A DNA stretch of 64,000 nt, taken from the NCBI GenBank assembly GCA_008802785.1, contig VUYT01000038.1, positions 105,697 to 169,696 of the forward strand. Reading direction: 5' to 3'. The stretch is from Symmetrospora coprosmae. Its lineage: Eukaryota > Basidiomycota > Cystobasidiomycetes > Symmetrosporaceae. Numbering within the stretch: position 1 is the first letter of the stretch; each line of letters opens with the position of its first letter. Below, piece after piece: positions 1 through 64,000 of the stretch. The notes beneath the pieces are model-generated. The model saw only the letters and a program-made list of their open reading frames with translations, was not told where the DNA came from and did not search any database. A program made the translations under genes and the position numbers.

Positions 1-2051
1 TCATCCTACGATGATCCCGATGCACGGCAGATTGACCGTAGCTTCCTGGACCGCGCCCGGCAGCAGCTTGACGATGATCACTTTGGTCTTGAGAGCGTCA
101 AGGAGCGGCTGCTGCAATACCTTGCCGTGCTCCGCTTGCGAGCGGAGGCGCACGTGCAGGAGCAGGAACGTAAGGCGATTGAAGCGCCGGCAGAAGCAGA
201 GGCATCGGCGTCGCAAGTGAAGGAGCGGGCACTCGTTAAGCGCAAGAAGGGCCAGAACAGCCATACCGACCCAGACATCGGGCCAGTCGTAATTCCTGTG
301 ACGGGTGAAGAAAGCGGTTCAGACGTGCCGCGACCTGTGCATCGGAAAAAGCATCACCTGGCAGGACTGAAGGACAAGGGACCAATTTTACTCTTAGTCG
401 GACCGCCTGGTGTCGGCAAGACTTCCATTGCGAGAAGTCTGGCCACCGCCTTGGGGAGACCGTACCACCGAAGTGCGTGCACACCTTTCGGACCCATGGC
501 GTGGCAACGCGGCTGCTGACTTTGACCGTCTTGTCTGCCGTACCAGTCTCCCTCGGCGGCGTGCGCGACGAGGCAGAGATCCGTGGCCACCGGCGCACCT
601 ATGTCGCATCCATGCCTGGAGTGTTCATCCAGTCCCTTCGCAAAGTAGGGGTCAACAATCCGCTGATCCTCCTAGACGAGATCGATAAGATCTCTGGCGG
701 GTCGGGCGTACACGGAGATCCGGCAGCAGCGATGCTCGAGGTGCTGGATCCAGAGCAGAACTTCTCCTTCGGCGATCACTATCTGGGCACGCCCATCGAT
801 CTGAGCAGTGTGCTCTTTATCGCTACCGCCAACTCGCTCGACACGATCCCACCTGCGCTCCTAGACAGGATGGAGGTTATCCGCCTTGGCGGGTACGTAG
901 ACACCGAGAAGCTCCAGATTGCACGGAGGCACTTGCTCCCCAAGGTCATCAAGGCCAATGTCCTTCAGCCGCACCATGTTTCGATAGACGACGAGACAAT
1001 TCTTCAGATTGTCAACAGATATTGCGGCGGCGAGAGCGGAGTCCGCACACTTGAGCGACAGCTGGGCACTGTGTGTCGCTGGAAGGCGGTGGAGCTCGCA
1101 AGAGCCCGCGACAAGATGCTTGCCGGAGGCGAGGAGGCAAACCAGACATCGACTTTGGTCGCGGCCAAGGGCCGCAGCTTCCCAGTCGAGGAGGAGAAGA
1201 TTTGTGGCTACAACCCGCTCGTCGCGGTGGCAGATCTCGAGACCATACTGGGGACGCAGTACTACGAGCCCGAGCTGGCTGGCGATGCAGATGACGTGCG
1301 ACCAGGAGTTGCGACTGGTCTGGCGTACATGGGATCCGGAGCAGGCGGCATCATGTTCATCGAAGCGGCGCAGTACCCCGGAAACGGGCAGCTAGTGCTC
1401 ACAGGCAGCCTGGGCGACGTCATTTCCGAGTCTGCGCGGCTGGCCTTCTCGTGGGTGCGCGCGCACGCGTACGATCTCGGCCTGACGAGCAGCCGGACGG
1501 TCGACATTGCGCACGGCCTCGACGTCCACCTGCACTGCCCAGCGGGAAGCATCAGCAAGAACGGGCCGTCTGCGGGAGGCGTCATGGTCCTCTGCATGGT
1601 CTCGCTCTTCTCTGGGCACGCGCTCGACAGCACGCTCGCCATGACGGGCGAGATGACGCTGCGCGGCAAGATCACAGCCATTGGCGGGGTCAAGGAGAAG
1701 GTGCGCATAGTCTCGGCAGTTCCAGTCGTGTCAGACGAGTGTGCGAGCTGACAGCCGTCTTGCTCCCTTGTGCGTGCGCTACAGTGCCTCGGAGCTTACC
1801 GTGCTGGCATCAAGCGGCTCATCCTCCCCGAGCGCAACCGCAAAGATTATATCGCGGACGTGCCCGAGGTCATCAAGAACGCCATGTCCGTCACCTTTGT
1901 CGATAACATCTGGCAGGCGCTCGAAGCGGCGTTCGGAGACAAGGTCGGCACCTCGCCCGGCATCTACGAGGCGCCGTTGGCGGCTGGCAATGCGGATGGG
2001 CAGGCTGGCAAGCCGCAGCGGCATCTCGTCAATGGCATCAGTCGGCTGTAA
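1..2051 (+). CDS. Peroxisomal Lon protease (3' part, 5' end outside window)
   Basis: ATP-dependent Lon-type serine protease that would degrade damaged matrix proteins. The window opens inside the gene. Exons are 1-472, 547-1700 and 1785-2051, and phases agree at both introns. Visible in order are the helical linker before the AAA module, Walker A (GPPGVGKTS), the [14 protein letters not shown] segment, Walker B (LILLDEIDK), the sensor region ([20 protein letters not shown]), and the protease domain with catalytic Ser in GPSAGG and Lys in GGVKEK. Intron 2 falls directly after GGVKEK. The protein ends in SRL, a type 1 peroxisomal targeting signal, so this is the peroxisomal rather than the mitochondrial Lon. 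It converges on the ALKBH6-like gene 115 bp away. The family call is secure; location rests on the C-terminal tripeptide. Confidence 0.93.
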
Positions 2052-2166
2052 CCCGCCCAGATATAGCGGATCATCTGTGCCTTCATTTGTGCGGCTCTCT
2101 AGCCTGACCCTGTCATCGTTGTCAATACAACCAGGAATGCCTTCTCGTCGATTCATCGACTGTTCT

Positions 2167-3531
2167 TCATCGCCGCCCGCCGACCAGACCGAGCACATTG
2201 CCCTTGAGCACCTTTTCCACCGCGCGGATCGTCAGACTGACTCGCCTGCCCCTCTCCCAATCTGTGCTTTCCGCTGCTTGCCTCTCTGGCCTTGCTGTCG
2301 CCGCACCTCCCTCCGAATCGTGACTTGCGTCTGCTGCTCCCACTCCAGCTTCCTGCAGTGGTTCAGCCACATCCTCGTCGCCCATCTCCCACCTCGCCCT
2401 GCGTGCGCTGACGTGGTCCCAGTTGACGCACTTCCGGAGCTCGTCGAGCGAGTCTGTGTGCCGCTCGCGGATGCCGTGCAGGTGTGCCGTGTACAGCTCG
2501 CGCCGGAGGATGAAGAGGGTGCGCCGGGGCAGGAGGATCGAGAAGCGCGGGGTGGGGTCGTACGCGCGCGACTCGCCTGGACCCGAGACTGCGGGTGAGG
2601 GAGACGCCGATGACGCTGACGCATCGACGGCAGAGGTCGTGCCGGACGTCGACGCGCCCGACTCGCCTGTATCGGAGTAGCCAAAGATGTCGAGGATGGT
2701 GTACGAGCCGAGCGAGAGTGTGGCTACGGTTGGGAAGTAGGCTGGACCGTCCTGATGCGGCTGGAAAGCGGCAGGCACGATCATCATGTCAACAGTGTGA
2801 TGTGGGCGGCACAGTTTCAGAAGTTGAAGCGTCACTGCGAGTCTAGCTGCTAATGCTCATACTCACAAAGATGCCCTGGCCTGGCAGATACTCATTGACC
2901 AAGACCTGTATTGCGCAGACCGAAGAGATGCAGGTCAGTGGACTTTGTCCTGTCAGACGACAACGGAGCGTCCACAGTTGCGGATTTTCCTTCGTCCCGC
3001 TCGTAGTCTACGTATACGCGCACATGATTTGGGCCATGCTTGCTGTCTGCGAACGCTCCTGTTTCGCGGACGCGCTGGAGGATGTTAGGGAACTGGCCTG
3101 AGGACGTTGCGCGAGATGGGAGTCAGGACAGATGAGAACGAAGAGGGTCAGTGTCAGTGTTGCGGAGCCGATTGACAGCGTCACCACTACCGGCACGCGC
3201 GCCCATCGTCATCGTCATTGTGGCGCCAGCAGCACGCACTGTCCATGAAGGCTGGCAGTGGCAGAGGGATCAAGGTGTTGCCTTTCGGATGGACAGACCC
3301 TCCCCAGTACATGAGTCGACGTCCTTTGACCTCCTTCCAGCCTGCCGCTTTCCCTCTGAAGCGCCGAGGGCTGTCTGGGCTTCCGACATTGTCGCCCTCG
3401 AGCTCGTCGACAGGCGTCCCGCCGCACTCCTCGACCTTTGTGAGCAGGTAGGCCTCCTCGGACGCGGTGATGAAGCCAGGAATGAGGTAGGCTTCTGGGA
3501 GGGGCGTGTCGAGTCGGTGGATGTCATTCAT
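2167..3531 (-). CDS. ALKBH6-like Fe(II)/2-oxoglutarate dioxygenase
   Basis: Member of the AlkB family closest to ALKBH6; the substrate is not well established for this branch. Exons are 3531-3240, 3097-3024, 2905-2867 and 2760-2167, in consistent phase, giving about 332 aa. The N-terminal part reads IPGFITASEEAYLL and then WGGSVHPKG. The third exon is only 39 nt (VLVNEYLPGQGIF) and joins directly to PHQDGPAYFP, which supplies the HxD iron ligands (about H137, D139). The distal His is probably in LHGIRER, and RRVSLTIR carries the 2-oxoglutarate-binding Arg. A Ser/Gly/Ala-rich insert of about 40 residues interrupts the C-terminal half. An ATG 51 bp upstream at 3582 is in frame but less likely. 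The gene is divergent from the cytidylyltransferase. Confidence 0.87.
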
Positions 3532-3792
3532 GGCGGGCGAATGGTGAAGGAGCAGAGTGCAGCAGTTCAGGCACATGGTCATTCATTCATTCCATGTCCA
3601 TGCACGTCGTTCTCGCGAAATGACATCAGTCCCAGCAAGGCGGCATTACACTGTATCCGTTCCCGCCTGCTACATACGTGTATCACTACGATAGCAACAG
3701 CTTCTCTCCCCATTGCTCCGCAATATCAATCTGCTTCTTCCCGAGGCTGTGGCCATTATCCAGCTCGGTGTCCTTGCCCTGCAGCTGTAGGG

Positions 3793-3805
3793 CCCCCCCC
3801 CCCCC
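3793..3805 (+). repeat. C13 homopolymer in the leader of the cytidylyltransferase gene
   Basis: An uninterrupted run of 13 C lies 45 nt before the start codon at 3850, in the spacer shared with the divergent ALKBH6-like gene. The rest of 3532-3849 (about 318 bp) holds no gene I can support. Confidence 0.9.
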
Positions 3806-3849
3806 ACGCTTGCACTCGCACCTCCTCCAGCAACTGCACAACCGCAATA

Positions 3850-5676
3850 ATGGCATCCAGGTCAGCAGCAATGAGTGGAGCGACGGCAGCATCCACGTCC
3901 AGTGCACCCGTCAAGCGCAGACGCAAGAGTGCTGCAGCCGGCCAGCGTGAGTGACGATGCGGGTTGCCATCTCGCCGGTTAAGCTTGCTGCTTGAGGGGC
4001 TGAAAGGAACGCGGACACGGTCGCGCACACAGCCAACGACTCTTCGCGGTCGCGCGAGGCGTCAGAGGAGAGCAACGCAGAGCTCACAGAAGGGGACGGT
4101 GGCCTGGCTGGAGAGGACACCGACACGGGATCATTCACGGCGCCCAAAAGAGGAGGAGGAGGATCCGGCTCGACAGTCCGCCCAGACGGCGACGCAAACG
4201 ACCACAGCGTGTTTGTGCATCCTGCCAGCGTGGGCACCCACCGCAGAACCTCGCCCATGCACGTCGATGCAGCCAGTCTGCCGACCTCCTCGAGCGGGGC
4301 GGCCGCGGCAACTTCTAGGGAGATTGACCTTGGCGACGAGTCTACAGCGAGTGCGTTGGCCTGCTTTCCATGTTAGGCTGCGCGCAGTCAGTCCTTTTCA
4401 TCTCACCAACATTGTTCACCTCTGCAGACGACGGCGACATCAGCTCGGCCCCGGTCTCATCTCGACGAGGCGTGCACCACACGGGCGGGTACCACGCCCC
4501 GCACACGCACACCCAGTCGGACGCATCCATGACGGCTCCCACATCGGCAACGTCCGCCTCTGGGTACGCACAGAGCAATGCGCTGCAGGCGACCCGCCTC
4601 GCGAACCTCGCCTCGCAGGCATCCGCCGGCTTCGACGACACGGGGCTGCAGTCCGGCGAGGACTCGGCAGCGGCCAGCCCAGCCAAGCACAGCAGCGGGA
4701 GCAGCACTCATGCGTTTGGGAACCCGCCAGAATCGCCCGCGCCACAGCTGCCCCACGCTCCGCAGATCCCACATGGCAGCGGTGCGACTCACAGCCAGCT
4801 CAACTCGCCATCGCGCTCGAGCCACCGAGAGCTTCTCGTCCCTTCGATACACACGCCACCGCGCACGCGGGACCCCAAGAGCCAGATCCACGGCAAGGAA
4901 GAAGAGGCCGTGCACCACCCAGCGCCCCACGGCTTTCTCGCAAAAATGTCGGCCCTCGACCTCCAGGAATCGGTGCGCCAGGCTATCGCCGGCGCGGGCG
5001 CCGACGGTGTCCAGCGCAACTATAGCATCAACCCGCCGCCGAAAGACAGGCCGGTGCGCATCTACGCGGACGGCGTGTACGATCTGGTGTGTGCCCACTA
5101 CGATCCTCGCTCATATGCGAGCAGGGCTTCAGCTATCTGACTGAGCTCGCGCTTGTCCACCTGCCTTTTCCGCAGTTCCACTATGGGCATGCTCTGGCTC
5201 TACGACAAGCCAAGCTCGCTTTTCCTAATGTGCGCCTGATTGTGGGCGTGTGCTCGGACGAGCTCGTGAGGGAGCACAAGGCCATCCCCGTTATGAGCAG
5301 TGCGGAGCGCTACGAGAGCGTGCGCAACTGCCGCTGGGTGGACGAGGTTGTCGAGGACGCGCCCTGGGTAATTGACCAGGCTTTTCTGGACCTGCACGAG
5401 GTCGACTATGTCGCACACGACGAGGCGCCGTACGAAGGCTCGTCGCCCGGTCAGAGCGACATATACCGCTTCTGCAAAGACCAGGGCCGCTTCCTGCCCA
5501 CGCGCCGCACGGACGGCGTGTCCACGTCAGAGCTGCTGCAGCGCATTGTCGAAGGCTACAGAGGCGGAGACTACGACAAGAAGCTCATCAAGATCGGACA
5601 CCCAGAGCTGTGTTCCGCTCCACCTAGCGAGAGGGGAAGCTCAGTGAAGAGCCTGCGAGGGAACAGTGCTAGCTAG
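3850..5676 (+). CDS. PCT1: Choline-phosphate cytidylyltransferase
   Basis: Makes CDP-choline from CTP and phosphocholine, the rate-limiting step of the Kennedy pathway for phosphatidylcholine. Exons are 3850-3946, 3997-4350, 4428-5086 and 5176-5676; phases agree and give 536 aa. The first 350 or so residues are low-complexity and start with a basic stretch (KRRRK, a possible nuclear signal). The catalytic domain follows: RIYADGVYDL, then the CTP-binding HYGH (about residues 372-375, first residues of exon 4), IVGVCSDELV, and the RTDGVSTSE signature. After the catalytic domain only a short tail remains, so the amphipathic lipid-sensing region typical of animal enzymes looks short or absent. 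The 5' leader carries a C13 run. The choline rather than ethanolamine enzyme is preferred because there is a single catalytic domain. Confidence 0.92.
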
Positions 5677-5946
5677 ATAGAATAGCGGACTTCGTGGTGA
5701 CGAGCGATAGATAGCCCCAAGGGACCCGGAGTATACTTGAAACAGCAGTAGAGGCACATGTTAAAATTCATGTACAGTAATGTCCATAAAGACGCTTCGC
5801 TCATCATACCTGAAGCTTCAAGCTGTGTGATGGTGCCCTCACACACGACAGGTTCCACCGGGGGTGATCCGATACTTTCGGACGACTCGCGCGGAGCTTG
5901 CCTAGATACACTTCCGCTGCATCGTCACAGCTTCGCAATTCGGACC

Positions 5947-7674
5947 ATGGTGCACGCAGACGAGACGGTAGCCTTCTACCGTGGCGATCCATGGGCGGCG
6001 CCCGGTCTTGACGCGCAGAGAAATCGTCATGATTTGCCAGAGCTCGAGATCCTCACGCCTACAGAGATGCTGCAGGACCCCGATCTCAAGAACCACATCA
6101 ATGTCTCTGGTGCGCGACGCTCCTATCTGCTGCTCACAGACGCCTCACCACTCATGCGCTTACTCGTGTGTGTCAAACTGCTGCGACCGGCCGGGTTCCC
6201 CTCTGTCTGCTCCACCTATGACAGCTCCGATGGTGCGCTACTCGAAGCTGCCAGCCCGCATGCTTTTCGCAAGCTACAACACTCACATCACCTACGCGCC
6301 GATGATCCTGGCGCGCGAGTTCGTCCGCTCTGCAAAAGCGCGACACGCCGATTTCACCACAAGCACGCACGAGCGCGGGATCTTTCATTTCCCTCTACCC
6401 TCCGGATCCGGTTCTGGAGGTAGCCGCGGGTCTGCGCCTGATCCTGCGCGTACCTACGATCCGGCCAGGGCCCTGGGCCATATGTCTGCGCGCCTGAATG
6501 CGCACGCGGAAGACCTCGAGAGCGATGATACGCAGCCCGGCAGCTACAGGCGCGTTAGGGGTGCACTGATTGCGCAGTTTGCGGCGAGAAGCGCAAAGGA
6601 ATTTGCGGACGCTGTGGAGGTCGTCAGCCCGTATGTCGACGGCGTGGATCTGAACTGCGGGTGGTCAGTTGCCTGCGCGAGTCGCGGCCGTCACCTAGAA
6701 GCGACACTGACGAGGATCCACCCTCCGCGTGAATTGCGTCTGCTGTCTGCTTCTGCAGTCCGCAGCCTTGGGCATACAAAGGTGGGTTGCTAAATCGCAA
6801 TGCGGCCAATGAGAGTTAATCCTGATGTGCTAGATGCACAGACGAAATCGGGTCGTATCTGCTCCGTCAGCCCGAACTCGTTAGGGATATGGTCAGAGCA
6901 GCGCGAGCTCGCACTTCCTCCTCCTATCCGATCAGCATCAAGATCAGGCTAGACAAAGACCCAAAGTGCGTCTGATGCCGGATGCTGTTTTCGGGAGGCC
7001 TGACCCCGCATATGAAGGGACTGCTCACGTCCTGTTCGCTTTCTGTCCCAAACACACGTCATCAGACTCACCTCTACGCTCATCCACAATGCGATACAAG
7101 CCGGAGTTTCATACATCGGCGTGCACGGTCGGACGCGATGGCAGCGCGCCACCGAGCCCGTCAACCTGCCGGGCATTCGCTTCGCGGTAGAGGAAGCCCG
7201 CGGTGCAGTACCAATGATTGCGAATGGCGATTGCTTTCGCTACAGCGACTCCGAGCGCGCGCGGCTCGAGACGGGCGCAAACGCAGTGATGAGTGCCAGG
7301 GGTTTGCTTGAGAATCCTGCGCTTTTCGCCGGCTACGAAAGAACGCCGCTCGAGGCGATAGAAGTGAGCGCAGAGACCATTCAGCCGACGAGCGGGGCCT
7401 GTACTGACTGCCATACTGCTTCATGTAGCGCTTCCTCGATATCTCGACGTCCACCTCGCTCATATTCCCGCTCTTCCACCGACATGTATCGTACATGCTC
7501 GAGCATTTATTTGTCAACAAGGCTGAGCGGACGTTTTTCAACTCGCTCATCTCGCATGCGGCGGTCATGGACTGGGTAGACGAGTTTTTAGAACGCAGGC
7601 GGAGAGGAGATCGCGCACCAGTGATACCGGTGGTCCTGGACACCGGCCCGAGGGCCTCAACGGTGAAACAGTAG
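5947..7674 (+). CDS. DUS4: tRNA dihydrouridine synthase, Dus4 type
   Basis: Flavin enzyme that reduces uridines 20a/20b in the tRNA D-loop. Six exons: 5947-6109, 6225-6663, 6759-6781, 6842-6965, 7066-7363 and 7429-7674, about 430 aa with consistent phases. Exon 3 is only 23 nt. Splicing exon 1 to 2 produces NVSAPMVRYSKLP, the FMN-binding start of the barrel. The catalytic Cys is in NCGCPQPW (about residue 201) and is itself split by the second intron. Further family blocks are GVHGRTR, MIANGD, MSARGLLENPALF and the C-terminal FPLFHRHVSYML. A Gly/Ser-rich loop sits between residues 90 and 120. The upstream 5677-5946 spacer holds nothing recognisable. Confidence 0.9.
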
Positions 7675-7929
7675 CCGACAGACAGCGCGAGATGAGCCTA
7701 GCCTAGGCAGCAGGGGTTCCCGGAGCTTGCCATGTTGTTGCACAGATTGAGCAGTGTTACAGGCGGGAAAAAAGAAGATGTCCAAAGCACGCGGAGCCTC
7801 CACATCAAATAACCAATTCGAACAGGATACATACGACAGCTAGCTCGCTTCAATCGCTCTACTGACATCACTGTTGACATCGAAATATGGTGCAGCAATG
7901 CACTGTCTCTGGTCGACAGGCGAGTCGGC

Positions 7930-10900
7930 TTACCAGCCTGGGGCTGGGATGCGAACGGGGTATCCCTTCGTCTCTCCGATACCCTGCGCAATTTCGACAC
8001 GGATGTCGTACTCGAGCTCGTTTGTTCCAGGCAGCACGGTATTGAGACAGTAGTTGCGACGGCCCATGAAGTATGGGTTCTTGAGCTTGGAGCCGTCCGT
8101 GTCGTGCTCGAACACTGCAATCATCGTCTCATCAATGCCGTCGGAATGCAAAGTCTTGTGGGTCTTCTTGTTCAGCTGGCCCTGCAAGCCAACGAGGGCA
8201 GCGGGCGGGCTGGGCAGTGAAGGATGGCGCGTTAGCAAAGACAGCATCGCGGGCATCAGCCAGCTGCGGTGTATGGACGCACGGCGTGTTCACAATGGCA
8301 CTGGAGATGATGTTGACAATGTAACGGGGGTCTTTCTCTGGTGCGACGTGGTGCTTATCGAAGAAATGCCCGACAGCCGCGAGATGAACATCGCCCGACA
8401 GGATAGAGATGCGCACCCTGTTGCTTATGGCGACCTTGACAAGCTCGTTGATGAGCCAATTCCGCTCAACCTTATGCGTCTAGAGAGCGGCAAGGACCGG
8501 AGCAGTATCAGTCTCGGTGCCAGGCGATCAAGTCTCGCCGGGCGGAATTACGTGCCTTGGCGGTCCAGTGATCGTTCAAGTCATCCAACAGCTCGGCATC
8601 GTGGTTGAATTTGTTGACTAGGAGGAATCAGCAACCAACTGGTCAGCATGTGTATAGCAAAGTACTGGAGTAGCTAGAACATGACCTACCCATCCCGGCC
8701 AGACCTGCTAAGCCACTCTTGCCAAGTAGGACCATCGGGTTGAGCTTGGAAGATAGAATAGCTTCGGCGAAGACCTGGCAGCGTTACATCGAAGACCATC
8801 GCGTCAGTTACAGCTCAAGTGAATTGACACGTAAGGGCTCGCAAGCAGACAAACCATGCGTGGATACGCGATAGGCACCTGTGGCGCATACAATATACCC
8901 CATTAGCTAGAGGTCGGCCGAGTGCCAACAAGGAAGCGGCTCGAACTCACTCCGAGAAGTAGAATGAAGTGCTTCACTCGCGAAGGTAATGCCCTGATGG
9001 CAGCGAAAACGCGCTCGTACGTCACTGGCGACACACACTGCGTTTTCTTGCGCTCCGTGCGGCAGTCCAGGAGTAGCATGCGAATGTCCGGACCAAGCCT
9101 GGAGAGAATAGAGCGTCAGCTTACTTGGAAAAGCAGCGACACAAGGCTCCGAGACTGACCAGATGAGGAAGGAGTGATTATCGAACGGTACCCACGGCCC
9201 GGGCCCACCTGTGATGATGGACAGGTTGGAATGCGGGATGTGCGGAAGCGTCCCATCAAACTCGTCAACAATGAACAGCTGGAACAGCTGGTAGAAGAAG
9301 ATGCCCCGAGAGCCGATGTCTGTACATCACGCGTCCGATGGGTCAGTTACCGTTCACCTTGGCGTGACGCGGCCCAGCGGCTCACGAGAGAAGACAGGGC
9401 TTGCTTGAGTGACATCGTCGTACGATCCGAAACCATCGATGAGATCATGGTCATCAAGCATGTTTGCCATGGGAATACAGCTGATGGCGCGGCCGAAAGC
9501 GCCTTATCGGTCCGTCGTGTGTTAGCCAGCTCTGATAGGGACAGTTTGTGGTGCAGGCGATAGCCTTACCTGTCCTGAACCATTTGCAGTAGTGATTGAA
9601 GAAGAAGCGATCCACTGCAAAGCGGATCTCCGGCGAGAGAGTCGCATTCTGCTTGCGCTCTTCATTCTTCTCGTTCATCCACTCGAGCATCTCGCTTTGG
9701 AACATCCGCGAATGTCAGTGCAAGGTCAGCAGAGGTGTCAGAGAGTGGCAATGCTCACGGCTCTTGTGCTAGCGAGTCACAATAGATCTAGAAAAGCGGC
9801 AATTCAGCCAGGTTGCACGCGTCTCTAGCCTGGGTGGGTCTCACCTGGTCGCCACCGCCCACGAGAACGTGGATGGGCTGCTGGGAATGCTTCTTGAGTA
9901 GGTCGTTCCAGAGCGGGTCCGGGCCCTGCATCCCACACCACAAAAATCAGCTCGCAACAGGCGAACAAGGTGCTCTTACGGCGACTCGCATTGAACGCCT
10001 CTGTGTCAACACCCGCACTGAAGCCGTTGCACGAGTGTCCAACAAAGCGGAAGTTCTGCTCTCTGCCGGGCACGTAGAAGGTGATCTCCCTGCCGTTGTT
10101 GACGCGGTAGTGCACTGGCATCTCGAGCTCGCCTTGCTTGACCTCGATCTTGAAGCGCCAGAATGAATTGCCGCCTGACAGTGAATGGTAGATGAAGATC
10201 TTGCGAGCCTCAACAGTCTCCACGACATCTCCGCCGCTGCTTGAGCCACCCTGCTGCCCGTCCTGCAGCGAGACGCTCTGCGAGAACTGCTGCTCGAGCC
10301 CAGATGCACCGCCACTGCGCGGCGTGTATCGATAGGCCATGAAAGGCGTCGCAGAATAGTCCGAGCCAGTGTCTGCAGTGACAATCATGGCGAAAGCGTG
10401 ATAGATGCCGTCCTTGCACGTGTCATATCGGAGCATAGGCCCGCACTGCAGCTGGAGGTGTGGTTCCATGCGGTGGTGCTGCTTCTGAGCTTCCTCTGTT
10501 CCAGCAGCTGGAGTAGGACCACCATAGTTGCCCTGCTGTGCGAAAGCTGTTGGGAAAACGGAGCACGGCCAGCATTATCAGATTCAACAGGGGCGGTCTG
10601 CGGGATCGCAACGACAGACGCGACTCACAGCCATCCTGCATGGCACCAGGGATGTTTTCATCCGGAACGGCAGGAGGCGGTCGGTAGTTGAGCACGTTGA
10701 ATCCGCTCTGGTCGTGCACCGAGTTGGGCACCTCGATCGTCGCCGACACTTCCTCGTCATCAACTTCGGCTAAGGGCTGGACGTCTTCATACCGGTGTGG
10801 ATGACTGCATGGAAAGTCGGACGTGACAGAGGTGGTCAGTCCTTCAGTGTAGGGAGGCCGCCCCAAGTGTGCGAGTGTAGCTGTCGATTGTGCCAGCTTG

Positions 10901-11396
10901 CGTTGCATCGGTGCGACGCACATGATTGCATCGCGAGCCTCCCTATCGGCTCGACGGCGTGCATGGTATCCTGCACGCGAATCCGAACCATCATCAGCAA
11001 GTTGAGACGGTGCGAAGCTGTGACTGCTTTGAAGAGCTCACCTGGCTCGTCCATTCTGGATTAATGTCTACAGGTATCTGTCCAAGAGCACGGTGAGCTG
11101 GCTGCCTGCTGTGCTGACCTGAAGAAGCCGCCCAACCCTTGGCAGGTACTCTGTAGCGAAAATAGGGGGTGGCCATTGCGAACTTCTCGCAACGAAAGAG
11201 CCAATTGCCGATTCCAGAGATGCGATAGTCTGCACAACGACAAGTAAGCGCACGTACTGGCCTGCGAAGCAACTGTTTTACCTTCCGATTCGCTTTCGAT
11301 ATGGTCCTCGTCAACGTCCTTGTATGTCCCAATCTCAGGCCAGGGCCGACGGCTGCGACCCCGAACATGTCCACCTCCGATCCGCCTGACGTTCAC
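7930..11396 (-). CDS. PhoD-like metallophosphatase, intron-rich (first exon not resolved)
   Basis: Cytosolic-type PhoD/DUF-like phosphatase found widely in fungi; substrate unknown. Exons after an unresolved 5' part ending at 11282 are 11229-11119, 10970-10922, 10804-10629, 10546-9990, 9925-9845, 9787-9759, 9694-9570, 9502-9386, 9319-9160, 9098-8951, 8878-8855, 8774-8690, 8617-8556, 8479-8283 and 8209-7930, all in phase. Blocks seen: GIGNWLFRCEK, VLVGGGDQIYCD, MLDDHDLIDGFGSY, LLLDCRTER, LDDLNDHW and LSGDVHLAAVGHF, which supply the metal-binding Asp, Asn and His positions. Two introns start with GC and one exon is 24 nt. In the frame of the first coding block (PEIGTYKDVDEDH) there is no ATG before a stop, so another 5' exon must exist; it would overlap the divergent oxidoreductase gene. 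The 11118-10971 junction is the least certain. Confidence 0.83.
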
Positions 11397-12873
11397 ACCT
11401 CCCTACTATGCCTACGCTTCCTTCCTCTCCGTTCTGCAGATCATTGGTGCAGGAGAAATCAATTTCGGCAGCGTCGAGGGACCCTGGAACCATTCCTTGA
11501 GGCTCGAGAGGTGCGATGCCCGTTAGCGAATCTGACAAGGTAGCACAGTAACGTGCATTGACGCGTGCGCTTATGCTCACTTGGAACAGAGCTCTCGGTA
11601 CACGTCTGAACGTCCTTGGCGTCATTGACCCCGACACATCCAAGGCTGCTGAGCAGCTCGCAGCCAAGGCTGCGCAAGGCATAGCCGGATACGGGAAAGC
11701 GAAGACATGGAGCTCACTCAGTGAGGCCATCCCATTACTGAAGAATACGCACATCGATCTCGGCATCCTTGGAATCCCACCGCACTTCAGAGGCACTACC
11801 AAATCACCGGCTGATACGGACCTGCGACTTCTGGGTGCGTGGAGCAAGGCGGCATTTGCCAGTCCTGTCTGCCTGACATTGCCCGGGTCTGCCCATAGAG
11901 ACAATCCCACATGTCAAGCGATGGCTCGTCGAGAAGCCGATCTCGGCAGCTATCTTCTCGCCTCAGAATGGTCAAGTTCAGGTTGCCCAGGCCTGGGAGC
12001 GCTCGCCTGCCGTGGTCGCGGTTGGATACCACATGACGGCTCTCAAAGGTGTCATGATGCTCGCAAAGATCATCGAGGACAAGAAGCTCACAGTCATGGC
12101 CACTCAGGCAAGGTACAACATGGCCTACGAGTACGCCCGCAAGTTGGCCTGGTGGAATGTTGACCAATCCTGTGGTCGTGGGTCCCTCTCCTTGCCGGCC
12201 AGCCCGTCCTGCTTCTGCCATGGACCCAACTGATCTGACTCTCCCCGCAGCCGTCGTCGAGCAAGCAACGCATCTTGCCAATCTATCCCTGCTTTTCGGC
12301 GGCTCTGCCGACCTGAACACCGTGCGGACGCACACAGTCGAGCACTCGGACGTGCCCGGCCGTTTGTCGGCGCTCCGGATAGACGAAAGCCAGATCCCAC
12401 CTGCGTCACGGATACCTCGATACACTAGCGCAATCTGGAAGTACGGAAGCGGCGCCGTGGGAAGCCTCAGCCACTCGGTAGCGCTCCATGGCACCACGTA
12501 CGATACGGACTTCACCGTTATTTGCGACGGACACATCTTCAAGCTGTCAGGCTTCTACTCGCCAAGCCCGCAGCTTGAGATTCGCGAAGATGGGAAGGCA
12601 GAAGTTGGTGCGTGCATGCACGTCTCTTCTCTCCGTTGGAATGCACCAATTGACCACCATCCTGCTGCATGTTGGCATCACGTAGAGATCATCTCATTCG
12701 GCAACGACGATCCGTACCAGACGCAGATCGATGCAGTTCTGCAAGACAAGCCGACGTGCACGTACCAAGCGGCCATGGAGACATACGCACTGACCTGGGC
12801 TATTCGTCTGGCCGGAGAAGCAGAGCGAGAGGAGCGAAGCAAGAAGGGTGCACAGCCCAAATCGCGTTTGTAG
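11367..12873 (+). CDS. Gfo/Idh/MocA-family oxidoreductase ending in SRL
   Basis: NAD(P)-dependent sugar-type dehydrogenase family; substrate not predictable. Proposed exons are 11367-11390, 11440-11510, 11590-11834, 11899-12177, 12251-12607 and 12686-12873, giving 387 aa in consistent phase. The Rossmann start is IIGAGEIN, followed by GPWNHS, VLGVIDPD, HVKRWLVEKPIS (the conserved EKP), and SCGPVVEQATHLANLSLLFGG. The first exon (MSTSDPPD) is the weak point: it rests on one ATG and a 49-nt intron. The C-terminus reads PKSRL, so the protein may be imported into peroxisomes. Its 5' end overlaps the 5' region needed by the divergent PhoD-like gene, so at least one first exon may need revision. Confidence 0.82.
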
Positions 12874-13058
12874 CAGAGCTGTCTTTTCCTGTTGCGGAGG
12901 GCTTGCAGTGATATAGACAACAACTAGATGGCACCCGTCGAGAGGCGAGGCTGAAGGTCCACTGACTGTTCTCCGCCTTCGCCCTCGCCTGTATTGCGTT
13001 TGCCCATGCCTTCTCGCACACATTTGTGCTTGAACCGTCTTCTGGCAGACCTGCCCGA

Positions 13059-14827
13059 TCAGTCTAGATAGCCCTCGATGAAGCATTTCTGAATGTACAT
13101 GATCTTGGCAATGAAGGCTTCCAAGTGGTAGATGGGCTTGTTGCCGAGCTTGAGGCGATGCTCGTAGTGCGCTGCCCACTGAACCACCTGAGGCTTGAGC
13201 TCCTCATCCATGCGGTCCATAAGGCGCTTCGCGATGGTCTGTTGTACCCATTTGGCAGGCGAGGCAAGGCGGGATCAGCGAGTGTGTGTGCTGCCCAGAG
13301 CCGCAGCTGGACTCACAGAAATGACGACATTGGCAGGTATGCAGTGGACCAGAAGCTCGTACAGCATCTGCCGGACCTGGTAGAGCCGGTCCGGGCTCTG
13401 CTCGCTCATGACCTTCTCTGCGACCTGGCTGCAGTACTTCTCCCAGTCCGGGCGAGGCACAATGTCTGACGTCTCGAGCTTGGCCATCCCAGAGTCACTC
13501 TCGACGGCGTCTTTGCTAATCTTGCTGAACTGCGGGTCCTGCACGTGGTAAGCCTCGAACGAGAGCAGCGCGCGTCGCAAGTTGCCTCCGCTCAATCGAG
13601 CGAGAAGGAGCTGGACGTGCGGAGGAACGGTCAGACGCTCCTTCTTCGAGACATGGGCGATGACCTTGCAGATCTGCAAGCAGAAACAGAGGGCGTGAAT
13701 CAGCGTGCCGTCAGGGTGAGGAAGGCCTCCTGCTGCGCTGTGCGTTCACCTCCTCTTCCGATGGAGCGCCAACACGGAGCAGCAGGCATCGACTGCGGAT
13801 AGGCCCGATAATCTTGCTTGTCGAGTTTGCGCATAGGATGAGTCGAAGGTTATTTGAGTACTCTGGAGGAAGGCAGACCGCTTCAGTAGGGTGTACCCGC
13901 TGAGCGCGAAGAACCTTGTATTTCAACACCCACTCTCCATTGTCCTTCGCAGCGCAGACTGTGCATCTCGTGAAAGACCGTCCGCTTCGTTAATGACGAC
14001 GACTGTGGAGCGTGAGAGTAGGTGCGAAGAGAATGGAGTCGGTGGATATACCGACGCATCAGCTTATGCAGGGCACAAACCGCTCTCCGGCTAAGATATT
14101 GTCCAATCTAGACGTACCTTTAAATCTCTTCTTCGCGTTGAGATCAATCTGCTGCGTCTGTGCAATCTCCTTCAGGATGTCCTGGATGACGGACCTGTCC
14201 CAGTTCCCGACGTCGCTGGAGGTCGTTGGCAGTGCGAGCATGAGCAATGTAGACCCAGCGCAGCGTTCCTCGAGACAGAGTGATTTGCACACACCTCGGA
14301 GTGAGCTCGATGTGGTAGTTGCTCTGCACGACATTCACGTCCAGCTTGCGGTTCGACGGTGTCTTGAAGATGCGCTGATCGATACGGAGCTGGGGGACAC
14401 GGACCGCCACATTGCTCTGTAAGCGCGTGCGCGTGCGCGTGCGCGTCACGTACGTGTCCATCTCGTGCACCCACCTTGTCGGCGCCAGGGCCGTACAGCT
14501 CGCGCAAGGTGCAGTTGATGCGCGTCTTCTTGCCAGCTCCGCTCGGTCCATAGAAGAGGAGATGGGGGAAATCCTGCCCTCCTGCGGTTGTGGCCTAGGC
14601 GAACAGCAGTCTCGAATGCATCAGCTGGGTCCTGCTGCTGGACTCGCTCATCCTGCTTGCTGCCCCGCCCTGCTCTGCTCTGCCACGGCGGCGAGCAGAC
14701 GCGTGCGGGACGGCGAGCATGGCCGCAATCAGCGCCTCACCAGTGTCCGGATCCTCTGCGACAGCTCAGGGTGGTAGTGCAAGTCGTCCAGCGTCTTTGG
14801 CCGCCATTTGTCCACGTAGAGCGTCAT
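13059..14827 (-). CDS. RFC5: Replication factor C subunit 5 (human RFC3 type)
   Basis: AAA+ subunit of the clamp loader that places PCNA on DNA. Exons are 14827-14741, 14573-14475, 14416-14295, 14215-14118, 14002-13934, 13862-13750, 13673-13317 and 13238-13059, about 374 aa. Blocks: [11 protein letters not shown], Walker [10 protein letters not shown] (about 38-46), [16 protein letters not shown], the degenerate Walker [10 protein letters not shown], and SRCLLLRV in place of a canonical SRC arginine-finger neighbour. The C-terminal collar ends [21 protein letters not shown]. The acceptor of the first intron (about 14574) is chosen to keep frame and yields DFPHLLFYG; a few residues could be missing there. 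The intron at 14474-14417 contains a GCGCGT microsatellite. Confidence 0.92.
14423..14446. repeat. GCGCGT simple repeat inside an RFC5 intron
   Basis: About four copies of a 6-bp alternating purine-pyrimidine unit lie inside the intron 14474-14417. Alternating GC/GT tracts can adopt Z-DNA; no function is claimed. Confidence 0.8.
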
Positions 14828-15389
14828 TCTGGCAATAAGTCCTTGCAGTCCGAACGTCAAGAGACCAAGCAGCCGTTCGGCAGGCTGAAGCGCACGTACA
14901 GTCGAGCAATCTATCAGGCACTGACGAAGCAGCCTTCCTCTACACGAGCGGGGCAGACATGCACGCAGAGATGAGGCACGAGCCTCGCAACATTGTCGAT
15001 GTGGTGCGCATGCAGCGCGCTATGCCGTATGGGCGAGAGGTGCGTCGCTATAGCCTGCACGTGCTACAACTCAAACACCCCCATCACCATCTACTTATCG
15101 ATATCGCATAAGTACTCCTAAGGCACGACTTGATATCATGATCAGTCTTCGAGCTAGAGCGCGCGCGCGCTCTCCCGAGCTGTGCGAGCTGCTGCTGTCA
15201 TTGCGTTCTCAGCCGGCTTGCCACGCCCTTCGATGGAGGCGAGGACAAGACGGGAGGGGAGGGGAACAGAGGCATGAGGAGCGTGTCAAAAGCTTCTCTA
15301 GGCTCCGCATCCATCTTCCTCATCTCCTCGACACCAAGCCTCCTTCTCCCACCGTCTAGCCCGCACCTCCTTCGGCTCCGGCTCCTAAC
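14828..15389. promoter_or_regulatory. Divergent spacer between RFC5 and the Cys-rich gene, with an 18-bp palindrome
   Basis: About 560 bp without a supportable gene, so it must hold both promoters. It contains a perfect 18-bp self-complementary GC-alternating palindrome at 15156-15173. No other motif stands out by eye. Confidence 0.5.
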
Positions 15390-15875
15390 ATGCCCTCCTC
15401 AACCGGCCAGACCGTGAGCTTCGGTGCGCAGAACCTTCCGGTGTACCAGTGAGTGGTCCTCGTCGCCTTTGCTGTGCTGTCTTTGCTGACGTCGCGCTGT
15501 CAGATGCTCCTACGGCTGCAGCAAGCGAAGTGCCGACGCCGCCCGCATCATCGAGCACGAGTTGGCCGAGCGGGAACGCCCGCCCATCCTCCACGTCGAC
15601 TCGCCAAGCGCTGGTTCTATGAGATGGCAGTGAGTCAGCTTGATCGTGTCGGTGAGGAAAAGAGCGAAGACAGCGGGCTCACCCAGAACCCTCCTTATTC
15701 CGCCTCCAGATGTGGCGGCTGCAAGTACCGAGGCGAGCAGCCTTTCGACATCTACGTACACCAGTGTCCGCTGGCCACCTTTCATTGTCCGAAGAGGCCT
15801 TCAGAGCCAAAAGTCCGCAAGGAGCGCCAGCACTCGTACGGCTCCGATGCCGCTTCGATTGGCTCGACGGCTTGA
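15390..15875 (+). CDS. Small Cys-rich protein of unknown function
   Basis: I do not recognise this gene. Three exons, 15390-15448, 15504-15629 and 15710-15875, join in consistent phase (both introns start GTGAGT) to a 116-aa protein. It has paired cysteines spaced as C-x3-C (CSYGC), C-x2-C (CGGC) and C-x6-C (CPLATFHC), with a conserved-looking basic residue after each pair and an acidic helix (EHELAERER) between the first two. The cysteine pattern suggests a zinc-binding or disulfide-bonded module. There is no signal peptide or membrane segment. The tail is Lys/Arg/Ser-rich. The exon phases support a real gene, but no function should be assigned. Confidence 0.6.
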
Positions 15876-16084
15876 TAGGGTCGGGTGACTACGTCGGAGA
15901 CTTATGCCTGTCCAGTCGGCGATGGGATCAGAGATAGAGACTGTCAGCATCTTTGCGGATGACCCTGACACCTAGCGTGGACGGACGCCTCCGCTAATTC
16001 GTGTGCGTCACGCACCTGTCTGTGCTATCAGTGCGAACGTATGCCTGAGCAAGCACGATGTACAGCGCCTCAAAACGAGGTGCC

Positions 16085-17002
16085 CTAGACTGACGTCTGA
16101 GAGACAGCTGTCATTCCAGCGCCAACCTTGTCCTCCGCGACGGGCACCCGTCGCCTGATGCTGCTCCTCTCGTCGCCGTCTTTGCCTGCCCTGCCTGCAA
16201 GCACGGCTTCGACCATCTCGGCATTGGTCATCTGTCCATCTGCGAGCTTCTGGAAGCCAGGCTCAGTGACGCCATACGCGAGCAGTGCGGTCTCGAGGAG
16301 AATGTCTGCCGTCAAGCCTGTCACGGGCGAAGGCATGGCGTCGTTGTGGAACTCGCGGAGGCGGAACGAGTGGCCTCCTAGCCACTTGACATCCTTATAC
16401 GCGTACGCGACGGGTGCTCGTTCGCTAGACGGGCCGTCCAAGCCGAGGATGTTGGGCAGGCCTAGGAAGTCTGCCAGCGGCCAGCTCCAGATGGCTCCGA
16501 CTTCAGCCTCGCTGGCCGTGAAGGTCTTGAGAATCTCATTGTCTTGCATCTGCGAGACTGCAACGACGGGCACTACGAAAAGGAGGTTTTTCGAGAGGAA
16601 GGGCGGCAGTGTCGTGATGACGTCGACCGGGACCGCAAGGCCAATCTCCTCCTCAGCTTCACGAATAGCAGTCCGCGCAATGTCGACATCGCCGTCCTCC
16701 ATGCGCCCGCCTGGAAGGGCAGTCTCGCCCGGGAAGGAGCGCATCGTTTTCGCGCGCGTTGTGAGGACCACCGACAGACCCGCGTCACCTGGACACAGTA
16801 GGACCAGAACGCCAGCGAGGCAAGCGCGAGGAAGCCTGCGCGAGATGCTCCACATCAGCATCGCCAGCTATTACCTATGCGGCTCGCCGCGCTCTGTGTG
16901 TGCTAACACACTCGAGGTGTTCCTGGCAGGCCGCATGCTGCCGAAGGCGCTCGAGCTCGGGCCGAGACTGTCGATCCGACGGAGCTGCGTCTGGCAACAC
17001 AT
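16085..17002 (-). CDS. Nudix hydrolase, CoA diphosphatase type
   Basis: Probably cleaves CoA to 4'-phosphopantetheine and 3',5'-ADP, like Pcd1/NUDT7/8, which in fungi is often peroxisomal. Exons 17002-16875 and 16835-16085 give 292 aa. The Nudix box reads GGRMEDGDVDIARTAIREAEEEIGL with the REAEEEIGL core intact and the one-residue longer spacing usual in CoA diphosphatases; upstream SFPGETALPGG replaces the family's usual SxPGG block. The core is preceded by LAGVLVLLC. The intron is 39 nt and its acceptance depends on reading frame alone, so the first 43 residues are less certain; another frame in that region starts at an ATG at 17039 but runs into a stop. The C-terminus (SQTSV) is not a peroxisomal signal. 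Confidence 0.8.
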
Positions 17003-17491
17003 CGCCCGATCTGCATTCTTGCAGTCCCTCGAGGGTATCCGTCATGTTGATATGCGCCCTTGAGCGAAAGCGATTCGGTTGGTCTGAGACGGAGGACTGC
17101 GGTCGGCCTAATGCAAGATGTGTTTGCCGCTCTATACGGGAATTGCTCTATCGATCATCGCATTAAGCCCGTACATGAATAACACATGGCGCTCTGCAGC
17201 AGTTCAGTTAAACAATATTCGAGACCCTCCTCGCCCCCTTTGCTCCACCTTCTTCCGCAATCGCGCCTGTCCAGCTGCGAAGTGGCTGTCTTTCCAGCAC
17301 AAATGGCTGCGGCGGGTTGTCTGATAAATAAGGCTGGTCCTGCGCACTGGGGGCCGCCAAATGATGGGATCAGAAGAATGGCGGATGATGCTCCTGACGC
17401 TCTTGAGGGCATTGACGTGCAGGTCCCCACCCCCGATTGCAATGCAAGGAGGATGCCGCCGCAGACTTCGTCAAGCATGTCCAGAGGCGCG
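17003..17491. other. Spacer between Nudix gene and arrestin-like copy 1
   Basis: Nearly 490 bp with only short open frames lacking codon or family support. It contains the Nudix promoter and the 3' flank of the arrestin-like gene; I see nothing else in it. Confidence 0.5.
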
Positions 17492-19073
17492 TCACGTCAG
17501 ACCCTGAGATGACGCCCGAGACGCGAAGCTTTCTGGCGCTCCCCGCTGCTCTATAGCTTTGAGCCTCTCCATCTCTGTCATCCTGTCTCTGCTCTCCTGG
17601 GCATCCTTCCATATCCGATAAACTTCCTCGGCGGGAATGCCATACTGCTTGACATCCTCGTCCTGCAGTGTCTCCTGACACATGCACTGCATATTCATGG
17701 GTCCCGCCGCGTCGGGGGAGGTTTTGCTGCTCTTTGCATACGCCGTCTTGGCTGATGCAGCCGGGTCAAGTTGAACAGCGGCACCTTTCCGCAGTCCGGT
17801 CGGACTGCTGAGTGCCTCCGCTGCACTCTCTTCGTATGTCGGAAGCTTGAAGTATTCCAGGCGGCAAAAGCAAGAAGAGAGGTTTGCTGGACAGCCGACT
17901 TCGAGTGCTTGCCTGCTGGGCGGTCCGAGAGGCTGCGCAGAGCCTGATTGTCCCTTCTCTGCCCCTGCCCCGTACTGCAAGAAGATGATCTGCATCTTCA
18001 ACTCGTGCGAGAAAGACTTGCAGGTTTCGGTCGTGCCGTGCGTCGAAGCTTGCACGAATGGACCTGAGCCGAACGGTATCCGGAACTGGCGGGAGATGAA
18101 CCTTTCTGGTGCGCCTGGGTAGTGAGTGACCCGCATCTGATCCCGCCATTTCTCGTCCTCGGCGAGTTCGTACAAGCGCCGTTTCTCCACACGCGTTTCG
18201 ATTGGGCCTGTCACGCTCGGTGAGGGCTTGGTCTGAACCGTCTGTATGAGGTCGACAATGATATTTTCGATGGTGAAGGGGTGCAAGACGTCGAACCATT
18301 GTCTGCAGAGCACATAGCGGGCGTGCAGTCAGCTAGACCGCTCGATTCGCAGAAGCAATCACGAGATCGCGGCAGACCACGCACATGTACCACCGCAGGT
18401 ATCCACCGATGATGAGATGCTTTGTCGACATCTCGATACGCGTCGGTCCAAAACGCTCGTGCAAGAATTCCTTGACCATTGAATGGCTAGGCGGAGGTCC
18501 GTTCTTCTCGCCCGACTTGTTGACCTGGAACCCGATCCTCTTTTTCTCAGCGCGCAGCTCGGAGCCAAAGGATCCGCAACCCTGTGCGACTGCATGAATG
18601 CGATAGAGTGTCTTGCCGTTCTCGTACCAAACACTCGGGGCGACATTGGGTGGGATCAGGAAGGAGAAGCGGAACGCGTGCCGTCCGGCGGGAAGGACCT
18701 CCTTGTCGCCGATCTCGAGCGAGAGGTCACGGCGCAATGTCTCGTGCCTGTGCTCCTTGTCGCGGAAGTTGAAGGTCTGCGTGCCGACCTGTCAAAGCAA
18801 GCAATGGCGAAGGTCAATGCACGTGTGACCCCATGTCGGTCGCATTCGTCGATGCCAACTTACCAGAGAGACTTGCAGTCCTTTGACCTGCTTTGGAGAT
18901 GCTAATGTGAGGATTGCGGTCCCCTCCACCACGGTATCTATGGTACGCGTCGGACCGAGACCGTCCTCCAGAGGCGATACGGCCGTGGGATATACGAAGA
19001 ACACGTTGGCATCTCCGTCGTCGAGGATGACTTCGAGTGTCGATGAGGCGACGCTTTTGTGCAGCCAAGACAT
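17492..19073 (-). CDS. Arrestin-like protein, copy 1 (intron-loss copy)
   Basis: Alpha-arrestin-like protein; such proteins usually link membrane transporters to an Rsp5-type ubiquitin ligase. Exons 19073-18864, 18788-18385 and 18302-17492 give 474 aa. The arrestin N-domain pattern is visible (DTVVEGTAILTL..VKGLQVSLVGTQ), then FRFSFLIPPNVAP, NGPPPSHSMVKEF and, in the C-domain, FISRQFRIPFGSGPF and ELKMQIIFLQY. A PY-like motif (LPTYEE) follows CFCRLEYFK. The tail has a conserved Cys pair (MQCMCQE). Compared with copies 2 and 3 the 110-nt and 288-nt exons are fused into one 404-nt exon in the same phase, so one intron has been lost. The fold is inferred from pattern and not from a search. Confidence 0.75.
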
Positions 19074-19254
19074 GCTCGTAGCCCTTCTGTAGTTCTCACA
19101 GATGATGTGCTCGAAGGAAGGAAGGCAAGAGGCGAGCAGAGCGCGAGACTGTGCGCGGCGATATTGCGTCGCACGGTACATGAGTCTGCGAACGCCCCGC
19201 TACTGATACTACACATTGCGCACGATGCCAGATCTTCTTCCATCGTTCTCGTAG

Positions 19255-20945
19255 CTACATCATCTGGAGCGAATAATTTTGCGGCCGGCTTCTCCTGCGC
19301 GAAGCCGCCGCCAGCGCCTCCGCTGCCGCTGCATACCGTCTCTCCCTCTCCAACTCCCGCTCGCGCTTCTGCCCAAAGACATCTCGCGCCGCCTTGTACT
19401 CCTCCCAGGCCTTGTACACCTCTGCAGCCGGGACGCCATACTCATTTACCTCGTCCTCGATCAAGTCCTGGCACAAGCATGGCGCCGTGAATGACCCTTC
19501 CTCTGGCGAGCGTGTGAGAGAAGACGAGCGCGACCTGGAAAGCAAGTCGGCCTTCTCCGCTTTTGTGTCGGCTGAATCTGCCGGCGACCTGCTGCGGGTA
19601 TCCGCTTTTGCCGAATAGGGCGGCAGTTTCGAATACTCTACGCGACAGAAGCACGAAGCAATCTTGACTGGCCCTCCGACCTGGAGGAGCTGACGCGTAT
19701 GGCGCGCCGTGCTTGGCCCAAAGGCGACTGGACCCGGCTCACTCTGGTCGAACTGCAGGAAAGTGACGGACAGGCGGATCTCATGGGCAAATGTGATGCA
19801 CGTCTGCGTCGTGTCGGGGTGCGTGGTCGCGCCGATCCACGGCCCCGCATCGTATGGTATCCGGAACTGGCGCGAGATCCAGACCTCCTCTTGCCCAGGG
19901 CACATCGGCTGCCTCACACGGCTGCAGAAGTCCTCCTCCTCGTCGGAGGTGTCGGCGGCTAGGAGCATGTCGTACAAGCGGCGTTCCTCGATGATCTTTG
20001 TCGGTGCCTTAGTCGATGTCAGTGTAGGCTTGATAGTGACGGTCTGAATCAGGTCGACCGTGATATTCTCTATGGTCGAGGGCTTCAGGAAGTCATCCCA
20101 TTGTCTGGCAGATGCGGCCGTCAGTACACATGGACGCTGTCCCGCGAGCAGAGGGCTATGCGCGAGTGACTTACATATACCAACGCAAGTAGCCACCAAC
20201 GAGGAAATGTTTGGTCGCTATTTCTATCCGTGTAAGACCGAAGCGATCATGGACGAACTCCTTCACTAAGCTGTAGCTGGGTGGCGGACCGTTCTTCTCG
20301 CCCGAGTTATTGACTTGGAGAGCGATCTTGCGCAGTAGACGCAGGTCCGACCCCAGTGCCCCACATCCTTGAGCTACGGCAAGGAGACGATGCCGTGTCC
20401 GGGCACTGCTATGCCAGAGGGTCGGCGCGACGTTCGGGGGGACAATGAAAGAGAAGCGGAATCTGAGGGTCACAGGCGGGCTCATCAGCCATTTGCTCGA
20501 CTGCTTCACACGCCTATACGCGTTCCGCGAGGACACTCACTGGTGGCGGCCTGCTGGCAAAACGGCCTCTGGAATGTCGACCTTGAGGTCCCGCCTGTAC
20601 AGCTCGGTCGTGTGCTCACGTTCCTTGTGCTCGACTATCTGTGTGCCGGTCTGCGTGATGCGTCCGCGACCTTGTCAGCCTCAGGCTTGCGGAAGCAGGG
20701 CTGCCCTCGGCCAAACCTACCAGGATCACCTCGACCCCCTTGACGCGTCGTGTGGCCGGCAGAGTGAGGATGACAACACCCTCGATGACGGTGTCGGCTG
20801 CAGAGGGCAGAGGGGGCGAGGATGAGGAAGCAGGACATGCAGCAGGATAGAGGAAGAAGAGGTCGGTGTCGTTGTGGTCGAGGAGGATCTCCAATTTGGG
20901 GTTGGCTGTGGACGAGCTTGAAGCAGGAAGGAGCCAGCTGGGCAT
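19255..20945 (-). CDS. Arrestin-like protein, copy 2
   Basis: Second member of the triplet, 490 aa. Exons 20945-20721, 20650-20541, 20462-20175 and 20104-19255, phases consistent. Shares with copy 1 DLFFLYP, EGVVILTL, VKGVEVIL, RFSFIVPPNVAP, SGEKNGPPPSYSLVKEFVHDRFG, GGYLRWYIQW, TIENITVDLIQT and WISRQFRIPY. The PY-like motif is KLPPYS, a better match to the PPxY ligand of WW domains than in the other copies. The C-terminus is an Arg/Glu-rich predicted coiled coil ending before MM. It is head-to-head with copy 3, so the two share a promoter region. Confidence 0.76.
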
Positions 20946-21421
20946 TGAAGGGACTCCTAACAGCTACAGGGACAGATGGGTGGTGACAATTGCGATGTAC
21001 AGAGCTGAAACAGAGTAACGAGAAGCAGAGAGGGGTAGAGAGAGCCCTGGCGCGACCCAGAGACGGAGGGACCCTGATGCGGGCTGGACCGACGGCATCG
21101 GACTCGGCCGTCCGGGAGAGGACGACCCACCGACCCACAGAAACCTCCACTGCTCACGTGGTCGAGGACGAGTCAGCAAGGACTTGCATTCAGTCTCCTC
21201 AGCGGCTGCAGCATATAACAGTGTATCCATTGACTCGATGAGTGACAGACATATGCATCCTCGCTCCAGTGACTCGTAGAATGGCCATATCTCTTCCTTC
21301 GGCTTACGGATCCCTTCGGACGTCTCACAGCTGCGCACGCGGGCTGCTCGCCCTCGAGGCACGTGCCTCCGACGTCTCTCTGCCGGACAACCTTTCATCA
21401 TACTGGCGCGCTTGGGCAATC
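20946..21421. promoter_or_regulatory. Divergent spacer between arrestin-like copies 2 and 3
   Basis: About 475 bp between the paralog-guided starts. An in-frame upstream ATG at 21281 could extend copy 3 by 47 residues, which would shorten the spacer to about 335 bp. No motif is evident. Confidence 0.45.
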
Positions 21422-22992
21422 ATGCTGCTGGGAGCAGTAGGCATATCGCTCGACATCTTCTTCAGCCAAGGAGATCTATTCTTTCTGTACCCGTCGGACC
21501 CTTGGCTAGGCCCGACGACAGACACGGTCATCGATGGCATCGTCGTCGTCAACCTCGCTGTCGCACAGCGCGTCGGTGTTCTGAAGATAGCACTTGTGCG
21601 TTACAGGCAGGCTGCGTACGCAGATGGACTGCTCATGCTGACTCACCGCTACCATATGCTCAGGTCGGCACACAGAAGATCCACCTCCTTGACCGAACGG
21701 ACTTCTGCGAGTTCGTCAAGAAGGAGGAGACCGTAGTTCTGAACGACAAGCGTCTCGCGGCTGGCAAGCATGAGTGAGTCTATTGTACACTGCGAGGAGC
21801 AAAGGGCGCATTCCTGAGCACGGCCCATCCTGCCCAGATTCCGCTTCTCCCTGCATCTTCCGGCGAACTCCGCGCCGTCTCAGCAATGCTCGCAAGGCGA
21901 GACGCGCTACAGCATTGTCGCCTCCTTGCCAGACACGGGATTCCTAGGCAACATTGTGAAAGCTGAGCGCAAGATAGCGGTGCACGTCTCGCATGCCGAA
22001 GAGCGGAACGGGCCTGCGCCCAGTTTCAGTATGGTCAGGGAAATCTACCACGATAGGTTCGGAGCGATGCGCGTCGAAGTCGTATCCAAGTACCTACTGG
22101 TTGCCGGATACCTGCGCCTGCATTGGTAAGCTTGTTGCACGGTAGCGACATCGACAACAGTATCTTACGCATCCACAGGTACATGCCGGAGGTCCCCGCG
22201 CCAGTCAAGGTGGAAGCAGTCATCATCGAGCTCCTTGAAACTGTCGGGATGGTCCCATTCGTCCAGAGCGGAAGCAAGAAGGCCCTCGCTCCAACAGCGC
22301 ATCGGGCAGCAGTCGCGGAGGAGCATCACTCGACCCATCAGATCTGGCACAGCGCCCATGACGTGTTGTACGACAAGATCAATACTACGCTGCCTATGAA
22401 AGACAACGATCGCATGCATTACTGCACGAGGCAGGCGCGTCTGCCCAATCACAGCACCATCTCACCCACCACATCCGCACACTCCGCAACAGGCATCAGG
22501 GTCTTGCACCGGTTCCGCGTCAAGATCATATACCTGGAGCCCAACTCGGGCACGAGTGCGGGAAGCTCATCTACCTCGCGCCAGATGCTCGAATTTGTGA
22601 GCGGGCCCGCACACATTACGACTTGCCATGCCCGACTTGAGTACACCAAGCTGCCAACCTACGAGGAAGCCAAAACTGATAGCGGGAAGGGCAAGAGCAA
22701 ACCGACTGGCACCATGGCTCGCGACTGCCTTTGCGCACAGGCGCTCCGGGGCGGGGAAAACACGGTCGAGCTCGACTATGGCGTCTCGCGGCAGGAGGTC
22801 CTCGACGCCTTCAACAGCAGTGAGCAGCAGCGCGTCTGGGCGTTCGAGAACATACGCGTCAAGACGGAGGAGAGGGCAGCAGCGGAGGCGCGCTCATTGC
22901 GGAACGACAGCGCGTCTAGCAGTCCGGCAACACCGAGTCTGTCTGCGAGATCGTCGTCTTCCGCCACTTCGGTGTCGGGGGTCAATCGATGA
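21422..22992 (+). CDS. Arrestin-like protein, copy 3 (inverted)
   Basis: Third and most divergent member, on the opposite strand, 461 aa. Exons 21422-21595, 21664-21773, 21838-22125 and 22179-22992; the two middle exons are 110 and 288 nt, identical in length to copy 2. Retained blocks are DLFFLYP, DTVIDGIVVVNL, VGTQKIHL, FRFSLHLPANSAP, ERNGPAPSFSMV and YHDRFGAMRVEVVSKYLLVAGYL, plus the PY-like LPTYEEAK. The C-domain is less similar and the IQWxxF block is replaced by YMPEV. The start at 21422 is chosen because it aligns with the starts of copies 1 and 2; the longer start at 21281 cannot be excluded. Confidence 0.74.
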
Positions 22993-23090
22993 AGGGCGAG
23001 GACAACTGGCGTTACCTTGCTACAACAACATACACGTATGAAGAGTACCTCCACCGCAACGAGCAGGAAGCGACGGCGATCACCGCCGTT

Positions 23091-24622
23091 TCAAACGTAC
23101 CCCAGCTTGCCACCCATCTTGAGCGTCTCGAGCACCTTGTCTTTCAAGCGCGTCCATGCCGCCCCGACCTCGCCTCTTGCCGAATGCCCGCGCCGGGCGA
23201 GCCGTCTCCGCCAGAAGCCGGTCAGGAGCAGAATGAGGAAGAAGGTGTTTAGCAGGCGGGACGAGGCGAGTCGCGAGAGGTATTGCGGGACGAGCTGGAG
23301 GACAGACAGCGGTGTTGGGGAGGGCGGTCGCGCCGTCGAAGGGAGCAAAGACCGCGTCGAGGAGGCCGCTGCTGCTCCGTCGGACAAAAAGCTGGTGAGA
23401 TGTGATCGGAGCGCCGCGAAGCCCGTGTCGGCCGAGAGGCTGGCAGACAACGGATTCGAATCTCCTAGCGATCGGCCCTGGAAGTGCCCTGTGCCTCGGG
23501 CTTTTCCTGCCGATGCAGAGCTGTGCGAGGGCGGCGATGTGTGTGCGTTCGCTTCGTTGGACTGATTAGCAGAATGTGAGATCTTGCGCCTCTGCCCCGC
23601 GGATTGTGGTTGTCGTTGCTGCTGCTGCTTCTGCCTCTCCAAAGCCTCTGTGCGTGCTTTCTCGCGCTCATGTGCGAGCTGAGCATCTTGCTCCTGCTGG
23701 CGCTCTGCGCTCTCGAGCTCGTGCAGAAGGCCCTGCGAATAGCATGTAAGAGGGCTCATGAGCTCCCGTACTAAGCTCACTACAGCACAGCATGGCTCAC
23801 CTGCGCGCTCGCCTCCGGGACGAGCTGAATCCCGGCTTCCTCTGATCTTTGCTGCTCGACCCAGCTTTTCGCTCCTTTCCACTCCTGGAACGTCTTCCCC
23901 AGCAAGTGTATCGCATAGATTCTTGCTAACCTATTCAGGCTCTTGCTCCAGTCCGCCCGAGCAGGGGTTGCGGACGTGGATGCGGCAATCCCGGAGAGCG
24001 AGAGGTCGGCTGTCGAGGCGTCAGCGGCTGCGAGGTAGCCGGACGTGTCACCGCTTGCTGCCTCCGGCGACGTGCTACCCGGTTGCTCTGGGTCGGCATA
24101 CAGCAGCACGTCAAAGTAGTCTTCGAGGGTACGCCTCGCAAAGCCTGGAGCGGAGACCTTTAGGCCCGCCAGAGACAGGGCGACCATGATGGACGGGTGG
24201 ATCACAGCTGACGATCTGTAGTACCGCTGTATCTTGCTGAATGTTTCGGCCAGCTGGAGCTCCCTTGTTGAAGAGTTGGCGCTGCTCCCCGGTGACTGAC
24301 CGCGTGCGAGGTCGCCGGAACCCGATATTGTCGCTGTCGGCGACGTCGAAGCTGTTAGGGTGAGCTGCAGGATCCAGATTTTGCGGATCACGTCGGCGAA
24401 GGCTTCCTTGTCCCTTCCCACACCTTCATCTCCTGCTGTTTCACCTTCTGCCTCGGCCTGTGTCAAGAGCTCCTGCACTGTCGCCTGGCAGCGGGCAAAG
24501 TCCCGGAGGAGGAAGGCGTGCGACGCATCAGAGTACGCAGAGGTGCAGCGGGACAGACGATCATGCGACGGTGCGATGGATCCTGGCCAGTGAGGATTGT
24601 CGTCGTTGCGTGAGATGCTCAT
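23091..24622 (-). CDS. PEX26: Pex26-like tail-anchored peroxin
   Basis: Probable membrane anchor for the Pex1-Pex6 AAA export complex on peroxisomes. Exons 24622-23801 and 23732-23091, 487 aa. The N-terminal helical region resembles fungal Pex26: a block around FLLRDFARCQATVQELL, KIWILQLTL, an ARRTLEDYFDVL segment, and SLNRLARIYAIHLL followed by KTFQEWKGAKSWV. A Gln-rich charged linker follows. Near the C-terminus is one membrane segment (LNTFFLILLLTGFW) with a strongly basic tail (RRRLARR), the arrangement of tail-anchored peroxisomal proteins. Identification is from remembered block order and topology; primary conservation is weak, so other tail-anchored proteins remain possible. The leader contains a C13 run on the sense strand. 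Confidence 0.6.
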
Positions 24623-24644
24623 CGCGCATCCTCGGGATACGGGA

Positions 24645-24657
24645 GGGGGGGGGGGGG
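24645..24657 (-). repeat. G13 homopolymer (C13 on the PEX26 sense strand)
   Basis: An uninterrupted 13-nt run lies 23 nt upstream of the PEX26-like start at 24622, inside the 201-bp spacer shared with the divergent phosphatase gene. Confidence 0.9.
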
Positions 24658-24823
24658 AAGAGTGGACAAGGGGTGTGTCCCTCCACTGCGGCTTCGGCTT
24701 TGGGTCGGGGAGTTCCTCCTCCTCTTTCACCTGCCCACGAAGGAGGGCTGTCCCTTCTCTTTGCTCCCCATCTACTTAGTGCGCTTGGACAACGGCAAGG
24801 GGTACAGGCAAGAGAGATGCACA

Positions 24824-27800
24824 ATGCAGCACCTCCGTAACCACCTCAGCAGCAGTGCGGACCGGGATGAAGAAGGCAGCAGCGAGCTGTCGTACCTTCG
24901 TCGCGGCGGTGGCGAGGATCCCGTGCTCATGGAGGAGGAGGAGGATGGGCGCGTCGAAGCAGTAGAGGCATATCAGGAGCAGCAGCTGCATCGTCAGCAG
25001 CAAGAGACGGGATTACCATCTTCAAGTCGCGCAGCCGTATCTGCCTTGGCTTCCCTGCGCTCTCCCCTCAGGCGGGCCCGCCCGCTGGTTGCGCCCGCAC
25101 CTGTAGAGGCACCCGCAGCTGCAGCTGCAGCTGGCACGGGACCCGGCTCACTCTCCCCAAGCACGCTCACAGCACGGACGCTCAGGGAGGAGAAGACGCC
25201 GACAGCCAACCACTTCAGTCATGCAGATATGCTGCTCCAGCGGCATCCACCTCCGCTGCCGACTCCAGCGTCGCCAGATGCCCCGATGCGGCGCAGTGGG
25301 AGCGCGACAGCACGCGAGCACCCGTCGGATGACATGATCTCGCCGCGAACAGTCCCTTCGAGCTATCAGCCCTCGCAGGGTGCGTACAGTGCCGCTCCTC
25401 TTTGCACATATCACGTGTCTATTGCATGTCCGGCTGACTTGTTGATATCGTACGCCTTGCGCAGCAGCCGCCGCATTGGAACGGTCCCCGCTGCCGCTGG
25501 AGTCGCCGTGGGACCACCCATCCTACTCGCAGCCCCCGTCACCCTCACAGTCTCTCCACTCACCCGCCACGGCATATTACACCCCAACTTCAGCGCACCC
25601 GGACAGATGGCGACCGCGTCTCGATTCCCATCGAAACAGCTACAATGCGCTCATCTCGAGCCCGAGCACGCCCGGCGGCATCAACAAACGCAACTCCTTC
25701 CACCTGGCCGCATCCACAGGCACTAGCGGCAGCTCGTCTGCCAACCCTTTGCGGCGCAGCTTCACCGGCGCTAGCCCCGCAGCACAGCACCCCAGCAGGC
25801 TGTCCCGCGACTTTGGCCAGCCGCCGCCCTCTGCGCCCATCGAGGGTTTCAATGACTCGATGCCGACCTGGCAGCAGCAACTGCGCAGTAGCCACAGGTC
25901 GAGCGCCTCCATGTCGCTCTCCCGAAGCAACAGCAGCAGGTCAGGGCATGCAAACAGCAACGGCAGCCGAGGCAACTCGCGGCGGAGCAGTCGGAACCTC
26001 GACTCGTACAGCTTCAGCTCGGCTGCTGCTCTATATGCGCAGGTGCCTCACTCAGCGCTTTCAATACAATCCTCGAGCTCAGAGGAGGACGAGGAGGATG
26101 AGCGTGGGACAGGTCTGAAGCGCTCACAGACCAAACAGGCGGCAGCTCTCGCTGCGGCTCTAGCAAAGTTGGAAATGCTGCAGGACAGCAAAGCAGGACC
26201 TTCGTCACCGCTGTCCAACTCCTCTGCTGCGCTTCGAGTTGCGGGACAGCCCGACAGCGAGCGGAGGTGGCGGCCGGCCCCGTTGCCGACGTCCGACATC
26301 GCCTTGAGCGCCCAACCAAATCACCCCGAAAGTTCCGTACATGCGGACAGCAGAGTCGCTTACGGAAATGACGCCAGCCTCGACTACGAGGATGGAGTCA
26401 GTCACGTCCACGGCGGCGTGAATGCGGTTAACGGACGTACCGAGAAGATTGGCGGAGGCGTCAGTCGGCGCAAACGACAAAGCACGGAAAGGCCGACAAG
26501 CCGTCGGCCAGAGGAATCTGCGGACGACCCATCACAGGGACCTCTTGCCTCCCATGCGCCCTCGGTATACTGCACACCCACCCTCGATTCGTTCCCGGAC
26601 GCGGACCCGCAAATCGACCTTCGCCGTTCATCCTCCTCTTCATCGTCTCAGCCTTCACACTCCGCCCGTTCCGGCACACAATCAGACCGGCCTTCATCAA
26701 CCACAACTAGCATGCTCGCGCTTGGCAATACCGTCTCTTACCCTGTCATTTCAGCTCGTACACTGCAGCAACCACTCAACCCCAAAGATACCCGCGGTCT
26801 ACGACTCGATTTGCCCAAACAAGCCTCATCTCGACCTCGCTCAGGCTCGGCATCGCTGACGAGCCCACAGCCTCTCAAGCTCGGCAGCGTCGGCGCCATG
26901 GCACGGAGAGACTCGCAAAATCGCGCCAGTGCCGGAGACAGAGCCCGCATGAACCCCCTGCGGCTGTCCGGAGCGGGTCGCCGGTGTCCTCCGCCGTCTG
27001 CCTCTGCAGCACCGCAAATTCCGGCTTTCGCAAAAGCAGTCGCCGTGACTGCCGACACGCTACTGCAGCGACTGCATGAGGATCGTGCGCAGGCTGGCTC
27101 GGCAGAGATGCTGGTGCTTGACCTCCGCCCACTGCACCTCTTCCTGGCTCAGGACGCTAGCCCTCGCGTCGGTCGGATACGCGCGAGCGTGAATGTCAAT
27201 TTCCCTTCCCTCCTCATCAAGCGCTTCCGAAAGGGCAACACCACGTCTTTCAACCTCGAGTCCTTCATTACCACCGAGACGGGCAAGCGCTCCTTCCGCG
27301 ACGCCTGCCCATCTGGCAATCTCTCGAACGTGCACCTGTGCGTCATCGACGAGAGGCTTGGAGAGCACGACTTTGCTAGTCTGGAGAGTACAGGCGCGAT
27401 CGGAGCCGTCCTGATCAGCATGCTCGAACGGAGAAGAGCCGATGCTGGGGAGGGAGAGACACTGGGAAAGCGAAAGGACCTGTGGTACTTATCAGGGGAA
27501 GTTGCGGACCTCGTTCTAGCAGGTCGAGCTCGCTACCCAAGCCTTTGCGCCGAAGGAGCAGATGACGGCGAGCGGTCGCCGAACAGGCTAAGTCCGAAAG
27601 TGGGAATCGCCGCCTCGTCGAATTTGCAGCCCTCTCCTGCAGGATCATCAGGCTCGTCCATCGGGAGTGATGTACCAACGCCGACGATGGTATCCTCTTC
27701 AAAGCTAGTCCACTCGCACTCCGACAATGCTCTGGTCACCCAGTCCTCCTTTGCAACGCGCAAAGGACGGAACCTGCCCCAATTGACACTCGCTCCATCT

Positions 27801-29592
27801 AAGCCATCGCTAGAAGGAGACAAGCTTGGCTCTGGTCAATACATGACGCGGCCTCGTCCTTTGGCACCTAACCTCGCTGCCGTACCGCCTACGCCTGGGC
27901 TGTTCCGCTCGTACTCGGAGAACCAGTCCGCCACGCTCCGAGAGCTACCTGAATCGGCCATTCCGGGTCTGCAGCGAAAGAAGGCTCGTCCTGCGCAGCT
28001 TCAGCGCCTGGACTGCTCGGACAGCGTCAGACAGGGGATCGCTTCGTCCTCCACTGCCGGACCCAGGCTCGCGCCCGGCCGGAACGACGCTGGCAGTGGT
28101 ATAGCCGGCTCGAGTCAGCGTTTGGCGGGCGGTCTTTCTGGTAAGCGCCAGGGACTTCCAGCCTCTCTGGCTCCGCCCAAATCTTTTCAAGAGATCGCAA
28201 TGGCACAGGCAGCTACGCCTACGCGGGCCTCCTTTGCGTCCGCTGCCAGCATGGGTCAATCCAGCCAACTTGCGCGGGGTTCGGACGACTACATGATGGA
28301 TCCGCCAAAGACTCCGATGGTCGCCTCCTACTCGCACAGTCGTAATGATAGCACTTCATCTGCAGGCAGCTCGAGCTCCACGTCCACTGCACAGTATCCT
28401 ACTTTTCAGTCGCCGGAAGGGCCGCCGCAGCCACAGCCGCAGTTGTTCCAGCCTCTTCAGCCTGCTCGAGGATGCAACCAGAATGGCACCCATCCCAACG
28501 GGGCCGCTAACGACAATAAATCTGTGGCGCCTTTCAATGTCTCCGTCATCATTCCCGGATTCCTGTATTTGGGGCCCGAGCCGATCCGCCCATCGGACGT
28601 GGAGGAGCTGGAGTCGGTGGGCATCAGACGCATCCTGAACATGGCTGTCGAGTGTGATACTCAAGAACGGTGGAAGGGTCGCTTCGAGAAGATTGCTACG
28701 ATTCCTATGCGGGACAGCCTTGCCGAGGTCAACGTGCAGGACCGGATCAAAGAGGCGTGCATGCTCATTGGCGATGCCGACTTGCACCAGAAACCGACGT
28801 ACGTGCACTGCAAGGCAGGCAAGAGCCGCAGCGTCACAATTGTTCTAGCATACTTGATACATCGGTAGGCGGAAATATCCAACCGAGTGGGCAGATACCT
28901 GGGCTGACTCGCCCGCCGCATTCTGCAGCAATCACTGGCCTCTGAAGCGAGCATATGCACATGTGTCTGAGCGGAGGAAAGGCGTCTCGCCCAATATTGG
29001 CTTCGTTGCCGAGCTCATGCGCTTCGAAGAAGCGGAACTGGGCTCACGCTCACAAGGCGTGATCGGCAGCGGCAACACGCCGGTACCCGAGCATTCAGCC
29101 CAGAATTCTCGAGACGGCTATTTTCACGGAACGCACAGCAAGAGTGGGTCGAGCGCTTCGGCAGCGTCTTCGGCATCAGCCTCTGCTTCAACGGCTGCCT
29201 CTCCTGGCGCGGGTGCTTCCACGCCCAGCACGGCTCGCAGCGAGTCCAGCGTCCCTACGTCACTGGATGGGCGTCCGACCATTGTGCGCCATCTCAGTCT
29301 CATCGCAAATACCGCTATGAACCTTTCGGCAGACCAGGCAGGATCGAAGGCTGCGAAAGAGGCGCAGGCGCAGGCACGAAACGCAAGGGTTCGGGAGTCG
29401 CTCCCACCGGGCGTTGGTTTCGCCGGCCTGCTGAAAATGCAGGATGAGCAAGAGTCACGGCCTGGGCATACGAGAAGGTGAGTCCGCTTTTGCGGTCTTA
29501 CATGCCTGTGTTCCCAAGCTCATGCCGTGCGCATGCTGCCCTTCAGTCGCAGTAAAACAGGCATCGATGGCGTGCCACCATCCTTCTTTTAA
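24824..29592 (+). CDS. Large dual-specificity phosphatase with rhodanese domain (MAPK phosphatase type)
   Basis: Probable MAP kinase phosphatase, similar in plan to Msg5. Exons 24824-25379, 25465-28864, 28929-29477 and 29547-29592, 1516 aa. About 700 residues of Ser/Pro-rich low-complexity sequence come first. A rhodanese/CDC25-like domain follows (about 710-900; LVLDLRPLHLFL, INFP-like VNFPSLLIKRF). The catalytic domain begins at VSVIIPGFLYLG (about 1210), with the active-site loop HCKAGKSRS (Cys about 1300) and AYLIHRNHWPLKRAY, which is completed only after splicing. The last intron begins GTGAGT; without splicing the frame stops at once (RR stop), with splicing 15 more residues follow. Divergent from the PEX26-like gene. 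Confidence 0.87.
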
Positions 29593-29934
29593 AGCCGTTC
29601 TTTCTCAGTTGCATTTGAGTGTACGCCGCCCGTTTCGCCCCTTCGTTCTTTTACGCGATGTGTGTAGAGGCTCGCTGAGCATAGGCATGATTACTGCATC
29701 GCTCAGACATCGCATCGTAGCTTGGAGATGGCGCATGCACTGATTTGCGCTCCTCTCGCCTCCCTATGGCTCCCTTCATGGGTTTGTGCGTGCTTCGGAC
29801 CAAGAGGATCTGCATGCGTCACCGCTTCGGTTCTCCGCAAGGATCACGTGCAGGCGCGCACATACGATGAAGGTCTCTTCAAGTGCCCAGGTCGCTATTC
29901 TTCCACGATCCTTCTGAGACTCACTCCAAGCGCA
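29593..29934. other. Spacer before the epoxide-hydrolase-like gene
   Basis: About 340 bp between two genes on the same strand. No gene, repeat or clear promoter element is visible. Confidence 0.45.
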
Positions 29935-31074
29935 ATGTCTGTCATCAAGAGCCAGATCGTGTCCTTCACGCCTTCAGATTCGTCCGAGTCGTTGAAGCTT
30001 TTCTACCTCGATGCCAAACCCGCCGACACCCCGAAAGGTCTCTCTAAGCCTACATCCGCAGGCCGCGACTGCCCAGTAGTCACCCGGAGCTTACAGTGAC
30101 TGATAACACAGGAACGATCCTCCTCATACACGGCTTCCCGGAAACCTCGCATCAGTTCCGGCACGTCCTCCCACTGCTTGCCGAGGCCGGCTACCGCGTC
30201 ATCGCAAGTCTCGCACGCTGGCACTCTTTACCGATTGTGATCCCAGTCTGACTATTGACACTCTATCGCAGGCTCCGGACTACCGCGAAGCTGGCTTCTC
30301 CTCAAAGCCCGCCTCCGGTAGCGTCGCTGGAGCGGCTTATACCAAGCGCATCGTGGCCAGGGACCTGCACACCCTTCTCGTCGAACATGCAGGCATCAAA
30401 GAGAAAGTACATGTCGTTGGTCATGACATCGGAGGTAGGGGCTAGCATAAGGCACAGTAAAGGGCGAGCCGCATTATCCTGAGCCAGGCTGAAAAGGGCT
30501 GCTTCTACTCCCTGAAGGCATGATTGCGCACGCATACGCCGCCCTGTTTCCCGACGACTGTCTCAGCGTCGTTTGGGGCGAGTGTCCTCTGCCTGGCTCG
30601 AAGTTCTACGAAGACACGAAAGGCACGACAATGCTCTTCCATTTTGTCTTTCACAGCCTGCCAGAACTGCCCGAGGCGCTGACTGCAGGCCGCGAGAACA
30701 CTGCTCTGTACATCCGACACTTCTACGACAAGCTTGCTTACCGCCCAGACTACCTCAGCCTGGATGACTTCAACTTTTACGTCGACCGGTTCACCCAGCC
30801 GGGCGCGATGCGGGCTGGGATGGACCTATATCGGGCCTTCGAGACGGACGCAGAGGACAACCGGAAGTGGGGAAAGATCAAGGTTCCAGCGCTGTGCCTC
30901 ATGGGAGACCACAGCTTCCTCCAAAACGGCTCGCAGAGCATGCTGGACGATTTCTACGCAGAGGGAGCGCAGCTGGCTACGGTGAAGGATGCGGGGCACT
31001 GGATTGCGGAGGAGTCGCCGGAGAGCTTTGTGGAAGAGGTGACGCGGTTCATTGGTAGGCACGGAAGGCAGTGA
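29935..31074 (+). CDS. Alpha/beta hydrolase, epoxide hydrolase-like
   Basis: Soluble epoxide-hydrolase/haloalkane-dehalogenase-like enzyme. Exons 29935-30037, 30112-30203, 30272-30434 and 30518-31074, 304 aa. HGFPETSHQF is the oxyanion-hole block, GHDIGGMIAH holds the nucleophile Asp (rather than Ser), and the catalytic His is in DAGHWIAEE near the C-terminus. An Asp nucleophile argues for epoxide hydrolase or dehalogenase chemistry and not an esterase. The cap domain contains HFYDKLAYRPD, but I could not place the two cap tyrosines with certainty. Intron 2 begins GCAAGT and restores VIAPDYREAG exactly. No targeting signal is visible. Confidence 0.85.
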
Positions 31075-31556
31075 GCAGCTGCACAATGAGTAGATGTATC
31101 AGAGAAGCGATAGATCCTGGGCTGTCCGGCTGTAATGGCCCTTGTGGCAGCCGGTGAGCCCTTCCCAGCTCGCACTGAGCGGCGGATTCCCCAGCACATT
31201 ACGAAGATGATTGTGAGCTGTGTATGGAGTACTCCTGCCTGTGCACGGTCCTCCGGTTGGCACTCAAAGTGACTATCGCAGAGGGGGTCAACCCCGGAGC
31301 GCACCCGAGCTTTGACGCGGACCGGGGAAAGTCAAATCGGAAGCGGCCGCTTGCTTGCTTTGCCCCTTTGACAGACCAACCTGACCTCTTCCCCCTCCAT
31401 GGCACCCCGGGATCAGCCTCGGGAGGGTGTCCAGCTGGTGTACACCTTCTAATTTTCCACCGCGGCTGCCCTTGCTTGCTCTTGAAGCCTCCCTGGCCCG
31501 GCCCCTTTGGCGGCCACAGGGCGACGCGGATCAGGCTGGGCTCGCGGTGGACGACG
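31075..31556. promoter_or_regulatory. Upstream region of the OTU gene
   Basis: About 480 bp. An open frame without family similarity runs from 31224 (GTG) in frame into the OTU gene, so an N-terminal extension is formally possible, but composition is unlike the coding exons and I keep the start at 31557. Confidence 0.4.
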
Positions 31557-34042
31557 ATGCCGCCTGGACGCCAGCGAGGGAGCGCCACTCGCGGTCGAGG
31601 AGGTCGAGGGAGAGGCAGAGGCGGATCAGCAGGAGCAAGAGCAGGAGCGAGCAGAAGAGCTACCAGTGGCATTAACGATGACGACGACGACGATGAGCTC
31701 GACGACGATGTGGGCGACGCCGACTTCAAGCCGAAGCACGTCTCAAAGAAGCGCGGTGGAGCAGCAGGAAGCGTGACTGGAAGGGCAAGGGACAAGACCA
31801 GAAAGTCGGCTCCGCGGGTGAGGCAAGGGCGTTCAAGGTTGATTGGTGTTTCTGAAATGCTGACGCATTCTGCCGTCTATTGTATGCCACTGCTCCTGCT
31901 GTCGCTGCTTGGAATGACGCGCGCCTTCCCACCTCACGTCCGCTGGCTCGCCCGTACTTCTCCTTGGGCGTCACCGCTCGCCCGGTGCTCGCGGGCGCGC
32001 GCGTGGCTGATCCCGCAGTTGATGGAGGATCCGGCAAACGATGAGAGGGAGCTCGCAGCAAGGCTGAAGCATCTCGGCCTCTATGCTGCCAATACGTGGG
32101 GCTGCCACCGTCTCCCTCCTTCTGGCTGCTTCATGATCTGATGCGCTACCCCTCTCCCTCACCCACGTCAATCACCGAAATGACCGATCGGATGGCATGG
32201 CCAATCTGCCTGGCTGCACTGCTCAACCCATTCGCTTCAAATACTTCGCTCACATGCCCCTCACGGCTGACGGCCACCCCTGAAATGCTACGATCCATCC
32301 GCCTTTATCGCGTCGGGCCCCATTTGTCAGCCTGGGCGATGGTTCCTGCCTCTTCCGCTCGCTTTCAGACCAGATGCACGGCACGCCCAACCACCATCTA
32401 TCCATACGCACCGAAGTCTGCGACTTCCTCTTGGCTCATCGCGACGAGTTCATCGCCTTTATCGACGACAGCAACCACTCCTCGCCGGAGGCAGCCTTCG
32501 CATCGCATGTCGCCGAGATGCGCATGACAGCGACTTATGGCACTCAGGTCGAGATTGTCGCCTTTGCTCGATTGTTCAAGCGGAGAGTCAAGGTCATCCA
32601 GGCAGGACTCGTCTACGTTATTGGCTTTGAGGACGAAAGCCCTTCCGAGCGTGAGAGAAGGGCAAAGCGGAGAGATAGCAAAGGCAAGATGAAGGATGAA
32701 GGGGATGATCTGCCGGATCTATATATTGTCTACCACAACTGGGAGGTGGGTGTGACTCCTGACGTGCCCCTCACAGTTCAGTCCAGAAGGTCGGGCTGAG
32801 CACAAGTTCACCCTGCAGCACTACTCTTCGGCCCGCAACATCCAGGGTCCGCATGCGGGTCTGCCATGTATCATCGACGTCAAGCAGCCCGTTACGTCCC
32901 AGTCGGAGGCACCATCGGCAGACGAGCTCGTCCCAACTCAGGAGGAATCCCTCGTTTTGTCGTCCATCCGCTTTCCCCACCGTCACACAGTACCCGAGAT
33001 TCGTAAACTCATTCAAGACAGTGGAGGCAACTGGGAAACGGCGCTCGAGTTGCTCCTCGAAAACGAAATGGACGAAACAGAGTCAGAAGACTTTAACAAC
33101 ATCTCGCCCTCGTCTCATGCCCAATCTCTCCCTATGCCCGTTCCGACAATCGGCATCACTTCTGCTACTCCCGGCAGCTTTCCAATCACTTCACATCACG
33201 ACCTTCAAGATCCGTCTGGATCACCAAACCCTTCAATAGCGCGCTACTCTTCCGCATCTACTACTAGCTCGACCGCCACTTCTGCCACCCGCCAAACTAC
33301 GAGTACCTCCCTCACGCGCCTCTCAGATCTGATCAGCGAGTCGAGCAGCAGCACTATCCCTTCGACTAATGGCATCGACAAGATCATTCCGCCGCCTGCA
33401 CCATCGTCCATCGCGAGCGGCTCCTCCCGAGTTCGTTCGCGCGCCAACTCGACGGAGCATCCAGACATTACTGCGGCGGAGTCTCCTAGGCAGCGCTTCC
33501 GCATCTCCAGAGAAGCCGCGGCGGGGGACGACTCTAGCGCTGCTGGTGATGACCCGACCGCCCATGACGGCAGTAGTGTTGTCTCTACGTCAACGTCGGG
33601 CTCGTCGTCTGCCTCACACGCGGGTGAGCTTGAAGGAGCATCATCGGACGCTCGGGCGAAGAACAGCGTGCTCGTCGAGAGCCTGCCACCCGAGCCACCG
33701 GCAAAGCCCCGCAGGGGACGGCCGCCTAAGAACCGGGATGGACTAAAGCCTATCATCATCAAGGTGCCGACGCGAAGACAGAGGAAGCAGTGAGTTCTTA
33801 CAGTCTGGTACAGCTTTTGAGCAGGCAGCGCTCGTGTAGTTGAGCTTCGGCTCACGCGAGCAAGAAAGGGATGAGTTCGCTCAGTAGATGTCCCTCCCTC
33901 CTATCTCTGCCTGCTTCCCCTCAGGATACTCAAAGCCGGCGGCTCGCCTGCGATCGGTTCGCGTACGAGGAGCAAAGTCGCCTCGGCCAATGGCAAGGAA
34001 GAACCTGCTCTGCAGCGAGAGTTTAAGGAGCTCTACGTATAG
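31557..34042 (+). CDS. OTU-family deubiquitinase with UBA-like segment and AT-hook
   Basis: Cysteine protease that removes ubiquitin; closest in plan to OTUD3. Exons 31557-31817, 32019-32095, 32331-32745, 32777-33789 and 33925-34042, 627 aa. An Arg/Gly-rich start and an Asp run precede the OTU domain. Catalytic Cys is C119 in LGDGSCLFRSLSDQ, formed across a splice junction; catalytic His is H266 in QHYSSARN. A UBA/CUE-like helix set (IRKLIQDSGGNWETALELLLEN) follows at about 320-345. An AT-hook (PRRGRPPKN) at about 563 suggests DNA contact. Intron 3 is only 31 nt. The last intron begins GTGAGT and its TGA would end the protein 40 residues early if retained. Confidence 0.87.
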
Positions 34043-34457
34043 CTCGAGCGGTTCGGTCCGCCCAGAACACATATTGTCTACCTCGCCGCGTGTGTCGCAT
34101 CTAGCGCTTCGCAGGGACCATCGCGAGGAGCAGGTGTCTGGGAGCAGTAGCTCGATATGCTAGACGCCAACCAAAGTGCGTCACGACATGAGCTTCGAGC
34201 ATCCGGTAGCAAACAGGCTGTTCAGGCGGCGGGAGCGGCAGTCCCCTGGCAGAGCACGCACGATGTCAGCCACATGTATCCATACACCTTTTCGATCTGC
34301 AATCTCTCGTTCATGTCTCGCATTGCCTGGTTCTCGGTCATCGCCTTCCAACCGCTGTCCGGAAAATCTAGATCTAGATCACCAGATTGCAGCGACTTCA
34401 CAAATGGCCATTATGTACAGTCATACATACAGTAGTACAGGTGACCTACTTGCGCAC
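34043..34457. other. Convergent spacer between OTU and F-box genes
   Basis: About 415 bp of 3' flank for both neighbours. No supportable gene; a short TCTAGATCTAGATC palindromic stretch near 34367-34380 is the only pattern noticed. Confidence 0.45.
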
Positions 34458-35742
34458 CTACATCGATTTCATAATACCGGCCATGCCGTCAGGGAAGGCA
34501 GCGTCGCTGAGGTGTATGTTACGCAGCGAACACAGGGACCGCACCAGTGCCGCAAATCCATAAGACTCCTTCTCCGGATGGTACGTTGCGGGCGGGCGCA
34601 AGTCCACCAGCAAAGGCTGCCATGACTGCTCGCGAAGGTAGTCCACAAGCTGCTGAAAGAGCTGACGCGATCGTGTGCCGAATCCGACCTCCTCAGTGTA
34701 ACTGAAGCGGAGCAGCCGAAGTCGCGGAGGAAGCGTGTGCAGGACAGCACCGCCAACATGGCGGACGTACAGACGCTCCAGGCACGTCAGCCCTCGAAGA
34801 TCGATGTTGACGCTGCTCTGTCCGACAGCCCCGACCATGCGGAGTGAGCTGAGTTGCAGAGAGGTGAGGGAGCGAGACGCGCATCGCAGGAAATCTGACC
34901 ATGCGTGAAAGCGCGCGCCCGTTAGTTGATTCTCGAGCTGAAGCAGCTCGAGCTGGGGGCTCTGCTCGAGAAGCGACATTGTAGATATCCTGGCCGCGCT
35001 GTCAGGTACGGCGTAAAGCTTCACCGCCTTGAGCTGCGGAAAGTCCCGTCGAATTTGTGCCGGGGTGGCGAGTACCTCGGCTCCACCAAGCTCGAATGTC
35101 TCCAGCGTAGGTGCTGCGCGCAGGAGGAGCTGGAGCAGTGCGTCGAAAGGTAGAGGCGCATCCTGGTCTTGGCGCACAACGCGAAGTGTGCGCAGACGAT
35201 CCGTCCTGATCGCTTGTAGAGCATCTCCGTCCACCTTCGTTACCTTTGGATAGACGGAGACGATGATATCCCGTGGAGCGAGCAGCTCGAGCAGCCACAT
35301 CGCCTCCGGCGTGCCCATAATAACGGGACGAGCGCGGGCAAACTCGCCAATGGCTTGGCTGAGACCGTCTTTGAAGCCTTCGAGGTCGAGAGTGACCGTC
35401 GGGATGAGAGCCGCCCGTGCCTTGACGCTGTTGGAGGAGCGCGCACATACGTAGAGCAGAGGCGGTCGGACCTCATATACCGAGCGCCCGTTGCGGCGGC
35501 CTCGAGAGGCGAAGTGAACTTTTGCTCCCAGATAGAGGGCCTCTTCGAAAATGGGTCGGAGACGCTTATTCACGGTTAGGCAAGCATAGACTGCACACAT
35601 GATTGTTAGATGCGCTTGTGTCAGCCATAGGTCGCCCGCGCAAGATGTCAGGACGTCCGTGCGACTGACGGTCCCTTTGGCCAAGATGAGCAGCCACAGC
35701 TTCGATAATTTCGTCTGGAAGGCCGCCGAATGTGATCGTCAT
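34458..35742 (-). CDS. F-box protein with leucine-rich C-terminal half
   Basis: Likely substrate receptor for an SCF ubiquitin ligase. Exons 35742-35670 and 35614-34458, 409 aa. Splicing assembles the F-box: LPDEIIEAVAAHLGQRDPHLTIMCAVYACLTVNKRLRPIFEEALY, starting at residue 8. The rest has irregular leucine-rich segments (LRTLRVV, LETFELGGAEV, LKAVKLYAV, LELLQLENQ, LTSLQLSSL, LERLYVRHVGG) consistent with a degenerate LRR solenoid. The target is unknown. The intron acceptor ACAAG is weak but is the only one that keeps the F-box frame. Confidence 0.75.
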
Positions 35743-36102
35743 CTTGTTCGATAGTGAAGGCGATACAAGTTGTAGCGCAGATGCTGCAGCGGAGTATGGT
35801 GGTACGAAGGTAAAGGTCAATCTTGGGCGTCCTGCCGCACATTGGTCAGTCAGCCGTCAATACGTCATCACTCGAGCTCGGAGAACAAAGGGGCGGAGAT
35901 ATTGCGGGATGCGCAAGATGGATGTCTCAGTATGTAAAGGACGTACGTATCAGTTGCCCGACGTCGCGCCTGGAGCACGACGATGCCAGCCAAGCATCAA
36001 AGCTCAGTAGCCCCATTCCTGCCCGGTCCAATTCACAGCTGCTGGCCTCGCCCATAGCTTCTGGCCTCGGCTCCCGCGCCGGTTGAGACGTACAAAGCTC
36101 TG
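35743..36102. other. Spacer between F-box gene and chitin deacetylase copy A
   Basis: About 360 bp; promoter of the F-box gene and 3' flank of the deacetylase. Nothing else is evident. Confidence 0.45.
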
Positions 36103-37262
36103 TCAATCCTTCTGGCCTGGATCAGGTAGGCCAGCGCAAGTCCAAGTCTTGTCGCGGTTCTTCGGCTTTGTGACGGCCTGATACGGTTCGACGCCTATAC
36201 ACTGGCTGACAGTCACCAGCTGATAGCCCCACCTCAGGAGATCCTTGGTTACAGCTGGGATGAACTTGCGAGCCGTGCCGCGCTTTGTCTCGTGGTTCAA
36301 CGCGATGTGGCCTGTGCGCGTGTCTTCACTAGATCAGCAATTTACGACTCGCGTGTAAGTACGAAGCTCCTTACTGTGCGGGAAGGTTCTCGCCAAGCTT
36401 TGGTATGCATGTACGGATTCCTGGGAAGACTTGCTTGCGTTGTCCCCGGAGGCATAATCCCACAGCACGAGCGCGCGATAGCCACGCTTCTTGAGGACTT
36501 TCAGATTCATATCGTTGTATTTCCCGAAAGGAGGTCGGAACAATGCAGGAGTAATGCCTAAAGGTAGACGATAGGAGATCAGCAAAGAGCGAGAGGAAAT
36601 GGCCTCACAGGCAGCGCACACACCCAGGATGCGCTTGAGGGCCGTCTCGACAAAGGCCAGCTGATCGTTGAACTGACTTTCCGTCAGTGTAGTGGTATCG
36701 ACGTGCGACCACGTATCTACAGACGCACCCAACCGATTAGTGAAGGCCTCTGATGACCGCAGTCCTCACCGGCATACTCACGGGAAGAAATGTCGTGTCC
36801 AGCGCGGTGGGCAGCTTCCAGCCCAGCTACCGATTGCGGATCATAGATGCAACCACGTTTCTGATGGGGCCGAGACTTGACCTCGTCAGACTCGGTCAAT
36901 GGCATTACACCAGGCAGTCTTTTTCTCACATGACCGTTGACAAAGAACGAGCCTGAGCTTCTGCCGAGAGTACTCGATAGGCTCTCTGTGTAGGCAGCTG
37001 GACCATCATCGAATGTCAAGGCAATCTGCTTGAGCTCTTTGCAGGTAGAGTAGACGGGCTACATGCGGGAAACCCGAATGGCAACCTCAACGACGTTACC
37101 CGCAACACCGTTTCCAAAGGCGGCACTTACGAAGTCAAGTTGCCTTTCGACGACTGTGTGGTCCGAGCCGTCGTACGCGCCGTGCGGTACAGCCATAGCC
37201 TTACAGAGGAGCCCTGCACTGCAGGCGAGCCATGTCAGGCAGAGCAAGCGAGCAAGCTGCAT
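36103..37262 (-). CDS. Secreted chitin deacetylase-like protein, copy A
   Basis: Family 4 carbohydrate esterase that would convert chitin to chitosan in the cell wall. Exons 37262-37131, 37058-36930, 36860-36782, 36716-36624, 36557-36375 and 36311-36103, 274 aa. A signal peptide (LARLLCLTWLACSAGLLC) starts the protein. Catalytic motifs: TFDDGP (about 59-64; Asp base and metal ligand), HTWSH (about 114-118), RPPFGKYN, and LNHET carrying the last catalytic His. No GPI-anchor tail. Exons 3 to 6 (79, 93, 183, 209 nt) are the same lengths as in copy B. The third intron splits the first metal-binding His codon, as in copy B. Confidence 0.9.
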
Positions 37263-37688
37263 ACTTGCTGCTGTTCACCAGATGAAGGCAGATCGTCAGA
37301 AGCAGTACCGACAGCGAGCGCGACCGGCGCTCGTCAGGCAACCGTCATCTTTGTTCAGAGTATTTGCGTCAGACAAGGGCCGACGGGAACAAGGGATGTT
37401 CCGGTGAATACACACGCGATCAGCTGCAAGGGGGATGTACGGTGAGGGCTCGTCTGCGTTTTACCATATGCAGCATGTTCGGGCATCAACACTGTCATCA
37501 GCAAAAAGTCTGTGGAATCCGGCACCTTCTCATCGACGGCGGCATTTGCCACCCGCAGCACACGCGAAGGTAGCGCACAGAATAATTTAGGGAATTGTTC
37601 CAAGTACTGCCCACTTCCAGAAATTCCCGGTACTGCTATAGAGACAGTGTCCGTTCCATCAGTACGATGGGTGCGCACCCACCGGTGC

Positions 37689-38872
37689 TCAGGCCTTTGC
37701 GCCCGGAGCAGGGAGGCCCGTGCATGTCCAAGTACTGTCACGCTTCTTAGGCTTGCCGACAGCCTGGTATGGCTCGATGCCGAGGCACTCGCTGACGAAG
37801 ACCAGCTTGTATCCTTTCTTCTTGAGCTCCTTGACGGCGGCAGGAATGACCGTCTGAGCGGTGTCCCGCTTAGTTTCGTGGTTGAGAGCAATGTGTCCTG
37901 GTGAAGAGATCAGATCAGTCTCTGTCGAAGACGTCAAGGAGTGAAACATGGCTGCCCACCTTTGGGGTATGTTTGCGCGAGGGATCTGTATCCGGCCACA
38001 GATGCACTAGCAGGGCTGCCCGTCGTATCTCCAGCATCATGATCCCAGAGGACCAGACCGTGGTAGCCCCTCTTTTTGAGAACCCTAAGATTCATGTCGT
38101 TGTAGCGACCGAATGGGGGACGGAAGAGGGCGGGAGTCACGCCTATCCGGGGAAGACGGCGGCAAGCTCGTAAGTCGGCGCATCTGCGGTTGGGCGGGAT
38201 AGATAGACGCACCCAGAATGCGTTTGAGAGCAGTCTCGATGTACACAAGCTGTTTATGGAACTGCGCTTCTGTGAGAGTTGTGATGTCAACGTGAGACCA
38301 GGTGTCTGATTCGCATGATTCGGGAGTTTCAGCTTCACTGGACAGGCATTGCTTCAAGTAAACGAGAGGTGAAGGACTTACGCGAAGAGATCTCATGGCC
38401 GGCTCTATAGGCGGCTTGCAATCCTGCGACCGATTCTGGCGCGTAAATGCAGCCGTAGTTCTGCCGCGGTGTGACCGGGGGAGGTCAATTTGCGCAACAA
38501 GCGTATAGCCGGGAGCTCTCTTACTCACATTGCCGTTGACATAGAAGGAGCCGTGCGCGGCGTTCCTGCTAAGACTGTCGGACAGGCTGGCCGTGTAGGC
38601 GTAGGGGCCATCGTCAAACGTGAGAGCTATCTGCTTGGTTTTCTTGCATGTCGTGAAGACTGGCTGCGGGTGAGCAGACCACTCTTCAGCAGAAGTTACA
38701 GTCATGCCGACTTCTGCGAGCTACTTTGACTTACTACACGCGGATTGTCCTGCCGTCTGACGATCATGCGTTCCCCGTCTGCGTCCGTCTCATTGGTCAA
38801 AACAAGGGCATCGGATGCCAGCACCTGACCGAGAGCGAAACTGGCCACAAAGAGCAGGGTTGTGGTGCGCAT
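37689..38872 (-). CDS. Secreted chitin deacetylase-like protein, copy B
   Basis: Tandem paralog of copy A, 278 aa. Exons 38872-38735, 38663-38529, 38460-38382, 38305-38213, 38142-37960 and 37897-37689. Signal peptide TLLFVASFALGQVLA. Motifs TFDDGP (about 61-66), HTWSH (118-122), RPPFGRYN and LNHETKR are intact, so both copies should be active. The C-terminal segments are nearly parallel (GIEPYQAVGKPKKRDSTWTC here, GVEPYQAVTKPKNRDKTWTC in copy A). The N-terminal exons and spacer diverge strongly. Both are on the same strand, 426 bp apart. Confidence 0.91.
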
Positions 38873-39487
38873 TGCTGGAGTGAATGGCGTAACAAGGCTG
38901 AAGGAGTTGGAAGGGCCGGCAGATACGGCAATCGTGTGGGTCGCCGGAGCGGTATTGTAGGGCGGTCGTAGCGCGACTGCAGAAATACGAAGGCTGTAGT
39001 GAAGCCGGTGAGATGAACGAGCGTGGTGTGGAAAGAATGTGCGGTCCTCGAGCTTTTCAGACAGATCGGGGATGCAAGGGCGGTGTCGGTCGCTGAGACG
39101 GGAGCCAGATGGGGGCGGGAGTTAACGTTCAGCAGAGAAGAGGAGAGGAGACTCCATGGTGAGTGGGCAGCATCGCCTTGCTGGCCTTGGCACATTCGTA
39201 CACGAGCTGGAGCAGACAGGAGGCTGCGTGCCGGTCGGAGCCCATTGCGGGCCTGCGGGCATTGCAATTACAGCCGTTGCACGCACGCGAGGCGTTCTTT
39301 CGTTGCAGATGATGCGTTGAGTCGCATCCTCCCTCGTGGCGCGTCTGTCGTCCTTACGCCCAGCTGTTCATTCGCCTCCTGCGCGCGATGATGGTGCCCG
39401 CCGCAGAACCGGCATGCCTGTCCGGGCTTGATGAACCTAGAAGCCACTGCTTCCTGCCAACCCGTCGATAGCTGAATCTCTCCCGCA
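38873..39487. promoter_or_regulatory. Divergent spacer between chitin deacetylase copy B and NCS6
   Basis: About 615 bp with no supportable gene. Short open frames here lack family features. It holds the promoters of both neighbours. Confidence 0.5.
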
Positions 39488-40781
39488 ATGGCTCCATGTG
39501 CGCTATGCGATCCGAGCAGTCCACGGCGTGCCATCCTGCGGCGTCCAAAGACTGCGCAGGCCGTGTGCCGGGAGTGCTTCTACCTCGCCTTCGAGACTGA
39601 GGTTCACCACACGATCATGCGCAACAGCCTGTTCAGACGCAACGAGAAGGTCGGCGTCGCCGCCAGCGGCGGTAAAGGTGCATTGTCATTGGCATCGTTG
39701 GTACTGGGGATGACGCCGACGTTGCTGGAGTGGCCATCGTCGAGAACAGGAAGAAGCTGACCGTGGGGCCCTTGACGACACCTTTGACACTTTTGCCACT
39801 GGTTGGCCCGCGCAGACTCGACAGTGCTGGCGCACATCATGACGCTGCTGAACGAGCGATACGACTACGGCCTGGATCTCCAGCTGCTCAGCATAGACGA
39901 GGGCATCTCTGGCTACCGAGACGACTCGCTTCTGACGGTGCAGCGCAACAGCGAGCAGTACAAGCTGCCCCTCAAGATCCTCTCCTATGCGGACCTCTAC
40001 GAAGGCTGGACCATGGACAAGGTCGTCCAAGAAACGGGCAAAAAGGGTAACTGCACCTACTGCGGCGTATTCAGGCGAAAGGCGCTCGACCTGGGGGGCG
40101 ATGTCCTGCAGGTCGACCACATCGTTACGGGCCATAACGCGGACGATGTGGCCGAGACGGTGCTCATGAACGGTGAGCTGTAGATGCCATATTCCTATCT
40201 CGAGAGAGCCTACGCTGATCCTTGTTGACCGTCCGCTAGTCCTCCGTGGCGACATTGCACGAGTTGAGCGGTGTACAGCCATCACTACCGGTTCAGGCCC
40301 TGCTGGTGACGGCAAAGCGGTCAAGCGCAGCAAGCCATTCAAGTACGCTTACGAGAAGGAGATTGTCATGTATGCCTACTTCAAGGTGAGTTTGCCGGTT
40401 CTGCATGGCCGTAGCTCTCCAGAATCAGCTGACGACTGCCGAGCACTCCGGAAGAAACTGGACTATCATTCGACAGAGTGCATATACTCGCCCACGGCGT
40501 ATCGCGGGCATGCTCGAGCACTCGTCAAGGACCTCGAAGCCATCCGGCCATCTTCTATTCTGGACATCATCTACTCAGGCGAGGCTATGGCCGAGATGGT
40601 CAAGGTGGACGTCAAGCGACCAGTCCAGCGCAAATGCGAGAAGTGCGGTCAAATGAGCAGCAACGCTTTGTGTCAGGCGTGTGCTTTGCTAGAGACGCTC
40701 AACAAGGGAATCGCGAAGATGCAGGTCGGCGCAACCGCTTCAGGCAAGACGATGAAGCAAGCAAGCATATCTGTATCGTGA
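39488..40781 (+). CDS. NCS6: Cytoplasmic tRNA 2-thiolation protein 1
   Basis: Adenylates U34 of tRNA Lys, Glu and Gln for 2-thiolation, working with Ncs2 and the Urm1 sulfur relay. Exons 39488-39677, 39816-40172, 40240-40385 and 40455-40781, 339 aa. N-terminal Cys pairs (CALC, CREC), PP-loop SGGKDST (about 60-66, assembled across intron 1), [10 protein letters not shown], the GHNADD block, and the C-terminal zinc pair (CEKCGQM, CQAC). Length matches the family. Confidence 0.93.
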
Positions 40782-40943
40782 AGCAAGCAAGCATATGTGT
40801 AGCCTCTCGATGACTGAAGTATGTTGTTGTAATAGGCCAAGCTTCTTGGCTTGCCATTGGTGTGAGTGCATACAATGCTAAAGGCTTCTACTTCCACTTT
40901 GCGAATCAGCACATGCTCAGGTAGAGGTCTTCGCTATGACGGT

Positions 40944-42474
40944 CTAGGCGGCGTACTCTGGGATCTTGCCTAACAATGCGAAACGGCAACAACATCAGTA
41001 GACCATCGCCGGCTGCGCGATAGCCTTTCTGTCGCGTGCGAATCACTCACCACCCTCTGGTCGTATCTGCTGCAGGAGCCACTCAAGAGCGCCCCCTTCT
41101 CCACCCTGCGCGAATGTCTGCTCCTGCCACGACACGTACGACATTACGAGGTGATCCGCGCCGGCGATGGGACCAATACTCGTGAGAGTACCATTGGCTT
41201 TCGGGGCTGCAGCGATAGCTTCGTCCTATCATGGGGGACCAATCAATCGGTCAGTGGCTCTTGCGCCATCTCTTCGATCGCAATCGCCTCACCCAATTGC
41301 TTTGCGTTGTTGCTGCGTTAATGCGCACTTCCTCAGTGTCGAATTCTCCAACGAAAGTGATGATGTTGTTGCTGAGCAGGGGCTCAAGCGCGGACACGGA
41401 GAGACCGGCACCGCCCGCCGAGATGAGAGCGCCTGCAAAGAGGGTTGGGTGTGCCTGGAGCAGCTCGACCGATGCCCAGGCGCCCATCGAGTATGCCGAA
41501 AGGTAGATCTGCGAGCGAAAGTTGATCTCGTCAGCGCGTCAAGTATAAGCGTAATAACGGTAGTGAACCAAAGACAGACCCTGGTAGAGTCCACCTCGAA
41601 GGCCTGTACGACTTGGGCCAGAATGCTAGGAGGAGAAGAGAGTCAGCGAGTCAGATGCATCCGAATCATCCGCTCACGGTTGACAGAGACACTCACTTTC
41701 CGAGTGCGTCGAGGTCCCATGTATCGTCAGACGTGGGAGCGATTGGTGTGACGACTAGCAGTCTGGGCGAGAGGAAAGGAGGATTGGCGCACGTTAACGG
41801 GACTTTCGGAAAGGCGTGATACGCACTCCTCAGCAGCAATTGTGTGCGCTACAGACTGGTTGCCCTGGTTGAATTCGTGGACGAAACGACTGACGCCATC
41901 GTATCCAGAGAGCTTGACTGCATCTTCCACTGGTCCTCGCGCACCAGAGCCGCTCAGGGAGAGAACCAGAGGAAGCGGACCATTGAGCGGGTCAACATCG
42001 CGTGTGGTCCTGTCGGGTCGGTGGACCTGCGCAAGCGATATTGGCTGCGATCTTTGCCTATGCAGTTTGGAAGAGAACGCTCACAGTGAAGGGATATAGA
42101 CTGAGGCGCCAGCAACGAGAGAGTCAGAAATGAGTCACCTTCTATGTGATACCAGCTTCCAATTCGGGTGCTACACACGTCTCTCCGGCTGCATTGTACA
42201 CCAGGAAAGCGGTCGCGTCCATCTCGTCCTGGTTTGGTGCCAGAACAGGTGCAGGAACAGAGGCTGGCACTGTGGCCCGGGGGCCGGAAGCGACCGGCGA
42301 GGTCGTATTGGAGGCTGATCCGACAGAGGTAGCGGCAGACAGCGGGCTTGTGACAGTGCTCGAGCCGGAGCGGATGACCGTCGCTTGACGCTGCCGGAGG
42401 ACGGGAGAAGCGGTAGTCCCCTGTGCGAGCAAGGCGACGGCAGCGAGAGCTGAGAGGGTGTAGGCAGTATGCAT
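40944..42474 (-). CDS. Secreted alpha/beta hydrolase (predicted peptidase/esterase type)
   Basis: Signal peptide (TLSALAAVALLAQGTTA) followed by a Ser/Thr/Pro-rich linker. The hydrolase part is readable as PLVLSLSGSGARGP, then NQLLVVTPIAPTSDDTWDLDALGK, then IYLSAYSMGAWASVELL (nucleophile Ser in AYSMGAW), then NNIITFVGEFDTEE and GADHLVMSYVSWQE (possible catalytic His). This order matches the COG4099-like predicted peptidase/feruloyl-esterase group. Introns that can be placed include ones starting GTCTGT twice, and a last intron starting GTGAGT. The junction after YIPSL near 42065-42100 is unresolved: the only in-phase solution by eye would need a 27-nt intron. Substrate unknown. Confidence 0.65.
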
Positions 42475-42843
42475 AGCGAGAGATGCGAGGCGTGTATCAG
42501 GTGAATGCGGAGCTCTAGGCTGCGGATGCGTCGAGGTGCGAGAGGAAGGAGAGAAGGGACATGCGCAGGCACAGCAGACATGCCGGATGCGCCGCAGTGA
42601 CTGTCCGCTCCTATGCCGACGTCATTGATGTCACTGCCGTGCCGGACCTTGTTGCTGTTTGGGCCATGCGACTCGGCCATTCTGTCATCACAGGAGGTCC
42701 GGAAGGTCGGAGCGTGACTCGCGGTGACGGAGGTCCCGACGGCCGGGTTCCGAGCTTGAGGGTTCAGTTGCGAACGACACGCATCAACGAGGACGCAAAG
42801 AAGCTTCTTCTCGGCGCGGCACCCGCGCAAGCTCGAATTCGAA
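42475..42843. promoter_or_regulatory. Divergent spacer between hydrolase and methyltransferase-like gene
   Basis: About 370 bp. The open frame at 42561-42887 crosses the methyltransferase start in another frame and has no family support. Confidence 0.45.
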
Positions 42844-44229
42844 ATGGACGTCCTGCCCCATGTGCGTTTGCAGAACTGCGCCCCTGAAAACCTGGCGACA
42901 ATTCGGGTCTATCTATCTACCCAATCAATCCGGCCATCGAGACTGACGAGCAAGCCGCTGCCTGCTGCATTTTGACAGGATAATACCGGCTACGGTCGAA
43001 GAGAATACTGGTGCATGGCGTGCAATCTGCTGAACCTCGCATCCAGTCTGCGTAAGGCTGACCCCAGTCTGGCGTCGACAGGGACGAGAGATACGCAAAG
43101 TCGGTGCAGACTTTCTGACTGTCACACATTGTTAGCGACTGCATGGACTGACATGCGAGAACAACTCCGCTCGCACGCCGGCAGAGAAGACCCGACTAAT
43201 GCCTACGACTGGTGTCGGCGCTTTGAGGACGTTGCCGACCACATCCACGCACTCCTGCCAGACAAGACCTGCCGAATTGTTATGCTTGGCTGCGTGGGTG
43301 ACCGCACTGATTCCCACGCTTCAACTACATCCAGTCCAACTGAACACATGACCTTTTTAGGGTCACTCTAGTAGGTTGCGGCGGTGGCATACTCAAAATC
43401 GGCTCGAAGGCTCAAATACGGTCTTCCACGCACTGTTCCGTATCCCTAGCCCTCTCGCAAGACATGTATGACGATGGTTACGAGAACATTGTCAACATAG
43501 ACTACTCACGCGTCTGCATCGAACGCATGCGAGATCTGCATGCAGCACCACGACCTAGAATGACATGCGAGTTGTCCAAGTTGGCCGACTGCCGAGGACA
43601 AGGCTGATTGGCAAGTACATGTCCAGGGCAAGAAGGGGACGTACGCAAGATGGAGCTTGACGGCGCTTCTTTCGATGTCGCCATTGACAAAGCGACCATG
43701 GATGCCATGATGACGCAGATACGCGACGTCTGGGTGAGCGGGGACGAGACACAATTGGGGCGGGACTGCTCACATTGGCAATCCTGACATGGATGCATGA
43801 CGACAGAACCCAGCGCAAGACGTCATAGACGATTGCAATGCGGAAGTGGACGAAGTGCTGCGGTGCGGAGTGCCTGTTCAACTCGTTTGAGACTCGTCGA
43901 AGCGGCTGATTGATGGTGACTGTGTGCCCGGATAGTGTGCTCAAGCCAGGCGGCATCTTCATCTACATCACATTTGGGCGTGCGTCATGCTCATACTGCT
44001 GACTGCATAGGCGAAGCGAGCTGATCTCGGAAGTTGATCTGCCCCGAGCAGAACCGCATTTCCGCCGACGCTACCTGACGAGACCAGACACCACGCTAGA
44101 AGTGACAGGTAGGTGTTTCATACCGTGAGGTCTAGCCATGTGGCTCGGCTGAACTCGCCGTCGCTCTCTGTAGAGCTCACAACGACAGGCTTTTCCTATT
44201 TCCTGTATGTCCTGCGAAAGGCGCCATGA
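42844..44229 (+). CDS. eEF1A lysine methyltransferase-like protein (EEF1AKMT4/METTL13-like), one junction unresolved
   Basis: Class I SAM-dependent methyltransferase, probably of a lysine in a translation factor. Exons 42844-42861, 42979-43010, 43082-43099, 43185-43293, an uncertain part to 43566, 43627-43733, 43807-43862, 43936-43979, 44052-44108 and 44173-44229. Splicing the 18-nt and 32-nt exons builds YGRREYWDERYAKEDPTNAYDW. Later blocks are NIVNIDYSRVCIERM, SFDVAIDKATMDAMM, LRVLKPGGIFIYITFG and PHFRRRYL. The intron 43567-43626 starts GCGAGT and restores MTWQEGDVRK. The expected SAM motif I (GCGNS) after MLGC at 43293 cannot be rebuilt, so either a small exon is hidden in 43294-43446 or the gene is damaged there. 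Confidence 0.72.
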
Positions 44230-44443
44230 TCCTAAGCGCTTTATCGGAAAGCATGACCCGCGCGACTTTCGAAGGTGTCTCGCGTACCCAATAGAGGCTC
44301 CACATGAGCAGACGGCGACCGCAGGAAATGACCTGGACGCCATGCTTATCGCGCAAGCACGTGGGGGAAGATGCCAGTATCGGCATAGATGGTTGTCTGC
44401 CCGTGGAGGACAGACCTAGCATCGGCGTCCCAGAGACCTGCAA

Positions 44444-47340
44444 CTAGGTACTGCGGGTCAATGCTTGCCATATAGCCTCTTCGACCTTTGCCAAGGTGCT
44501 TCGTGGCGTGTTCAGGCTGCTCATCCAGTAGCAGGTATTGCCCAGCGGTCGAGCGTGAACGGCGAGATGTTCCTCGAATTCCGCGCCAGTGGGGCCAGGG
44601 TACCGAAGCTCCTCGAGGAAGTCCACCGAAACGGTCGATTGATATCCTGTCGAGTCCGGGCCATACAAGCATATCAGCAGGCTCCCTGCGTCCCGTGCTG
44701 TACACAGGGGACGAAACGCTCACCTGAATTGTGGGCGTCGCGGAGATATATGACGAGCACAGTCCCCATGGCCATGACTCCGTCAACCTGCGATAGCTCC
44801 ACTATCCGCTCGATGAAAGCTTTGTCCCACACGCTGAAGATTTCGCGCTCCGCTGGTAGGCCAGTCAATGGGGAGCTATCGTCTGCACGAGACGAGTTCA
44901 TCGACGCCCAGCTCTTCTTTGCCTGATTCCACTCGACACCAGTCGCGTCAAGCTCCGTGATAAGGTCGAGCGTTTTATTGGCAACGGCACTCCCGATAGG
45001 GTGGGCAGTATAGCTGTGCCCGTGGAGCAGTGCATCTTGTTTTTTCTCTCCGAGGAAAAGATTGAATACCTCCTTACTTGCTAGCGTCACGGCCATGGGC
45101 ACTAATCCTCCCGTGAGGATCTTTGCATAGCAGGCAACGTCGGGCTTGGCACCCAGCAAGGTGGACGTGGTCTGGTGTCCGAGGCGGTAAAGGCCGACAA
45201 AGACTTCGTCAAAGACAACTGGCAGAGGCAGCGGGAGCGCTTTTTGCTGTGAGTGTGACGATAGCCAAGGCGCACGCGCGTACTCGACCAGCAGTCGCTG
45301 GAAGAGCGGGTCGACAAAGAGCATCCCGCCTGCGCCCATCACGATGGGCTCCATGACGAGTGCGCCGAACGTCAGACCAAGTCGGTCCCGAGCATCTTCG
45401 ACTAGAGTCGCGATATGCTCCTTGTATCTCGCAATGAGCGGATCGTTCCTGTTCGCCAGGCGAGTCTCGACGTTGTAGATGTCGTCAAGGCTGTCACAGA
45501 CGAGAGGGTCCGGAGCCGTCGCGGACGCCTCCCACTGATCGCCTTCGAAGCGGATGACAGCTTTTCCTCCTTTCTCGATTTTGACGAGCGGTGCGTCTAG
45601 CCAGAACCCCCTTCCCCGATACCACTCGACGGTTGTAGAGTATACGCTCGGCTCGCTGGCGTCCATTGCTCCGATTGTGTCGCCGTGGTAGCTCCCTCTA
45701 AGGCCGAGGACTCCCAACTCGGTCCTTTCTATCGTGCGCTTCGGTTGCTGAGTTTGCTCTGCTGCCCTCGCATCTGCTAGCCGGCTAGCCGTTTGCCGAA
45801 GCGCCATCTTGAGCGCAACTTCCATGCCCGTGCTTCCATCGTCCGAGAAGAAGACCCGGTCCGCCCAGTCCTTGCCTACTGTCGCGAGGAGACGCTCAGA
45901 CAGCGTGACGGCGGGCTCGTTGGACGCATTGGGAAAGATGACGTGCCCGTATCTGCCGGAGGCATGGGCAGCAGCGAGGGTAAGGTCGACGTTGGCGTGT
46001 CCGAGGCACTGCGTCCACCATGAAGCGGACCCATCGAAAGTGGGGACGAGCAGGGATTGTTGACTTTCTGCTCTAGTCTCCTCTGTAGCGGCGCTGGATT
46101 CGTAGTGACTGCCAGCAAGCGCGCTGCTCCCTCGCAAAACGGAGAAGTGGTCGCCCAGCGCAGAATCGATGACCATCACGTCGCCATCGCTCTTGGTAAG
46201 CGAATGCTGGACAAATGGCCACCAAACATGGTCTCGCGTCCGCTTTGGGAGGCTGTCCAAAGCTGCCAATCGAGCCTCGTGCGCCTTATCCAAGCGAGCG
46301 ACGACATCTTGCACTCTATTGCCTGCTGGAACGTCCTGATCTGAGATACTGGCATAGAAGTCGTTCATGTGCTCAATGTCGCGCTGTCGCTCCTCGTTCG
46401 ACATGGCTGCAGAAGCGGGAGTTGCTGCTGGGGGCCTGACCATGCCGAATGGAATACCTTTCTCGTCGGACCAGCGAGAGAAGTACTTCCAGTTGGCATA
46501 GTAATCCTCCTCCAGGCAAAGCAGGGCATCGATGTCGTAGCCACGCAGAAAGAGGGATTCGTACGCGGAGAGGGTAGTGCTGATACCGCCAAGGTGCGGG
46601 GAAGCGATGAGGATGGTGGGAAGACGCAATGGGCGATACGCGTCCACTTGGGAAGCGCCTGTCAGCGTCGGCGAGTGTGGGCCTGACATCCAAATGTTCC
46701 GGGCATTTTAATCAGCTTGGCAGGGCCATCATCAACAAAGCTCGTGTCCCCCTTCCGGCTCGCCAGGCGCCACACACCTCCTGCAGTCTCGACATAGAGA
46801 CTTGCTTTCTCGGTTTGAGACAGCCCGCCGGCTATGCTTCCTGCGAAGCGGACAATGCCTTCGTTGACGAGCGCGTCTGATGGTGGGGTGTACTGTTTTT
46901 GGGGCCAGAAAGCTGCCAGTGAGCAGGGGGTATTCTCCTCTCCTGCGATGGCGTCAATACTCGACATGACTCACGCTGCCATCCTTCTCCCTGGCCAGCT
47001 CGGCTGCCAGATGCGGGCTGACTGGCTCGTCAAAGTAGTGCAGACAGGTTGTCGAGCGCGTCCGTGGGGCGAAAGTCGAGACGTGCCTGGAGAGACGGAC
47101 GGGCGTCCCGCTTCAGAAAGCAATGGCCAGGCGGCACGGCCAGCGCCATGCAGACAGAGATGTAGACGGACGACGAGATGCTCACCAATCGTCGCCGTGC
47201 CCTCCTGTGCCCACTGGCTTGAAGTAATGCGCTGGCCTGCTTGTCGGAGCTGCCCGACAGAGTGCCGTCGCGAAGAGCGTCTTTCCGACCTCTGTGTTTG
47301 CCCCAAAGATCTGGTGCACACGGAGGTTGCGGAAGAGCAT
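44444..47340 (-). CDS. bioDA: Bifunctional dethiobiotin synthetase / DAPA aminotransferase
   Basis: Carries two consecutive steps of biotin synthesis in one chain. Exons 47340-47186, 47086-46975, 46892-46778, 46682-44724 and 44646-44444, 847 aa. The N-terminal BioD part has P-loop GANTEVGKT, YFKPVGTGG, YVETAGG and LPTILIASPHLGGISTTL. The C-terminal BioA part is a class III PLP aminotransferase: SWWTQCLGHAN, FSDDGSTGMEVALKMA, GSYHGDTIGAMD, PVVFDEVFVGLYR and Schiff-base Lys in CYAKILTGG (about residue 646), HGHSYTAHPIG, RPLGNTCYWMSSLN. All key residues are present, so a working enzyme is expected. Divergent from AP-3 beta with 236 bp between starts. Confidence 0.93.
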
Positions 47341-47576
47341 GCTCGCTGGCGGGGTCGGGGGTGTGACAGTAAAATACAGCAGTGAGCGTCGAAGATTGAG
47401 CCTCTCGAGTTGCCATTGCCCTTCTTCTGCCCGCTTGCTTGATCGGGGGCAATCCAGTAGTCGCAGGTCACGCCGCCGTCATCATCGTCCTTCACCCTCT
47501 GCTCCCATCCCATCAGAAGGAAGACAGCAGCAGCAGCAGCAAGGACACATAGTCGCGTGCACACGCCGCCGGAGCA

Positions 47577-50500
47577 ATGGACTCGACGTCAATCCAGACG
47601 GCAGTCTACCGCCTTTCCGCGCGGCTGCATGAGAACCTCAGCGAGACGGCACGGGATCTCGGCCTCCAAGGGCTCGACGCGGCCAACCTCGCCTCGTCCG
47701 CATCTTCGGCAGCAGGAGGCGCGGCTGGAGCCGGCGCCGCGGGCAAGTACCTGGAGGATGGCGCAGTTGTCACGGACGAAGGTATCCGAGAGACAAAGAA
47801 GCTGCTCGAGACGAGGAGGGATGCCAGCATGACGGAAGGTCTCCGGAGGGTCCTCGCGGTGCGTCCGACAGACAGCCGTCAGCCTGCTGTGCCATGGGGC
47901 AGGCAGGGCAGGCCATGGCTCTGTCGCAGGCCCAACGGCTGACTGGAAACTTGCCGTTGCTCCATGCGTCTTCTCGACCATGCCCGCAGATGATGAGCAA
48001 GGGTCATCCGGTCCTGACCTTCTTTCCACAGGTCGTCCAATGCCTGTCCTCTTCGTCCTCCTCCACAGCAACGGGTGGCATGTCCTCGTCCGGCTCCTCG
48101 TCTACCGCTTCATCGCTGCAAATTCGCTCTCTCGTCTCGCTCTACATCCTCCGCCAAGCCCGTCTCGAGCCCGACCTCGCCCTGCTTCCCGTCAACATGT
48201 ACCAGAAGGACCTGCGCGATCCCAACCCCGTCGTGCGTGCACTCGCTTTGCGTACACTGGCCAGGATGGGCCTCGATAGCATCGCCGCACTGGTCGTCAT
48301 GAGCCTAAAGACAGCCTCGAGGGACTCCAACTGGTTCGTCAGGCGGACTGTTGCTGAATCGCTGGACAGGGTCTTTGCGTGAGTGGAAATCTTTCCTCGC
48401 TGCTGATTATGGTATGGTCATCTTTATGCGGTTGCACCCTGCTCATCACCAACTGTTGCTCTCTCATCGTTCATACTCCGCCCGCCAGACTCGACCCCTC
48501 GCACATCACCTCCCTCATCCCAATCCTACAGACATTAATAGCGGACCGCAATCCGCTCGTCCTTGGCACTGCACTGGCCGCTCTCGAGAACATCGCCCCT
48601 GGGCGGAACGATCTTCTGCACAGTCAATACAGGCGATTGTGCCGCTCGCTGGTTGATACGGACGAGTGGAGCCAGGTTGTCATGCTCAGGGTGCTCGAGC
48701 GGTACGCGAGATGCGAATTTTCAGATCCAGAAGGGAAAGGCAGCAAGGTCAGCCTCGATACCCGGGGCGCTCTGTACGAGTCCCAGGCTGATTAGCAGAA
48801 TCCAACCGTATATAGCTCGACAGGGATCTGGAGCTGCTGCTCAAGTGTGCGGAGCCACTCTTCTTCAATCGCAATGCTGCGGTGCGTTGGCCACAATCCA
48901 TCTCGAAGTGGTGCCACCGCACTGACGACTTCTGGGTGAACTGCTTGCAGGTGGTGCTCGCCGCTGTTCGCGTCTACCACCGTCTGGCTCCGGCAAGCTG
49001 GGCCAACCGATATATCGGTCCTCTGCTGCGTTTGCTACAGGCTCAGCCAGAGGTGCAAGCTGTAGTGCTCGCAAACATCGCCGTCATCGCCGCCAGCCGT
49101 CCAGTGGGTCCGACGCGCGGGCACATCTAGCGCCTATCCCAGCACATGCATGCAGATAGGCTGACTTGGCGCCTGATCTCTTATCGCGGAACTGTATCTA
49201 CAGGCCCTCTTCAGCCAGCCTCAGCACCTCAGCCGTTTCTACATCTCGCAATCGATGGATGCGCCGGTCGTCCAGAACCTCAAACTGCAGATCTTGATAC
49301 TACTGGTAACGAAGGAGAACATTCGGGTCATCCTGTCCGAGCTCATGGTGGGCGGGGATTGTTGTCAAGCGATCGTCCGCTAGGGCTGACTTCCCGCTTT
49401 TTGGACTGAACTTTAAGGAATACATCCGCTCGCCAGATGAGGACTTTGTTGGCGAGGTCGTCAGAAGCATCGGACAATGCGGCTCACGCATCACTGCAGT
49501 CACCCACGAGTGCATCAAAGTCTTGCTGCGTCTCGTACTGAAAGGAGGCAGCCGTGAGTGGTCAAACAGAGACCGAGGGAACAGTCTCGCTACAGGATAA
49601 AGCTGAGCAGAATCATGCTCGATACGTTGGTACTTCAGAACTCATCACACACCGAGCTCTCCTCGAACTACACCGGCTCATCTCTGCGGCTTCTGCGCCG
49701 GCGGACTCTCAGGGCAAGACGCTGGTCAGGCTCATTACCGCCTTCCACAACCGTCGGATCACGTCGGCAGCCTCGAGAGCTGCTTTCTTTGGGCTCGTGG
49801 CGGAGTTCTTGCATTTACTCTCTGGAAGCATGGTCAGCGCGGTCGACGTGCTTCGTGTGGGCGTCCGCACATTCCAGCGGGAGGTATGTAATATCGCAAT
49901 CACCCGTTACACGCCTGGGCGGGACAGGACAGGAGCTGAGAGACAACCCATCACATATGTCTCAGACGGAAGCCGCCAAATCTTCGCTACTGCTCCTCTC
50001 GACAAAGCTTATCCTCCTTTCCTCGAGCTCTCCTCCACCCTTTCTCCGTCAAGTGCATATACTGCATGCATATGTTACAGCACTTGGCCGATACGATGCT
50101 TCTTGGGCGATACGTGACCTCACACGCTTCTACGTGGCCCTGGTCAAGGAGGCTGGGATCGAAGTACAAGCCGAGGACGAAGGGAATGCTGTCGAAGAAG
50201 AGGCGTTTGCTCGGGGCGACTTTGTGGCTGGGAACGCAGCAGCCCACGATGAGAACGCATCTCTGGGCGGAGAGAGCGGTGACGCCGTCGGTCGGGAGCT
50301 TCGGCGGAAGGAAGCGGTCGCAGATCAGGAGCGGACGCGTGCCGCTTTGCGCACAGTCCTCCTCTCGGGGCCATTGAAGCAGACGAAGGACGCGAGAAGC
50401 GTCACAGAACGGGAAGAAGACGGGACAAGGAGGACACTGGCGAGCGAGCAGCTGCTGGGTACCTTTGCGCTCTCGGCGCGGTTCGGCAAATCAACGGTGG

Positions 50501-51126
50501 CTACTACCGCACCTGCCATGGGAGGGGACGCCGCAGAAGTCGTCCCTGTCTTGAGCGGATGGAGTCCGCTTCCAGGTTGGGCGGTCTCCTCTTCGCCCTC
50601 TGCGCTCCGGGACCCTCCGGCCGATGTCGACGACGACGGCGGAGGCACCCGATCGTCCTCAACTTCCTTCACCAACGCTCCGTTCCCCAAGACTTCGCGC
50701 AGTAAGGCAAGGAGTGCCCGAGATGCCGTGCAGCGGTCGGCCTCTCCAAGGTTGCGGGAACAGGTCGTCCTCGTTCCGACGGAGAGCGACCCTTCAGCGT
50801 ACGCAAGGCAAGAGGTGCCGAGGACGAAGGGGCTGCAGGAATTTCTGGAGTCGGAGTCCGAAGATGGGGAGGAGGACGATGAAGGAACGGAAGAGGAGGA
50901 CGAGAGTGACAGCGAGAGTGAGAGCGACGAGGTGGAGGAGGAGGAAGTGGACGGCGGCCAACTTAGACAGCCAGCGGCTGTTGGACTGGCAGCCAAGGAA
51001 GAGGAGGACGACGACGACGACGACGAAAGCGAGAGTAGCAGCGAGGAAGATGACGAGGAGATGCAGTCAGATGCAGCAGTGATGCCCGCAGCGGGGCAGA
51101 AACAGCCCCTGCTGGCCAGCCAATGA
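47577..51126 (+). CDS. APL6: AP-3 adaptor complex beta subunit
   Basis: Large subunit of the AP-3 coat that sorts cargo from Golgi/endosomes to the vacuole. Exons 47577-47858, 47990-48378, 48489-48747, 48816-48881, 48951-49103, 49204-49347, 49418-49553, 49639-49883 and 49966-51126; phases agree throughout, 944 aa. Adaptin repeats: QIRSLVSLYILRQA, DPNPVVRALALRTLARM, DSNWFVRRTVAESLDRVFA, NRNAAVVLAAVRVYHRLAP, FVGEVVRSIGQCGSRI. The C-terminal third is the acidic Ser/Glu/Asp hinge typical of AP-3 beta; no ear domain is visible. Junctions 48748-48815 and 49554-49638 were chosen by phase. An extra Ser/Gly-rich loop sits near residue 110. Confidence 0.88.
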
Positions 51127-51421
51127 AGCTAGGCTGTCGAACTCAACTCCGTGGAGTAGACCCGCTTGGTGTAATCCAATGCTGTTAGTGCTTGAAAGCC
51201 TACGCACAGCTTTGCGCTTCATCAGTGTCGGGTGTTGGCTATCCCCGCCTGGCATGGATTCTTTGACTATGCACTCCGATATTCTACAAAAGCCAGCAAG
51301 TACAACGAAGCGGGCAAGCAGGTGGCAGGAGACGCGGGCATAGAGTGACGCTAAGGCGTTGATCATGCGTGTCATCGATTGCGTCACGCAGCGGGCTGTG
51401 GGAAGGGGTGAAAGGCCCATG

Positions 51422-52081
51422 TCAGCCCAAGTTTGCGAGCTTTTCATAACGCCGCAATATACTGACTTGGACCGTCAAACCCTCATCTCGACCAGCGTAG
51501 AACTGATCGAGGTACGTAGCTGTACGCGTGTGCAGAAGGGTCAGTTTAGATGTGCCAATCTGTAGAGAGGTGCAGGGGCTTGGCTCACTAGGTCGAGCCG
51601 GGTACTGCGCGGAGATGAGGGCGAGAGAATTCACTCGGCTACGTCAGTGCCGACACTGAAGGCGTAGGAGACCGCTGACACACGTCGAGTTCGTGGTCTG
51701 TCAGCCGCAGCCTTATCTGACGTACCTCTTCTGCATTGAACATGCGCATCAGGTGGCTCTCCATCTTCCATGCGTTGACCGTTTCCTGGTACTCCTGGTA
51801 CCCTTTCAGGAGAAGGATGTCGACTGCCTCTAGGTCGTCGACAAACTTGTTCTTCTCAAACTGTTCGCGGACCTTGGCACGGATAGCCGTGGCAGGGATG
51901 TTCACGGCGTAGATCTGGACAATCTCGGGTGCGGCTCTGTGCGTGCGGGAACGTGCGATGCCGCAGGAGCGCGATGGGGAACGCGATCAGCAAGAGTGAG
52001 AGTGCAATCCGCCTGGACACACTTGGGTGTGACGCACCTGTACCAGGTCCTGTAGAGCGCTCGAGAGCGAGCCTGTGCCAT
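51422..52081 (-). CDS. NADH dehydrogenase LYR subunit (NDUFA6/B14 type)
   Basis: Accessory subunit of mitochondrial complex I that binds acyl carrier protein. The LYR motif is in ALYRTWYR in exon 1 (from 52081). Splicing gives WYRAAPEIVQIYAVNIPATAIRAKV, then KNKFVDDLEAVDILLLKGYQEYQETVNAWKM. The C-terminal block YLDQFYAGRDEG is downstream at about 51480-51515 in another exon. A GTACGT...GTCAG segment of 51 nt after NAEE is both a plausible intron and open in frame, so the C-terminal exon chain is not fixed. An additional 5' exon before 52081 is possible because homologs have a longer N-terminus. Confidence 0.75.
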
Positions 52082-52768
52082 CGGCCACGAGCCTGTTGTA
52101 GCGGCAGCGGCAAGAACCGAGAGGCAGGGGCAGGGTGAATGCGCAGCGACGTCAGTTCCGGGCAACCAGACCAGACCCTGCACAGGCTGGTTGCCTCTCA
52201 GAGAGCATGTCATTGAGCCCGGCGGGCAGGGCTGCAGCACCCCATCCAGGCCGCCTCGCTTTCCGCCCTGGGTTCCAAGCAGGACACGTACCAGAAGAGG
52301 CTGTCATCTTTGCCAGACGCGATGGAATGGTAGCCATGGCTTCTATGCGAGAAGCTGAGTGGGGTCGTGGATGGATTGACGAGACGCTGACAGGCCGGCT
52401 GGGATGGAGCCCTGGAGCGCCCTTGCCAGTGCCCGGAAAGCGTGCCCGACGCTGCCCAGAGCCTCGGAGGAAGGACAGCCAACAAAGCAGCGAAAGACGA
52501 GGACGAGGGAGATCCGCGCAGTACATCTGCATTCATGTACTGCTAGCCATCCAGCTGCTGCAGACAGGCCAGGCTGCAAGTCCTGATATGTTCATGATTC
52601 TTGTGGCGTCGCCTCCTCGTTGGTCCTCACCCCGCCCGCCCGCCCGCCTGCCGTTCTGCTCGCTTGCTCTTGCGCTCTGCCCTGCCCTCGTCACAAGACG
52701 CTTGAAGCGGAGCAATCACATCACAGTAGCCGGGCCTACACACGCACACGCACGAGAATACAGAGAGA
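52082..52768. promoter_or_regulatory. Divergent spacer between the LYR subunit and SR-protein genes
   Basis: About 690 bp, the longest spacer in the window. It carries a (CCCG)n-like stretch near 52628-52642 and an open frame on the plus strand that I reject as coding. Nothing else recognised. Confidence 0.45.
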
Positions 52769-54339
52769 ATGTAAGGCGCTCGACTTGGAACTGTGTGCCT
52801 TTCGCTGCTGCTTGTACACCGCTGACGATGCCCTTGCGCTTCCGTCTTGTGCAAAAGGTCGGCCAGGAGAACCACCCTCTTCGTCGCCGGCTTCGGCCAG
52901 GACCTGCGAGCCAAGGACCTCGCTTACGAGGTGAGGCACATCCTCACTCAAGGAGTGTCAAGTCAGCAAGCTCGCGAGCCGCACGCTCACGCACGCTTGC
53001 CAACCGCTTCTCGTTCGGCCTCTCCGCCCTTCTGACCAGTTTGAGCGATATGGAAGGCTCGTCCGATGCGACATTCCGGCTCCAAAGTCTTCGACCGCCA
53101 AAGTGTGAGCATGCATTCTGCACGAACATCGAACCGATGCGAGCGTACGGCCTCGCAAAAGCGATACGGCTCGAGTCGATATCCCTTATCCGCCCTGTCC
53201 GAGTTCCACTCACGCCCGGTCCCCGTTGGGATGGAAAGAACCCGTCACTGCACGAATGGACGGATTGGCAACCTGTAGTCGGGGGCGAACAATTAGACGG
53301 TCGGAAAGACGGTCGAGAACGTTCTCGAGAAGGCCTCTCGGTCCTCCCTACAGGCACGGCGGGCACCGTACGGACCTGATCCGCGTTCGGCCCCGGCTGC
53401 ACGTATCGCGCAGACCATGGTGCGCAGTCAGCGAAAAGCATGCATTGCAAAGCACCTTCTTCGCGGGTCTATGTCCTCAACTCTTCTCACACCCTGTCCC
53501 TAACTGGCTCAGTGTCGCGATCTCCCGAACTCCCCTCACACGGCTTCGAAGCGGATCGATTGGATCGATTGGCGCAGACGAGTCGGACACGATCAACTGA
53601 CGATACGAACGATGGTCTGGTCTTTTCCCCGCGACTTCTTCCAATTCGGACGACTCAGAGGCTACGCCTTCATCGAGTTCGAGGATGAGAGGGACGCCGA
53701 GGAGTAGGTTCCTGTCATGCGCATCCCCCACAGTCTCGCCCATCTGATCTAATCATTCCTTCCTCTCATCGCATCGCAGTGCGTACCACGACATGCACGG
53801 ACGCCGAGTTGATGGCTACCAGGTCACGGTTCAGGTAAGCAAGTCTCCTCTGCTCTGCCCCGCCAGACCTCATTAATCGCCTTGCTGACACTTCAACTCC
53901 ATCTACACCAAATTAGTGGGCCAAGAACGCCCCTTCGACCAACTGGCGATATGAGCGATCCGACAACGGACCCAGAGGCGGCGGCGGTGGCGGCTACGGC
54001 GGTGGCTACGGTGGCCGAGGCGGAGACCGCGACCGCCGACGCTCACGCTCCCCTCCCCGACGAGACAGCGGTCGCGACCGCGATGACGGCCGTGGCGGTG
54101 GCCGCGATGCCCCGAGCGGCGGTCGAGGCCGCTCGCGCTCGCCTGGACGCAGGAACGACCGATCCCCTTCGCCCCGACGATCCCCCGCTCCCCGAGACGG
54201 CGGACGAGGGGGCGAGGCTTCTACCGATGCGCCCGTCGAGGGATCTGCTGGCCGATACCGCGACGAGCAGAGCCCCGACGCCGCTGCCGGAAACGGTGCA
54301 GACCGAAGGAACGACCGATCCCTCAGCCCTGCCGCTTAA
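52769..54339 (+). CDS. SR-type splicing factor (single RRM, RGG and RS tail)
   Basis: RNA-binding splicing regulator. Exons 52769-52770, 52858-52930, 53040-53104, 53659-53703, 53780-53834 and 53917-54339, 220 aa. The first coding exon contributes only AT; the G of the start codon comes after an 87-nt intron, giving MSARRTTLFVAGF. RNP2 is TLFVAGF and RNP1 is GYAFIEFED; DAYHDMHGRRVDGYQVTVQWAK closes the RRM. Then comes a GGGGYGGGYGGRGG segment and repeated RS/SP dipeptides (RRRSRSPPRR, GRSRSPGRR, RSPSPRRSP). Intron 3 is 554 nt, about five to ten times the local norm. The RRM join at intron 3 uses GTGAGC and restores frame. Strong family call. Confidence 0.88.
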
Positions 54340-54669
54340 GCGTAGTCGTTTCGTCTCGCGCATCTCGTGTTCAATCTCGAAGGGTCCAGCGCCAGTGTCA
54401 TCGTGTGGCGAGCTGAACTGACACAGGGCGAACGGGAAGACGGAAGAGAGGACGAGTGGAAGGTCGGTAGACAGCGAGGATCGAGGATACGCCCGGTTGT
54501 CAGGCGTCCGCGCCCCAAAAGATACACTGAAGCGCTGCTCCAGGAAGTGTACAGAGCACATTGTAGGCGTTGCAATCTGACATATGCAGCAATTGCAGCA
54601 AAGCTCTCTTCACCGCGGGCACAGGGCTCGACCCGCTTGCCCGAAAGGATGATTCGCGACGTCCCTATG
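54340..54669. other. Convergent spacer between SR-protein and Mms22-like genes
   Basis: About 330 bp; 3' flanks only. No gene supported. Confidence 0.45.
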
Positions 54670-57600
54670 CTACATTGACGCCCCGCTCATCACGCCCGCT
54701 AGCAATCTCAGCTGCGGAATGTTGCGCTCGTTGGCGAGCCCGATGCCCAGTGCCTCTTTCATGGCATTGACTATCTCCCTGCACGTCCGAGCGTAACGTT
54801 CCAGCCTGTGTGGCGCATAGCTGTCGTCCGAAGCATCGGCAGTGTGCCTGTGCTTGAAGGCATCGAGGTGATCTCTCAAGCCAGAGCAGAGGCCGTTCAG
54901 CAGCCTGAACGCAAGGGCCCTGTCGAGCTGCTGCTCGAGCAGCACCACCTCGATGTCTTCTCTCTCCTCCTCTACCGATTGGTCCTGCCCGTCTTGAACA
55001 AGCAGTGGCGCCGGACGGTTGTATCGCCGCAGAATGATGTCCTTGCAATTGCGGAATATAGCCATGAGCACAGTCAGGCGCCGGTCTGCGAGCTGGAACT
55101 CCGAGATATCGAAGAGGTCCAGGACAGGACTAGCCGTGAAGGGGAGATGCTGGAAAATCAGGAGATCCGGGTCACGGTTTAGCAACTGTGAGAAGTAGGG
55201 TGCCAGAGCGCCGGAGAGGTGGGGCGTGATCAAGGAGCGGAGCAGGATATCCAAGCAGGGTTCTCGGAATGCCTGTTATACTGTACATCAGCTCGTCACA
55301 CATCGTTGCGCCGCTAGCTGCCATCTCACCTTGTAGGCCTCCTGATCGCGGAGCAGCATTCCGTGGGCGAAGTGCAGCCCGACTTCGTATCGAGCTACTG
55401 CATCGCCAATTCTGTACCATGACTCCTTTCCGAATTCTGCCATGTAGTAACTCCACTCGCGCATGTCATTCTCGACCAGAACGGCGGCACATCCTGTCCA
55501 GACGTCCACCAGATCGCCAATGTACCCTTCTCGGTCCGGTATCGAGGGTACTCCGACAGTCTGTCCGAGGCTGGACATGTTGAGGTTTGACAGGAGGTGA
55601 TAAATGGCCGGCGACAAGTCGGTCTTGATGACCTGCGCGTTCACAATGTCGAGACAACTAGGTCAGCTGGCAAGCTGATTGCCGCATGATACACCTGACC
55701 CACATCTGCAAACGCTTCGTCTTTTGCACGCGACGCATCGCCAGTCTCACCGCCTTGAACGGCACCATCGTTGTCGACTCCGAGGATAGCGTCGAGTGTT
55801 GGATCGTCATAATCGAATGCGAACTCGCCAAACTCGTCCTGGCTTTCTCTTGTGGCAGTCTTCCCCTTGTCTCTGCGAGGAGCAGCCCGTGCCCGCAGTT
55901 TCAGGAACGACCGGATGCACTCCAGAGTCTGAGAGCCGACAACTGGGTCGAGCGCCATGGGCGAGTCTAGAATGTTCTTGATCCATGCTGGGGACGAGAT
56001 TCAGCCTTAGGTCTCGATACCTTTTCTCGCATGCCTGTTCAACGAACTCACCAGGTCGCAGCAGATCGAGCAAGGGATACGCTGGCTCCGTTTCATCGCT
56101 CCGTTCCGGAGATACGGCCATGATCTGCTGGATCCCGCCAAGCAGAAGTCCCATCATTACCGCTGCCTCGCCCATCTCCCGGGTCACCTTGTTCAGCGCC
56201 TGCTGCGTCTCCGCCGGCGATAGGTGCTTGTCCTTCTCTGCGTCCTTCTTGAGCTGTTCTTGCTGACGCGCCCACCTGCTTTGTTGGTGCTGAGGAGGCG
56301 CATTGGCCGTGTTTCTTGGCTGTACGACCTGCAGGCTGACTCTCTGCTTGGCGAATGCCAGATATTGGGTACGGAGAAAGTCGGCAATTCCCGTGAACCA
56401 CGCCAGAACAGGTGAGAGATCTAGCTCCTTCCTGCGATAGACGATTCCAAGGTATGCAATTGCCTTTAGGCATTCCTGCCGAGCCGTGCTATCAGCGTCC
56501 GAGAACTCTAGCAGAGCTCGAGTACGCGGGAATCGCTTCGTCGCATTGGCGGGATCGATGGCGGCTAAGAGCGTATAGAGGGAGTAGTGATTGACCAGGA
56601 TGCTGCGGTGCTTTCGTTGCCGGGACGTGACGCTCCCTAGGCGAGGATACGGGAGCTTTTCTCGCATAGGCATAACGCGCATGCTAAGCCGCGCGAGCAT
56701 GTCTTTGGCTTTCTTGCTGCCATTCGCGTGTGCTTCCTCCGCGGCCAGCGCCAGAATACGAAGAAATATACGAAACGCTGTGTCGTCCCTCTCCACCTTG
56801 TAGCCTATCCGGCCACTCCCAAAGTCCGAAAGGAAACGCGGGTAGCTCGCCTCGCCGTCTATGGCCATATCTTGAAGCTCTCTGCTGTTCAAGATGTCGA
56901 AGAGCTTGCCGACCAGTTTGTTCTGCTCGAGCAGACGCCACTTCCAGCGATGCGCTAGAACAAGACAGCGCGCATACAAAGTCCAGATGTACCGGCTAGA
57001 CCGCGTCCGACTGGTATTGGACATCGTGAGATAGGTAGCGGCGTACTCTTGTGGCCTGATACAGTCGATTGTAGCCGACACCAAAGACCAGTGGCTCGCT
57101 AGGCGGGGCGTGGAGGTCGAGATGCCGTGCTGCGAGAACTGCGACAGTGCAGAGAGTGACATGGCGGCGTAGCCGGCGACTTCGCCTCGCAGGATCGTGT
57201 GCAGTTTGCGGTCTTTGGCATCTTGATCAAGATGGCTCTCTACGATGTCCCAGAGATTCGCGTGCGAGAGGATCGTGAGCTGCGGGTGCTGTATCCCCAG
57301 GGAGCAGATATGGAGTATTGCTACCCAGAGCTCGCATGTAAGGTCCTCCAAGCCGTTCTGGTCCCCGGCTTCTGCAGAGTCGCCTTGCCCTATGAAGGCT
57401 TTCAAGGCCTTCATTGTGCGATTCATGCCAACCTGCAGGAGTGACCGGACGAGCTCGGCCAGCCTTCCGAGTAAAGCAGCGCTGGCTTCGTCGGCCTGGA
57501 ACGTAAGGCTGTCTTCCGTGCTCGCCACAAGATAGTCGCGATATGCGACCTCGAGCATGGCCCACTTGGAGACGAGAAGGGCTTGCATCCTGACCGGTAG

Positions 57601-60600
57601 CCCGGCAGTGCTCGTCGCGGTGCTCTCCGAGGGTGGCGAAGCGATCCAAGCATCCAGTCTGCCCTCCAGATGCTCGAGCTTCTCCAGTAGGTCCTCCCTC
57701 GCTCGCCGCCGTTGCCCCTGAGGCAGAACCTCGTACACGTACAGGATGCAGAAGCGTAATGCTTCACCGCTAGGGCATGTCAAGCTTTTCGGCACGACAG
57801 CAGAAGTTGCCTCATCGTAGATGCCATCGCATAGGCGCGGTAGCATGGCCAGCAAGTCGTCCAGTGTCAAGTCGCTGTCGAGCTGGATGCCGAAAGGCGC
57901 GGCAGACCTTCGTCGAGGTGCACTGGCATCCGGTAACTCCTCAGCTGGATGGGCGTCCGAAAGATGGAGAAGATCGCTGAGAAAACCTTTGGCGATATAG
58001 GTCGATGATCGGAAGGACAGCCCTGGAGGTATCAGCTGAATGTCGAAATCGCAGGAGAAGCGCGAAAATGATGTGGTACGCGTGTCGGACCAGAGGTCGC
58101 GCTCGCCGTCCATCAGCCGTGGCTCGAGCTGGGCCGTAGGTGCCGCCTGCGTCGCAGGCGGTTGCCTGTCTGCTGCGATCTTCCCGCTTATACTGTCCGC
58201 GGTGCTCCTGCGAAAGGGTGCGCGTTTCGGTCGAGCCGCGGCTGTCTGCATGTGCGCACTGGCAGGTAGAGCCTGGAAGAGGGTATCCGCATTGTCCAGA
58301 TGGACAGCCGGGACGTGAGAGACGTCCAGCCGGCCCTGTCTCGACCCGGTACGCCCAACTTCGCTCGCGGCGAAAGCTACGCCGCGGGGTGTTAGGTCGC
58401 GAGAGTCCCGCGCACCCTTGTCGAGCGCTGCGTCCGTGCGCCCTTTAGTGGAGAACGGTGGGCGTCCGGCTGTGCGTGTCCGTTTGCGCCTCTTCCGCCT
58501 GTGACCGGCACCCTGCCCGGCACCAGCTTCCCTCTCCAGCTTATCCCGCATCAAGATCTTGTCTATAACCCCATTCCAGTATTGCTTGCCGTCTCTGCCA
58601 CTCCCCCGAGCCTGCGGGGCAAGAGGGCGTTCGACCGCAGTGCTTCGCTTTGACTGGGCCATGGCCGCCCATGCATTAAGAGCTAGCTGCGTCTCCTCTC
58701 CTTCACTCGGCTCGTCGTTGTCTTCCTGGCCCAGTGCGCTCTGCCCATCCGACTCGCTGGTCGACTCATCCGCTAAAAATCGAATCGGCCTGTTCGCATT
58801 GCCCTTGTTGATCCTGACTCTGGCCATGCCCGCCGGACGCCCTTGGTCGTCCTCGCCAGAGCTTGCACTACTACCACTCCCGCGATCGTCGAGAATGTCG
58901 CGGACTCGGCCTCGCTTACGCTCTTCTCGCATAAGCTCAAGATCCGCCTCGGCTTTCTTGAAGAAGATGGCCGGCATCATGGCACGAGCCGCCTTCTTCC
59001 GCTTGCCTTTCAGCGCAAAGCGGTCTTCCGGAATACTGTTTGGCCGATCAGGGCTGCTGCCGTTCCGATCCTCCTGTTGGTCGAGTGAGTCTCCACTGAC
59101 CTCCTCCCCGCTGTCTTCGCTCTGCGACAGATCCCGAGCAAAACGACGAAAGCGGTCACCATTGGGACACCCTTCAGGCGACGTGTGAGAGAGGTCTACG
59201 TCGACGGATCCCGCTCGCTGTATTGCACGGACAGTATCTGGCTTGTCAGGCCTCTTCCGCTTTCTGCGCCGCGAGCCTGGCTGTATCGGAGAAGAGCTGG
59301 CAGCACGGATAGTGCGTTCCGTTTCACCAGCATCGTGCTGCGATGGCGATGATGGCGGCTCACTCTCCGACCTAGAGATGACGAGCTTTCTCCGCCTAAC
59401 AGTCGAAGAGGGAGTTGCTGAGAGACTGACTGTCCTCTCATCTGCTACTCTTGTGCTTCGCTTCTTCCGCTTTGCATGATGAGGCGAACCATGATCTTCG
59501 TTCTCGGCAATGCTCGCCTCGACTGTCAGACGGGACGTGGAAGCCTCAGACTGCGCATCCGGTGACGGGCGCCGCTTAGTTCTTTCCTTGCTGCCGGTGG
59601 ATGACATCGGGCGGTCTTTGCTGAATGCAACCCGCGGCGTATCGCCTGTCGAGCGGTCCTGCCCTGCTTCAAGAAGCCGCCCTATGGGTGCGACAATTTG
59701 CGTCAGCTGCGTCTACCTGGCGATGCTAGGGTAAGGCCTGACGTTGAGAGCGGCTGCTTCTCGAATCAGCGCCTCACCTTTGCCCTTTTCAATCCTCCTG
59801 CTCTCGCTTGCTCCACTCGCTCGCACCCGGATCTCCGGACTACTTGGAGCAGCACGATGCGCTTCTGTTTCGGTGCCGTTCGCCAATTGCGCAGCATCCC
59901 GCCTACGTCGCAGCTCGGCCTCTAGCCTCGCCTCTTCGACCTCAGGTGGCAGAGCTTTACTTCCATCGTCGAGCTCAAGCCAGCCACCATGAGTGTCGAC
60001 CTTCCTGTTCTTCAAGACACCGAGACGCCGCCTGATCGATTCGGTCGTTTCTGCTCGATGATTTGCGCCATAGACGGCCTCCCGAGTGACCAAATCGCCC
60101 CACTGGTTCTTTGTGGCATTCTTTGCGAAGCGCAGAAAATCCGTCGTATATGGTTGGAGTTGAGCTGCCGTGCGCTGTCGAAGCTGACGGCGTCCATTGG
60201 AGCCATCTATGCCCGCTACTGACGCTTGTATGCCCCCACTATGTACAGCTGCTTCGCGAGCAGTGGCGGGCGACATGTCCCGCTTGAACTCATCGGGGCC
60301 TGTCTGCACAGAAGTGGCTGGAGACTCGGCCGCAGATGTCGCGATCAGGATCCTTCTGACATGCGGCGATGTGTGTCCAATGCTAGGGAGCGACGAGTTC
60401 GATGATGGCGGCGAGCTGGCCGAGAGGGGCGGATAGGATATGCTGTCTCGTGGCGGAAGGGTCGAATCATTGCGATAGGGCACAACCCTGATCGCTTCTC
60501 CACTGTCGGATCTTGTAGGGCTAGCCTCAGTACGAAGCGGGGGTGGCAGCTGGAATGCCTGGCTGAGAGAGGGGAGACTATCGCTTTCCTCGTCCGCCTC

Positions 60601-61388
60601 GTGAGATGTTGCGCGTGGCGCCTTGAGCGCATGAACTCCAACTGAGCATGGCGAGCGAGAGGCGAATGGCGATGGAAGTGGCCGCCCAGCTGCGACTGAA
60701 TCATCTTCTGGAGAGGGGAGCCCAACATAGTCGTCCGGCAGAGATGGACATCGAGCCGGGCTTGCGGGGGACCCTAGAGCTTCGAGAGCAGCGATAGACT
60801 GATATGCCCCCGGAATGGGCAAGCTAGGAGATGGTGGATGTGATCGCGAGATCCATGGTCCGCTAGCGACGTGCGGAGAGAAGGCGGCGAGGAGATCCAT
60901 CGGGTCCGGTGATTCTGAAGAAGCCACTTCGCGTGTGGACACCCGAGAATGGACAGCACCAACATCACCTGCGACTGGAGCATGCGTGAGCGTCTGAGAA
61001 GGTGCAGTGATGCGTGTAGGACGGCAGACGTCAGCTCCTGCTGGTAGCGGCAACGCGCGAGTAAGTTGGGAGACTGGGCACGCACCTCTACGTCGACTGC
61101 GGGCTGCAACGAAGCGTGCGAGACGGCAGCAATGCGATGTACGCCGTCACAAGCGCTGGTCGATCCGTCGATTCCAGTGTGCTGCTCCTTTTCCTCACTG
61201 CTGTCGCTGCCGGCCAGAAGCTCCTCCCATCGGTCTCCTTCGTCATTGCCCTCGTCCTCTCCCTCTGAATCTGGCACTTCCAGCGTCGTCCCGCTCCCTC
61301 GTACGGCAGCAGCAGCATCAACCTCGCCTAGGGTGGGCTCGTGTGCAGACGGTGAGTGCTCATCATCGAGCAGTCCATCCTGTTCCAT
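54670..61388 (-). CDS. MMS22: Mms22/Mus7-family genome-stability protein
   Basis: Substrate receptor of the Rtt101/Cul8-type ubiquitin ligase in yeast, needed when replication forks are damaged. Exons 61388-61082, 61040-59743, 59658-56052, 55987-55695, 55632-55330 and 55272-54670, 2136 aa, phases consistent. The N-terminus has acidic Ser-rich stretches, then the family signature LRQRTAAQLQPYTTDFLRFAKN near residue 410 and KKAARAMMPAIFFKKAEAD near 750. Multiple basic nuclear-signal-like clusters follow. The C-terminal 1000 residues are helical and hydrophobic (solenoid), ending without known motifs. The joins at 59742-59659 and 61081-61041 were chosen because only they keep both flanking frames. 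Assignment relies on the two signature blocks and length. Confidence 0.68.
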
Positions 61389-61676
61389 AGCATCGTGCTG
61401 CAGCGCCGGTTGCTGGGGAAGAGCCGTACAGCGGCAGTCAACAACCCCGGCGACGCGTGCGCATGCGTGCAGCCGACGCGTCAAGGGCCTGGGGTGGCGA
61501 GAAGAGCACGACCGCACACAAGGCCACATCTGCCTACGAGCAGGATTCCATGGTCTAGGTGATGTGCAGCCGTGCACTAGGAGTCACAACATCATGCCAA
61601 AGTGGGGTGGGCACATATGTAGGGGCAGGAAGCGCGTTGCGTGGGCTTCTCCGGGCCGTGGCCCTCACAGGACCCA

Positions 61677-63530
61677 TCAAACCTCGAGTCCTTCGCGGAT
61701 CGGCTGCCCTTGGACCCGCCTGCTCTGAGCCCTCTTTCTCTCCATCGAGATCCTGAGCAGCCTGCCCACGTCTTTCCCGATGATCATGGCAGCTCCGCCG
61801 ACCGTATTCCTCCACCATACGGGATCGATAAACTCCCGAGCGGGCTGGAAGAGGCTTCCACCCAGGCCGAACAGCGTGCTAAAAGTGCCTCCTAATGGGG
61901 CGAGGGTACTAGCAACGCCCACACCGAGGATCTTAGCGAGAAGGCCACGCCCATTGGACGTGTTCTTGGCCAGCCAAAACAGCAGGGATCCGGCTGTTGC
62001 GGCAGCCCACGGGAAGATGAGCGAGCCGGCAAGCAGGCGCATGCTTGAGGATACCGTGAGTACGATTCTACGCTCCTCCGGTGCTAAATCGCCGCCGAGC
62101 ACGGCGTTGACGCCTGCGCCCCACTGGGCATGAGGGTCGTTACCTCGGCCATTCTGCTGCGCCTGCTGATTCTGCGCAAAGTCTGCCTCTCCCGGCATGG
62201 GCACCCCTAGTGCACCGTGCTCGTTAATTGCGGGCGGCGTGCCATCGAGTCCAGGCGTGCCAGGTGACGTAATGGGCGTCCGACGAGCTTTCGTACCCAG
62301 GACTAGATGAAAAATCCGCCGGCGGAGGGAAGTGTACACGGCTCTGACCCAGGGCAGAAGGCACAGCGTGAGTGCCGGATTGGGCGGGAAGCCAATCTGC
62401 AGGTCCGCCAGGGGATAAGGCTCGAGGGCCTGATAAGCGTAAGTGGAAGGGAGTGTGGAGTTGAGAACTAGGGTCAAGGGCAGGAAGGGCAGGATCTGGA
62501 AGTGCGAGAAGATCAGACTGAGTCTGTGATGGCATAACAGCAACGCCACGTACCGAGTCCAGGAGGTTCGTTCGTGAAAGCACCATGATTGGCAACACGA
62601 GCGGCGCGGTTATCCATCTCGTGGAGCGGCGCATGAGGACTAAGAATGGTGAAGTCCGGTTAGATTAGCAGGAAGCGTTCAAGCTGCAAGCGCAAGGCAC
62701 CCACGCTGCTCTGTCACCCTGTCGCCTGCAAACTTGCGGATGGCCCAGACACCATAGAGGCTGAGAAGGGACCAGGACCCTAGACCAGCTCCGACCATGA
62801 GGACCTTGCCGATATTCCTCGTCCACACTCCTTCGATGCGCTCTATCAGATTGAGCAGAGGGAAGTTGAGCTGGTTGATGGTATACGGCGCGCTGCACTG
62901 CGGACACGCAACAGGCACGTTCTTTGATGCTGTAGGTTTCGAGATGCTGATCCACTGGAGCAGGCAGTCCTCGTGCGCCATAAGGGAGCACTTGCATGGG
63001 TGTATCCAGGGTCCGTGCCCGCTGCTGCTGCCCAAGTCTGCACCGCTCTCGGTGGCGCTCCCGCTACTCTCGTCCTCGTAGCAGATGAAGCAGACTTTAT
63101 GGGCTAGCTGGTCCACTGAGCGCTCTCCTCCTTTGTGTGCTAATGCGCTCGCTCCTCCTGACGGGTCTGTCGAGCCTGTCGTGACTGCGGCTGACGCGCT
63201 GGATGAGGCCTGCGCGGGCACGTCGCCGGCTATCGCCTGAGCAGCATGATGTGCAGCGCCACCTCCGACTGGACTCGGCGAGCTGGTGTTCTTCCTCTTG
63301 ATGCGCACAAAGCTGCCCGAGGTGGCCGTATTTGAGTGCGCGAGGTGCGGTCGCTGCGGTCCTCCACTCCGGCTGCCTCCGGGCGGCAGCAGGTGAGAGG
63401 ACGGCTGATGGTCGCTGCCTTCGCTATCGGAATACGGAGGAGAGCATTGTCTTGAGGTTGGCGAAGATGACGATGCTCCTGCAACTACTGCCGAGTAGGC
63501 GCTACTGCCGTTGCTCGTGCTGGCCTGCAT
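61677..63530 (-). CDS. Membrane RING-CH ubiquitin ligase (MARCH5-like)
   Basis: E3 ligase likely in the ER or mitochondrial outer membrane. Exons 63530-62738, 62639-62554 and 62495-61677, 565 aa. The RING-CH runs CFICYEDE, then WIHPCKCSLMAHEDCLLQWI, then VACPQCSAPY, with the C4HC3 order intact. Membrane segments: VLMVGAGLGSWSLLSLYGVWAI, ITAPLVLPIMVL, ILPFLPLTLVL, and two more around LLAGSLIFPWAAATAGSLLFWLA and VGVASTLAPLGGTF. The first intron begins GCAAGT and is needed to keep frame; the second acceptor (CTTCCAG) gives LLDSILPFLPL. A Ser/Gly-rich N-terminus of about 150 residues precedes the RING. Confidence 0.84.
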
Positions 63531-64000
63531 GGCTGCAGAGGTCCCCAAATCTTTGGTCGTCCGGCAGCTGAGCGTGTCGCAGGAACAGGTGCGTCTGAAG
63601 CGGTGCAATAGGACTCCGTGCAGCTAGTGTGATGCTGCGAGTAGCCCAGGGTGGGGGCGAGGCTGGGATGGAGCTTGTTCGTCAAGAGGCAAGATGCAAG
63701 AAGCCAGCTCGCTTGCGCATCTGCTCGGCCGGCCTGGGTCGGCTCTAAGATCCAGGCACAGAAGCCTCGCAGGAGCATGGGGGCGAGGAACAGACGGGCA
63801 GCCGCACATGGTGTGCTTTCATGTTCGTACCATACCGGTACCTCTTCAGAAGGAATACATCAGACTGCCTGATCATGGCTTCTGCGCTGGCAAAAAGGTC
63901 TGACGGCCCGGCTAAGCCATTCGCTCCGTCTTCAAGGCCACTTCTAATGAAGGCAAACCCCGACAATGCCTGCCCGCAAAGGGCGCGAGACGGTCCTTCC
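63531..64000. other. Right-end region, no gene supported
   Basis: Upstream of the RING-CH ligase. The start of a plus-strand frame at 63967 (MPARKGRET, open to the window end) could begin a gene that continues outside, but 34 bases are too few to judge. Everything else is short open frames. Confidence 0.35.

Follow-up and report, generated by a model that had tools for sequence, protein, structure and literature searches.

Three adjacent arrestin-like genes in a 64,000-nt stretch of the Symmetrospora coprosmae genome (contig VUYT01000038.1; this whole stretch is referred to below as the window) raise the question of whether they arose by duplication in place, and of what role their products may have. 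Alpha-arrestins help choose which transporters and receptors leave the fungal cell surface. Our analysis indicates that the three genes encode paralogous alpha-arrestin-like proteins that arose by local duplication with one inversion, belong to a family of at least 16 members and probably serve as ligase adaptors. The gene models were as follows (window positions).

17492..19073, minus strand: copy 1 (C31_1), arrestin-like protein, 474 aa, three exons; Pfam PF00339, 40.3 bits
19073-18864, 18788-18385, 18302-17492, minus strand: exons of copy 1 (gene model)
19255..20945, minus strand: copy 2 (C31_2), arrestin-like protein, 490 aa, four exons; Pfam PF02752, 37.1 bits
20945-20721, 20650-20541, 20462-20175, 20104-19255, minus strand: exons of copy 2 (gene model)
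21422..22992, plus strand: copy 3 (C31_3), arrestin-like, 461 aa, four exons, inverted; Pfam PF00339, 32.4 bits
21422-21595, 21664-21773, 21838-22125, 22179-22992, plus strand: exons of copy 3 (gene model)

The open frames of all three copies were full-length, and all eight introns (53-82 nt each) had GT..AG borders. The inner exon borders of copy 2 were also recovered by spliced alignment with copy 1 as the query. The start of copy 3 was placed at the ATG at 21422 because the distance from start codon to first conserved block is similar in other members; a second in-frame ATG, at 21281, may serve as an alternative start. In spliced alignment with a 16-member profile, which included copies 1-3 themselves, the three genes scored 591, 537 and 552, respectively, and the window background reached a maximum of 41.7 (15 other 3.5-kb stretches, both strands, 30 scores).

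Homology to the arrestin family, proposed in the initial annotation, was confirmed, as each copy exceeded the gathering cut-off of one Pfam arrestin model. Arrestin_N (cut-off 24.9 bits) was matched by copy 1 at 40.3 bits and copy 3 at 32.4 bits, with copy 2 just under at 24.2 bits; Arrestin_C (cut-off 27.7 bits) was matched by copy 2 at 37.1 bits over aa 191-324. No Pfam match was found in the C-domain region of copies 1 and 3, both of which align with copy 2 there, and an Arrestin_C match of copy 1 was placed on its N-domain. At E <= 0.01, Arrestin_N matches were present in 11 of the 16 family members and Arrestin_C matches in six, the position of the latter being listed for copy 2 only. AlphaFold predictions for contiguous exons of the window (three rows each) were unusable, with a mean pLDDT of 40.1 for the C-domain and 35.9 for the N-domain, and a phmmer search of PDB with copy 2 alone yielded nothing meaningful. 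When the 16-member profile was compared with solved structures, the best match was human ARRDC3 (E 0.17 and 0.19, not significant), which was the only arrestin among five matches at E <= 10 and was aligned over the GxHEFxFSF stretch.

Members of the same family were abundant in this genome (20.05 Mb, 77 contigs). At least 16 were identified: three contigs (C31, which contains the window, C22 and C55) carry a trio each, C65 carries a pair, and five members are single. The initial annotation held that arrestin-like adaptors rarely cluster; in this genome, 11 of the 16 members are clustered (3, 3, 3 and 2). Membership was defined as a score above 300 in a first round of spliced alignment with copies 1-3 and their profile as queries. 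The weakest member reached 313; hits other than members, including four arrestin-like places and wrong-strand chance hits, did not exceed 106. All 16 places were recovered by each of four member queries and then modelled. Pairwise identity among the members was 21-67%. The four further arrestin-like places (C22:699k, C55:589k, C44:808k and C7:213k) were outside the family, scoring 27-68 with the 16-member profile (both strands). Two of them, C22:699k and C55:589k, were above the Arrestin_N cut-off and C44:808k was below it; C7:213k had an Arrestin_C match below the cut-off. Two additional candidates, C65:748k (E 0.04) and C74:441k (E 0.13), were rejected as members, since their spliced scores of 30-33 were at background level. 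Searches of viral and prokaryotic contig collections, which are uninformative on fungi, gave pattern matches and no relative by tblastn. A report of a clustered arrestin family of this kind was not among the matches listed in a literature search, most subscription journals being outside its coverage.

How the triplet arose was assessed by analyzing its position among these relatives. In two trees, copies 1-3 formed one clan against the 13 relatives from the same genome (SH-aLRT 100 / UFBoot 100); both trees are unrooted, the four outside arrestin-like places being left out, and cover relatives from one genome only. Identities among copies 1-3 were 46, 32 and 30%, compared to 21-29% with other members. 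Across the family, relatedness followed location: contig labels changed six times on the tree, a value as low as this being reached in none of 10,000 shuffles, and eight times when clusters and singles were labelled apart (3 of 10,000 shuffles as low). The trio on C22 has the same -,-,+ order as the window trio, and its origin as a duplicate of the latter was ruled out by both trees.

Comparison of introns provided a second line of evidence. The initial annotation reported exons of 110 and 288 nt common to copies 2 and 3, and these lengths proved exact. It also described shared phase-2 joins, which holds for the last intron, in phase 2 in all three copies, but not for the first shared intron, which is in phase 0. 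The common pattern of exon joins was likewise incomplete, as copy 1 is without the middle intron and its 404-nt exon spans that position. The intron directly after the 110-nt exon occurred in 7 of the 16 family models and thus predates the triplet. By contrast, the last intron was present in all three window copies and in none of the 13 other family models, and was the sole intron special to the triplet. According to the comparison of 16 models, it is located at the following positions.

18303..18384, minus strand: triplet-specific phase-2 intron, copy 1
20105..20174, minus strand: triplet-specific phase-2 intron, copy 2
22126..22178, plus strand: triplet-specific phase-2 intron, copy 3

The 100/100 clan, together with an intron that none of the 13 relatives has, makes local duplication of copies 1-3 a well supported reading of these sequences, and the higher identities within the triplet agree with the earlier proposal that the duplication was old and that one copy was inverted. 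It is highly improbable that the three genes instead represent separate old arrestin families that happen to adjoin. Their high divergence (30-46% identity) and the use of unrooted trees with relatives from a single genome would be compatible with such an origin; however, the separation of the triplet from the other 13 members in both trees, the shared triplet-only intron and the agreement between location and phylogeny largely contradict it within this genome.

Copies 2 and 3 are transcribed away from each other, and the stretch between them was considered as a possible common control region.

20946..21421, no strand: 476-bp intergenic stretch between the divergent copies 2 and 3, candidate shared promoter (gene models)

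The initial annotation joined the two genes by a head-to-head promoter. The arrangement is real, with 476 bp between the start codons, but use of this stretch as a shared promoter of copies 2 and 3 is a possibility suggested by the layout. Counts of seven patterns (GATA, CCAAT, STRE, PacC-like, CGG-CCG, CCCTC and TATA) in the 400 bp preceding each of the 16 genes, compared to 139 400-bp stretches of the remaining window with genes included, revealed no convincing enrichment: CCCTC was present in 13 of 16 versus 57% and STRE in 10 of 16 versus 39%, uncorrected for the seven patterns.

The PY-like motif reported behind the C-domain was confirmed in all three copies as LPTY, LPPY and LPTY, and a cysteine motif was detected further downstream (LPxY positions are from aa positions and exon models).

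17834..17845, minus strand: LPTY motif, copy 1 (aa 358-361)
19615..19626, minus strand: LPPY motif, copy 2 (aa 368-371)
22651..22662, plus strand: LPTY motif, copy 3 (aa 349-352)
17678..17686, minus strand: CMC tail motif, copy 1 (aa 411-413)
19471..19479, minus strand: CLC tail motif, copy 2 (aa 417-419)
22726..22734, plus strand: CLC tail motif, copy 3 (aa 374-376)

LPxY occurred behind the C-domain region in 16 of 16 members and in the same alignment columns. Only nine columns were invariant in the 16-row alignment, three of them being the L, P and Y of this motif (ten columns with modelled N-termini, start Met counted). The third letter was A in six members, D in four, T in three, G in two and P in one; because it varies family-wide, the suggestion that the PY variants of the triplet reflect split ligase binding or cargo was not supported. 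In 12 of the 16 members LPxY was the sole [PLVA]PxY motif, and it was positioned 8 or 9 residues after an invariant Cys. Two cysteines were invariant across all 16 members. The first Cys of the CxC tail was conserved in all 16 and the second in 14. No description of the invariant cysteines or of the C[LMI]C...YG tail was found in the portions of the alpha-arrestin literature available to us; as a guess, the CxC...YG tail might be a small switch linked to metals, redox or membranes.

These conserved residues also bear on whether some of the copies are decaying duplicates that have lost function, which we consider improbable. Copy 3 has a long terminal branch (0.97, versus 0.48 and 0.64 for the others) and its SCxC cysteine pair is cut to one Cys, as might be expected of decay. 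However, in all three copies the open frame is full-length, the splice sites are canonical and the invariant residues of the family are kept. In addition, dN was lower than dS for each of six tested pairs, with dN/dS figures among the three copies of 0.50/2.5, 0.71/1.5 and 0.72/1.6; dS is saturated, and the direction alone is usable.

A candidate partner for the LPxY motif was present in the same genome. An Rsp5-type gene at C7:86210-88114 contains three WW domains followed by HECT, and is the only place where listed WW and HECT matches lie within 2 kb. Rsp5 WW domains accept PPXY or LPXY (PMC2810449, available text). By analogy, the 16 members are most likely cargo-specific Rsp5 adaptors, a putative assignment for both binding and cargo. 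In the proposed mechanism, which extrapolates from what alpha-arrestins are known to do, the arrestin lobes would recognize particular transporters or receptors in the membrane by their cytosolic parts, the Rsp5-type ligase would receive LPxY in one of its WW domains, and the cargo would be ubiquitinated and then endocytosed, with the many paralogs sharing out cargo among themselves. A rather unlikely alternative is that the family kept the arrestin fold but left the ligase pathway, its members acting as scaffolds (pheromone/MAPK or pH signalling) in which LPxY is structural at the edge of the C-domain. The location of LPxY directly behind the last conserved C-domain stretch and near an invariant Cys fits a structural role, and a hemi-arrestin MAPK scaffold, Sms1, is described for fission yeast in the available text of PMC13144348. 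However, the exact Rsp5 docking consensus is retained in 16 of 16 members despite 21-67% identity, its x position is free, as in a docking motif, and the genome carries a matching ligase gene, all of which argue against this alternative.

Beyond the triplet, we tentatively suggest that the family may represent a distinct type of alpha-arrestin, defined by LPxY directly behind the C-domain and a CxC...YG tail with invariant cysteine, that expanded by birth and death in this lineage and could provide 16 to about 20 adaptors per Rsp5 ligase. If so, the number of adaptors would be four to five times that published for smut and Cryptococcus models, implying combinatorial, fast-evolving remodelling of the cell surface, perhaps linked to nutrient niche or host. 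With one subfamily represented by 16 or more members, most of them in clusters, this compact genome offers a natural experiment in the growth of adaptor families and their division of cargo, and the conserved LPxY and cysteine tail are sharp, testable sites.

The family resembles fungal alpha-arrestins/ARTs (S. cerevisiae Art1-Art10, C. neoformans Ali1-Ali4 and U. maydis Art3) in Arrestin_N/Arrestin_C homology, in a PY-type motif on the C-terminal side of the arrestin domains and in an Rsp5-type ligase in the same genome. It differs in its PY sites: LPxY is usually the only one in the present family, whereas Ali1 and Ali2 of C. neoformans have at least two PY motifs (PMC11481503) and human alpha-arrestins, apart from ARRDC5, carry two C-terminal PY motifs (PMC9105457), a difference that weighs against the adaptor reading. 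It also differs in number. According to the available parts of the respective papers, four alpha-arrestins are predicted in U. maydis (PMC9704768) and four are reported in C. neoformans (PMC6867901), counts for two basidiomycete models that may miss divergent members; model ascomycetes have nine to eleven (PMC6867901), and another paper gives 13 for yeast (PMC8890662). The same paper describes a likewise fairly large fungal set of 12 members in Arthrobotrys oligospora, and no mention of clustering or LPxY-CxC features was found in the part of it that was available. A large repertoire of at least 24 alpha-arrestins is likewise reported for Caenorhabditis elegans, but this is an animal (PMC5657022, available text). 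Compared to known fungal alpha-arrestins, the present genes belong to one subfamily that has 16 or more genes, 11 of which are clustered, in a single 20-Mb genome.

Three spliced genes, obtained by reading both strands of positions 16500-24500, together extend over exactly positions 17492-22992, with copies 1 and 2 on the minus strand and copy 3 on the plus strand. All eight introns are of the GT..AG type and 53-82 nt long, and their phases are 0, 2, 2 in copies 2 and 3 and 0, 2 in copy 1. These models confirmed the three-gene arrestin-like array proposed in the initial annotation, as well as the exact lengths, 110 and 288 nt, of the exons shared by copies 2 and 3; copy 1 contains a fused exon of 404 nt. 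In Pfam searches (cut-offs of 24.9 bits for Arrestin_N and 27.7 bits for Arrestin_C), Arrestin_N was matched by copy 1 (40.3 bits) and copy 3 (32.4 bits), whereas copy 2 passed the threshold for Arrestin_C at 37.1 bits and fell just short of that for Arrestin_N at 24.2 bits. The Arrestin_C match of copy 1 sits on its N-domain and copy 3 had no Arrestin_C match in Pfam, so the C-domain assignment of these two copies rests on alignment with copy 2.

The genome containing the window (20.05 Mb, 77 contigs) was searched with copies 1 and 3 and two further members as separate queries. All four identified the places of the same 16 genes; two additional weak places were rejected as members. Since the genome search scores best candidates only, the family has at least 16 members. 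In the first round, with the three window copies as sole queries, scores of the 13 other genes ranged from 313 to 438, and no other hit exceeded 106. The window trio scored 537-591 against the family-alignment profile and the 13 others 581-813 with an earlier-round family profile, values that favour members because their sequences are part of the profile; four other arrestin-like loci outside the family scored 27-68 with the family profile, and other window stretches reached at most 41.7 with the same kind of profile (30 tests). The other family places were modelled with a purpose-written spliced aligner, which recovered the inner exon borders of copy 2 from copy 1. At E <= 0.01, Arrestin_N was detected in 11 and Arrestin_C in 6 of the 16 members. 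The top solved structure for the 16-member profile was ARRDC3, yet with an E value of 0.17, and structure predictions gave no usable model. Eleven members are clustered.

Genomic layout of the family, by contig
C31, with the window at 105697-169696: three members (window trio)
C22: 502.2-507.5 kb (502190-507540), strands -,-,+, trio
C22: 529 kb, single member
C55: 374.2-379.5 kb (374228-379520), all minus, tandem trio
C55: 319 kb, single member
C65: 429.0-432.6 kb (429042-432590), tandem pair
C44, C8 and C11: one member each

In the C22 trio, start codons of the divergent pair are 182 bp apart and all three proteins terminate in ELMR. Branch lengths are markedly unequal in the C55 trio, and the C65 pair shares 67% identity.

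Copies 1 and 2 are 46% identical, copies 1 and 3 32%, and copies 2 and 3 30%; identity to the other 13 members is 21-29%. Two IQ-TREE runs, one on the full alignment and one on 389 well-filled columns under another model, both separated the window trio from the 13 others with support of 100/100, and copies 1 and 2 from all others with 100/100 and 99.8/100. Both trees are unrooted and contain sequences from one genome, and the lineage-restricted clade named initially as a test of local expansion holds within this genome. Intron positions of the 16 models were mapped onto the family alignment. A phase-0 intron is present in 13 models, and the phase-2 intron closing the 110-nt exon in 7, implying that the latter predates the triplet and that its absence from copy 1 most probably reflects a loss. 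All three window copies and none of the 13 others have the phase-2 intron closing the 288-nt exon, a pattern which, together with the 100/100 split, supports the proposed origin of the trio by duplication. Contig labels on the tree required 6 changes, compared with a mean of 10.5 and a minimum of 7 in 10,000 shuffles; when clusters and singles were labelled apart, 8 changes were needed (mean 11.6; 3 of 10,000 shuffles as low). This agreement is accounted for by duplication in place and a degree of dispersal. The C22 trio genes are mutual kin, grouped with the C8 gene, indicating that the -,-,+ layouts of C22 and the window arose separately. In all six pairs tested dN was below dS; because dS was saturated, this is no more than an indication of selection.

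Promoter patterns upstream of family genes revealed nothing firm. At E <= 0.01, seven of ten flanking frames matched Pfam models, including an RFC subunit, an oxidoreductase and the following:

16121-16813, minus strand, NUDIX hydrolase (Pfam)
27027-28853, plus strand, dual-specificity phosphatase (Pfam)
32368-32745, plus strand, OTU-type cysteine protease (Pfam)

The remaining three had none; two of these, at 23091-23750 and 23813-24733, adjoin copy 3. None of the ten frames offered a functional clue, and the NUDIX, phosphatase and OTU genes show no obvious link to the trio. By eye, a long frame at 44707-46620 (minus strand) resembles a putative DAPA aminotransferase/dethiobiotin synthetase fusion.

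Nine alignment columns are invariant in all 16 members (copy 2 G56, G187, T302, H315, C359, L368, P369, Y371 and C417), three of which belong to LPxY, the PY-type motif just behind the C-domain region. Its x is A in six members, D in four, T in three, G in two and P in one; the LPTY/LPPY contrast is thus not special, and the earlier suggestion that it marks split ligase binding or cargo is not supported. The second Cys of SCxC, the second Cys of the C[LMI]C tail, the tail Y and the tail G are each conserved in 14 members. The C65 proteins stop soon after LPxY, and their CxC...YG tail is absent after the first Cys, whose column placement depends on the alignment; a missed last exon is possible. 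A second PY site occurs near the C-terminus of two members (C44, PPLY; C55_376m, LPTY), and an additional PY match lies within the arrestin region of copy 2 and C55_379m. Besides LPPY, copy 2 has a canonical PPSY inside this region (20273-20284, minus strand; aa 172-175), which reads PPSH in copy 1 and APSF in copy 3.

PPXY and LPXY are described as recognition motifs of Rsp5 WW domains in the available text of PMC2810449, and the genome has an Rsp5-type gene at C7:86210-88114, whose product combines a HECT domain with three WW domains. Given the arrestin body and strictly kept LPxY, the simplest reading is that family members are probably adaptors in ubiquitin-dependent endocytosis, in which LPxY would engage a WW domain of an Rsp5-type ligase.

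Four alpha-arrestins were predicted in U. maydis, where mislocalisation of the pheromone receptor Pra1 upon Rheb activation requires Art3 and Rsp5 (portions of PMC9704768). C. neoformans also has four, of which Ali2 acts with Rsp5 on targets including the nucleobase transporter Nbt1 (portions of PMC6867901 and PMC11481503). At least four times that number thus occurs in this one subfamily of the genome studied here, a comparison to be made with care because published counts are based on recognisable arrestin domains and Arrestin_N reached E <= 0.01 in only 11 of the 16 genes here. The main interest is an expanded, clustered family with invariant LPxY and cysteines, a variant of the known alpha-arrestins.
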